From a virus: a DNA stretch of 34,286 bases. The position numbers and the translations under genes were made by a program. The notes beneath the pieces were generated by a model. The model did not search any database. It was not told where the DNA came from and worked only from the letters and a program-made list of their open reading frames with translations. The stretch is from IMG/VR virus record IMGVR_UViG_3300032770_000068, positions 1-34,286 of that record; one strand, given 5' to 3'. Every line of letters begins with the position of its first letter. Within the stretch, counting starts at the first letter, position 1. Below, one piece after another: positions 1 to 34,286 of the stretch.

Positions 1-252
1 TGCAATCTTCAATTTGTGTGCACAGAGTAATTTCGCCAAGGTTGACGCGTCAAGCAACGCCCTGACCTGCGCAAACATTGCCTGGTACAAAGTTGGTTGT
101 AGCTTAAACTGTCACGCAGCGTGATATTAGGACTTGAATTAAGTCCGAATGGTCGACGAAAAACAATTGTTCAGCTCTAAAATGATCTTGAGCATCCGCT
201 CAACATCCAGCCTAGGATGCTTTATATTCCTACCAGACCAGGGGGTATTGTC
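1..252. promoter_or_regulatory. Left-end noncoding region with dyads and a candidate late promoter
   Basis: No gene is supported here. The stretch is visibly less GC-rich than the rest and packed with inverted repeats: TTGACGCGTCAA (42-53), TCACGC-a-GCGTGA (112-124), GGACTT-N5-AAGTCC (130-146), AACAATTGTT (162-171) and AGCATCC/GGATGCT (191-197 with 215-221). A possible promoter is TTGCCT (78-83), 16 nt, TAGCTT (100-105), pointing at the terminase genes. The early-promoter CAGT-N4-ACTG dyad seen elsewhere is absent. It could hold the late promoter, a packaging (cos/pac) site, or both; none is proven. Confidence 0.5.
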
Positions 253-513
253 GTGGGGCGCGTGACGAATTCGCTTGAAAGGCAATTGGCGAAATACAAT
301 TCCGAGCTGAAGGAATCCCCGCTTGCCGAGAGCGCCCGCGTGCTGGCCGAGCTACTGGACGACGGTCCCCCGGCGCGCGAGGCATCGGCCATCTCGCGCG
401 AATTCCGGGCTATCCTGACTGAGCTGCGCGAACGTGACAGTGAGGTTCCGGCATCGGCTGACCCCCTTGACGAGATCGCGGCCAGACGGCAGCGGCGCGC
501 GGCCGGTCAGTGA
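253..513 (+). CDS. terS: Terminase small subunit-like protein
   Basis: An 86-aa, charged, mostly helical protein directly upstream of the terminase large subunit. The GTG start at 253 is preferred over the upstream in-frame ATG at 217 because an AGGGGG ribosome binding site (240-245) lies 7 nt before it, while the 217 ATG is buried in an inverted repeat. The N-terminus (VTNSLERQLAKYNSELKES) resembles the short actinophage small terminase family, whose members recognise the packaging site and stimulate the large subunit. There is no clear helix-turn-helix, so the call rests on family resemblance and position. Confidence 0.65.
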   Translation: MGRVTNSLERQLAKYNSELKESPLAESARVLAELLDDGPPAREASAISREFRAILTELRERDSEVPASADPLDEIAARRQRRAAGQ

Positions 514-528
514 GGAGAATCCAGGGCA

Positions 529-2076
529 ATGGATGAGCACGGGGCTACGCTCCTCGGCGAGCAGGAGCCGACCTACCGCTACGTACCTCCTGGCGCCGTG
601 GGCGGGTGGGGTCAGGAGGCTGTCGAGCTGGCCGAGAGCATCGGGTTGCACGCTGACCCCGGCCAGCAGGACATCGTCAGGAGCGGGCTGTCCACCAGGG
701 TCACCGGGAAGTGGCTGTCTACCGAGGTGGCCGACATCGAGCCACGCCAGAACGGCAAGAGCGTGGCGCTGGAGATTCGCGCGCTGGCCGGATTGTTCCT
801 GGTCCAGGAGCCTCTCATTGTCTGGACCGCGCACGAGTTCAAGACGGCGATGCAGGGCTTCGGCCGGATGAAGCAGCACATCGACAACTGGGATCATCTG
901 CGCAAACGTGTCAAGGCCATCCGGACCAGCACGCACGCCACCGAGATTCAGATGATGTACGGCGGCGTTCTGAGCTTCCTGGCACGCTCCGGCGGATCCG
1001 GCCGTGGATTCGCCGGTGTCAGCCCGTTGTTTCTCGACGAAGCCTTCGCCATGACCTCCGAACAGATGGCGGCGCTCATGTTCGCCATCTCGGCCGCCGA
1101 CAATCCCCAGGTCTGGTATGCGTCGAGCGCCCCGCTGGTCAGCTCGGATGTGCTGCGGCCGATCGTCAAGCGTGGCCGCAAGGGTGCGCCGGGCATGACT
1201 TACTACGAGTGGTGTGCACGAGACAAGTATCCCGACATCATCAAGGTGGTGCAGGAGGCCAGGGAGCGAGTCTTGTCCGATGAGCCGGTTTCGGACAAGC
1301 TGTGGGGCTATGTCCGTCAGGCCAACCGGGCATTCAATCTGCGCATCGATGCGGAAACGATCAGGCGTGAGCTGCGGTCGGTGCCGCCGGAACAGTTCGC
1401 CAGGGAGCGCCTGGGATCGTTCTCCGATCTTGAGGACGGCGGTCGGCTGGATCCGGACAAGTGGGGCTCGACCACTGATGAACTCTCGCATCGCGCTGAG
1501 GGTGCCGACATCGCGATCTTCGTGGACATCGACGTCAACCGGGAGTGGGCCTCCATCGCCATGTTCTCGATGCGCGAAGACCTCCTGGGTCACGTGCAGA
1601 TCATCGACCATCGGCCCGGCGTTTTCTGGCTGGCTGACCGCATTGCCGAGATCAAGGGCACGCTGAAGCCCCTGTGTATCGGCATGGGGCGCGGCACGCA
1701 TGCCTCACTGAAGGAGGCATTGCTTGATCGGGGGATCGGTCAGCCCGCCGATTTCACCAAGGACCGGGATCCAATGTTCCCGATCGAGCGTGGTGACTTG
1801 ATCGTGCTCAACGGGGTGGACATGGCGGCGGCGTGCGGCCGGTTGATCGACGCCGTGCAGGAAGAGACACTGCGGCATGTGCCGCATCCGGCCCTGGACA
1901 GAGCGGCCAGTAAGGCGCAGACCCGTATCGTGGGTGACACGATTAAGTGGGTGCAGACGGATACCTCGGTGAATTTGACCGCGCTGATCGCCGCTACGGG
2001 CTCGGTATGGGCGTATGACGCGCGTATCGCCACGGTGCCCGATGACTATGATCCTCTCGGGGACATCCATTTCTGA
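529..2076 (+). CDS. terL: Terminase large subunit
   Basis: A 515-aa packaging motor that translocates DNA into the prohead by ATP hydrolysis and cuts concatemers with a C-terminal RNase H-like nuclease. A Walker A-like PRQNGKS is at residues 72-78 and a Walker B LFLDE at 167-171. The nuclease half opens with the acidic strand IFVDIDVNREWASIA. The length is normal for actinophage TerL. A GAGGAG ribosome binding site overlaps the terS stop, and the bases just before the ATG (CCAGGGCA) recur before several other late genes. Confidence 0.95.
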   Translation: MDEHGATLLGEQEPTYRYVPPGAVGGWGQEAVELAESIGLHADPGQQDIVRSGLSTRVTGKWLSTEVADIEPRQNGKSVALEIRALAGLFLVQEPLIVWTAHEFKTAMQGFGRMKQHIDNWDHLRKRVKAIRTSTHATEIQMMYGGVLSFLARSGGSGRGFAGVSPLFLDEAFAMTSEQMAALMFAISAADNPQVWYASSAPLVSSDVLRPIVKRGRKGAPGMTYYEWCARDKYPDIIKVVQEARERVLSDEPVSDKLWGYVRQANRAFNLRIDAETIRRELRSVPPEQFARERLGSFSDLEDGGRLDPDKWGSTTDELSHRAEGADIAIFVDIDVNREWASIAMFSMREDLLGHVQIIDHRPGVFWLADRIAEIKGTLKPLCIGMGRGTHASLKEALLDRGIGQPADFTKDRDPMFPIERGDLIVLNGVDMAAACGRLIDAVQEETLRHVPHPALDRAASKAQTRIVGDTIKWVQTDTSVNLTALIAATGSVWAYDARIATVPDDYDPLGDIHF

Positions 2077-2085
2077 GGAGCGCGG

Positions 2086-3339
2086 ATGAGCTGGTGGGCA
2101 CCATGGCGACGTGAGGAGCGCGCGTCCGTGCCTCAGCCGACGTTCACGCCGACGTCGTCATACATCGTGGCCGGATCGAGCCCGTTCGCCTACGCCGACG
2201 GCAGTCAGATCTCTGCCGCCGCCCAGTCGGTGGCCGTGTCCAGCGCGGTGGACCTGATCGCGTCGATCGTCTCCGAGCTGCCCATTCAGGCCTACAGCGG
2301 GCAGGGTGGTGCGCGGCGCAAGATCAAGACTCCGTCCTGGCTTGAGGATCCGGCCGGTGACGGGCACGGCGTCGAGGACTGGATGGCGCAGGGCCTGTAC
2401 TCCTGGCTGTACCGGGGCAACCTGTACGGCGGCGTACTCGCGCGCAGCTCGACGGGATTCCTCCAGCAAGCCGTCCTGTTCCACCCCGATTCCGTCTCGG
2501 GTTACATCGACGATCAGGGCGTTATTCAGTGGAGCGTTTCCGGGGTGACCGGCGCGGCGAATTTCAGCTCGGTCGGCGGCGCTTTCCTGCATAAACGGGT
2601 CAATGTCATCCCGGGAGTCGTGCAGGGTGAGAGTGTGATCAGCAGGCATGCTCGCCAGATCGGTCTGAGCCTGGCCGCGACCGGATTCGGGAAGTCCTTC
2701 TTCGACTCGAACGCCATGCCGGTAGGTATCCTGCGTAACACCGTGGCGCCTATCGGTCCTGATCAGGGGCGTGAGGTCAAGCAGGGTTTCATGTCCTCGG
2801 TCACCGGTAGCCGGGAGCCGATCGTCATGGGGCGAGGGTGGGAGTACGACCAGCTCTCCGTCAACCCCGAGGAGAGTCAGTTTCTCCAGACCATGGGCTA
2901 CACCGAGGCTCAGTGTGCGCGAATGTTCGGCCCTGGCATCGCGGAGATTCTCGGCTATCCGACCGGACAGCAATTGACCTACGTCAACCTTCAGGACCGT
3001 GATATTCAGTTGCTGAAATACGCGGTCAACAAGTGGGCGAAGCGGATGGAGCGGCTCCTTTCGGAGTTCCTGCCCAAGCCGCAGTACGTGGAGTTCGATC
3101 GGGATGCCCTGCTGGCCACCAACACGCTTCAGCGCTACCAGTCGTATACGGCGGCGCTGGCCGGGCGCTGGATGACGGTCAACGAGGTTCGCGACTTGGA
3201 GAACGAACCGCCCGTTGCCTGGGGCGATGAGCCGAACGGGGCCAGCGCTCCGGCTCCGGATCCCGTCGGTGACCCTGTCAGTGACCCCGCGAACGACAAC
3301 GCCACCCCGCCCGACAGTGCTCCCCAGGAGAATCCGTGA
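2086..3339 (+). CDS. Portal protein, HK97 family
   Basis: A 417-aa protein of the HK97 portal family, which forms the dodecameric ring at the unique vertex through which DNA enters and leaves. The N-terminal block SVAVSSAVDLIASIVSELP and the middle EILGYPTGQQLTYVNLQDRD stretch are typical. The C-terminal ~35 residues are a low-complexity tail rich in Pro, Ala and Asp. It starts 10 nt after terL with a GAGGAG-type ribosome binding site, in the standard TerL-portal-protease order. Confidence 0.93.
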   Translation: MSWWAPWRREERASVPQPTFTPTSSYIVAGSSPFAYADGSQISAAAQSVAVSSAVDLIASIVSELPIQAYSGQGGARRKIKTPSWLEDPAGDGHGVEDWMAQGLYSWLYRGNLYGGVLARSSTGFLQQAVLFHPDSVSGYIDDQGVIQWSVSGVTGAANFSSVGGAFLHKRVNVIPGVVQGESVISRHARQIGLSLAATGFGKSFFDSNAMPVGILRNTVAPIGPDQGREVKQGFMSSVTGSREPIVMGRGWEYDQLSVNPEESQFLQTMGYTEAQCARMFGPGIAEILGYPTGQQLTYVNLQDRDIQLLKYAVNKWAKRMERLLSEFLPKPQYVEFDRDALLATNTLQRYQSYTAALAGRWMTVNEVRDLENEPPVAWGDEPNGASAPAPDPVGDPVSDPANDNATPPDSAPQENP

Positions 3340-3620
3340 GCGCATCCTCTCAGTTCATCGAGGTCCCGAATCAGTACGTCGGGGACGTCGGTCATACGTG
3401 CCGGATCGCGCAGAGTGTGACTGTTGAGCCTGCCGACGAATCGGGTCATCTCGGTTACTATCTGCGATGCCTCTGCCACCCGTGGACTGGACAGGACTGG
3501 GCATTGGTTCGGTGGTTCGAGTCCTATACGGACGACTCCGGCACCTACAGCCCGACCCTGCCCATGTGCTCCCACGGGACGTTCCTCTATCCCACTCCGA
3601 CCGTCATCGAAGCGTCCTAG
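3336..3620 (+). CDS. Hypothetical head-region protein
   Basis: A 94-aa protein of unknown function between portal and protease. The GTG start overlaps the portal stop as GTGA (3336-3339), with AGGAG upstream, so it is translationally coupled. It has several Cys (CRIAQ, RCLCHP, MCSHG) and aromatic residues, and no membrane segment or recognisable domain. The Cys/His spacing could bind a metal, but that is only a possibility. It is probably a head accessory protein, judged from its position. Confidence 0.75.
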   Translation: MSASSQFIEVPNQYVGDVGHTCRIAQSVTVEPADESGHLGYYLRCLCHPWTGQDWALVRWFESYTDDSGTYSPTLPMCSHGTFLYPTPTVIEAS

Positions 3621-3633
3621 GAAGGGGCGAGCC

Positions 3634-4461
3634 GTGACCCGTTCACTGCGTGGCCTGTACGCGATCCGGGGCGGGTTCGCCTCCCCCTCGCTGGCCGAGC
3701 GCGTCAAGCCCGATGTTTCACGTGAAACCGAGCCTGAGCAGGATGCTGCCCCGGCCGATGAGCTCGGTACGCTGCGTGTCGATTTCTCCGTTTTCGATGT
3801 CTGGTATCGGATCAGCTCGGCGTGGGAGGGCATCTTCATGGAGCGCGTCTCGCCGGGTGCGTTCAAGAAGACCTTGGCGGAGCGCGGCGGCCAGACCAAA
3901 ATCCTGTTCAATCACGGTCAGGACTTGACCATCGGGGACAAACCCCTGGCCGTGGCCAGCGACTTCGGTGAGACGAAGAACAGCGCCTTCCTGGAAGGCG
4001 CCTTGCTTGACACCTCGTACAACCGAGATCTTGCGCCGGGCTTGCGTGTTGGAGCGTACGGCGCCTCCTTCATGTTCGAGGCGCTCGGGGAGAACTGGGA
4101 CTACGAGCCCGAGGCGTCGGCCAGCAACCCTGAGGGGCTGCCGGAGCGCACCATCACCGAAGTGCGTCTGATGGAGGCAGGGCCGGTCACGTGGCCCGCC
4201 AACCCGGCCGCCACGGCCGGGTTGCGTAGCGGCGCGAGCTGGTTCGGGGAGGAGCTGCGTTCCCGCGAGCCCGACCGCTACGATGACCTGGTACGCACTT
4301 ACGCCGCATTCCGGGCGCTGAACGGGCTGAGCACCCCGATCGAGATCGAGGCCGTTCGTCAGCAGGCGCTGAAGGACGTCGTGCAGCCGACACCCGAGCC
4401 GGGCCGTCACAGCATGAGCAAAGGCGAGCGGAACCGCAGACTGTTCATGCTGACCCGCTAG
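3634..4461 (+). CDS. Prohead protease (HK97/U35 type)
   Basis: A 275-aa serine protease that matures the capsid by removing the delta domain of the major capsid protein. Candidate catalytic residues are His94 in ILFNHGQD and Ser145 in AYGASFMFE, and the ITEVRLMEAGPVTWPANPAA block is typical of the family. The GTG at 3634, preceded by GAAGGGG, is chosen over the in-frame upstream ATG at 3424, which lies inside the previous gene. The N-terminal linker (residues 28-33, VSRETE) encodes an exact parS site and precedes the protease fold, so the peptide is unlikely to be catalytic. Confidence 0.92.
   Translation: MTRSLRGLYAIRGGFASPSLAERVKPDVSRETEPEQDAAPADELGTLRVDFSVFDVWYRISSAWEGIFMERVSPGAFKKTLAERGGQTKILFNHGQDLTIGDKPLAVASDFGETKNSAFLEGALLDTSYNRDLAPGLRVGAYGASFMFEALGENWDYEPEASASNPEGLPERTITEVRLMEAGPVTWPANPAATAGLRSGASWFGEELRSREPDRYDDLVRTYAAFRALNGLSTPIEIEAVRQQALKDVVQPTPEPGRHSMSKGERNRRLFMLTR
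3715..3728. promoter_or_regulatory. parS: parS-like centromere site 1
   Basis: Perfect palindrome GTTTCACGTGAAAC, identical to the 14-bp core of the chromosomal parS site bound by ParB across bacteria, including Streptomyces. The flanks are T on the left and C on the right (consensus T...A). It lies in the protease gene and encodes VSRET. Identical sites are at 6200 and 7052. Confidence 0.85.
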
Positions 4462-4474
4462 GGGGAAACCAGAG

Positions 4475-5908
4475 ATGACTCTGGAGGAAATGCGTGCTCG
4501 GCGCGCCGCCATCGAGGCGGAGCTGCGAGGCATCAATGAGGCGGCCGGGGATGCCGCCCTGACCGACGAGCAGGCCACCCGGTGGACTTCACTGGAGTCC
4601 GAGCACGTCACGCTCGGTGAGGGCATCGAGCGTGAGGAGCGTTCCGCCCGGATCGCCGAGTCCCGTGCGCGCTGGGGCACGGTTCAGATGGGCGTGAAGG
4701 AGGATCCGTTCGACGGTTCCGACGTCCGTTCGCTGCCGCGCGCCGAGGCCCGCTCGAAGGCACTGGCCGTGCTGGAGCAGCGCGAGAACACGTACCACCT
4801 GGAAAACCTGTCGGGCACTCAGGCCCGCGTCGACCGGTTGGTCCGGACGCAGAGCAACAATTTCAACGGCGACCAGTTCGCCCGCTACATGCTGGCCAGC
4901 GAGAGTGAGGCCTACCGCAGCGCGTTCATGAAGCTGATTGGTGGAGGTGCCCCGGTCCTCACGGCCGAAGAGGGCCGCGCCGTCAACCTGGTCAACGAGT
5001 TGCGCGCGGCCATGTCGCTGACCGCCGCGAACGGTGGTTACGGCGTCCCGGTCCTGATCGACCCGACGATCATCCTGACCGCGCAGGGTCACCCCAACGA
5101 CTTTTTCGACATCGCCCGGGTGGAGGACATCACTACTTCGACGTGGAACGGTGTCTCGTCGGCGGGTGCCACGTCCTACTGGGCGACTGAGGGCATCACG
5201 GTCACCGGTGGTGAGCCGACCCTGGCGCAGCCCACCGTTCCCACGAAGAAGCTGACCACGTACGTCAAGTATTCGTTCGAGGTCGGCGGGGACTACCCCA
5301 ACTTCGCGTCCGAGATGGCGAACGTGATGGGCAGCGCGCATCAGGAGGCGCTGGTCAGCGCGTTCACGATCGGTCTCGGCACTACCGCTCAGCCGACCGG
5401 TATCTCGACCTCGCTGAAGGCAACGTCCGCGTCTCAGGTCCTGGTGAGCACCGACGGCAGTCTGTACGCGGCCGATCTCTACAAGTTGTGGGCTGCTCTG
5501 CCGATCCGCTACCGTGGCGCGGCGCGCTGGATGGCGTCGACGTCGGTGCTCAACGCCGTGCGTCAGTTCGCTGCCGGATCGAACAACTCGGACGCCAACT
5601 TCACGGTCAGCGTCGGCCAGGAGACCGTGGACCGGTTGTTCGGCAAGCCCGTCCACTACAACGACTACATGGATCCCGCCGTCGGCACCAACGGTGCCAC
5701 TTCGGCGTCGTCTCTGGGTCTGGTCATCGTCGGTGACTTCCGCAACTTCCTGATCGCCAACCGCGTCGGGGCCACCGTCGAGACGGTTCAGCACGTCCTC
5801 GACACGACCACCGGCAACCCGACCGGACAGCGCGGGACGCTGATGTGGGCTCGGATCGGCAGCAACGTCATCAACTCGTCGGGCTTCCGTCTGCTGACGC
5901 AGGCCTGA
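4475..5908 (+). CDS. Major capsid protein, HK97 fold
   Basis: A 477-aa capsid protein. Residues 1-70 are a charged coiled coil (MTLEEMRARRAAIEAELR...), the usual delta/scaffolding domain removed by the prohead protease, which explains why no separate scaffold gene is seen. The rest is the HK97 shell fold, with YVKYSFEVGGDYPNFASEMAN-type E-loop/P-domain sequence and a glycine-rich A-domain. The start has GGGGGAA 14 nt after the protease stop. Two inverted repeats follow the stop, which may set high expression relative to downstream genes. Confidence 0.93.
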   Translation: MTLEEMRARRAAIEAELRGINEAAGDAALTDEQATRWTSLESEHVTLGEGIEREERSARIAESRARWGTVQMGVKEDPFDGSDVRSLPRAEARSKALAVLEQRENTYHLENLSGTQARVDRLVRTQSNNFNGDQFARYMLASESEAYRSAFMKLIGGGAPVLTAEEGRAVNLVNELRAAMSLTAANGGYGVPVLIDPTIILTAQGHPNDFFDIARVEDITTSTWNGVSSAGATSYWATEGITVTGGEPTLAQPTVPTKKLTTYVKYSFEVGGDYPNFASEMANVMGSAHQEALVSAFTIGLGTTAQPTGISTSLKATSASQVLVSTDGSLYAADLYKLWAALPIRYRGAARWMASTSVLNAVRQFAAGSNNSDANFTVSVGQETVDRLFGKPVHYNDYMDPAVGTNGATSASSLGLVIVGDFRNFLIANRVGATVETVQHVLDTTTGNPTGQRGTLMWARIGSNVINSSGFRLLTQA

Positions 5909-5916
5909 TCGAAACT

Positions 5917-5990
5917 CCGCCGGTTCCTTCCCCGTGACCGGCGGGCATAGGTTGTGGGGGACGTGGCTTGCCCTGGACATGTCCCCCACA
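5917..5990 (+). terminator. Two hairpins after the capsid gene
   Basis: Perfect stems CCGCCGGT/ACCGGCGG (5917-5924 with 5937-5944) and TGTGGGGGAC/GTCCCCCACA (5953-5962 with 5981-5990, loop 18 nt) lie in the 108-nt gap after the capsid gene. There is no U-tract, so they may act as partial terminators or mRNA stabilisers that raise capsid mRNA over the following genes. Confidence 0.55.
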
Positions 5991-6016
5991 CACCACCCAG
6001 GGCAATGGGAGAGAGC

Positions 6017-6289
6017 ATGAGCGAGAGCTACGTATACGCCTCGGATAGCTGCCTGACCGAGTTTCAGGGACAGCCCGTGCAGGTCGTGCGCGGACAGGCG
6101 TGGGGATCCGAGGATCCGTTCGTCAAGGCGCGCCCCGACCTGTTCCGCGACCCCGACTCGGTGCGGCGCACACCCGGTTATACGGGACCGAAGCGTCGTG
6201 TTTCACGTGAAACCGAGCCGCGTATCGAGACGGTGACCGCCGCCCCTGGAGAGCGGCGGGGTACCACTCAGCGGCGTGAGACGATCTGA
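6017..6289 (+). CDS. Hypothetical head-region protein carrying parS site 2
   Basis: A 91-aa protein of unknown function. The ATG at 6017 has GGAGAG upstream; an in-frame ATG at 6005 has the recurrent CCAGGGCA leader and could also be the start (95 aa). The N-terminal half (YVYASDSCLTEFQGQPVQVV, then WGSEDPFVKARPDLF) looks folded, and similar short proteins occur after capsid genes in actinophages. The C-terminal half is charged and probably disordered, and contains VSRETE at residues 62-67 encoded by a parS palindrome. Confidence 0.75.
   Translation: MSESYVYASDSCLTEFQGQPVQVVRGQAWGSEDPFVKARPDLFRDPDSVRRTPGYTGPKRRVSRETEPRIETVTAAPGERRGTTQRRETI
6200..6213. promoter_or_regulatory. parS: parS-like centromere site 2
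   Basis: Exact GTTTCACGTGAAAC, again followed by CGAG and encoding VSRETE, in the disordered C-terminal part of the small protein after the capsid gene. The left flank is T, as in consensus parS. Confidence 0.85.
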
Positions 6290-6292
6290 CTC

Positions 6293-7084
6293 ATGACCGA
6301 TAACCAGGGCAACCCTGTCTCCGTGCTGGCCGTGACGCTGTGCCCGCCCGATGGGCAGAACTCGACGAGTTTCACCGATTCGCTGATGCGTCTGTTCGCC
6401 CACGATGCCACCACCACCGGCAGCCTCATCCGTGGTGGTGGCCCGATGCTGCTCCCGGCCAGTCCTAACACCATCCCTGACCGGCGCAACCAGGCAGCGG
6501 CCTATCTGCTCGACGAGTCCTCGGCCGACTGGCTGCTGTTCATCGACTCCGACATGGGTTTCAGCGAGAACGCGCTGGAGATGCTGCTTGACGCGGCCGA
6601 TCCCGTGGGTGCCCCGGTCATCGGCGCTTTGTGCTTCGGGCTCCGTCAGGTCGAGGCGGACGGCGTCGGCGGCTTCCATACGCAGCCCTTCCCGACCTTG
6701 TACGACTGGACGGAGAACAAGGAAACCCGCAAGTGGGGCTTTTCCTTGCGCTACGACTACAGCGCCGACGTCGTCACCCAGGTAGCGGCCACCGGGGCGG
6801 CTTTTCTGCTGATTCATCGCAGCGCGCTTCAGGTCATGCGTGAGCAGATGGGCGACGTGTGGTTCGACCGGGCGCGCATGGAGGCGGGCGAAGGTCTGAT
6901 GGGGGAGGACATCGCGTTCTGTGCCCGTCTCGGCCGCCTTGGGATTCCCTTGTTCGTGCACACGGGGGTGCGCACCACGCACCTGAAATCCGTGTGGGTC
7001 GACGAAGAGTTTTATCTCGGGCAGCGCACGCTCGCCATGATGCGGGCCGATGTTTCACGTGAAACCGAGGCGGTTCAGGAATGA
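6293..7084 (+). CDS. Glycosyltransferase-like protein 1 (GT-A fold)
   Basis: A 263-aa protein resembling family 2-type glycosyltransferases, which move sugar from a nucleotide-sugar to an acceptor. A metal/nucleotide-binding DxD lies in LLFIDSDMGF (Asp85, Asp87); ATGAAFLLIHR and GEDIAFCARL match the acceptor and catalytic segments of the family. It is closely related in layout to the next gene. Position inside the head operon suggests the acceptor is a virion protein, but DNA or a cell-surface glycan is not excluded. Its C-terminal nine residues contain VSRETE from parS site 3. Confidence 0.82.
   Translation: MTDNQGNPVSVLAVTLCPPDGQNSTSFTDSLMRLFAHDATTTGSLIRGGGPMLLPASPNTIPDRRNQAAAYLLDESSADWLLFIDSDMGFSENALEMLLDAADPVGAPVIGALCFGLRQVEADGVGGFHTQPFPTLYDWTENKETRKWGFSLRYDYSADVVTQVAATGAAFLLIHRSALQVMREQMGDVWFDRARMEAGEGLMGEDIAFCARLGRLGIPLFVHTGVRTTHLKSVWVDEEFYLGQRTLAMMRADVSRETEAVQE
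7052..7065. promoter_or_regulatory. parS: parS-like centromere site 3
   Basis: Exact GTTTCACGTGAAAC near the 3' end of the first glycosyltransferase gene, encoding VSRET at residues 254-258 of 263. It shares TGTTTCACGTGAAACCGAG (19 bp) with the other two sites. Confidence 0.85.
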
Positions 7085-7800
7085 CGACGGCCCCGAGCGT
7101 CTTCGCCTACTACTTGACCAACGGCGGCCGAGTGGAGCATGCTTTCATGCGTTCCCTGATCGGCGTCACGCACACCTCGGGCAGGCGCATGGTCGGTGGC
7201 TGGCCGCATCACAGGGTCACCCGGACCATGGAGCTGCCAGACGCGCGCAACGAGATGACAGCGGCATTCCTGAATTCGGACGCGTCGTGGATGTGGCAGG
7301 TCGACTCCGACATGGGGTTCGAACCGGACACCCTAGAGCGGATGCTGAAATCTGCGGAGATGTCGGGTGCGTCCGTACTCGGCGCGTTGTGCTTCATGTG
7401 GTCCCCGGCCAGTCCGGACGGCATGGGCGGTTACCGGGGAATGCCCGTGCCTACCCTGCACGAGTGGGACGGCAGCGGTTTCGGCATGTGGTCCCTGGCC
7501 GCGCAGGACTATCCACGCGGTCAGATCATCCCCGTGGGGGCGACCGGGGCCGCGTGCCTGCTCGTGCATCGGACTGCCGCGCTGGCCATGCAGCAGCAGT
7601 ACGGGGACGAGTGGTGGACGCCGGTTCGCTACTCCGACGGGCGGACTCTCGGAGAGGATCTGTCCTTTTTTTATCGCCTGTTGCACTGCACGGCAGCTAA
7701 GCCGCCCGCGTTCGTCGACACGGCGATCAAAACGACCCACGCCAAGACCGTGTGGATCGGCGAGCGGGACTACGAGTTGCACCGGGGCGTGACCCTGTGA
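7081..7800 (+). CDS. Glycosyltransferase-like protein 2 (GT-A fold)
   Basis: A 239-aa paralogue of the preceding gene, started at an ATGA overlap. It keeps DSDMGF (Asp75, Asp77), the GALCF motif, VGATGAACLLVHR and GEDLSFFYRL at matching spacing, so the pair probably arose by duplication. It is expected to be a cytoplasmic sugar transferase. The two may act in sequence or as a heterodimer; that is inference. The parS peptide present at the end of the first copy is absent here. Confidence 0.82.
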   Translation: MTTAPSVFAYYLTNGGRVEHAFMRSLIGVTHTSGRRMVGGWPHHRVTRTMELPDARNEMTAAFLNSDASWMWQVDSDMGFEPDTLERMLKSAEMSGASVLGALCFMWSPASPDGMGGYRGMPVPTLHEWDGSGFGMWSLAAQDYPRGQIIPVGATGAACLLVHRTAALAMQQQYGDEWWTPVRYSDGRTLGEDLSFFYRLLHCTAAKPPAFVDTAIKTTHAKTVWIGERDYELHRGVTL

Positions 7801-8531
7801 GCGACCTCAAGCTGTGTGTCATCGTTCCCTCGCGTGGACGCCCGGAGAGTGTGGCTCGCATGGTGGCGGCGTGGAACGCCACGGACGCGTTCGAGGTGGC
7901 ACGGCTGATCTTCGTCATCGATGCCGACGATCCTCGGCACCCGGAGTACTTCGAGCATCACGCCAACCCGGCCGATCCGCGAGCCGTCGTGTACTTCGTC
8001 ACCGAGGCGGCGTGGCATCCGCTCGTGCCCAAGCTCAACGCGGCAGCACTGAGGGCCGCCAGCGCGGAAGCCGGGTTCGAGTACATCGGCTTTCTCGGCG
8101 ATGATCACGTGCCGCGTACACGTGGCTGGGCACAGGCGATGATTCGCACTCTGGACGAGATGGAGACCGGGATCGTCTACCCGGACGATGGCTTCCAGCA
8201 TGAGAAGTTGCCTACCTGCTGGGCAATGTCCGCCGACATCATCAGGGCACTCGGGCGCATGGTCCCGGCCGATGTAGCACATATGTTCTGCGACAATTCT
8301 CTACTGGTGCTCGGGCGCGCCACGAACACTCTGCGGTATCTGCCGGAGGTGCTGATCGAGCACATGCATCCGGCCGCCGGAAAGGGCAACGTCGACAGCA
8401 CCTATGCGTTGTCGAACAACGATGATCGGTATCGTGGTGACGAGGCACGGTATCGGTTGTGGCTGTCCCAGCAACGGCCTCGGGACGTGCAGGCGATCGA
8501 GGCACTGAAGGGGGTGGCACGTGGCGAATGA
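7797..8531 (+). CDS. Glycosyltransferase-like protein 3
   Basis: A 244-aa protein with a different GT-A type: LCVIVPSRGRPESVARMV at the N-terminus is the nucleotide-binding start of family 2 enzymes, and FLGDDHVPRTRGWAQ (Asp102, Asp103) is the DxD-equivalent. LIEHMHPAAGK near the C-terminus supplies a His often seen in these enzymes. The GTG start at 7797 overlaps the previous stop as GTGA. It completes a three-gene glycosylation cassette between capsid and connector genes. Confidence 0.8.
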   Translation: MSDLKLCVIVPSRGRPESVARMVAAWNATDAFEVARLIFVIDADDPRHPEYFEHHANPADPRAVVYFVTEAAWHPLVPKLNAAALRAASAEAGFEYIGFLGDDHVPRTRGWAQAMIRTLDEMETGIVYPDDGFQHEKLPTCWAMSADIIRALGRMVPADVAHMFCDNSLLVLGRATNTLRYLPEVLIEHMHPAAGKGNVDSTYALSNNDDRYRGDEARYRLWLSQQRPRDVQAIEALKGVARGE

Positions 8532-9108
8532 GTATGCCGATCTTGACGAGCTGAAAAGCATGCGTCAGATTCCGCTCTCCGACACCACCGACGATACGGC
8601 CCTGACGAACCGGATCGAGCGTGCCTCGCGCGCCATCGACGATCGCACAGGTCGCCGGTTCTACCTCGACTCCACGGCTACGGCCAGGGTTTTTCCGGTC
8701 ATGGGTCGTACCGTCGTGCGGGCCACGGGCCAGCTCTTACTCGTCGACGACATCGGCTCCGAGACGGACCTGATGATCTACATCGGCGGGGAATATCAGG
8801 ATCTGTCGGGAATCAGCTATTCGCCGGACAACGCGATCGTGCGCGGACGACCCATCACTGGCCTGCTGATGACGAGCAACTCCTGGGGCACGGACGACGT
8901 ACAGGTGTATGCGAGGTGGGGCTGGCCGAGCGTTCCGTCAGCTATCGTCGAGGCGACTCTTCTACTGGCCAATCGACGTTGGTTTCGCAAGGAGAGCCCT
9001 GAGGGCGTTGCGGGGCGCGGCAGCGACGGCCCGATTCAGGTCTCCCGCTTCGATCCGGACGTCGAGGACCTCGTAGCCCCGTTCGTGATTCCGGGGTTCG
9101 GCTCATGA
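8521..9108 (+). CDS. Head-tail connector/adaptor protein
   Basis: A 195-aa protein of the phage head-tail adaptor type that docks under the portal. The helical N-terminus with LTNRIERASRAIDDRTGRRF and the segment VYARWGWPSVPSAIVEATLLLANRRWFRKESP are hallmark features. The GTG start overlaps the end of the third glycosyltransferase gene by 11 nt. It is followed by the tail terminator through an ATGA overlap, as expected for the neck module. Confidence 0.85.
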   Translation: MANEYADLDELKSMRQIPLSDTTDDTALTNRIERASRAIDDRTGRRFYLDSTATARVFPVMGRTVVRATGQLLLVDDIGSETDLMIYIGGEYQDLSGISYSPDNAIVRGRPITGLLMTSNSWGTDDVQVYARWGWPSVPSAIVEATLLLANRRWFRKESPEGVAGRGSDGPIQVSRFDPDVEDLVAPFVIPGFGS

Positions 9109-9536
9109 ACGTCCTGAACATCGCTAACGAATTGGCCGAGGCGCTCAGTACCGTGCTGCCGTTTGGTGGTGAGCCGGGCGACGCGTTGCGGGTCTACGTC
9201 GGCGCGCCGCAATCGATCTCCGATCCGTGTGCGGTTGTCGTGCTACCGGAAACGATTTCCTTTTCGAACACCTACAACCGGGGCATGGACTCGATGGTCT
9301 GGCCGGTCCTGGTGCTATCCAGCAAGGCTGACGCACGCACGGCCCTTGAGCGGATCAGCGCCTACGCCGACGGGTCGGGGGAGTCGTCGATCAAGGCAGC
9401 TCTTGAGGGCTACTCCGATTACACTGCATTCGACACCATCTTTGTGTCCAGTTGCGCACTGGACCTGGTCACATGGAACGGCGTCGACTACCAGGGCGCA
9501 CTTTTCGAGCTTCAGATCAGCGGGAGCGGGAGCTGA
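9105..9536 (+). CDS. Tail terminator/completion-like protein
   Basis: A 143-aa alpha/beta protein between the connector and tail tube. This position and size fit the tail terminator, which caps the tube and joins tail to head. PCAVVVLPETISFSNTYNRGMDSMVWPV and the terminal WNGVDYQGALFELQI strand are typical of the group. No separate neck stopper was identified nearby, so it may combine roles. Confidence 0.7.
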   Translation: MNVLNIANELAEALSTVLPFGGEPGDALRVYVGAPQSISDPCAVVVLPETISFSNTYNRGMDSMVWPVLVLSSKADARTALERISAYADGSGESSIKAALEGYSDYTAFDTIFVSSCALDLVTWNGVDYQGALFELQISGSGS

Positions 9537-9540
9537 CGCC

Positions 9541-9945
9541 ATGGCGTTCATTCACGGCAAAAACACCTACGTCAGCCTGTCCGCCACGGACTTGTCTGCC
9601 TACACCACCAGCTCGCAGACCGAGAAGTCTGCGGACACGCACGACACGACGACATACGGCGCTACCGCGCATGCCTTTTCGCCGGGCCTGCTCAACGGCC
9701 AGGGCTCGATGTCGGGAATCTACGACTCGTCGACGTCGAGCGGCCCGCGCTTCCTGATTGAGCCGCTCGTCGGCGTGTCCTGCACGTGGGTCATCCGGCC
9801 GGAGGGCACGGGAACCGGCAAGCCCGCGCGGAGCGTAACGGTCATTCCGACCAAATACACCGAAACCAATCCGGTGGCGGACATGGTCACCTGGTCGGTC
9901 GACCTGCAGTTCTCCGGCACCATCACCAACAGCACTCAGACCTGA
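9541..9945 (+). CDS. Major tail tube protein
   Basis: A 134-aa protein expected to stack as rings forming the tail tube. Features are FIHGKNTYVSLSATDLSAYT at the N-terminus, the KSADTHDTTTYGA turn and the beta-rich VADMVTWSVDLQFSGTI end, as in actinophage tail tubes. The ATG at 9541 follows GGGAG; the longer in-frame reading back to 9163 is out of frame with the real preceding gene and is rejected. It is small, consistent with a simple tube without an added Ig domain. Confidence 0.85.
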   Translation: MAFIHGKNTYVSLSATDLSAYTTSSQTEKSADTHDTTTYGATAHAFSPGLLNGQGSMSGIYDSSTSSGPRFLIEPLVGVSCTWVIRPEGTGTGKPARSVTVIPTKYTETNPVADMVTWSVDLQFSGTITNSTQT

Positions 9946-9958
9946 GGAGTACCAGGGC

Positions 9959-10279
9959 ATGGACAAGTCAGCGCTTCTCGCTCAGCGCGTCGGCGTCGAC
10001 ACCGAAGAGGTGGAGATCCCGGGGGTCGGCACGGTGACCGTCCGGGGGCTCTCCCGGTTCGAGTTCCTCCTCTGCCAGAAGCGATTTCCGGACGATGCCA
10101 TGGCCTCGGAGCGTGCCTCGCTCGCGCTGGCCATGGTCGAGCCGGAGCTGACTGAGGACGAGGTCGGTCAGTGGCAGAAGTCGTCTCAGCCGGACGAGAT
10201 CAACAGGGTGGCCTTGGTCGTCAACCGGCTCTCGGGCATCGGCGAGGGTGCCGACAAAAGCGGCGTACCTGAAGCTTGA
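9959..10279 (+). CDS. Tail assembly chaperone, G-type product
   Basis: A 106-aa protein between tail tube and tape measure, where siphoviruses encode a chaperone that coats the tape measure during tail assembly. It has helical segments (SRFEFLLCQKRFPDD, RASLALAMVEPELTEDEVGQW). The ATG follows GAGGAG and the late leader ACCAGGGC. The last codons overlap an open frame offset by +1, which probably yields a longer G-T fusion. Confidence 0.82.
   Translation: MDKSALLAQRVGVDTEEVEIPGVGTVTVRGLSRFEFLLCQKRFPDDAMASERASLALAMVEPELTEDEVGQWQKSSQPDEINRVALVVNRLSGIGEGADKSGVPEA
10256..10259 (+). promoter_or_regulatory. Candidate +1 programmed frameshift site
   Basis: In the G frame the codons are GAC AAA AGC. 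A Lys tRNA on AAA (10256-10258) can slip +1 to AAA (10257-10259) with perfect pairing, after which GCG GCG TAC CTG is read in the T frame. A -2 shift would reach the same frame but would pair poorly (ACA). The site precedes the G stop (10277) by 18 nt. Confidence 0.5.
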
Positions 10280-10445
10280 GCACGAGCCCGCGCTGGAGTT
10301 CGAGCACTACCTCGCCGAGAAGCTGAGCATGACAGTTGCCCGTTTGCGCAGGGAGATGAGCCAGGAGGAGTTCATGCGCTGGTCGATGTACTACTCCCGG
10401 ATCGCGCAGCGTCAAGAGCTGGCCCGGTCGAAGTCAGGAGTGTGA
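10260..10445 (+). CDS. Tail assembly chaperone, T-type extension
   Basis: An open frame of 61 residues (AAYLKLEHEPALEFEHYLAEKL...) overlapping the G gene and ending 2 nt before the next start. It has no good ribosome binding site of its own; the GTG at 10248 lacks one. It is therefore read most plausibly as the C-terminal part of a ~161-aa G-T fusion made by frameshifting, as in most siphoviruses. The T domain recruits the tail tube or tape measure. Confidence 0.72.
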   Translation, partial: AAYLKLEHEPALEFEHYLAEKLSMTVARLRREMSQEEFMRWSMYYSRIAQRQELARSKSGV

Positions 10446-10446
10446 C

Positions 10447-10863
10447 GTGTCCCGGATCGGGGTGGAGATCGAGGGCATCAAGCAGTTGTCGAACGCCCTC
10501 AAGCGTTTCGATCCGGAGGTCGGCAAGGAGCTGAAACTGGCACTGAAGTCGTGCGCGGATTTCCTGATCAGCAAGGCTCGGCCAGAGGTGCCGACACTGA
10601 CCGGGGCCGCAGCGCGGTCACTCAAGAGCCGCGCGATCAAGGATCAGGTGAAGGTAGCGGCGGGCGGGCGAAGTGCGCCCTACTACGCCTGGCTGGACTT
10701 CGGCGGCAAGGTAGGCCGCAACAAATCGGTGGTCCGGCCGTTCCTGAAGCGTGGCCGGTACCTCTACCCGACGATGGACCGCAATCAGGACGCATTCAAC
10801 AAAATCCTGGTGAAAGCATTGCGGGACGCGACGCGTAAGTCGGGACTCGGGGAGGTGAAATAG
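10447..10863 (+). CDS. HK97 gp10-like tail/neck protein
   Basis: A 138-aa protein of the HK97 gp10-like family, with the segments ADFLISKARPEVPTLTGAAARSL, PYYAWLDFGG and VVRPFLKRGRYLYPTMDR that mark it. Family members act at the head-tail junction or in tail completion. Its place between the chaperones and tape measure is unusual, since it usually lies between the connector and tail terminator. GTG start at 10447, 2 nt after the T-frame stop. Confidence 0.75.
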   Translation: MSRIGVEIEGIKQLSNALKRFDPEVGKELKLALKSCADFLISKARPEVPTLTGAAARSLKSRAIKDQVKVAAGGRSAPYYAWLDFGGKVGRNKSVVRPFLKRGRYLYPTMDRNQDAFNKILVKALRDATRKSGLGEVK

Positions 10864-10864
10864 C

Positions 10865-12259
10865 ATGGCCACTGCCGGTAACGGAACGGTGACGATCACT
10901 TTCGCCGGGGATTCCAAGGGCGCGACCAAGGCGGCGAAGGACGTCGAATCCGCCACCGACGACGTCTCGGCCAGCGCAAAAGCGTCTTCCGACAGTTTCA
11001 AGAAGTCCTCGACCGCCAGCACCGATTTCCTGGGGAAAATCGGCAAGCTCGGAGCCGGGGTGTCCGGCCTTTCCGATGCGCTCGACAACACGGCTAGCGG
11101 GGTGCAGGCACTGGCCGACATCCAGAATTACGGAAAGACCAGGGCTGCCGCTCTCGCACGTGCTCAGGCTGACGTCGAACAATCCATGATCGATCAGCGG
11201 CAGGCCGCTGTCGACCTTGAGCAGGCCCAGAACGACCTGAATCAGGCGCAGAACGACGGCAAGCAGGCAGGCCTTGACGAGAGCCAGGCGCTCATCGACA
11301 AGAAACAGGCCATGCAGGATGCGCAAACAGCGCAGGATGCCTACAACGATGCCGTCAAGAAGAACGGCAAGGGGTCCGCCGAGGCCAAGCAGGCGTTGAT
11401 CGATCTCGCGCAAGCCGGACAGGACGTCAAGCAGGCGAACCTCGATTACGCGCAAGCGCAGGCGGACGCGAAGCAAGCCACCACCGACGGTAAGCAGGCA
11501 ACCCTGGATGCCACTCAGGCCAATCGGGACGCCAAGGACGCTCAGCTGGACTACAACGACGCGACCATGCAGGCCAATCCGTCCGGCATCCAGAGCGTGG
11601 CCAGCGCAATCACGGCCATCACTCCCCTGCTGTCCGCCATGGTCGGCGTACAGGCCCTGGTAACGGCTGCACAATGGGCATGGAATGCCGCCCAGCTCGC
11701 CAGTCCGACCACATGGATCATCATCGCGATCGTGGCCCTGATCGCCGTCATCGTCGTCATCGCCACCAAGACCACTTGGTTTCAAACGATCTGGCGTAAA
11801 AGCTGGGCTGGTATCAAGAGCGCCGCCGAGAGCGTATGGAATTGGCTGAAGAAAGTTCCCGGGTGGATCGAGACCGCTTTCAAGAAGGTCGCCACGGCCA
11901 TCTCCGCACCTTTCCGGCAGGCCTTCAATTACATCTCAACCGCGTGGAACAATACGGTCGGGCGCCTCTCGTGGACCATTCCAGGATGGGTGCCGATCAT
12001 CGGCGGCAACTCGATCAGCGTGCCCAACCTGCCGCATTTCCACTCCGGCGGCGTGATCCCCGGCGTGCCCGGATCGGAGACCCTGGCCGTGTTGCAGGCC
12101 GGGGAGCGTGTCATCCCGGCCACCGGGGCGAGCGACTCCGGTGCTGTCCTGCTGGGCTCGGACGGTTCGCGTCTCGGTGACTTGCTGGTCGACCTGATAG
12201 CCGTGGCCATGCGCGGTCGCGGTGGCCGGGCCGAGCACCTGGGGATCAAGACCTCATGA
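10865..12259 (+). CDS. Tape measure protein (short)
   Basis: A 464-aa protein that sets tail length. Residues 99-231 form 19 consecutive heptads, mostly QAxxDxx, a long helix or coiled coil. Hydrophobic segments follow at about 243-275 and 282-302 (TTWIIIAIVALIAVIVVIAT), likely for membrane penetration at DNA entry. The C-terminus SGGVIPGVPGSETLAVLQAG is shared by many tape measures. A GGAGGTGA ribosome binding site precedes the ATG. At 1.5 Å per residue it predicts a tail near 70 nm, short for a siphovirus. Confidence 0.88.
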   Translation: MATAGNGTVTITFAGDSKGATKAAKDVESATDDVSASAKASSDSFKKSSTASTDFLGKIGKLGAGVSGLSDALDNTASGVQALADIQNYGKTRAAALARAQADVEQSMIDQRQAAVDLEQAQNDLNQAQNDGKQAGLDESQALIDKKQAMQDAQTAQDAYNDAVKKNGKGSAEAKQALIDLAQAGQDVKQANLDYAQAQADAKQATTDGKQATLDATQANRDAKDAQLDYNDATMQANPSGIQSVASAITAITPLLSAMVGVQALVTAAQWAWNAAQLASPTTWIIIAIVALIAVIVVIATKTTWFQTIWRKSWAGIKSAAESVWNWLKKVPGWIETAFKKVATAISAPFRQAFNYISTAWNNTVGRLSWTIPGWVPIIGGNSISVPNLPHFHSGGVIPGVPGSETLAVLQAGERVIPATGASDSGAVLLGSDGSRLGDLLVDLIAVAMRGRGGRAEHLGIKTS

Positions 12260-14790
12260 GCGCATACACGATCCTGCTGGAGCTGTACGTCAACGGCGCG
12301 TGGACCTCCGTCTCTGACGTGCTGGCCGAGACGGAAGTGCAGGTTTCGCGTGGCTACACCGATGAGGGGACGATCAAGCCGAGCACGATGAACTGGGCCT
12401 TCCTCGACCAGGCGGGAACCTATGATCCCGACAATCCGTATTCCCCCTATTACGGGTTGATCGGCCGTAATACCCAATGCCGCTTGAGCGTGAACGGCAA
12501 TTATGATTTTCAGGGCGAGATCAGCAAGTGGACACCGGAGACCACCGAGAATTTCTCGTACAACCAGACGACCGGAGTGGCAACAGGTCGCCGGATCATG
12601 CGCGTCGAGGCGACCGGAATCCTGCGCCGGATCATGGACTGGACGCAGACGGTAGAGTCCCCGCTGCACAATCAGATCAAGGGGTACTCGACCCTCACCG
12701 GATACTGGCCGATCGAGGGTGATGAGAGCGGTTCCGGGGGGGAAACGTTCTCGAACACCGTGTCGGGCGGAAAGCTGGGTTACGCCACCTCCGGTGTCAC
12801 CTTCGGTGCGGACGACGGCCTTACGGGATCGGATGCGGTCGCCTCCTTGGATGCCACGGCAAACTACGGCGGCACGTTCGCGAGCACCTCGACCAGCGGG
12901 TGGCAATTCTCCTGGGCCATGTCGTTCACCGACGTAAGCCTCTCGGCGACCACCTACGAGATCATGCGGTGGCGCACCACTAATGGCTATAGCTGGTCGT
13001 TCGCCATCTCCAACGCGTCGTTCACCTATAACGTTTTCGACGCGGGCGGCAATCTGCTCAAGACGAATACGCTGGTCTTCGCGCCGCAGCAAGCCGAATA
13101 CGTCATTTTCCGTATGAAGGCTTCCGTGTCCGGCGGCACGATCACTTTCGAACCCGCCTACTACTTCATGGGCGCCAGCGTCACCTCCGGAGTGACGGAC
13201 ACTTTCAGCGGCTCGCTGACCCGGCTCGCATCATGGTCGGGAACGGGTGCGATCGGTGCCGGGCTGAAGGTCGGGCACGTCTTCGGGCTGGCCGGGACCA
13301 GTGACAATCTTTTCTCCAGTGACCAGATTCAGGCCGTCAACGGCTTCGCCGGGGAGCTGACCAGTGCGCGGTTCGCCCGCATTTGCACCCTGGCCGGGAT
13401 TCCGTACACCGTCAGCACGGCCGGTACCGCCGTCATGGGGCCGCAGCGCACGGACACCGTGTTCAACCAGCTCAAAGAATGTGTCGACACCGAAGACGGC
13501 ATGCTGTTCGACCGGCGCTCCGCCGGGCCGATGATCTATTTCGCCACCAACCCGACGGTGCGCGCCAACTCGGTAGCCATGGCCCTCACGTACGGGACGA
13601 ACGTCGGCACACCGTTCACCAAGGTCATCGATGGCCTGGACGTAGCTAACACCGTCACGGTGACGCAACGGGACGGCCCGTCGGCAACGGCACAGCTCAC
13701 GACGGGCTTGCTGACCGCATCGATCATCGGTGAGGTCAAGGAGACGGTCAACGTCAACGTGCAGGACACGAGCCTGCTGCCGAGCCTGGCGAAATACTGG
13801 CTCAACCGGCTCAGCGTGCTCGGCGCGCGCTACCCCCAGGTCGTCATCGACATCGATGCGAATCCGTCTCTGGACGCTACTGCCACGGTGCGCGGCCCGA
13901 GCGACCTGATCACGGTCACCGGGTACCGCGAGGAGACCATCTACCTGATGGTGATCGGGGTGCAGACATCGACGGGCACTCACCGGCGCAAGGTCACTCT
14001 GCTCACGGTCCCCTACGACGTGTTCCGCTACGGCGTCTACGACACGGCCAGGATGGACGCACAGGCGCTCACCACGGTCGCTTCCTACGGCAGCTCGACC
14101 ACGCTCATTCGCACCACCTGTGCGAGTGACAATTTCTGGTCGAAGAACGCCGTGCCCTACGACATCGTGATCTCCGGCGAGCGGATGACGGTAGTCGATG
14201 CGTCGTCCCCTGGGGGTGGCGGCAACGACGTCGGCGGATTTGAGGCCGGAGTCGCCGGGTGGACGCTGACGGCGGGCGGAACCTCCACGCTCACTTCCTC
14301 GACCGCCCAGAAGCACTCCGGCCAGAAGTCCGCCCTGATCACCGTGGCCAGCTCCCCGGCCACGGTCTCGATGCGCTCGGCCACGGGCTCCTACCGTCAG
14401 GGCGTGGTGGCCGGGGGCACCTATAGCCTGGTCTTCTGGGTGTACTGCGCGAGCGTGGTCAACCTCGGCGGGGCGATCAACTGGTACGACTCCAGCACTG
14501 CATTCATCTCCTCCGGCGGTGTCACGGCCACCACCAACACGGCGGGCGTGTGGACCAAGGTCACTACCTCGGTGGTAGCCCCCGCGCTTGCCACTCAGGC
14601 TATGTTCGGGCCGTCCGTCACCGGCTCCCCGGCTAATGGCACCCTGGTTTATTTCGATGACGTCGAATTGCTCGACTCGTCCGGCACCACGCAGATGTTG
14701 TCCGTCACCCGGGCAGTGAACGGGATTAGCAAAACGCTGCCCAGCGGATCAGAGGCGCACGTTTTCAATCCCGGCCGCTACGCGAAATAG
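12256..14790 (+). CDS. Minor tail protein with lectin-like domains
   Basis: An 844-aa tail-tip protein overlapping the tape measure stop as ATGA. Residues ~1-140 look like a hub/distal tail part; ~150-340 is a beta-sandwich LamG-like insert (TGYWPIEGDE start, TSGWQFSWAMSFTDV strand); the middle (~400-600) is hub-like with VIDGLDVANTVTVTQRDGP; ~655-800 is a carbohydrate-binding jelly roll (GGFEAGVAGWTLTAGGTSTL, YFDDVELLDSSG). It may bind cell-wall sugars during adsorption. Domain calls are by sequence appearance. Confidence 0.78.
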   Translation: MSAYTILLELYVNGAWTSVSDVLAETEVQVSRGYTDEGTIKPSTMNWAFLDQAGTYDPDNPYSPYYGLIGRNTQCRLSVNGNYDFQGEISKWTPETTENFSYNQTTGVATGRRIMRVEATGILRRIMDWTQTVESPLHNQIKGYSTLTGYWPIEGDESGSGGETFSNTVSGGKLGYATSGVTFGADDGLTGSDAVASLDATANYGGTFASTSTSGWQFSWAMSFTDVSLSATTYEIMRWRTTNGYSWSFAISNASFTYNVFDAGGNLLKTNTLVFAPQQAEYVIFRMKASVSGGTITFEPAYYFMGASVTSGVTDTFSGSLTRLASWSGTGAIGAGLKVGHVFGLAGTSDNLFSSDQIQAVNGFAGELTSARFARICTLAGIPYTVSTAGTAVMGPQRTDTVFNQLKECVDTEDGMLFDRRSAGPMIYFATNPTVRANSVAMALTYGTNVGTPFTKVIDGLDVANTVTVTQRDGPSATAQLTTGLLTASIIGEVKETVNVNVQDTSLLPSLAKYWLNRLSVLGARYPQVVIDIDANPSLDATATVRGPSDLITVTGYREETIYLMVIGVQTSTGTHRRKVTLLTVPYDVFRYGVYDTARMDAQALTTVASYGSSTTLIRTTCASDNFWSKNAVPYDIVISGERMTVVDASSPGGGGNDVGGFEAGVAGWTLTAGGTSTLTSSTAQKHSGQKSALITVASSPATVSMRSATGSYRQGVVAGGTYSLVFWVYCASVVNLGGAINWYDSSTAFISSGGVTATTNTAGVWTKVTTSVVAPALATQAMFGPSVTGSPANGTLVYFDDVELLDSSGTTQMLSVTRAVNGISKTLPSGSEAHVFNPGRYAK

Positions 14791-14799
14791 GAGGTCATC

Positions 14800-15315
14800 A
14801 TGCCCTATCCGTACGGCGGCGGGGACATCATCTACGCCGTCGACATCAATGCCATTTACGAGGCATCAGTGGATCGGCCCGCCTGCATTCTTCAGCAGAC
14901 GGTCAGCCAGTCGATTCCAGACAACACGACCACGGCCATCACATTCACCACCGAGACGCTGGATACGCACGGCTTCCACTCCACGTCCTCCAATACCACG
15001 CGGATCACCCCGACGGTGGCCGGGTGGTATCGGTTCCATGGCGTCGTCTGGGCGCCGTCGCTGGGCACCTATGCAACCGTGGTCGCGGGAATCAGCAAAA
15101 ACGGCACCACGCAGACCAGCCCGGAGCGTCACGCCACGCCGCCGACGAGCGGATCGTTTACGGACACGGTCGGCGGTACTTACTCGGCCAACGGGACGAC
15201 GGACTATTTCGAGCTGACCATGTTGCAGGACAATACGGCGAACAGCGCGCAAAATACGCTGGTCAGTGGCTCGAACGCCTGCTACTTCGAGTGCGTGTTC
15301 GAGCGTGGCCTGTAG
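14800..15315 (+). CDS. Minor tail / receptor-binding-like jelly-roll protein
   Basis: A 171-aa protein preceded by a strong AGGAGG ribosome binding site. After a short N-terminal anchor (MPYPYGGGDIIYAVDINAIYEA) the body TTTAITFTTETLDTHGFH, VAGWYRFHGVVWAPS and DYFELTMLQDNT follows the pattern of C1q/TNF-like or fibre-head jelly rolls. It is likely a tail-tip decoration or receptor-binding protein, placed between the large minor tail protein and the lysis genes. Confidence 0.72.
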   Translation: MPYPYGGGDIIYAVDINAIYEASVDRPACILQQTVSQSIPDNTTTAITFTTETLDTHGFHSTSSNTTRITPTVAGWYRFHGVVWAPSLGTYATVVAGISKNGTTQTSPERHATPPTSGSFTDTVGGTYSANGTTDYFELTMLQDNTANSAQNTLVSGSNACYFECVFERGL

Positions 15316-15348
15316 GCTGACCGAGAGGCACGAGAAAGGGACCAGGGC

Positions 15349-16386
15349 ATGACGATCTTCGGTTGGGACATGTCCCACTACGACGCACCCTCGATCGGTT
15401 CGGCGCTCAGCGAGGGAATTTCGTTCATCACTCACAAAGCGGGCGGAGATTCGTCCAGCGGCGATTCCGAGCTGGACGAGTGGTGGAGCAACGTCAAGCC
15501 GCTCGCCCTGAACAACACCCTGCTGACCGGAACTTACTGGGTGCCCCGGCCGGACCTGTACCCGAGCGCGGCCGGTGAGGCGGATCGGTGGATCGCCCGG
15601 CTCGACGCGGCGTGCCCGGGGTGGCGCAGTGCTCCGCACATCTTGCAGGTGGATGCGGAGATCTGGGGCGGGGACTCGGCCACCAAGCCGAGCCTGGCCT
15701 ATCTTCAGAGGTTGTGCGCGCGGCTACGGGTACTCATGCCCAGGCTGGTACCGATCGTCTACGCGAGCAAGGGACAGTACGGCAACGCGCTGAACGGCCT
15801 CGGCTACCCGCTCTGGAACGCCAACTACCCGTCGAGCACCAAGACCGGCTTCAAGGCCCTCTACTCTCGCGTCGGCGGAGACTCCGGCCCCGGCTGGACG
15901 ACTTACTCCGGCCAGATGCCGAAGATCTGGCAGTACGGCTCCTCCGCCAGCATCGGCGGACAGACCACCTGTGACGCCAACGCTTTCCGGGGCACGCTGG
16001 CCGAGCTGAGCAGGATCGTTGCCCCGGGCTGGATGGAGGAAGACGTGGCACTGACCACTGACGAAATCGCTGCGGTAGCTGCCGCGACCGTGAAGGCGCT
16101 GACCACCAACGTCGACTTCACCGACGAGGCGGGTGGCTTCCACAATCCGCTCAGCGACGCACTGCTCAACGCAAAGCAAGTGCCGGGGCCGGACGGCAAG
16201 CGCGGGTACGTCTGGCCGTTGCTCAGCCTGATCCCGAATCTCGCCACGGCTGCCGCTGTCGCCGCGCTGCCCACCGCCGAGGTGCAGGCGATCATCTCCG
16301 GCGTGCTCGCTGGACTTCCGGCCGAACAGGCTCAGCAGATCATCTCCGGCGTTTCGGACGAGATCGCTAAGCGCCTGGCATCCTGA
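15349..16386 (+). CDS. Endolysin, GH25-type muramidase
   Basis: A 345-aa lysin. Residues 1-~220 match glycoside hydrolase family 25: GWDMSHYD at the start, FITHKAGGD, and QVDAEIW with the catalytic Asp-x-Glu pair. It should cut the MurNAc-GlcNAc bond of peptidoglycan. The C-terminus has helical, repeated segments (QAIISGVLAGLP, QQIISGVSDEIAKRL), probably for cell-wall or self association. It has no signal peptide, so it needs the downstream holins. The late leader ACCAGGGC precedes the ATG. Confidence 0.9.
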   Translation: MTIFGWDMSHYDAPSIGSALSEGISFITHKAGGDSSSGDSELDEWWSNVKPLALNNTLLTGTYWVPRPDLYPSAAGEADRWIARLDAACPGWRSAPHILQVDAEIWGGDSATKPSLAYLQRLCARLRVLMPRLVPIVYASKGQYGNALNGLGYPLWNANYPSSTKTGFKALYSRVGGDSGPGWTTYSGQMPKIWQYGSSASIGGQTTCDANAFRGTLAELSRIVAPGWMEEDVALTTDEIAAVAAATVKALTTNVDFTDEAGGFHNPLSDALLNAKQVPGPDGKRGYVWPLLSLIPNLATAAAVAALPTAEVQAIISGVLAGLPAEQAQQIISGVSDEIAKRLAS

Positions 16387-16469
16387 GCGTGAGCACGGTT
16401 CACGTCCGGGAACTGTCAGACGATTAGACTACGGAGCGTAATGCGTGGTCGGAGAGAGGCGGGGCATGA

Positions 16470-16823
16470 GTGAGCGCGCGGCGCGGTTCCAGCACCACGC
16501 GGAAGTCGTCCCGTGGTCCATCCCTGATCACCGTGTTCAAGGACGTCGTCACGTTTCTCGCGGGTTGGGGGATCATCTATCAGCAGGCCCTGACGGGGTC
16601 CCGCCCCTCCGTCCCGCTATTACTGATAGTGGCTGCACTACTGGGGGTCCCGGGGGCAAGCGAGGTGGTCTCCCGGCTCGCACGCTCTATCGTGTCGGGC
16701 GAATCTCGGCCAGCGCCGCCGGATTGGCCGGACTCGCGTGGTACATCTGGGGAGGACGCTGGTGACGACGAGCCCGAACGACCCGTTCGAGGGCGCCAGC
16801 GTCGAGCTGACCGTGACGAGTGA
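16470..16823 (+). CDS. Holin-like membrane protein
   Basis: A 117-aa protein with two predicted membrane segments, LITVFKDVVTFLAGWGIIYQQAL and VPLLLIVAALLGVPGASEVV, joined by a short loop. A charged, disordered C-terminus (EPERPVRGRQRRADRDE) is typical of holins. The GTG at 16470 with GAGGCGGGG upstream is favoured; the overlapping frame from 16445 encodes no sensible protein. It sits directly after the endolysin and overlaps the next gene by 62 nt. Confidence 0.72.
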   Translation: MSARRGSSTTRKSSRGPSLITVFKDVVTFLAGWGIIYQQALTGSRPSVPLLLIVAALLGVPGASEVVSRLARSIVSGESRPAPPDWPDSRGTSGEDAGDDEPERPVRGRQRRADRDE

Positions 16824-17085
16824 CAGCCGATGGTGGCCGGTCGCGGTCAGTGTCGGTTCGTCGGTACTGTCCGCGGTGCTGGCCGCGACTCTGTGCCTGA
16901 CCGTGTCGGCGCGCAACGCCGAAGAGGGGCGTGACGCGCGCCGACAGATGACGGCGGACGTCTGTGCAATCGTGGTAGCGCAGGACGACAATTACCACGA
17001 TTCGCCGCCTACCACTGACCTCGGCCGCCGAAACGCGGCCAGCATGCGGCAGCTCCGCATCTCGCTCGGCTGTCCGGACGACTAG
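16762..17085 (+). CDS. Single-pass membrane protein of lysis cassette
   Basis: A 107-aa protein with one hydrophobic segment (WWPVAVSVGSSVLSAVLAATLCLTV) followed by a charged outer or inner domain with DVCAIVVAQDD and SLGCPDD. The GTG at 16762 follows GGAGGACGCTG; an upstream GTG at 16738 lacks this site. It could be an antiholin or spanin-like partner of the endolysin. No lipobox or long coiled coil is seen, so this is only from position. Confidence 0.68.
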   Translation: MTTSPNDPFEGASVELTVTSDSRWWPVAVSVGSSVLSAVLAATLCLTVSARNAEEGRDARRQMTADVCAIVVAQDDNYHDSPPTTDLGRRNAASMRQLRISLGCPDD

Positions 17086-17094
17086 GAGATCATC

Positions 17095-17277
17095 ATGAGC
17101 GACACCAAGATCACCAACTACAAGGCGTACGTCAGCTTGCTCGGTGCGATCCTGACGGCCCTGGTCGGCTCCGGGGTCATCCCTGTCGCCAGCCCGGTAC
17201 AGCCCTGGCTGACCGGCGCGCTGGTGATCGTCACGGCAGTCGGGACGTGGCTCGCACCCTACGAGAAGACCGCCTGA
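17095..17277 (+). CDS. Holin, two-transmembrane
   Basis: A 60-aa protein with two membrane segments (VSLLGAILTALVGSGVIPVA and LTGALVIVTAVGTWLAPYEK), the pattern of small actinophage holins that form membrane lesions and time lysis. AGGAG lies 7 nt before the ATG. It ends the rightward late operon; the leftward genes begin 10 nt beyond, and no strong terminator is seen between them. Confidence 0.82.
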   Translation: MSDTKITNYKAYVSLLGAILTALVGSGVIPVASPVQPWLTGALVIVTAVGTWLAPYEKTA

Positions 17278-17287
17278 CGTCCTTGGG

Positions 17288-17428
17288 TTAGATCAGCTTC
17301 TTGTTGACCTTGCCGTTGCGGCAACCGGCAGGACACTTCTCGGCCACCCAGACAGACTTTCCGTCCTTGATCACGTTCCGCATGATCGTTCCATGGCCGT
17401 GGCACGTCTGACACGCCTCGACCGGCAT
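17288..17428 (-). CDS. Small zinc-ribbon protein
   Basis: A 46-aa protein with CQTCHGHG and CPAGCRNGK, a DnaJ-type zinc-finger-like CxxCxGxG pattern with a second Cys pair. It may bind nucleic acid or a protein. The ATG at 17428 overlaps the WhiB stop (TGATG), giving translational coupling; the longer reading upstream in this frame is noncoding. Too short to assign a role. Confidence 0.7.
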   Translation of the reverse strand: MPVEACQTCHGHGTIMRNVIKDGKSVWVAEKCPAGCRNGKVNKKLI

Positions 17429-17991
17429 CAGCTCACCGCCACGACCTTGATGCCGGTCGCCGTCCCTACCAGCCGAAACCCGGCGCGCTGCCACGCATCC
17501 ATGCCGCCCCACACCCCGCCCCAGGAGCCAGCCGGGCGCTCGTGATCGCGGGCGAACGCCCGGCACTCGGCCATCACCGGACAGGTGGCGCAGAGGGCCT
17601 TCGCGGCATCGATCTCGCGCATCCCCTCCGCGGTCATCTTCGCCTCCAGCGCTCGATCCATGGTCTCGACGCCACCCGGCCCCTGGCAGGCCGCGCCAGG
17701 CAGGAACGGGAACGGCATGGTCACCTGTTGCGGGGCATGCCGGATGACCGCCCGCACGCTCCGGGCGCTGTTCGCGGCCCGGCGGGAGCGCTCTCGGCTG
17801 TAGTCCCTCTCACGCGCCCGGCGCGCTGCCTTGTATTGCTCGTACACGGCCAAGGCGCGCGGGCACACGCACTTGATCTGTCCCCGGGTCTTGCCCCTGG
17901 CCGCTGTCTGCGAGTTGTGGTATCGGGACTCACATTCGTCCAGGATGCGCCACGGGCCGTTTCCCGGCAGCTCTACGCTCATCCAGCTCAT
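17428..17991 (-). CDS. whiB: WhiB-family Fe-S transcription regulator
   Basis: A 188-aa protein with a C-terminal WhiB domain: Cys in PGAACQGPGG, then CATCPVMAEC (CxxC and CxxxxxC), which ligate a 4Fe-4S cluster, followed by the turn GSWGGVWGG. WhiB proteins occur only in Actinobacteria and their phages and bind the primary sigma factor. An N-terminal region (CESRYHNSQTAARGKTRGQ, then KCVCPRA) has its own Cys and a basic stretch. ATG at 17991 is chosen for its GGAGGAG site; ATG 17982 is also possible. An upstream ATG at 18075 lies in a hairpin without a binding site. Confidence 0.85.
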   Translation of the reverse strand: MSWMSVELPGNGPWRILDECESRYHNSQTAARGKTRGQIKCVCPRALAVYEQYKAARRARERDYSRERSRRAANSARSVRAVIRHAPQQVTMPFPFLPGAACQGPGGVETMDRALEAKMTAEGMREIDAAKALCATCPVMAECRAFARDHERPAGSWGGVWGGMDAWQRAGFRLVGTATGIKVVAVS

Positions 17992-18179
17992 CTCTCCTCC
18001 GTGGGGTGTTACGGTGCGGGGCGGGTGGTCCGTCCAGTCGCTCTCTGCTTTCGGCATATGCCCGGAGACGGGCATCCGATGAAACGGAGTGCTGCCACCT
18101 CTTATCCGCGACTCGGCCCATCACGATCTTGGCGGGCGGAGCGCATCGGATACTTCGCACGCCCCGCCCGGATGACTCA
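17992..18179 (-). promoter_or_regulatory. Long structured 5' leader of whiB
   Basis: From the promoter at 18180-18208 the leader is about 180 nt. It contains ATGCCCG/CGGGCAT (18058-18064 with 18069-18075, GAGA loop) and a GC-rich pairing near 18134-18169. It may control WhiB translation; no known riboswitch was recognised. Confidence 0.5.
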
Positions 18180-18208
18180 ACCCTACACCGATGACTGCCA
18201 GGATGCAA
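18180..18208 (-). promoter_or_regulatory. Early promoter with dyad, upstream of whiB
   Basis: Leftward TTGCAT, 17-nt spacer, TAGGGT. The spacer contains CAGTCATCGGTG, a degenerate form of the CAGT-N4-ACTG dyad found at the other early promoters, in the same place directly before the -10. Confidence 0.7.
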
Positions 18209-18222
18209 GGGGTAGAACTGGA

Positions 18223-18253
18223 CAGCGCCCCGGGCCATGAACCCAGGGCGCTG
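18223..18253 (-). terminator. Hairpin terminator before whiB
   Basis: CAGCGCCC-c-GGG pairs with CCC-a-GGGCGCTG (one mismatch), loop 7 nt. It lies 30 nt after the HTH gene stop and separates the upstream leftward operon from the whiB promoter. No strong U-tract. Confidence 0.6.
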
Positions 18254-18283
18254 CAAGTTGATCTTAGTACCAGTCCGGCAGCA

Positions 18284-18556
18284 TCAGCCAGCCGAGCAAG
18301 ATCGCGAGCGACACTCGTACAACCTCCCGTCATCCTCACGCAACACCGTGCCCTGAGGCCGGGCAATGCTGCGCGTGCCAGCCGGGAGTGCCGAGTACCG
18401 GCCGTGGATGACCGCGCTGACCACGCTGCGCCCCACCCCGAACCGGCGTTCCAGGTCGACATACCCGGCGCCATGCGCATACAGCAGGCGCATGGTCAGC
18501 GCTTGATCGTGGCTCAGCGCGAGAGCTGGCCGGGCGCCCGGCCGTGGCTTGGTCAC
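18284..18556 (-). CDS. Small helix-turn-helix DNA-binding protein
   Basis: A 90-aa protein. Residues ~14-60 form an HTH resembling sigma region 4 or resolvase-type folds: LSHDQALTMRLLYAHGAGY, then LERRFGVGRSVVSAVIHGRYS as turn and recognition helix. It likely binds DNA and is one candidate for the regulator of the early-promoter dyads. The GTG start overlaps the upstream stop as GTGA. C-terminal CRSRSC might bind metal. Confidence 0.75.
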   Translation of the reverse strand: MTKPRPGARPALALSHDQALTMRLLYAHGAGYVDLERRFGVGRSVVSAVIHGRYSALPAGTRSIARPQGTVLREDDGRLYECRSRSCSAG

Positions 18557-18723
18557 CCGCCCTTCTTGTGGGAGTCGATCGCGCCGTAACGCCCCTCCTG
18601 GTCGCCGCCGCGCTTCGTGGTCTGAGTCCGGGACTGCTTGGTGACTCGGTCCTCAACCTTTTGGTCGTACTCGTCCAGCCGGTCATCCGAGATGCTGGCC
18701 TTGTCGTCCTTGCGCCGCGTCAT
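18553..18723 (-). CDS. Small basic/charged hypothetical protein
   Basis: A 56-aa protein (starts MTRRKDDKASISDDRLDEYD, ends AIDSHKKGG) read from the leftward strand. It overlaps the upstream gene as ATGA and the downstream HTH gene as GTGA, which strongly supports it being real. It is highly charged and probably unstructured or helical. Function unknown. Confidence 0.7.
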   Translation of the reverse strand: MTRRKDDKASISDDRLDEYDQKVEDRVTKQSRTQTTKRGGDQEGRYGAIDSHKKGG

Positions 18724-19010
18724 GACTCCTCCGCCCAGAACGGCGTACCGGAGTCGATCACCGTTATCGTGGCCGGATTGGGTGCGCCGTTCTTCACGGT
18801 CACCTGGGTGACGTAGACCGGGAGCGTGACCTCTCCGACGGTCAGTTCGCCGTGACGGCCGGTGAACTCTGATATGTGACCGATAGTCGGCCGCATGGCG
18901 TTCATTGCATCAACGATGACCTGTGCCGTCTGTATGTCGAACGCTTCCGCGACAATCTCGCCGCGCGAGTCGAATACCTGACAATGCTCGGTCCGGTACC
19001 TCTGTTTCAT
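18720..19010 (-). CDS. Hypothetical protein
   Basis: A 96-aa protein of unknown function starting MKQRYRTEHCQVFDSRGEIV, with a predicted mixed beta/alpha N-terminus and a beta-rich C-terminus ending DSGTPFWAEES. ATG at 19010 has a strong GGAGG site inside the recurrent early leader CCCACGAAGGAGG; the upstream in-frame extension is a structured noncoding region. Confidence 0.78.
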   Translation of the reverse strand: MKQRYRTEHCQVFDSRGEIVAEAFDIQTAQVIVDAMNAMRPTIGHISEFTGRHGELTVGEVTLPVYVTQVTVKNGAPNPATITVIDSGTPFWAEES

Positions 19011-19189
19011 GATCCTCCTTCGTGGGGATAGGGAGCGGCCCGCCCGGGATGACGTCCCGGGCAGCTCGCGACTCGGCCGTGATGGGCCCCGTGCCGCTCC
19101 CCCGATAACCACCCGCTCGCCGGAGCTACCGGCTGAAGAGGTGGGGTCGGCCGGGCCCCGCGGGAGCTACCCGCTGACAACCGGCCTCG
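19011..19189 (-). ncRNA. Highly structured leader/noncoding RNA region
   Basis: This 179-nt gap between a tRNA-like gene and the next leftward gene is full of pairings: outer stem GGGAGCGGC/GCCGCTCCC (19031-19039 with 19093-19101) enclosing GCCCGGGA/TCCCGGGC (19042-19049 with 19055-19062), and two hairpins with the same AGCTA loop, GCCGG/CCGGC (19119-19133) and GCGGG/CCCGC (19160-19174). It is probably transcribed leftward. Its role is unknown. Confidence 0.45.
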
Positions 19190-19260
19190 TGCACCTGTCG
19201 GGAATCGAACCCGCGTCCTCCGCTGGAATTGCGACGGCTCTACCACTGAGCTATAGGCGC
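19190..19260 (-). tRNA. tRNA-like gene, isotype unresolved
   Basis: A 71-nt cloverleaf on the leftward strand: D-arm GCTC/GAGC with AGTGGTA loop, and T-arm with TTCGATT loop. The acceptor GCGCCTA/CAGGTGC has a 7-66 mismatch and one G-U; the T-stem has a 49-65 mismatch. The anticodon arm GTCGC/GCGGA has loop AATTCCA, lacking U33; by position the triplet would be UUC, but Gly UCC by shifting is also conceivable. No encoded CCA. Confidence 0.65.
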
Positions 19261-19264
19261 TTGA

Positions 19265-19299
19265 GGGCGCGGCGAACACCCCTAGGCATCGCCGCGCCC
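19265..19299 (-). terminator. GC-rich hairpin between gene and tRNA-like element
   Basis: Perfect 10-bp stem GGGCGCGGCG/CGCCGCGCCC with a 15-nt loop, just after the stop of the 210-aa gene and 5 nt before the tRNA-like gene. It could terminate transcription or mark an RNA-processing site. No U-tract. Confidence 0.55.
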
Positions 19300-19306
19300 G
19301 GTCTCG

Positions 19307-19939
19307 CTAGACGCGCTCCAAGGTCACCTTGGTGATCCAAGACGGGTTGCCGCCGTCGTTGGGCTTCTGGCCGATCCGCGCGACGGTCAGCCGCAGGCCC
19401 ACCATCTCCGCACTGGATCGCAACCCAAGGCGGCGGATCTCGTTGCGGAGCTGTTTCAGGTCGTCACCTGAGGCGTAGAACGCTCGCGTGCCGTCGTCCG
19501 GGGTACTGACGTCACGCCCCGTGGCCGCACTCTCGGCCGCGTCGAAGCGGTAGTCGGTGCCGAGCACCACCACGGTGTCCTTGACCGGCTGGTTCTTCTC
19601 TCCCGTGCCCGGATCGATCGCGATCGGGCCGACCTTGTGCAACTTCCCCTTATCGAAAACGGGAGTCTTCAAGAAGTACTTCGGGAGCTTGGTGTTGTAG
19701 TCCCGGGCGTGCACGTCGTACGGGGCCTGGCTGATGATGCCCGTCCGCACGCTGTTCAGCAGATGCGTCTTGTTCAGCAGGGAGGGCGGCATCACCGGGC
19801 CGGAGAAGAGCTGGCTCTCCTCGGGAGCCCAGGCCTGAGCCAGATTGCCGCTCGTGTCCCGGGCCATGGTCGACTCGGCGGCAGTCTCGGAGATCTGCGG
19901 GGCCATGGCTGCGGCGGCAGCCGCGAAAGCGTTGGTCAT
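19307..19939 (-). CDS. Hypothetical early protein, possibly DNA-binding
   Basis: A 210-aa protein. The N-terminal 35 residues are Ala-rich and flexible, followed by EESQLFSGP, a motif shared with the exonuclease gene. The middle (FLKTPVFDKGKLHKVGPIAID, KDTVVVLGTDYRF) and C-terminus (LRLTVARIGQKPNDGGNPSWITKVTLE) are beta-rich, compatible with an OB-like ssDNA-binding fold, but this is not certain. Its context with exonuclease, helicase and prim-pol genes fits a recombination/replication role. Confidence 0.75.
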   Translation of the reverse strand: MTNAFAAAAAAMAPQISETAAESTMARDTSGNLAQAWAPEESQLFSGPVMPPSLLNKTHLLNSVRTGIISQAPYDVHARDYNTKLPKYFLKTPVFDKGKLHKVGPIAIDPGTGEKNQPVKDTVVVLGTDYRFDAAESAATGRDVSTPDDGTRAFYASGDDLKQLRNEIRRLGLRSSAEMVGLRLTVARIGQKPNDGGNPSWITKVTLERV

Positions 19940-19996
19940 TCGATCCTCATCTCAGTAGTTCAATCGTTCGTGTCAACTCTAGCACCCGACAGTTAC
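19940..19996 (-). promoter_or_regulatory. Possible promoter and short leader
   Basis: Leftward TTGACA (near 19970) with TGAGAT about 16 nt on, then GAGGA before the ATG at 19939. The -35 is canonical but the -10 is poor and the early dyad is missing, so it may be a different promoter class. Confidence 0.35.
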
Positions 19997-20182
19997 TCAT
20001 GCCACCCTGATGGTGGCGATCGGGGCCTGGAGGATGTAGTGGCACGGGCACACGCAGCGCGCTCCGCAGAATTTGCAGGTGGCAGGCTTTTTCGGTCCGG
20101 CCTGTCCCCGCGCGCCCTTGCAGTAGTCATGCTGCTCGTGCAGGCACGCCGTACTCAAGTATCGGTGCCCGCGCTCGCTCAC
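19997..20182 (-). CDS. Cys/His-rich zinc-binding protein
   Basis: A 61-aa protein with CLHEQHDYCK, CKFCGARCVCPCH: six or more Cys plus His, consistent with one or two zinc sites. Proteins of this type are frequent in early regions of actinophages, and their role is unknown. GTG start overlaps the upstream gene as GTGA. Confidence 0.75.
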   Translation of the reverse strand: MSERGHRYLSTACLHEQHDYCKGARGQAGPKKPATCKFCGARCVCPCHYILQAPIATIRVA

Positions 20183-20337
20183 TTGCGGAAGATCCTGCTC
20201 AGGATGCCTTCCTTGAAAACGTGCACGTCGTACTCGGGGTCGTAGCCCTGGTGACGCTTCTTGATCTCGACAGCCACGACCTTGGTCTTGCCGGTCTTCT
20301 CATCTTTGACGATCTTGTGCTCATACTGCTTAGCCAC
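20179..20337 (-). CDS. Small basic hypothetical protein
   Basis: A 52-aa protein starting at GTG 20337 (VAKQYEHKIVKDEKTGKTKVV), preceded by GAAGAGG with 8-nt spacing. An alternative ATG at 20367 would add ten residues but lacks a site. Basic beta-hairpin-like content; unknown function. It is the first gene of its leftward group, divergent from the + gene at 20385. Confidence 0.68.
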   Translation of the reverse strand: MAKQYEHKIVKDEKTGKTKVVAVEIKKRHQGYDPEYDVHVFKEGILSRIFRK

Positions 20338-20384
20338 CCAAAATACCTCTTCTCTGTCTACTCGCATCTGTCCACACTGGTCTC

Positions 20385-20987
20385 ATGCAGTCCGTCACGC
20401 GGTTGATGTACGCCGCGCAGTACACGGGATCGGGTAGCAGCACCACGGATGTCGTTGCCGCCATCAACACCGAGATCTACCTCGGATCTCGCACGGTCAG
20501 CGTCGTCTCCGACACCGGCACGCATTTGCAGGTGCACGTAGCCGGGCCGGACACCACCGACTACAACGTCGATCTCAACGTCGGGGACTGGGTCGTCTGG
20601 TCTACCTATGGCCCGGTGGACTACGGGCTCTCCAACTCTCAGTACGTGGGCAAGTACAGTCTGTGGTCATCGGTCATCGGATCGAACGCCACCGGCGTCG
20701 TTGCCACCAAGTCCAAATACGGTGGATACGGCCAGTCCATCCTCGGCTCGCTGGTCGTGGGGTCGACCAACATCGCCGTTACGATCAAGCCCGCGCAGCC
20801 CGATACCGGCTACGTGGCCAGCGCATTCATCGACGGCCCGGCGCTGGCCCTCGGCACCGTAACCGTCGGGACGCCCGTCAAGACGTCCGCCAGCGTAGTC
20901 ACGGTGCCGATCACCAATACCGGCCTGCTCACGCTGACCTTGACGCAGTCCGTCGTCAGCGTGAACGTCACCAGTCCCCAGAGCTAG
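20385..20987 (+). CDS. Isolated rightward beta-rich hypothetical protein
   Basis: A 200-aa protein in the middle of a leftward block. It is Ser/Thr/Val/Gly-rich, with repeated beta strands (YLGSRTVSVVSDTGTHLQVHVAG, TNIAVTIKPAQPD, VVTVPITNTGLLTLTLTQS), resembling virion or adhesin-like Ig/beta-sandwich proteins. No signal peptide. There is no clear ribosome binding site before the ATG at 20385, and the gap to the divergent gene is 47 nt. Its stop overlaps that of the exonuclease as CTAG. It may be a late-expressed decoration or moron protein. Confidence 0.72.
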   Translation: MQSVTRLMYAAQYTGSGSSTTDVVAAINTEIYLGSRTVSVVSDTGTHLQVHVAGPDTTDYNVDLNVGDWVVWSTYGPVDYGLSNSQYVGKYSLWSSVIGSNATGVVATKSKYGGYGQSILGSLVVGSTNIAVTIKPAQPDTGYVASAFIDGPALALGTVTVGTPVKTSASVVTVPITNTGLLTLTLTQSVVSVNVTSPQS

Positions 20988-22057
20988 TCCCGACCGGCCA
21001 TCGGGCTGTCCGGATCGTCCATCCAGTACTCGTCTCGCTGACCATCGATCATGAATGTTCGCCCGCCCTGGCCGTCATCGAGCGGATCCGGGGCGGGTTC
21101 CCACTGCATCCGCCCGAGCCGATCGGCTGACCGTCCGTACGCGCGCTCGGCGTTCACCTGACTGGCGAGAATGGCGTTCGCCCACCCCCGTCTGATGTCG
21201 GCCGTCTCCAGCCGCGCCGGAGAACCGTCGGACGGCACGTGCATGATGACGCCTCGATCGGGCTGCACGTTGCCCATCGGCCCCGGTTCGTAGCCCTGGC
21301 CGTCCCTGGTCAGCATGTTCTCGGCGTAGGCGTACCCCGCGAGCTGGATATCCACCGACAGCATGCTGAAATACGGCGTGGCCTTGGTTTTCAGATCGGC
21401 CATGAACATCCGGCCCGTGGCCTGCTCGAACAGAATGTTGTCGAATCTTCCTGAGGCGCCGAGGACGGTGTTGCGCACCACCCGCTCGGTCAGCTCGGGG
21501 ACGACTGTCAGCCCGGCATCGTTGAGCAGAGCGGCCGTGCGCAGCGTCGATTCCCGAACTTCCTGAGTGCCGATCAGAGTGCCCGTCTCGATAAAATGCT
21601 CCCACGCAGCGTGCCGGACCGTGCCACGAAGTGCAGCCGCACTTGCACGTGCAGCCGCACGCGCCTTTCCGGCGATCGACGCATCGGTGATCTTCTGATC
21701 CCAGTGTGCCCCGGCAAGCCCCTGCTTCAGCTCCGGATAGTTACGCAACAGGGCGAAGTCGATGCCGTCGGCCTGCGCCTGTTGCACCATCAGGGACAAC
21801 TCCTCGTAAAGCTCCGGCATCAGCCCGAGCCCGATCAGCGTCATCCCCTGCTCCCACACGCTCAGTGCCCTGGTGTCCTCCAGCGCACCCGCAAGGTTGG
21901 TCATCCGCATCACGCCACCCGGCACATGATCTCCGCCGTTGCGCGTGCCGGACTCCCCCGGCAACAACGGCAGGTGGTACCGGCCGTTGTAGACGTTGCC
22001 GAAGACCTTCGGCTCCTTCTGCGGAGCCGGGCCGAAGAGCTGAGATTCCTCGGTCAC
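20984..22057 (-). CDS. PD-(D/E)XK exonuclease (Cas4/RecB-like)
   Basis: A 357-aa nuclease. The active site is read from RHAAWEHF (~148-155), GRFDN (Asp206) and MADLKTK (Asp221, Lys223), followed by VDIQLAGYAYAENM, the QxxxY motif of RecB-family nucleases. It probably resects DNA ends for phage recombination or replication. The N-terminus carries EESQLFGP, shared with the 210-aa gene. The GTG start overlaps the upstream membrane protein stop. Confidence 0.85.
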   Translation of the reverse strand: MTEESQLFGPAPQKEPKVFGNVYNGRYHLPLLPGESGTRNGGDHVPGGVMRMTNLAGALEDTRALSVWEQGMTLIGLGLMPELYEELSLMVQQAQADGIDFALLRNYPELKQGLAGAHWDQKITDASIAGKARAAARASAAALRGTVRHAAWEHFIETGTLIGTQEVRESTLRTAALLNDAGLTVVPELTERVVRNTVLGASGRFDNILFEQATGRMFMADLKTKATPYFSMLSVDIQLAGYAYAENMLTRDGQGYEPGPMGNVQPDRGVIMHVPSDGSPARLETADIRRGWANAILASQVNAERAYGRSADRLGRMQWEPAPDPLDDGQGGRTFMIDGQRDEYWMDDPDSPMAGRD

Positions 22058-22239
22058 CGATTCTCCCTGTCGATCATGATCGCCCCGCCCAGTGACACGA
22101 CGACACCGATCAGCGATGCCAGCGCGCGAGACCAGCTCGCCTCGTCGGTCAGCGCGACCAGCAGGCCCACCACCAGGTTGACGAACGCCAAGGTCAGCAA
22201 CAGCCAGAACAGGAACTTTCCGTATCCGCTACGAGTCAT
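22054..22239 (-). CDS. Small two-transmembrane protein
   Basis: A 61-aa protein with hydrophobic segments LFWLLLTLAFVNLVVGLLVAL and ALASLIGVVVSLGGAIMI separated by a charged loop, ending DRENR. It is an inner-membrane protein of unknown function, possibly superinfection exclusion, which many small early membrane proteins perform; that is inference. GAGAGGA precedes the ATG. Confidence 0.75.
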   Translation of the reverse strand: MTRSGYGKFLFWLLLTLAFVNLVVGLLVALTDEASWSRALASLIGVVVSLGGAIMIDRENR

Positions 22240-22259
22240 CTGCCCGATCCTCTCTTTCG

Positions 22260-22331
22260 TTCCCTCGCCGGGACTCGAACCCGGGTCCGATTACGCTCAG
22301 TGACCGTGCGCACCCTTTGCGCTTCGAGGGA
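22260..22331 (-). tRNA. tRNA-like element with aberrant anticodon arm
   Basis: A 72-nt element: perfect 7-bp acceptor TCCCTCG/CGAGGGA, D-stem GCGC/GCGC, perfect T-arm CCGGG-TTCGAGT-CCCGG. The anticodon region does not form a normal 5-bp/7-nt arm; the best fit, GGTCA/TAATC with loop CTGAGCG, has one mismatch, needs one extra base and would read GAG (Leu), although tRNA-Leu normally has a long variable arm. Position 8 is A instead of U. It may be degenerate or a non-decoding tRNA mimic. Confidence 0.55.
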
Positions 22332-22337
22332 TGACCT

Positions 22338-22547
22338 CTATATGTCCAGCCCGGCACGCCTGATCTGCGCCCGAATGTTGGCTACTTGTCGCTGGGAACT
22401 GGTCTTGGACGAGCGCGGTAGTCCGATCTTGGTCCCGTCCGGAGCCGTGAAGCAGACGTGGTTACCGCCTTCCGACCTCTCCCAGCCTGCTCTTTGCATG
22501 GCCTCGGCCAGAGGCCGGAGGAGTTTATGCAGCCTCTTGCTGCTCAT
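22338..22547 (-). CDS. HicA-like small protein
   Basis: A 69-aa protein with the HicA/YcfA dsRBD-like pattern: LLRPLAEAMQRAGWERSEGG, then GNHVCFTAPDGTKIGLP with the catalytic-type His, and a C-terminal helix VANIRAQIRRAGLD. HicA toxins cleave mRNA and pair with HicB antitoxin. No HicB-like neighbour is obvious, so it may act alone or in RNA binding. ATGA overlap with the upstream gene. Confidence 0.75.
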   Translation of the reverse strand: MSSKRLHKLLRPLAEAMQRAGWERSEGGNHVCFTAPDGTKIGLPRSSKTSSQRQVANIRAQIRRAGLDI

Positions 22548-22729
22548 CGGTCCTCGCGGGTGATCCCCTGGCCGCGCGGCGGGAGATCGGAACCCGCGAT
22601 GCGGAACGTCTGGATGACCTGGGTGTGGCCGTCGGTGTTGCTGGGAACCCGGCCAACGGCTCGCTCGCGCTTGCCTCGGTGAACGCCCTTGTAGCCCTTC
22701 GGCGCCTTGTCCTCTTCGTGCTTGCCCAT
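22544..22729 (-). CDS. Small basic hypothetical protein
   Basis: A 61-aa basic protein (KGYKGVHRGKRERAVGRVP then HTQVIQTFRIAGSDLP) of unknown function. GAAAGGA lies before its ATG and its stop overlaps the HicA-like start. The basic N-terminal half may bind nucleic acid. It could be the functional partner of the HicA-like protein, though it shows no HicB features. Confidence 0.65.
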   Translation of the reverse strand: MGKHEEDKAPKGYKGVHRGKRERAVGRVPSNTDGHTQVIQTFRIAGSDLPPRGQGITREDR

Positions 22730-22740
22730 GTCCGGTCCTT

Positions 22741-22935
22741 TCAGTGGGAGATGTCGTGCTCGGCGATGATGTCGACGAAAAGCTGGGGGTCGATGTCCTC
22801 GGGGCTGGAGACCCCCTCGTCGAACATCACGTTGTTGATCTCGCTCACGATGGCGTCGACGTCGAAGTCGGCCACCGGCTCACCCGACTCGCGGATGAAG
22901 CGGGTGATGTGCTCCGTGATCTCCTGAGTGTTCAT
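22741..22935 (-). CDS. Small acidic hypothetical protein
   Basis: A 64-aa acidic, helical protein (MNTQEITEHITRFIRESGEP... FVDIIAEHDISH). ATG at 22935 has AGGGGA upstream; the longer reading to 23004 runs through the promoter and is rejected. It is the first gene behind an early promoter. Small acidic early phage proteins often act as DNA mimics or inhibitors; nothing more specific is visible. Confidence 0.7.
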   Translation of the reverse strand: MNTQEITEHITRFIRESGEPVADFDVDAIVSEINNVMFDEGVSSPEDIDPQLFVDIIAEHDISH

Positions 22936-22975
22936 CTCGATCCCCTTTCTGAACCTCTTGCCTGCTGATGTGTCT

Positions 22976-23004
22976 AGCTTACAGCCATGACTGTCAGATT
23001 GCAA
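22976..23004 (-). promoter_or_regulatory. Early promoter with dyad, internal to leftward block
   Basis: Leftward TTGCAA, 17-nt spacer, TAAGCT. The spacer holds ACAGTCATGGCTGT, a near-perfect dyad of the early-promoter family. It begins 5 nt past the helicase stop. Confidence 0.75.
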
Positions 23005-23009
23005 GGGGC

Positions 23010-24776
23010 TCAGGAGGGATTTGTGGTACTGATCATCGACATGATGAAATCGATGCGCTGCGTTGCCTTACGCTGCTCGATCAGGTCACTGACCTGACCT
23101 TTGGTCATACCGGCCACGAGCTTCTCAGCGATCCCCAGCCTGCTCAGGTGCCGCACCTGAGCGGCTGAGATTTCCCTGACCCGGCGCCAGGATGCCTTCT
23201 TGCCTGTGTTCAGCGAGCCGAAGCGTTCCCCGCCCGGCTCCTCCAGCGCCTGCTCGGCGCGGCTCATGGCCTCTTCGATCGACCAGGCACCCGCGAAAAG
23301 TAGCCCGGCCTGCTCTCCGCCGATCGGAGACAACACGTCCTTGCTCAGGAACATGACGTCCCACGTCGGCTCGGGCTCGGTAGCGTCCGCGCCGGACAAC
23401 TGGTGCTGGCCGGGGACCAGGACCAGGTAAGCGAACTGGGCAGGGAGGAACAGCGTGCCGCCGTCGGTGCGCATCCAGGAATACTCACTGCGAGCGATCG
23501 GATCGAAATCAACCACTTCGGTGACGCCGATGTACTCCTCGGGCTCGTCGCTCTCCGAGGCCTGCCTCTCCTCGATCTCGTCCAACAGCTCCTCGGCGTC
23601 GAGCAGCGTCTCTAGCTCCTCGTGCTGGCCAACCACCTCGGGTGAGCTGGACAAGTCGATCCACGCCCGCAGGCTCATGTCCCGGCTCACGCCCGTCACG
23701 TCGAGCAGGAGACAATCCTGATCACGCACAGGCACGCCGGATTCTTTGTCCGGCCGCCCGCCCCGACCGGCCATCTGCACATAGAGACCCGCCGACCTGG
23801 TTGGGCGCCCCATGATGACCACGGAGATGCTCGGCTCATCGAATCCCTCGGTGAAAACCGCGCAATTCCACACCACGCGGATTTCTCCGGACTTCAGTTT
23901 CTTGACGATCAGGCGCCTCTCAGCGTCAGGCGTCCGGCCGCTGACCACCTCTGTACTGATGCCCAGCTCGCGGAAAGCGTCGGCGTACAGGTGAGCCGAC
24001 TCGACCGTCGGGGCGAAGCCAATTCCTTTCCGGTCGGCAGCATGCTCGATGTAGGCCTCGGCCACCACCTGGGGCGCAAGGGAGCGCTCCAGCTCCTCGG
24101 CCAGCTCGGCGTCTTTGAAATCTCCTCCCCGGGTGCCGACGCGTTTCAGGTCCAGGTCGGGCACGATGACGCGCTTACCCCGGAAGTTGATCAAGAATCC
24201 GTTCCGGATCGCCCACTCGATCGACTTGGTATAGACGACGTCCTCGAAGGTGTCGCCCAGCTTGCGTTTGTCGGAGCGGACGAATGTGGCCGTGAATCCG
24301 GCCAGCAGGGCACCGTCGGCCGGGGCCTGTTCGCCGTCCGGCCCGATCACCCCGTAGTGCTCGAAAATGGCCTGATAGGTGCTCGCGGCGGCGCGATGCG
24401 TCTCGTCACAGATGACGAGCCCGACATTGCGGATCTGGTTGCGTCGTTTCGCGTTGCGCAGAGTGGCCACCGATGCCACCACCACGTGTGCGGTCGGCTG
24501 ATTCAGGTGCGCCTTGACGATCCCGACCCGCTTGCCCGTCACGATGCCGCGCAGCCTGAGCGTGGCCTGAGTGATCAGCTCCTCGGTGTGCGCGAGCACG
24601 AGAACGCGTTTACCGGGATGCTCGTCCAGGAAGCGCGCCGCCAGCAGACTGAAAACCGTGGTTTTCCCTGTCCCCGTCGGCAGCACAACGGCCAGGGCGC
24701 GCTTACCCGAGCGCCACCCGTCGTGCAGGGCCTCGATCGCCTCGCGCTGATAGGCCCGATCCTCGACCGTGCTCAC
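23010..24776 (-). CDS. SF2 DEAD/DEAH-type helicase
   Basis: A 588-aa helicase of the RecG/UvrB-like or type III restriction-like superfamily 2. Motif I PTGTGKT (33-39), II DETH (124-127), III TAT (162-164), VI QMAGRGGR (334-341). It should unwind DNA or remodel forks with ATP. The C-terminal ~230 residues lack a recognised domain. GTG at 24776 overlaps the upstream stop as GTGA and is preferred to GTG/ATG further upstream. It probably serves phage replication with the prim-pol protein. Confidence 0.9.
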   Translation of the reverse strand: MSTVEDRAYQREAIEALHDGWRSGKRALAVVLPTGTGKTTVFSLLAARFLDEHPGKRVLVLAHTEELITQATLRLRGIVTGKRVGIVKAHLNQPTAHVVVASVATLRNAKRRNQIRNVGLVICDETHRAAASTYQAIFEHYGVIGPDGEQAPADGALLAGFTATFVRSDKRKLGDTFEDVVYTKSIEWAIRNGFLINFRGKRVIVPDLDLKRVGTRGGDFKDAELAEELERSLAPQVVAEAYIEHAADRKGIGFAPTVESAHLYADAFRELGISTEVVSGRTPDAERRLIVKKLKSGEIRVVWNCAVFTEGFDEPSISVVIMGRPTRSAGLYVQMAGRGGRPDKESGVPVRDQDCLLLDVTGVSRDMSLRAWIDLSSSPEVVGQHEELETLLDAEELLDEIEERQASESDEPEEYIGVTEVVDFDPIARSEYSWMRTDGGTLFLPAQFAYLVLVPGQHQLSGADATEPEPTWDVMFLSKDVLSPIGGEQAGLLFAGAWSIEEAMSRAEQALEEPGGERFGSLNTGKKASWRRVREISAAQVRHLSRLGIAEKLVAGMTKGQVSDLIEQRKATQRIDFIMSMISTTNPS

Positions 24777-25036
24777 CAGCACTCCCGCTGACCGCTCGCG
24801 TGCACGATGAAGCAGGCTTCGCATCGGTCGGCGGCAGTCTTCCCGTGCGGCATCACAGGGATCGGCTTTTTACTCTTCGGGGCCGCGTAGTCACGCGGCT
24901 CGGGCGCGTACTCCTCGGCGCACTCGGCGTGCACGTACTCAAGGCGATCTCCGCCCACCGTTTCGATCTCGTGACCAGGCAGGATGCTGTTCCCGCATGC
25001 CGGACAGCGTGTCTGGTACCTCGCCCCGAAGCTCAC
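24773..25036 (-). CDS. Zinc-finger protein
   Basis: An 87-aa protein with RCPACGNSILPGHEI and VHAECAEEY (CxxC...HxxC), a zinc-ribbon like the N-terminus of PARP-type or phage single-strand-binding zinc fingers, plus a second pair CEACF/ECW at the C-terminus. Both ends are coupled (GTGA overlaps). It may help the adjacent helicase bind DNA. Confidence 0.75.
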   Translation of the reverse strand: MSFGARYQTRCPACGNSILPGHEIETVGGDRLEYVHAECAEEYAPEPRDYAAPKSKKPIPVMPHGKTAADRCEACFIVHASGQRECW

Positions 25037-25626
25037 GAGATTCTCCCCGCAGTCTCACAGTCGTGAGTCATTCCGCCGGTCACGCCGCACGAGCAGCGCT
25101 GCTCGGCCACGACGGCCCCCGGGAACGCTTCGGTGAGCAAAAAGATCGCGTGCCGCTCGGGGCTCATCAGGATCTCGCATGAGGTGGCCGGGTCGTACTG
25201 CTGAAGCCCAGGGTTCGCCGTCAGGTCCATCCGCAGCTCAGCATGCCGCCACTTGCGCGGACGCCATTCATTCGTCACGTTCCAGACCCCGTAGGTGCTG
25301 CGAGTGACGGTGCACTCGTCGACACCGATGCGGATCCGGTCGTTGGCCAGGGCCGCGCCGAGTGTGGCCGGGATCCACCGGGGCACTTCGGCGCTGACGG
25401 ATGCATCGTTGTGAGCCTCACAGGTCAGCAAGCCGTGCGGAATCGCGTTGCCGTCCTCGGGACACCTGTGCCTGCCGGAACGGCATTCCGGGCACGCGCC
25501 CAGGAACTGTTCGACAGCTCGCCCGAACGCCCCCCCCTGGGAGGACCTCGGCCAGCTGCCAGGCTTGGGGTTGTCGAAGGCCAGATTGAGCGCGGCTTCG
25601 ATGAGTCCGATTTCTTCAGGCGTCAC
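25033..25626 (-). CDS. Hypothetical Cys-containing early protein
   Basis: A 197-aa protein of unknown function. There are two Cys clusters: ACPECRSGRHRCPED (~44-58) and CSCGVTGGMTHDC near the C-terminus, likely zinc sites. The middle is alpha/beta with no recognised motif. GTG start behind a strong GAGGAGG within the CCCACGAAG leader. It is the first gene of the exonuclease/helicase leftward operon. Confidence 0.75.
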   Translation of the reverse strand: MTPEEIGLIEAALNLAFDNPKPGSWPRSSQGGAFGRAVEQFLGACPECRSGRHRCPEDGNAIPHGLLTCEAHNDASVSAEVPRWIPATLGAALANDRIRIGVDECTVTRSTYGVWNVTNEWRPRKWRHAELRMDLTANPGLQQYDPATSCEILMSPERHAIFLLTEAFPGAVVAEQRCSCGVTGGMTHDCETAGRIS

Positions 25627-25657
25627 CGGATCCTCCTCTTCGTGGGATGTGACCTAG

Positions 25658-25694
25658 CAGTGACCACTGTAGGCCCCTGGCGCCTCACGGTCAA
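25658..25694 (-). promoter_or_regulatory. Early promoter and dyad of helicase operon
   Basis: Leftward TTGACC (25694-25689), 17-nt spacer, TACAGT (25671-25666). A dyad CAGTG-N2-CACTG (25658-25669) overlaps the -10 and start region, a shifted version of the family's dyad, suggesting repression. Confidence 0.65.
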
Positions 25695-25710
25695 GGGCCG
25701 GAGAGAGAAA

Positions 25711-25740
25711 GGGCGGTGCATGCGCTCCCATGCACCGCCC
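25711..25740 (-). terminator. Intrinsic terminator of I36-like gene
   Basis: Perfect 12-bp stem GGGCGGTGCATG/CATGCACCGCCC, loop 6 nt, followed on the leftward strand by TTTCTCTCT. It ends transcription of the secreted protein gene and isolates the helicase operon. Confidence 0.82.
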
Positions 25741-25766
25741 GCCTTCCCGCAGAGGAGCTTACGCGG

Positions 25767-26255
25767 TCACCCTGTGTAGGTCAGGCGCAGTGACGTGATC
25801 CGGTGATACGCGTAGAGCCCGGACGCGATGCCGATCTCTCGCAGATCGGGCCAGAGAGTGTCCCCCAGGTGGAAATCGTTGCTGGACGCAAGACCGCCCG
25901 AGTAGTTGCAATTGACCCAGTCGAATACGTCGACGTGCCAGCCGGACCCCCACCCGCTGTCGTTGACGACGAAGCTCGCGCTGTTGTCGGTCACGGCGGT
26001 GCCGTTGGGCCAGTACGCCATGGGGGCCGTCAAGTTGATGCACGAGTTCGGCGCGTAGTACAGGTTCGTCAGGGTGGATTTCCAGCCGGGGTTGGCATCG
26101 CCGGAGGGGGCTCCGTAGTCGAGCCACTGGTACAGGCACACGTACCCGTCCGGGCAACCGTGCACGGACGACGCGTAGGACGGGGTGGCGCCAAGGGTCA
26201 GGGACAGGCCCAGCGCGGCCAGCAGCGCGGCCAGCGCGCGGAAAGGAAGCTTCAT
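25767..26255 (-). CDS. Secreted peptidase-inhibitor I36-like protein
   Basis: A 162-aa protein with an N-terminal Sec signal (MKLPFRALAALLAALGLSL..., cleavage probably after PSYA). The mature part starts HGCPDGYVCLYQW and has NSASFVVNDSGW, the signature of peptidase inhibitor family I36 (Streptomyces SMPI type, crystallin-like fold), which inhibits metalloproteases. It has its own promoter and terminator, typical of a moron. TAAAGT lies 7 nt before the ATG with no ribosome binding site, suggesting leaderless mRNA. The upstream in-frame ATG (26303) lies in the promoter. Confidence 0.82.
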   Translation of the reverse strand: MKLPFRALAALLAALGLSLTLGATPSYASSVHGCPDGYVCLYQWLDYGAPSGDANPGWKSTLTNLYYAPNSCINLTAPMAYWPNGTAVTDNSASFVVNDSGWGSGWHVDVFDWVNCNYSGGLASSNDFHLGDTLWPDLREIGIASGLYAYHRITSLRLTYTG

Positions 26256-26258
26256 GGG

Positions 26259-26287
26259 TTGCACTTTAGCATGCATGACTGTAGGGT
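26259..26287 (+). promoter_or_regulatory. Divergent early promoter with shared dyad region
   Basis: Rightward TTGCAC, 17-nt spacer, TAGGGT; the spacer ends GCATGCATGACTG. The leftward -10 of the inhibitor gene (TAAAGT, 26268-26263) overlaps it, so a regulator bound here would affect both directions. Confidence 0.75.
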
Positions 26288-26326
26288 GGTGGACGTACCG
26301 CACCGGCGCCCACGAAGGAGCAAGAA

Positions 26327-26572
26327 ATGCGCATCATGGATCGCCTCATGCAGACCAGCATCGACGTCGACCGGATCATGCTGCTACCGATCGGGGACAT
26401 CCTGATCGACATCGACGCAGGGCACATCGTCGTGGGATTCGAGCCTACCGACGACGGCCCGGACGTCGAGTGGTGGACCGCGACGCGCTACGACGACGAG
26501 GGCACTGAGTCGTTGATCTACGAGGGGACCGACGTGGCTGCCCTGATCCGCCGCCTGCTCGCGGCCCGCTAG
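26327..26572 (+). CDS. Small hypothetical early protein
   Basis: An 81-aa acidic protein (ILIDIDAGHIVVGFEPTDDGPD, then YEGTDVAALIRRLLAAR) of unknown function, with an alpha/beta look. It has the CCCACGAAGGAG leader before its ATG and is the first rightward gene after the divergent promoter. Confidence 0.75.
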   Translation: MRIMDRLMQTSIDVDRIMLLPIGDILIDIDAGHIVVGFEPTDDGPDVEWWTATRYDDEGTESLIYEGTDVAALIRRLLAAR

Positions 26573-26580
26573 CCGCACCG

Positions 26581-27200
26581 GAAACCTGATCCCGCGAAGG
26601 AGTCCCATGGAAACCAGAGTGATCAATTCCAGCGTCGCCGTTGAGCTGGGGGGAGAGGACAGGCCCCTCTTCAACTCCGGCATGCACCCGCGAGCCGTCC
26701 GGGCGGAGATGGTGGAGGTGTTCTACGAGCCTGACGCGTGGGTCATCGTCTTTGGGCTTGAGGTCAAGGAAGATGGCACGCCGGACACGATCCGAGGCAG
26801 GCGGAGCTGGTCGAGGTGGACCGAGGAGCCCTGTCCTGACTGGCTGGAGCAGTTGATCGAGCAGTACCGGCCGCAAGATCTCGAAGCGTGAAAACCTGAC
26901 CCCGCGAAGGAGTCCCATGAAAACCAGAGTGATCAATTCCAGCGTCGCCGTTGAGCTGAAGGGAGAGGACAGGCCCCTCTTCAACTCCGGCACGCACCCG
27001 CGAGCCGTCCAGGCGGAGATGGTGGAGGTGTTCTACGGGTCCACCGCCTGGGTCGTCGTCTCCGGGCCTGAGATCAAGAAAGATGGCACGCCGGACACGA
27101 TCCGAGGCAGGCGGAGCTGGTCGAGGTGGACCGAGGAGCCCTGTCCTGACTGGCTGGAGCGGTTGATCGAGCAGTACCGGCCGCAAGATCTCGAAGCGTG
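26581..27200 (+). repeat. Tandem 310-bp duplication
   Basis: Two head-to-tail units (26581-26890, 26891-27200), each holding a ribosome binding site and a 94-aa gene, in exact 310-bp register. The start of a third unit (AAAACCTG) is seen at 27201, where it forms the beginning of the next small gene. The high identity suggests a recent event. Confidence 0.92.
26607..26891 (+). CDS. Duplicated hypothetical protein, copy 1
   Basis: A 94-aa protein (METRVINSSVAVELGGEDRP...) with a beta-rich N-terminal half and the conserved C-terminal block DTIRGRRSWSRWTEEPC. It is nearly identical to the next gene at both ends; most differences lie at residues 41-58. No domain was recognised. GAAGGAG lies 6 nt before the ATG. 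Confidence 0.8.
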   Translation: METRVINSSVAVELGGEDRPLFNSGMHPRAVRAEMVEVFYEPDAWVIVFGLEVKEDGTPDTIRGRRSWSRWTEEPCPDWLEQLIEQYRPQDLEA

Positions 27201-27201
27201 A
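26917..27201 (+). CDS. Duplicated hypothetical protein, copy 2
   Basis: A 94-aa copy of the preceding gene. The central segment has diverged (EPDAWVIVFGLEVKED in copy 1, GSTAWVVVSGPEIKKD here) while the last 36 residues differ by one. The pattern of variation in one exposed segment suggests relaxed or diversifying selection on it. Its stop overlaps the next start as GTGA. Confidence 0.8.
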   Translation: MKTRVINSSVAVELKGEDRPLFNSGTHPRAVQAEMVEVFYGSTAWVVVSGPEIKKDGTPDTIRGRRSWSRWTEEPCPDWLERLIEQYRPQDLEA

Positions 27202-27305
27202 AAACCTGGAAGATGAGGCGCCTGCTGACCAGTGTGCTGGTCCTGCTGACCGCGTACAACGCATCCCTGATCGGGATGCACCTGCACCTGCTCGTCCGGT
27301 ACTAG
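27198..27305 (+). CDS. Tiny single-pass membrane protein
   Basis: A 35-aa protein (MKTWKMRRLLTSVLVLLTAY then NASLIGMHLHLLVRY) with basic N-terminus and one hydrophobic helix. GTG at 27198 overlaps the previous stop (GTGA); ATG at 27213 is an alternative. It could be a membrane-acting peptide or toxin-like product; unknown. Confidence 0.55.
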   Translation: MKTWKMRRLLTSVLVLLTAYNASLIGMHLHLLVRY

Positions 27306-27325
27306 GGTCGAGTCTCCGGGGTAAC

Positions 27326-27382
27326 GAGACGGCCCCCGAGCGCGTACCTCCCCCAGGGGAGGGGCGAATCGGGGGCCGTCTC
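27326..27382 (+). terminator. Large double hairpin before replication gene
   Basis: Perfect 14-bp stem GAGACGGCCCCCGA/TCGGGGGCCGTCTC (27326-27339 with 27369-27382) enclosing a second stem CCTCCCC/GGGGAGG (27347-27353 with 27356-27362). It sits 39 nt upstream of the prim-pol gene, with no U-tract. It may attenuate transcription into the replication gene or act in replication. Confidence 0.65.
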
Positions 27383-27420
27383 GTGTCTCCCACGAAAGAG
27401 AACAGATCGGAGCATAGCGC

Positions 27421-29481
27421 ATGACGCAGTTGTTCGAGCCCGAGCCGCTGGAGACAGATGATGCCGATCCGATTCTGGACGCGGCACTGCGGTACGCCGC
27501 GCAAGGCCTGGCGGTTTTTCCGGTACGGCTCGGAGTGCGCGGGGACGGCAAAAAGGACGTCAGCCCGATCGCGGCCTGGCGCTCGGCCAGCACCGCCGAC
27601 CCCGCCACGATCATCGGCTGGTTCACCGGTCCGTGGCAGGGGTGCGCGCTGGCTGCGGATACTGGCAAATCGGGCGTGGTGGTGATCGACCAGGACGTCT
27701 CCGACGGTAAACGCGGACCGCAGGAGTGGGACGCGATCGGGCAGAAGAGCGAGCTGAGGGTGAACACCCCCTCAGGCGGTCGTCACGACTGGTTCCGGGC
27801 CGACGACGCGCACCCGGTCACCGTGGACAACTCCGGCGCGGTGGCTGACGGGGTGGACGTGCGCGGCCAGGGGGGATTCGTCTTCCTGCCGCCCAGTGCC
27901 GACCCGAGGGGCGGGGCGTGGACATGGGAGTCGGAGCCGGAGGACCTCACCGAGCTGCCCGCGGTCCCGCCGGTCGTGATCGAGCGGATGGCCGCCAGGC
28001 AGGCCGGTCGGCGCGAAGCGCCCCTGATCAAAAACGGTCAGGATGATGGGCAGCTTTTCGAGCGTGGCGGCGGTCCGAAGACGCGGCGGGCCGCGTTCAC
28101 GATGCTCGGGCAGGAGCTGCATGAGCTGGCGGGCCTCATCGAGCAGGGCAGCTCGCGCAGTCACCTGGTCGCCACTCGAATCGCCCCGATGGCGGGACAC
28201 GGGATCGATGTCTTCTGGTCCTACGACTACGCTCACGACGCGATCATGGCCGTATGCAGGGCAAACGGATTCGTAGCCGCGCACGGCGAACGATACGTCA
28301 GTCAGCAGATCAGCCGGGGGCTGGATTTCGGCTCTGAGCAGCCCTGGACAGAGGTGCCCGAGACGGCACCCGGCCAGAGCCCCGCGCCCGGTCAGCGCGG
28401 CAAGAGCCTGAAAGATCAACTCGTCACGCTGGCCGACCTGAGGGCGATGCCCGCACCTGAACACCTGATCAAGGGCATCTTGACCAAGCATTCTGGGACG
28501 TGGCTGATCGCCGCGCCCGGCGGTTTCAAAAGTTTCCTGGCGCTGGACTGGGCCGCGCACATCGCGACCGGCCGCCCGTGGATGGGCAGGAAAACCCGCC
28601 AGGAAGACGTGCTGTACGTGGTGGGTGAGGGTGTGCACGGCATCGGCAAGCGGCTGACGGCGTGGGCGTTCGCGCACGGCCAGAGCACGCACAGGCTGAG
28701 AGTGCTGCCGGTGGCCGTGCAGGCACGCGGCTACGGCGGGGCGGGGCTGTCCGAACAGTGGGGCGAGCTGGTCGAGCTGGTACGGGAGATGCGGCCCGGC
28801 CTGATCGTGCTGGACACGCAGGCCCGGATGACCGTGGGACTGAACGAGAACGACGCCAGGGACACGGGGATATTCCTCGACGGGGTAGAGCGGCTGAAGC
28901 AAGCCTCGGGGGCCTGCGTGCTGGTTGTGCATCACACGGGCCGCAACGGGAATGACGCGCGGGGGTCGTCCGCCATCGACGGCGCACAGGATGCCGAATG
29001 GAAGTTGACCAGGCCGGACAAGGGGCTGAGGGCCACGCTCACGTGCGAGAAGAGCAAGGACACCGACGACACGGCCAGGATCGACTTGGTGCTGCGCGTA
29101 GTGCCTGTGGGCGTCGATGAGGACGGCCAGCAAGTCACCTCGCTGGTGGTGGGGGATTCGAACGCGTTTGTGCAGGTCCAGGTTCGCGATGCCGTGTCCC
29201 CGGGGGAGCGTGGCGCGGCAATCCTGCTGGCCGAGGGGGAGACCGACGAGGCTCGCAGGCTGGTCCTGATGATGCTGGCCGAGCATGACCCGAGGGGTAA
29301 CGGCCTGAGCCGGGCGGAGATACAGGCCCTCGGTAATGAGGCCCTGAAGGCGGGCAACGGCAATCGGACAAAATATGACAGATCGGTGTACACGCGAGCC
29401 CTGAACAGGCTGTGCGAGGACGGGAAGGTGACCTCCGACGACCGCCCCACTCCCCGCTACAGAATGTCTGATTTAACCTAG
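27421..29481 (+). CDS. Primase-polymerase/RepA-type helicase replication protein
   Basis: A 686-aa replication protein. Residues ~15-195 are a bifunctional prim-pol domain: GLAVFPV, PIAAWRSAS, the acidic VVVIDQD (Asp90, Asp92), TPSGGRHDWFR and GVDVRGQGGFVFLPPS. Residues ~335-590 are a RecA-fold RepA-like ATPase with Walker A APGGFKSF (365-372) and Walker B LIVLDT (461-466). The C-terminus resembles a winged helix. It should initiate and prime replication, most likely at the adjacent repeats. Three Q-L-F motifs are near residues 3-5 and 211-213, similar to those in other early proteins. Confidence 0.9.
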   Translation: MTQLFEPEPLETDDADPILDAALRYAAQGLAVFPVRLGVRGDGKKDVSPIAAWRSASTADPATIIGWFTGPWQGCALAADTGKSGVVVIDQDVSDGKRGPQEWDAIGQKSELRVNTPSGGRHDWFRADDAHPVTVDNSGAVADGVDVRGQGGFVFLPPSADPRGGAWTWESEPEDLTELPAVPPVVIERMAARQAGRREAPLIKNGQDDGQLFERGGGPKTRRAAFTMLGQELHELAGLIEQGSSRSHLVATRIAPMAGHGIDVFWSYDYAHDAIMAVCRANGFVAAHGERYVSQQISRGLDFGSEQPWTEVPETAPGQSPAPGQRGKSLKDQLVTLADLRAMPAPEHLIKGILTKHSGTWLIAAPGGFKSFLALDWAAHIATGRPWMGRKTRQEDVLYVVGEGVHGIGKRLTAWAFAHGQSTHRLRVLPVAVQARGYGGAGLSEQWGELVELVREMRPGLIVLDTQARMTVGLNENDARDTGIFLDGVERLKQASGACVLVVHHTGRNGNDARGSSAIDGAQDAEWKLTRPDKGLRATLTCEKSKDTDDTARIDLVLRVVPVGVDEDGQQVTSLVVGDSNAFVQVQVRDAVSPGERGAAILLAEGETDEARRLVLMMLAEHDPRGNGLSRAEIQALGNEALKAGNGNRTKYDRSVYTRALNRLCEDGKVTSDDRPTPRYRMSDLT

Positions 29482-29486
29482 TATCA

Positions 29487-29708
29487 CCCTGTGCAAATGC
29501 CTGTGCAAACGATCTTGGCGTGCACAGGCTTTGCACAGGCATTTGCACAGGGTCCGTGCACAGGGTGTGCACAGGCTTGCACAGGGTCTGACCAGCACTT
29601 TGCACAGGCTTGCACAGGCTTGCACACCTAGTCACCATGCAAGGTGTGCACATCCTCTCTCTCTCTTAGGAGAGAGGGTGCTGCGCACAGGTCGGACTTT
29701 GCACAGGG
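29487..29708. repeat. Iteron-like repeat region, candidate replication origin
   Basis: Ten exact GCACAGG units (29522, 29533, 29545, 29558, 29569, 29579, 29602, 29612, 29685, 29701) plus two inverted copies (29488, 29500), mostly 10-13 bp apart. A perfect 23-bp inverted repeat pairs 29487-29509 with 29530-29552. A CT-rich hairpin (about 29655-29676) and CTAGTC/GACTAG (29718-29733) follow. No gene is supported in 29482-29793. Position right after a Rep gene fits an origin. Confidence 0.72.
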
Positions 29709-29747
29709 CGAAACCCCTAGTCGAATGACTAGAAAAGAGCGGATTCG

Positions 29748-29765
29748 CAGTCAATACTGTAGGGT
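29748..29765 (+). promoter_or_regulatory. Early -10 with dyad, weak -35
   Basis: CAGTCAATACTG followed directly by TAGGGT, as at the other early promoters, but the expected -35 position shows no TTG. It may need an activator or be an operator only. It faces the 88-aa gene. Confidence 0.6.
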
Positions 29766-29793
29766 TAGGCGAAACCCACGGAAGGACGAGATC

Positions 29794-30060
29794 ATGATCA
29801 GGTTCGAGCGCACCTTGAGCGATGCGGAGATCTCCGCACTCATCGACGGCGTCACCGGCCACCCCCTGGCCGTACGGGGCGCACTGGCCGAGGCCGGGCT
29901 GATCGGGCCGGGTGGCGAGCCGACCCGACTGGGTCAGGTGGTGCGGATGAGGGAATTCGATGCCCTCCTCGACCGTGAGTTCGGCCCCGTGCGCCCGCTG
30001 AGAGCCGCGCTGAGCGCTCAAAAGGCCTCGGTGGTAGTCGGGGGCAGGGTTCGGGCATGA
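29794..30060 (+). CDS. Small hypothetical protein
   Basis: An 88-aa protein, helical, with FERTLSDAEISALIDGV and LGQVVRMREFDALLDREFG. ATG at 29794 has GAAGGA upstream and the CCCACGGAAGGA leader; the upstream in-frame region belongs to the repeats. No recognised domain; it is coupled by ATGA to the resolvase gene. Confidence 0.72.
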   Translation: MIRFERTLSDAEISALIDGVTGHPLAVRGALAEAGLIGPGGEPTRLGQVVRMREFDALLDREFGPVRPLRAALSAQKASVVVGGRVRA

Positions 30061-30584
30061 GTGGCCTTACGGACGCTCTGAGCGGTTCTCCGGGGATGCC
30101 CGGCCTCCTGCTGACCGTGCCGGGCACTCCAGGCCCGAAAGGCTCCGTCAAGGCGTGGTGCACACGCTGCGCAAAGAGGCGGTTTCCACAGCGCGTGGTG
30201 GTCACCGAGGAGTCGCAGAACGGCGTGCAGGCCCGGGAGCGTTACGCCCGAGCTGCGAAATTCGCCTGGTCCGGTCGCCCGCGGATGACGGGCCCGCTGG
30301 CCGTGTGGATGTGGGTCAGCATCGAGCGCCGGATGCAGATCAAAAACGGTCAGCCGACCGGTCAGCCCGTCCCCAGTCACGCCGGTCCGTATCCCACGCA
30401 TCGCAACTCGGGGGACATCGAGAAACACGCCCGCACCTTGCACGACGCGCTACAGGACGCGGGCGTGATTGCGGATGACGCACAGGTGGTTCACCTGCAC
30501 GTTTACAAATGCTGGGCGGACGATGTGGACATTCCTGGCATAACGTTCGAAGTCCGCGAGATCGGAGATACGCATGAAGACTGA
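30057..30584 (+). CDS. rusA-like: RusA-like Holliday junction resolvase
   Basis: A 175-aa endonuclease of the RusA family. The conserved block SGDIEKHARTLHDALQDAGV then IADDAQVVHLHVYKCW supplies the catalytic acidic residues (Asp in GDIEK, Asp-Asp in ADDAQ) and Lys. PGTPGPKGSVKAWC is the family's N-terminal strand. It resolves branched intermediates before packaging. Overlaps both neighbours. Confidence 0.85.
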   Translation: MSGLTDALSGSPGMPGLLLTVPGTPGPKGSVKAWCTRCAKRRFPQRVVVTEESQNGVQARERYARAAKFAWSGRPRMTGPLAVWMWVSIERRMQIKNGQPTGQPVPSHAGPYPTHRNSGDIEKHARTLHDALQDAGVIADDAQVVHLHVYKCWADDVDIPGITFEVREIGDTHED

Positions 30585-30807
30585 TCCGGTAGCCATCGGC
30601 TACAAAGCCGCCGCTCAGTACCTGGGGATCATGCCCAACACGCTCTCTGCCTACTGTACGCGGGGCAATGGGCCGATCCCGTCCGGCTACACCAAGGACG
30701 GGCAGTACAACCGGCCCGTTTTCCCCCTGGCCGAGCTGGACCGCTGGAGAGGAACCAGGCGCCCTGGCAAGCGGCGCGAGGTGGCTTCTGAGGCGTCCGA
30801 GGGCTAG
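30574..30807 (+). CDS. Excisionase-like winged HTH protein
   Basis: A 77-aa protein with a MerR/AlpA-like helix-turn-helix: AIGYKAAAQYLGIMPNTLSAYCTRG, then a wing (YTKDGQYNRPVFPLAELDRW). It probably binds DNA as a regulator or excisionase; no integrase is seen to pair with. Its start overlaps the resolvase gene by 11 nt. A large hairpin follows. Confidence 0.78.
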   Translation: MKTDPVAIGYKAAAQYLGIMPNTLSAYCTRGNGPIPSGYTKDGQYNRPVFPLAELDRWRGTRRPGKRREVASEASEG

Positions 30808-30811
30808 TTGC

Positions 30812-30888
30812 ATCCCGACGGTTCTACCCTCCAAAGTCCTCCAAAACTCCAGCTAGATGGCGGTTTTGGAGGGCAGGGCCGTCGGGAT
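30812..30888 (+). terminator. Large hairpin after HTH gene
   Basis: Outer arms ATCCCGACGG/CCGTCGGGAT (30812-30821 with 30879-30888) and inner arms CCTCCAAAAC/GTTTTGGAGG (30838-30847 with 30863-30872). It may terminate the replication operon or be a protein-binding cruciform. Confidence 0.6.
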
Positions 30889-30965
30889 TGAAACGTTACA
30901 GTCGTGATGCTGTGACAAACCCCACAGTCATGGGGTTGCGGGGATGGCAGTCATGACTGTAGAGT
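30889..30965 (+). promoter_or_regulatory. Early promoter with multiple dyad sites
   Basis: Rightward TTGCGG (30936-30941), 18-nt spacer, TAGAGT (30960-30965), with perfect CAGTCATGACTG (30948-30959). Two partial copies lie upstream, CAGTCGTGATGCTG near 30899 and CAGTCATGGGG near 30925, so a regulator could bind cooperatively. Confidence 0.75.
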
Positions 30966-31005
30966 GGAGTCATCAGCAAGGACAACTCAACAGAGGGAGC
31001 CCACG

Positions 31006-31248
31006 ATGGACACGCTCAAGAAGGCCCGTTACAGCCACTGGGTCATGGTCAAGGAGCCGCAGGGCTGGAGTTACGTTCACCGACTCGACTGGGTCGATGA
31101 GCAGACGCCGAGCCTGCGCGATGCCCTGGCCCTGGCGAATGAGGTCTACCTGGAAGAGGGGGGCAGGGCGTCCGTGATGGTCGCTCAGCGCTCCAACACT
31201 CGTCCCTCGACGTCTCGGCCAATCCTGCGGCTGTGGCCGATCTCCTAG
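31006..31248 (+). CDS. Small hypothetical early protein
   Basis: An 80-aa protein (MDTLKKARYSHWVMVKEPQG...) of unknown function, alpha/beta in look. It follows the multi-operator promoter with a short leader and GAGGGAG site, and is closed by an intrinsic terminator, so it forms its own transcription unit. Confidence 0.72.
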   Translation: MDTLKKARYSHWVMVKEPQGWSYVHRLDWVDEQTPSLRDALALANEVYLEEGGRASVMVAQRSNTRPSTSRPILRLWPIS

Positions 31249-31276
31249 AAAATGCCTCCCTTCGGGGAGGCATTTT
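31249..31276 (+). terminator. Intrinsic terminator with UUCG loop
   Basis: AAAATGCCTCCC pairs with GGGAGGCATTTT around a TTCG tetraloop, followed by T. A textbook Rho-independent terminator just after the stop codon. Confidence 0.93.
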
Positions 31277-31279
31277 TGC

Positions 31280-31308
31280 TTGCCAAACCGCAGTCATGAC
31301 TGTAGAGT
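31280..31308 (+). promoter_or_regulatory. Early promoter abutting a start codon
   Basis: TTGCCA, 17-nt spacer ending in perfect CAGTCATGACTG (31291-31302), TAGAGT, then six bases and ATG at 31315. Transcription would begin at or near the A of the ATG. Confidence 0.8.
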
Positions 31309-31314
31309 GGAGTC

Positions 31315-31476
31315 ATGACATACAGCGCAGAGGTTTCCTGGGAGACCAGCAAGCAGGCCGGGCGGTTCACTCGGACCGGCCAGACCGAGAAGCAGATCGA
31401 GGAGATCAAGCGGGATCTGCGCGAGCACGCTCCGCAGGGCAGCACGCACGTCGTCAAGGTCACGCGCGAGAACTGA
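31315..31476 (+). CDS. Small hypothetical protein, probably leaderless mRNA
   Basis: A 53-aa protein (MTYSAEVSWETSKQAGRFTR, ends THVVKVTREN) with beta-alpha-beta character. Only GGAG is present between the -10 and ATG, and would be upstream of the likely transcript start. It heads the rightward operon 31315-32966. Unknown function. Confidence 0.68.
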   Translation: MTYSAEVSWETSKQAGRFTRTGQTEKQIEEIKRDLREHAPQGSTHVVKVTREN

Positions 31477-31502
31477 GCACGAGCGAAGTCAGGAGCTAGG
31501 AC

Positions 31503-31856
31503 ATGGGCAAAAGCGTTTCCCCCCGAGCCGACATGCGCCGCGGAATTCTTGCGCAGATCAGGAGTGCCAAAAAGCGTCTGAACTGGCTCATCGTGCAGTG
31601 GGACGTGCGGACCACGCTTTACGACCTCGACGGACCTCGTGACGATCGCGGAAATTTCGTTATCCGCCCGCGAAACGTCTCGGAGTACCCCGAGAACAGC
31701 ATTCAGGACTGGAAGGATCTCGCCGCGCAGTCCTACGCCGCCCTGTCGGAGATGAGAGCCATTTACGACTGTGCGATGAAGATGGTCTTCGACCTGAGTC
31801 AGGAGCAGCCCGAAGGGATCGAGCCGGATCTGCGCGAGATCGGCAAGGAGGACTGA
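31503..31856 (+). CDS. Hypothetical protein
   Basis: A 117-aa helical, charged protein (RAD MRRGILAQIRSAKKRL at the N-terminus, YAALSEMRAIYDCAMKMVF later) of unknown function, with AGGAG before the ATG. It overlaps the next gene by one base (TGATG). Confidence 0.72.
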   Translation: MGKSVSPRADMRRGILAQIRSAKKRLNWLIVQWDVRTTLYDLDGPRDDRGNFVIRPRNVSEYPENSIQDWKDLAAQSYAALSEMRAIYDCAMKMVFDLSQEQPEGIEPDLREIGKED

Positions 31857-32563
31857 TGGAGTTCGTCAGCTCGCGTCAGAGGCTGGAGGCCATGCTCCTG
31901 CACGACCCGTGGAAGATCGAACAGGAGTCCTACCCGGAACCCGAGGTGCGCTCGGACTGGGACATGATGCCGGTCGATACGCCCGGCTCGGTCATCAGGC
32001 TGATGAAGATCGGCCAGGAGGCGGGTTGGCAGGTCAAGGTGCAGTACAGCCGTGGCCGGTCACCTCACGCCACGACCGGAGTGCCCGGGACGCTGCGGCA
32101 CCTCATCGGAGTGCGATTCGGTCATCATCCGCTCACCGATCACCGCGGCTACGCGATCGCCACCTCACCGGCGGCCGGTCGGGTGAGCTGGACCTGGGAC
32201 AGCACGATGATCTGGGGGCCTGGCTTTCCGCCCTACGCCGATTGCTCGATTACGGACTTCACGGCCTTCCTGACGATGCCGGACACCTCTGACGAGGCCC
32301 TGAAGAGCTGGGCCGGGACACTCGCGGACATCAAGGCCAACGGGGAGGCCCTTCAGAAGTCCCGGGACGCCGCCCGCAAAGCCATCAGGGCTGCCTATGA
32401 CGATGCCAGCCTGGCTACGGGGATGGGCGGGTTTCCGGGGGTGCTGGCTGCGGCTGGCCGCTGGGCACAGATTCGCGCGCTCGGCCGGGGGCTGTACGAG
32501 GGCGAGGCTCTACGCAAGATCATCGATACGCGCACCGCTAGACAGAAGGACGGTTTCCGATGA
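31856..32563 (+). CDS. Hypothetical protein
   Basis: A 235-aa protein of unknown function. The N-terminal ~130 residues are alpha/beta and aromatic (VDTPGSVIRLMKIGQEAGW, IGVRFGHHP, SWTWDSTMIWGPG); the C-terminal ~100 are helical. No catalytic pattern is recognised. Coupled on both sides. Confidence 0.72.
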   Translation: MEFVSSRQRLEAMLLHDPWKIEQESYPEPEVRSDWDMMPVDTPGSVIRLMKIGQEAGWQVKVQYSRGRSPHATTGVPGTLRHLIGVRFGHHPLTDHRGYAIATSPAAGRVSWTWDSTMIWGPGFPPYADCSITDFTAFLTMPDTSDEALKSWAGTLADIKANGEALQKSRDAARKAIRAAYDDASLATGMGGFPGVLAAAGRWAQIRALGRGLYEGEALRKIIDTRTARQKDGFR

Positions 32564-32772
32564 GCTGGGAAGACCTCGGCAAGGGTGTTGCGCGGATCAA
32601 GTCCGCATCTTCGCCACAGTTCAGCATGGATATGTATGCGGTGGACTCTTTCGGAGAGGTGGATATCTGTATCGAGGACGAGTACAGCGAGAATTGCATA
32701 GGCGTAGGTCATGAGGATCGCGTCAAGATGATCAAGTGGCTGATAGGCCAGACGCCGGGGTGGGACGCGTGA
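32560..32772 (+). CDS. Small acidic hypothetical protein
   Basis: A 70-aa acidic protein (SMDMYAVDSFGEVDICIEDE then HEDRVKMIKWLIGQTPGW), starting at an ATGA overlap and ending at a GTGA overlap. Function unknown. Confidence 0.7.
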   Translation: MSWEDLGKGVARIKSASSPQFSMDMYAVDSFGEVDICIEDEYSENCIGVGHEDRVKMIKWLIGQTPGWDA

Positions 32773-32966
32773 GGCGAGCACAGTGCATGCACTGCGAAGC
32801 CGGGATCGCGCTTGATCAGTGGCCGGTCGAGGTGCGAGGAGAGATCTTCATCGCCGAGTCGAGCTACTGGACGGCGATAGATGGCGGATCGGCTGTGTGC
32901 GATGCCGCCAGCAGCCTGTTCCTGACCCATAGGCCCATGCCCGCGGTGTCCAGGATCTCGGTGTGA
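32769..32966 (+). CDS. Small zinc-binding-like protein
   Basis: A 65-aa protein starting at GTG 32769 (VRRAQCMHCEAGIALDQWPV). CMHC forms a knuckle; a second Cys (AVCDAAS) might complete a site. It ends the rightward operon before an inverted repeat. Function unknown. Confidence 0.68.
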   Translation: MRRAQCMHCEAGIALDQWPVEVRGEIFIAESSYWTAIDGGSAVCDAASSLFLTHRPMPAVSRISV

Positions 32967-32970
32967 CGTC

Positions 32971-33000
32971 AGAAGCCCTCAGGATGTCCTGAGGGCTTCT
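32971..33000 (+). terminator. Hairpin after operon
   Basis: Arms AGAAGCCCTCAGGA/TCCTGAGGGCTTCT (32971-32984, 32987-33000) form a strong stem with a 2- to 4-nt loop, following the stop of the zinc-binding gene by 4 nt. No long U-tract, but likely a terminator. Confidence 0.75.
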
Positions 33001-33011
33001 AGGCTGTCCGC

Positions 33012-33350
33012 ATGGCCAGGGTGTACGAAAATCCGGATCCGGCGAACGTCGGTCGCCGGGGGACGCGGTGGCGCAACGCGAAGCGCGAGGCATGGAGGAT
33101 CTGGGGCACTGATTGCTGGATCTGCGGTCACCCGGACGCCTACGAGGGCGATCACGTGGTGCGCCTGGCCGATGGCGGAGATCCCTACGACCCGTGGAAC
33201 ATCCGGCCCGCGCACGGTAGCAACTACCCGTGCCCGGTCTGCACGGGAGCGCGCACCGGTCGTCCGAGGTGCTGCAACCAAGAACGCAACGGCCACCTCC
33301 CCCAGCGTGTCATCACCGGGGAGGTGGCCGTTGATCTGTCGACGATCTAG
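33012..33350 (+). CDS. HNH endonuclease
   Basis: A 112-aa HNH nuclease: CWICG, EGDHVVRLADGGDPYDPWNIRP, HGSNYPCPVC, CCNQER give the two zinc pairs and His/Asn/His active site. In many cos-type phages an HNH protein helps terminase cut; here it is far right of terL in the window, but would be near it if the genome were circularised. No good ribosome site before the ATG. The 3' end holds a perfect 15-bp inverted repeat. Confidence 0.88.
   Translation: MARVYENPDPANVGRRGTRWRNAKREAWRIWGTDCWICGHPDAYEGDHVVRLADGGDPYDPWNIRPAHGSNYPCPVCTGARTGRPRCCNQERNGHLPQRVITGEVAVDLSTI
33288..33332. terminator. 15-bp inverted repeat inside HNH 3' end
   Basis: AACGGCCACCTCCCC (33288-33302) pairs perfectly with GGGGAGGTGGCCGTT (33318-33332), loop 15 nt, within codons for the last ~20 residues. 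It may act as a bidirectional terminator for the convergent genes. Confidence 0.6.
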
Positions 33351-33526
33351 GAGCGCGGCCCCCGAGCCGGACCGTCCTTGTACAGGTCGACCGTCTTCGT
33401 GCCGCTCATTTCGTTGTCCTGCTCGATCTGCTTGATGATGTTCTTGCAGCTACTGCAGTTGCAGCCGATGAAGCTGCCGAGCACGTTGCGCTGCATTCCC
33501 TGGTGGCGGTCCATCTCGTTCGTCAT
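33347..33526 (-). CDS. Small Cys-containing hypothetical protein
   Basis: A 59-aa protein (MTNEMDRHQGMQRNVLGSFI, GCNCSSCKN, ends DGPARGPRS). CxCxxC may bind metal. It is read leftward from a start codon 6 nt after its -10. Its stop overlaps the HNH stop as CTAG. Confidence 0.7.
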   Translation of the reverse strand: MTNEMDRHQGMQRNVLGSFIGCNCSSCKNIIKQIEQDNEMSGTKTVDLYKDGPARGPRS

Positions 33527-33565
33527 GCCTCCACTATACAGTCATCACTGCTCAGATGCAATAGC
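33518..33565 (-). repeat. 48-bp promoter repeat, copy 1, with early promoter
   Basis: Leftward TTGCAT (33561-33556), 17-nt spacer with CAGTGATGACTG, TATAGT (33538-33533), GGAGGC, ATG. The 48 bp including the first codons match 34025-34072 with one mismatch, in the -10. The -35 half also encodes the end of the upstream 162-aa protein. Confidence 0.85.
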
Positions 33566-34033
33566 CTCTGACGCCGAGGTGAACTCGACCACGTCATCGC
33601 CGAGGGCGGCGAGCTGCCAGATGATGTCCATTCGCGTGCGCGAGTCGGCGGCGTGGCGGTACTGCTCGCGCAGGGCGGCGATCCTGCGCGCGTCCTCCTC
33701 GGTGTCGTCCTCGGCGATGACGTGGTCGCCCTCAGTGTCGTCCTCGGTGTCCTCGGAGAGGTTTACGCGGTTGTATACGTCGTCCCCCAGTAGTGCGAGT
33801 CGCCAGATGATGTCCCCCCGCATGCTGGGCTCGGCGTTGCGGTACTCCTTGCGCAGGATCGCCACGGTGCGCTCCGTGTCCTCGGCGATGGCCTGCTCGT
33901 GATCGGTGCCGATGGCTGCGTGGTACGCGGCGGCAATCCGCTCGATCTCCGCGTCGGTCACGTCGTTCAGGAAGAGGTTGTACTTCGTGAGCCACGCGTT
34001 GATCTGACGCTTGCCCTGCTCTGTGTTCGTCAT
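33545..34033 (-). CDS. Acidic protein with internal duplication
   Basis: A 162-aa acidic protein. Two copies of a ~45-residue unit are visible: AILRKEYRNAEPSMRGDIIW-RLALLGDDV and AALREQYRHAADSRTRMDII-WQLAALGDDV, each preceded by IAED(D)TE, joined by an Asp/Glu-rich linker. Each unit looks helical. Function unknown; strong acidity suggests DNA mimicry or protein binding. Start codon 6 nt after the -10. Confidence 0.78.
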   Translation of the reverse strand: MTNTEQGKRQINAWLTKYNLFLNDVTDAEIERIAAAYHAAIGTDHEQAIAEDTERTVAILRKEYRNAEPSMRGDIIWRLALLGDDVYNRVNLSEDTEDDTEGDHVIAEDDTEEDARRIAALREQYRHAADSRTRMDIIWQLAALGDDVVEFTSASEAIASEQ

Positions 34034-34072
34034 GCCTCCACTCTACAGTCATCACTGCTCAGATGCAATAGC
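34025..34072 (-). repeat. 48-bp promoter repeat, copy 2, with early promoter
   Basis: Leftward TTGCAT (34068-34063), 17-nt spacer with CAGTGATGACTG, TAGAGT (34045-34040), GGAGGC, ATG. One mismatch from copy 1. Confidence 0.85.
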
Positions 34073-34215
34073 TCGTGAGCTGGGAAAACGCAGAGATCGA
34101 GGGGATCGGCCGGGCGGGACAGGGGTGGGGGAGGAGCGGCCGAGTGAGTTGAAACGTTACAGTAGTGATTGCGAGAATGGCCCCTCGCTGAGGGGCCATT
34201 CTGCTTTTCGGGCGT
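34073..34215. terminator. Intergenic region with strong bidirectional hairpin
   Basis: AATGGCCCCTC/GAGGGGCCATT (34176-34186 with 34190-34200) is an 11-bp stem, loop GCT, followed rightward by CTGCTTTT. Upstream, TTGAAACGTTACAGT (34149-34163) repeats a sequence at 30887-30901 near the multi-operator promoter, and may be a regulatory site. No gene seen. Confidence 0.7.
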
Positions 34216-34286
34216 TCAGTGGCGAGTGCGGCGCGCCCGGCTGACCTCGCGCATGCGCTGACGTGCCGCTGCATGGCTGTCGATAG
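34216..34286 (-). CDS. Partial gene running off the right edge
   Basis: The leftward open frame ends ...RMREVSRARRTRH then TGA, with only 22-23 codons in the window and a terminator right after it. It is basic and Arg-rich. The rest lies outside, so no function can be given. Confidence 0.45.
   Translation of the reverse strand, partial: IDSHAAARQRMREVSRARRTRH

Follow-up and report, generated by a model that had tools for sequence, protein, structure and literature searches.

Carriage of host-type parS sites is probably a widespread phage strategy that has evolved convergently, also among phages of non-sporulating actinobacteria: on this view the sites are written into the linkers of portal, protease and glycosyltransferase proteins, turn over faster than the genes that hold them, and would put host ParB and SMC to use in DNA organisation, persistence or takeover. 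The case starts from the window (the whole stretch of DNA analysed, a virus record of 34,286 bases read at full length), which contains three exact matches to the chromosomal-type parS consensus, the palindromic 14-mer GTTTCACGTGAAAC. In Streptomyces and other actinobacteria the parS of the chromosome has a 14-bp core identical to these sites, and ParABS is the chief system by which bacteria segregate their chromosomes. As the best explanation we lean slightly towards one in which the phage genome takes on host ParB and is thereby coupled to host segregation. The published example of a phage exploiting ParABS, phi29, is explained by sporulation; the results below suggest that exact host parS is kept as DNA in phages from several groups of bacteria, some of them non-sporulating. 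The general question of what a phage gains from being marked as chromosome can now be tested directly, and phages for such tests exist as isolates with complete genomes. Our search of the open-access literature found no survey of host parS in phages.

A scan of the window located the sites where the initial annotation had reported them, and also bore out its claims that 19 bp are common to the three and that each reads as VSRETE:

3715..3728: parS site 1, exact match, V-S-R-E-T in frame in the N-terminal linker of the capsid maturation protease; missing in relatives
6200..6213: parS site 2, exact match, V-S-R-E-T in frame in a small connector-like gene; a 5-residue insertion relative to the relative L137
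7052..7065: parS site 3, exact match, V-S-R-E-T in frame in the C-terminal tail of a glycosyltransferase; missing in relatives
3714..3732, 6199-6217 and 7051-7069, plus strand: the 19-bp unit TGTTTCACGTGAAACCGAG common to all sites

All three sites use the same reading frame and lie within 3.4 kb of structural-region genes. Base composition predicts 4e-5 exact copies in the window (the earlier figure of 0.0001 was of the right order), none of 100 dinucleotide shuffles of the window gave three matches (mean 0.03 at up to two mismatches), and GTTTCACGTGAAAC is the only palindromic 14-mer that is repeated there; on these grounds a chance origin was rejected. No fourth copy is present anywhere in the window at up to two mismatches. 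The core of the palindrome is CACGTG, which would fit binding by a different conserved host factor or a CACGTG-based restriction or modification site, but we regard this as very improbable. With 15 copies in the window where 11.7 are expected, the 6-mer CACGTG is not what selection acts on, and it was rejected as the selected unit; what is conserved is the entire 14-mer, which matches parS exactly, and phi29 switches to the B. subtilis-type form.

The surrounding genes of the window are as follows:

529..2076, plus strand: terminase large subunit (phrog_9, E 5e-42)
2086..3339, plus strand: portal protein (phrog_12, E 2e-40)
3634..4461, plus strand: capsid maturation protease, with site 1 (phrog_80, E 7e-25)
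4475..5908, plus strand: major capsid protein, without a site, used as the query for relatives (phrog_10, E 1e-49)
6017..6289, plus strand: small protein, possibly a head-tail connector, with site 2 (phrog_9538, E 0.0016, a weak match)
6293..7084, plus strand: glycosyltransferase-like protein 1, with site 3 (phrog_34859, E 4e-28)

The first description of the sites as lying inside phage head genes thus holds for site 1, in the capsid maturation protease, and fails for the other two, one being in a gene whose connector match is weak, the other in a glycosyltransferase gene. Open reading frames homologous to the gene at 6017..6289 occupy the same place in the relatives L137 and L138. In the window this gene is followed by three glycosyltransferase-like genes and then by connector, tail and lysis genes; the adjacent, overlapping genes at 6293-7084 and 7081-7800, beside the head genes, look like paralogous glycosyltransferase-like proteins. 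The right half encodes a WhiB-like protein, a helicase, a primase-polymerase and an exonuclease, and the WhiB-like protein and the relatives point to an actinobacterial host. Two tRNA genes lie on the minus strand, tRNA-Glu (ttc) at 19189-19260 and tRNA-Pro (cgg) at 26424-26498. Recognised maintenance genes are absent from what the window shows: it has no match to ParB_N (PF02195), the domain sought as a sign of the parA and parB that a plasmid prophage with phage-encoded parABS would have, and none to the tyrosine and serine integrases (PF00589, PF07508) of integrating temperate phages, in a record that may be incomplete at its ends. Since the phage has no detectable ParB, the chromosomal ParB of its host should recognise the sites, and it very likely binds them; for a phage with parS that lacks ParB, the host's is the only one it would encounter.

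Relatives were gathered by a major capsid search, and about 150 loci (2.2 Mb) were examined. The nearest by major capsid identity, L137 (65%) and L138 (63%), have surrounding genes in common with the window, yet L137 has no parS site and L138 has none over its whole 38.5-kb record; across all of the roughly 150 loci none was found at up to two mismatches. Conservation of the sites throughout the phage's own clade was therefore discarded, and the case rests on lineage-specific insertion and on recurrence elsewhere. Given close relatives without them, the sites are not essential. When the three proteins are aligned with those of the relatives, VSRET stands out in each of them as an insertion of about 4-6 residues that only the window has, and every time the insertion falls in a poorly conserved linker or tail; in the site 2 gene, KRRVSRETEPRIE in the window corresponds to PAPDVPRVE in L137, a 5-residue insertion. 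The codons used, GTT-TCA-CGT-GAA, are rare: given VSRET, the codon usage of this phage makes their probability 6.8e-5 per site. Among 4.45 million six-frame residues of the relatives VSRET occurs 3 times, never in parS codons.

That the relatives do without VSRET and that the window spells it in rare codons identify DNA as the object of selection, and indicate that the sites have been kept as DNA and acquired independently of the proteins in which they are now encoded. Selection on the peptide, with VSRETE as a functional motif in, for example, proteolysis or assembly, could draw on the single reading frame common to all three genes, but only two of the three frames through the site avoid a stop, other phages use the FHVK frame in 25 of 71 coding-like sites and have further sites between genes, and the peptide is missing and the codons rare as described; we consider this alternative almost certainly wrong and have rejected it. 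The relatives do not keep VSRETE under synonymous changes but lack it altogether, and the earlier proposal that the DNA site, not the peptide, is selected gains further support from the presence of the same site in unrelated phages and from its exact conservation in diverged pairs.

Recurrence was assessed in the viral contigs of IMG/VR by scanning for the site with G/C-biased flanks, and at least 120 parS stretches were found, against 1 for a control of equal composition, the reversed palindrome, over the whole collection. Some parS-bearing contigs may be host DNA, and gene context was therefore examined. Four are bona fide phage contigs by this measure: one has three sites in genes of the portal and protease region (L392; portal phrog_776, capsid phrog_777), one has two in its portal gene (L394), one has two at or in a portal-protease-capsid fusion (L312), and one has two in glycosyltransferase genes (L397), as at site 3 of the window. 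Among records with a portal match, 6 of 10 have a site within about 2 kb of it, a possible enrichment; the pattern is not general, as the sites of the isolated phages VroomVroom and Emotion are spread over the genome. Two 64-kb viral contigs each have four exact parS within 1.6 kb (G033, locus L330, 2383-3977; G012, locus L107, 277-1880); neither contig has a ParB_N match, and a phage, a plasmid or a host segment is possible for each.

The isolated phages were queried with the 22-bp extended parS, which matched 242 records, whereas its reversal, used as the control, matched 0. Exact sites per whole record number 6 in VroomVroom and 7 in Emotion, both Arthrobacter phages, 3 each in Ranunculus and BruhMoment, 2 each in Woes and Voltaire, and 1 in Galactica. 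Arthrobacter, the host of the phages with the most sites, does not form spores; spore entrapment is therefore not the general benefit, and as the sole general benefit it was set aside. VroomVroom, Emotion and Woes have no ParB_N match, and VroomVroom has no annotated integrase. ParB_N is matched in 5 of 39 environmental parS-bearing records (3 over the cut-off) and in 3 of 9 parS-bearing isolates (1 over the cut-off); a general link of the sites to phage-encoded ParB was discarded, as it would cover a minority only.

The sites are also conserved between diverged isolates. VroomVroom and Emotion are 76% identical over a 37 kb alignment, in which only 8.3% of the 14-column windows are identical throughout; against this background, 4 of the 6 VroomVroom sites are kept exactly at matching Emotion positions, three of them intergenic, and their flanks differ. 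At position 4968, in the scaffolding gene, an in-frame site is present in one of the two phages and absent from the other, and other sites have been gained or lost. Of the Ranunculus sites, one lies in the portal gene and two in the protease gene; those of BruhMoment are all three in the protease gene, and the two phages, at 71% identity, have two sites in common at corresponding positions of that gene.

Several further arrangements were seen among the isolates. The Emotion (OQ709216.1) sites at 19680 and 20042 have more than 20 further flanking bases identical, which suggests recent local duplication as one way in which sites multiply. Gordonia phage Woes (KU998240.1) has parS at 71020 and 71441, with a spacing of about 420 bp and close to the right end of the genome; the second of these is intergenic and forms a perfect 22-bp extended palindrome, and about 20 related Gordonia phages group with this observation. 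In Glutamicibacter phage Voltaire (OV696617.1, 18 kb) the sites at 8743 and 8762, offset by 19 bp, immediately precede the gene for the major tail protein, and the 6.2-kb record of Tortoise microvirus 39 (MK765589.1) has a perfect 22-bp extended parS at 3223-3244. Microbacterium phage Metamorphoo (NC_047988.1) has parS at 43535 in a DNA-binding-protein gene and a ParB_N match at 49702-49959, 6 kb away; its group may have a partition system of its own that uses the host-type site.

In the ParABS system, parS is where ParB is loaded in the form of a CTP clamp; from there it spreads, and it interacts with ParA and SMC (PMC12704722; PMC12511625). On the reading we prefer, the chromosomal ParB of the host would recognise the sites of the infecting genome, load there as CTP clamps and spread across the head-gene region, and the genome would become a target of the host's ParA and SMC segregation machinery. 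The most likely benefit is that a phage genome that does not integrate would in this way be positioned, held and carried along with the host chromosome while lysis is delayed, whether in slow growth, in a carrier state or, if the host sporulates, in sporulation, as phi29 does via Spo0J. That the phage draws a segregation benefit from ParB loading we would put at an even chance; against the preferred reading, it is hard to see what need a strictly lytic phage would have of partition.

Two other uses of host ParB are serious rivals to this, especially for phages of the non-sporulating Arthrobacter. Replicated phage sites might draw ParB, and SMC with it, away from the host origin and so disturb host segregation and division to the benefit of the phage. 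Such titration is an unlikely reading, though it would suit the several sites per genome, which replication would multiply, in phages that show no match to ParB_N, and the presence of VroomVroom, with no annotated integrase, among the site-rich phages; extra parS-like copies of the element SGI1 do destabilise its helper plasmid (PMC10954446). Titration would, however, favour arrays, which are rare here, a phage genome has 1-7 sites against the 16-17 of the Streptomyces chromosome (PMC12511625), and in phi29, the case that has been studied, Spo0J is reported to serve entrapment (PMC9437464). Alternatively, ParB clamps and SMC might compact, untangle, protect or place at the pole the replicating phage DNA during the lytic cycle, with no role in inheritance, as the recruitment of SMC by Streptomyces ParB complexes (PMC12511625) would allow. 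The missing integrase annotation of VroomVroom and the recurrence of sites in late structural genes are in keeping with such a role, but most relatives of the window phage manage without the sites, and we rate this role, too, as unlikely.

Loading of host ParB can be set beside several known systems. Extrachromosomal actinobacterial prophages of the cluster A mycobacteriophage type have their own ParA, ParB and distinct parS for partition of the phage genome; partition of a phage genome would be the function in common, and the difference is that they encode ParA and ParB whereas the window has no ParB_N match. SGI1 is stabilised by parS-like copies that bind the ParB of its helper plasmid (PMC10954446), and is thus likewise a mobile element with parS mimics that owes its stability to the ParB of another replicon; unlike the window phage it is an integrative element and not a phage, and what it exploits is the ParABS of an IncC plasmid, not that of a chromosome. 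The 16-17 parS of the S. venezuelae chromosome are clustered around oriC (PMC12511625), whereas the three sites here fall in a 3.4-kb stretch of phage structural-region genes. In phi29, Spo0J (ParB), a chromosome-segregation protein, is reported to trap the phage genome inside the spore (Meijer et al. 2005, as cited in PMC9437464). As a positive control, phi29 yielded four exact B. subtilis-type parS, TGTTTCACGTGGAACA, and it resembles the window phage in having several exact host-type parS within and between genes (the connector gene among them) and in annotated features that include no ParB-like gene, the window having no PF02195 match in a record whose ends may be incomplete. Host ParB, as Spo0J, is reported to act on the phi29 genome (PMC9437464). 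The two differ in that phi29 is an unrelated podovirus of a Firmicute with TGTTTCACGTGGAACA, and the phages here are unrelated siphophages of actinobacterial type with GTTTCACGTGAAAC, the window sites all being in-frame coding insertions within 3.4 kb. Recruitment of host ParB would be the natural consequence of carrying such sites, and phi29 is the published case of it.

Follow-up and report, generated by a model that had tools for sequence, protein, structure and literature searches.

Initiator helicases that read their own origin are already known. The C-terminus of the SaPI Rep protein reads iterons located directly downstream of its own gene, according to PMC7581432, which cites Ubeda 2007 on this point, and Cch2 of SCCmec binds such repeats through its C-terminal domain (PMC7581432). 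A stem-loop 3' of the ORF904 gene is required for the replication of pRN1, whose origin has no iteron structure according to its authors (PMC4234260). RSF1010 has iterons together with short stem-loops for priming, and the alpha protein of phage P4 combines primase, helicase and a C-terminal winged helix in a single protein that binds short origin repeats (PMC4234260). What appears to be new here is the RepA-type protein family in this role, its gene being followed by an array specific to the lineage; our literature search, which covered open papers, returned no description of such an arrangement for RepA-type PrimPol proteins. Judging from sequence comparisons, we consider it likely that the region at 29486-29707 of the DNA analysed here is a phage replication origin, read by the protein encoded directly upstream.

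The window, meaning the whole stretch of DNA that was analysed, is a virus record of 34,286 bp that encodes terminase, portal and capsid genes. It contains 12 exact GCACAGG units at 29488-29707, ten on the plus strand and two on the minus strand (Table 1). The first-pass annotation had described twelve such units in about 220 bp, many of them 10-13 bp apart, in an array beginning 6 nt after the rep stop. All of this was borne out: the first unit lies 6 nt past the stop (29481), and the start-to-start spacings are 12, 22, 11, 12, 13, 11, 10, 23, 10, 73 and 16, with seven of the 11 intervals in the range of 10-13 bp. Several short repeats about one helical turn apart beside an initiator gene are what characterizes an iteron origin, and this arrangement is present in the window. 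GCACAGG occurs 22 times in the whole window, compared with 7.2 ± 2.6 expected, and none of 100 shuffles scored as high. Outside the array, ten dispersed copies are found in the rest of the 34 kb, with at most two in any 220 bp. No 7-mer away from the array reaches more than five copies per 250 bp; nothing else in the window approaches the array in repeat density, and no second repeat cluster was found anywhere in the 34 kb. DnaA boxes are present in many iteron origins, though not all. A scan of 29300-30000 detected no TTATCCACA or TTGTCCACA at up to one mismatch, and six of the units fit the loose pattern TTWTNCACA with one mismatch.

Table 1. Positions of the rep gene and of the repeat and hairpin features behind it, in window coordinates.
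Feature	Position	Strand	Basis
rep gene, 686 aa: PrimPol (aa 22-181), RepA-type helicase AAA_25 (aa 339-510), predicted C-terminal winged helix (~aa 594-682)	27421..29481	+	
Coding stretch of the C-terminal winged helix, proposed repeat reader	29200..29481	+	AlphaFold, structure matches, motif covariation
Perfect inverted repeat, arms of 24 bp (29486-29509/29530-29553), 20-nt loop	29486..29553	.	100% complementary
Iteron array core, ten exact GCACAGG units (two -, then eight +)	29488..29618		
Starts of the GCACAGG units	29488, 29500, 29522, 29533, 29545, 29558, 29569, 29579, 29602, 29612, 29685, 29701		
Degenerate units TTGCACAC (~29619) and GTGTGCACA (~29644), ahead of the hairpin	29619..29653	+	sequence; repeat families D1, D4
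Pyrimidine-armed hairpin CCTCTCTC-TCTCTTAG-GAGAGAGG, candidate ssi-like primer-initiation site	29654..29677	+	
Final two exact GCACAGG units, 3' of the hairpin	29685..29707	+	exact-match count

An inverted repeat had also been reported, described as perfect, 23 bp long and containing four units. It is indeed perfect and its arms hold four units, two in each, with a further unit in the loop; the arms measure 24 bp. It starts 4 nt past the rep stop and is the longest among the 65 array loci described below. With arms of this length and a loop of 20 nt, the window has a large stem-loop 3' of the rep gene, as pRN1 does. As a single strand, 29482-29793 folds far better than shuffled sequences (z = -7.85). 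The second hairpin, at 29654-29677 within the array, had been overlooked.

The Rep protein matches Pfam families PF09250 (Prim-Pol, E 3e-22) and PF13481 (AAA_25, E 9e-37), and its C-terminus has no Pfam match above the cut-off. The profile of the Rep family matches RepA of RSF1010 (1g8y, E 8e-11) and found no other solved structure. For the C-terminus (aa 580-686), AlphaFold predicted a winged helix of the order H-H-H-E-E with a pLDDT of 86. This predicted domain matched winged helices with a VIA Z of up to 11.8, including that of an MCM subunit in replisomes. The structure-search matches listed contained no replication initiators like those of P4 or pRN1, which is uninformative since winged helices are too common. 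A full-length AlphaFold model from nine sequences was poor (pLDDT 69, pTM 0.42) and was left unused.

Other features were observed in the window. At 26582-27208, a stretch of about 310 bp is duplicated in tandem at 94% identity, giving two copies of a gene for a 94-aa protein (26607-26891 and 26917-27201), the first of which has no family match. A 178-aa protein with a signal-peptide-like start is encoded on the minus strand at 25767-26303 and has no Pfam match at 0.01. Both tRNA genes are on the minus strand: tRNA-Glu (ttc) at 19189-19260 was also found by Rfam, and tRNA-Pro (cgg) at 26424-26498 by ARAGORN only. A dispersed element, GCAGTCATGACTGTAGAGTGG(AGTCAT), lies at 26269-26295, 29747-29773, 30947-30973 and 31290-31316 on the plus strand and at ~33518-33565 and ~34025-34072 on the minus strand; the copy at 29747-29773, between the array and the next gene, has diverged. 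Its core has five matches in the window compared with 0.34 expected, and the copies are possibly phage promoters or operators. The sequences at 30877-30908 and 34138-34169 share TTGAAACGTTACAGT.GTGAT and are also promoter-like.

Because the motif is lineage-specific, blastn of the array against phages and plasmids gave no match, and protein similarity was therefore the sole criterion for gathering relatives from viral contigs and genome contigs. A first search of the genome contigs with the single protein as query had also found nothing. Enough flanking sequence was available for 138 loci, 130 of which were non-redundant at 90% identity. An array was defined as at least six copies of one 7-mer between -100 and +400 of the rep stop. 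Such arrays were found at the 3' end of rep in 73 of the 138 relatives, but upstream in 0/124 and at +900 to +1400 in 2/124. When repeats were compared with dinucleotide shuffles (p ≤ 0.01), 88/138 loci were significant at the rep stop versus 1/124 upstream and 3/124 downstream (+900 to +1400). Among the non-redundant loci, 65/130 had both an array and a significant motif. When loci were clustered at 50% identity, 40 of the 84 clusters contained arrays. The genomes that carry these array loci include Actinomycetota, Pseudomonadota and Planctomycetota, among others.

The layout of the 65 array loci resembles that of the window. The first copy lies at a median of 9 nt and the last at a median of 187 nt after the stop, with about eight exact copies, spacings mostly of 9-13 bp and both unit orientations in 61 of the loci. 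Perfect inverted repeats with arms of at least 14 bp were found in 16/65 array loci, compared with 2/59 upstream, 1/59 far from the gene and 0/65 within it. The spelling of the repeat differs, and nearly every lineage has its own motif of 7-9 bp; the first relatives found, L002 and L001, have 3'-end arrays of TGCTACGCC and CAACGGT rather than GCACAGG. By the first-pass annotation, an origin would be refuted if the repeats were not conserved in phages sharing this Rep. Conservation does not extend to their spelling; what about half of the relatives retain is an array as such, together with its place and its layout.

Arrays were found in Rhizobium phages 16-3 (gene p101, unit GCGTGACAA) and RHph_X2_25, Roseobacter phage CRP-831 and Idiomarinaceae phage 1N2-2, and in the plasmid records pKp_Goe_795-4 and p1RM9154-C1. 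Arrays were also found with 8 of 24 RepA proteins whose length, 300-450 aa, leaves no room for a fused PrimPol. We considered the small Klebsiella element pKp_Goe_795-4 as a possible natural mini-replicon and rejected it: an integrase and phage genes are present on it as well, and the circularity of its record is therefore no evidence. A scan of the collection for paired TTGCACAGG units was likewise abandoned, as the inspected loci were mostly coding-sequence repeats (e.g. L020, L031, L032, L042) or unrelated regions; these loci were kept out of the statistics.

About half of the relatives fail the array test. Phages phi674, Rich, Knocker, Emiris and NTR1 have no array and encode a DNA polymerase beside rep. 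Baka, GB2A, NBR1, Agatha, BillDoor and Vibrio phage 1269 also have no array, and the listed genes of the stretch retrieved for them include no polymerase; Shagrat has a split arrangement. An array behind the RepA-type gene is common, not universal.

We compared the motifs of the 65 loci with the different parts of the protein. Motif similarity was correlated with similarity of the C-terminus when the helicase was held constant (partial Mantel r=0.17, p=0.0005); with the C-terminus held constant, its correlation with the helicase was r=0.04 (p=0.15). The former remained when the downstream DNA was also controlled (r=0.135, p=0.001). A few dozen pairs of close relatives account for this covariation, which thus reflects the minority of pairs with any similarity at all. 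The motif was shared in none of the 14 pairs with a similar helicase and a different C-terminus. Loci L166 and L174, for instance, with a helicase similarity of 0.94, differ over the second half of the C-terminal domain, and their motifs are unrelated; L167, L174 and L176 have a common C-terminus and a common motif. Conversely, the motif is identical in L082 and L083 at similarities of 0.42 for the helicase and 0.82 for the C-terminus. In the pair L121/L125, identity is 96% over the 350 bp that precede the C-terminal region and 91% from +400 to +800; between these stretches it falls to 73% in the C-terminus and 78% in the array region. Considering that the C-terminal coding region adjoins the array, co-inheritance could add to the covariation. 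Clustering of the genes next to the array gave 59 groups for the 65 loci, which leaves no shared neighbour that could account for it. These comparisons are indirect evidence that the GCACAGG array is probably read by the C-terminal winged helix of Rep.

Hairpins with a pyrimidine 5' arm and a TA-containing loop were found downstream of rep in 33/129 loci, compared with 1/118 upstream, 2/120 far away and 3/130 within the gene. The opposite-strand form occurred in 2/129, showing that the hairpin is strand-specific. In array loci, 22 of 26 hairpins have repeat units on both flanks. Similar hairpins, CCCCCCCTCTAAAGAGGGGGGG and CCACCCCCTTTAGGGGGTGG, are found behind the RepA-type genes of Kosakonia phage Kc166B (L236) and Polaromonas pPNAP03 (L231), which have no array; the hairpin may therefore be an independent element.

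With the array recurring in about half of the relatives collected by protein, and its motif tracking the C-terminal winged helix, an iteron-type origin beside the initiator, as originally suggested, is the best-supported reading. We propose that the winged helix of the 686-aa Rep would bind the GCACAGG units, mostly one or two helical turns apart, and that through this binding the RepA-type hexameric helicase would be loaded at the array or next to it. Opening of the origin may be assisted by the inverted repeat. The PrimPol domain would then place the first primer on exposed single-stranded DNA. A possible site is the pyrimidine-armed hairpin, which by analogy with RSF1010 could be an ssi-like priming site. 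Since none of the scanned window ORFs was identified as a DNA polymerase, a host polymerase would extend the primer. Counting against an origin, no marked AT-rich unwinding region is apparent near the array; in the relatives, the GC content of the array region is about 7 points under the locus mean, and the lowest nearby 50-bp window is at 0.44. The suggested check by GC skew gave no clear support, with a cumulative minimum at ~25-26 kb, where the confounding change in gene orientation also lies.

The lack of a marked AT-rich region, together with the position downstream of rep, would also fit a control site, bound by Rep or by a different phage protein and regulating copy number or the expression of rep (incA-like, by handcuffing), with the origin elsewhere, for example inside rep. 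P1-type plasmids offer a precedent, having control iterons separate from the origin. Control iterons, however, normally copy the origin's own iterons, and the 34 kb hold no second repeat cluster, nor was a dense array found upstream of rep in any of 124 relatives; we regard this explanation as unlikely. Short repeats near a replication gene may alternatively serve a partition system as its centromere (parS-like): in mycobacteriophage RedRock, each parS locus repeats an 8-bp motif eight times in direct orientation, and an additional parS lies immediately behind repA in Miko and Rachaly (PMC7157519). We consider this very improbable for the window, where no ParA or ParB family was found among the ORFs scanned. 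The array is also found beside the RepA-type gene in loci whose neighbouring genes are unrelated, and its motif varies with the C-terminus of Rep. RedRock-type parS with mycobacterial RepA, and Francisella phage KIRK, were set aside as different systems.

The inverted part had also been suggested to act as a terminator. More broadly, the hairpins could be transcription terminators and the repeats coincidental or operators for the next gene, as might be expected of a strand-specific hairpin between rep and the next gene and of a promoter-like element with a diverged copy at 29747-29773. We found no intrinsic terminator at 29300-30100, though, and a T-tract followed none of the 33 hairpins in relatives, leaving the terminator proposal unsupported. 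The units flanking most array-locus hairpins on both sides and the unrelated next genes between loci also argue against this explanation, which we find highly doubtful.

If the array is an origin read by Rep, it may belong to a widespread and undescribed class of one-protein cassettes, in which PrimPol/RepA-type helicases have their own origin behind the gene and lineages swap winged helix and repeat spelling jointly. Origin specificity would then diversify as a linked module of reader and site, perhaps through incompatibility or superinfection competition; we see the chances of this proposal as evenly balanced. The place of the arrays gives a simple rule for locating the likely origin of many uncultured phages and phage-plasmids, namely to inspect the 3' end of the RepA-type gene. 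The loci also provide numerous natural combinations of a domain that reads DNA with the repeat it recognizes, for studies of how winged helices change specificity and for compatible vectors.

Among the known systems, SaPI Rep/ori and SCCmec Cch2 share with the window repeats directly 3' of the initiator helicase gene and are the closest tested precedent for reading through the C-terminus (PMC7581432). Their helicases are of the DUF927 or D5/Primase_Cterm type, whereas that of the window is an RSF1010 RepA-type AAA_25 fused to a PrimPol (Pfam matches AAA_25 and Prim-Pol only), and the window array, unlike theirs, contains a strand-specific hairpin. ORF904 of pRN1 and Bordetella phage BIP-1 likewise unite PrimPol, helicase and C-terminal winged helix (predicted in the window) in a single protein, and a large stem-loop follows immediately 3' of the gene (PMC4234260). 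The pRN1/BIP-1 helicase belongs to SF3, in contrast to the AAA_25 relative of RSF1010 RepA in the window, where the stem-loop is built of iterons and followed by more of them, while the pRN1 origin is non-iteron. RSF1010 RepA is of the same hexameric helicase family as the window Rep (1g8y, E 8e-11), but RSF1010 uses three proteins (RepA, RepB' and RepC) where the window uses one; no RepC-type family was found among the window ORFs scanned, a subset of all ORFs. The size and layout of the RSF1010 iterons also differ from those of the window. P4 alpha resembles the window Rep in uniting primase, helicase and C-terminal winged helix, but its primase is TOPRIM and that of the window Prim-Pol PF09250, and the arrangement of P4 ori and crr differs from that of the window.
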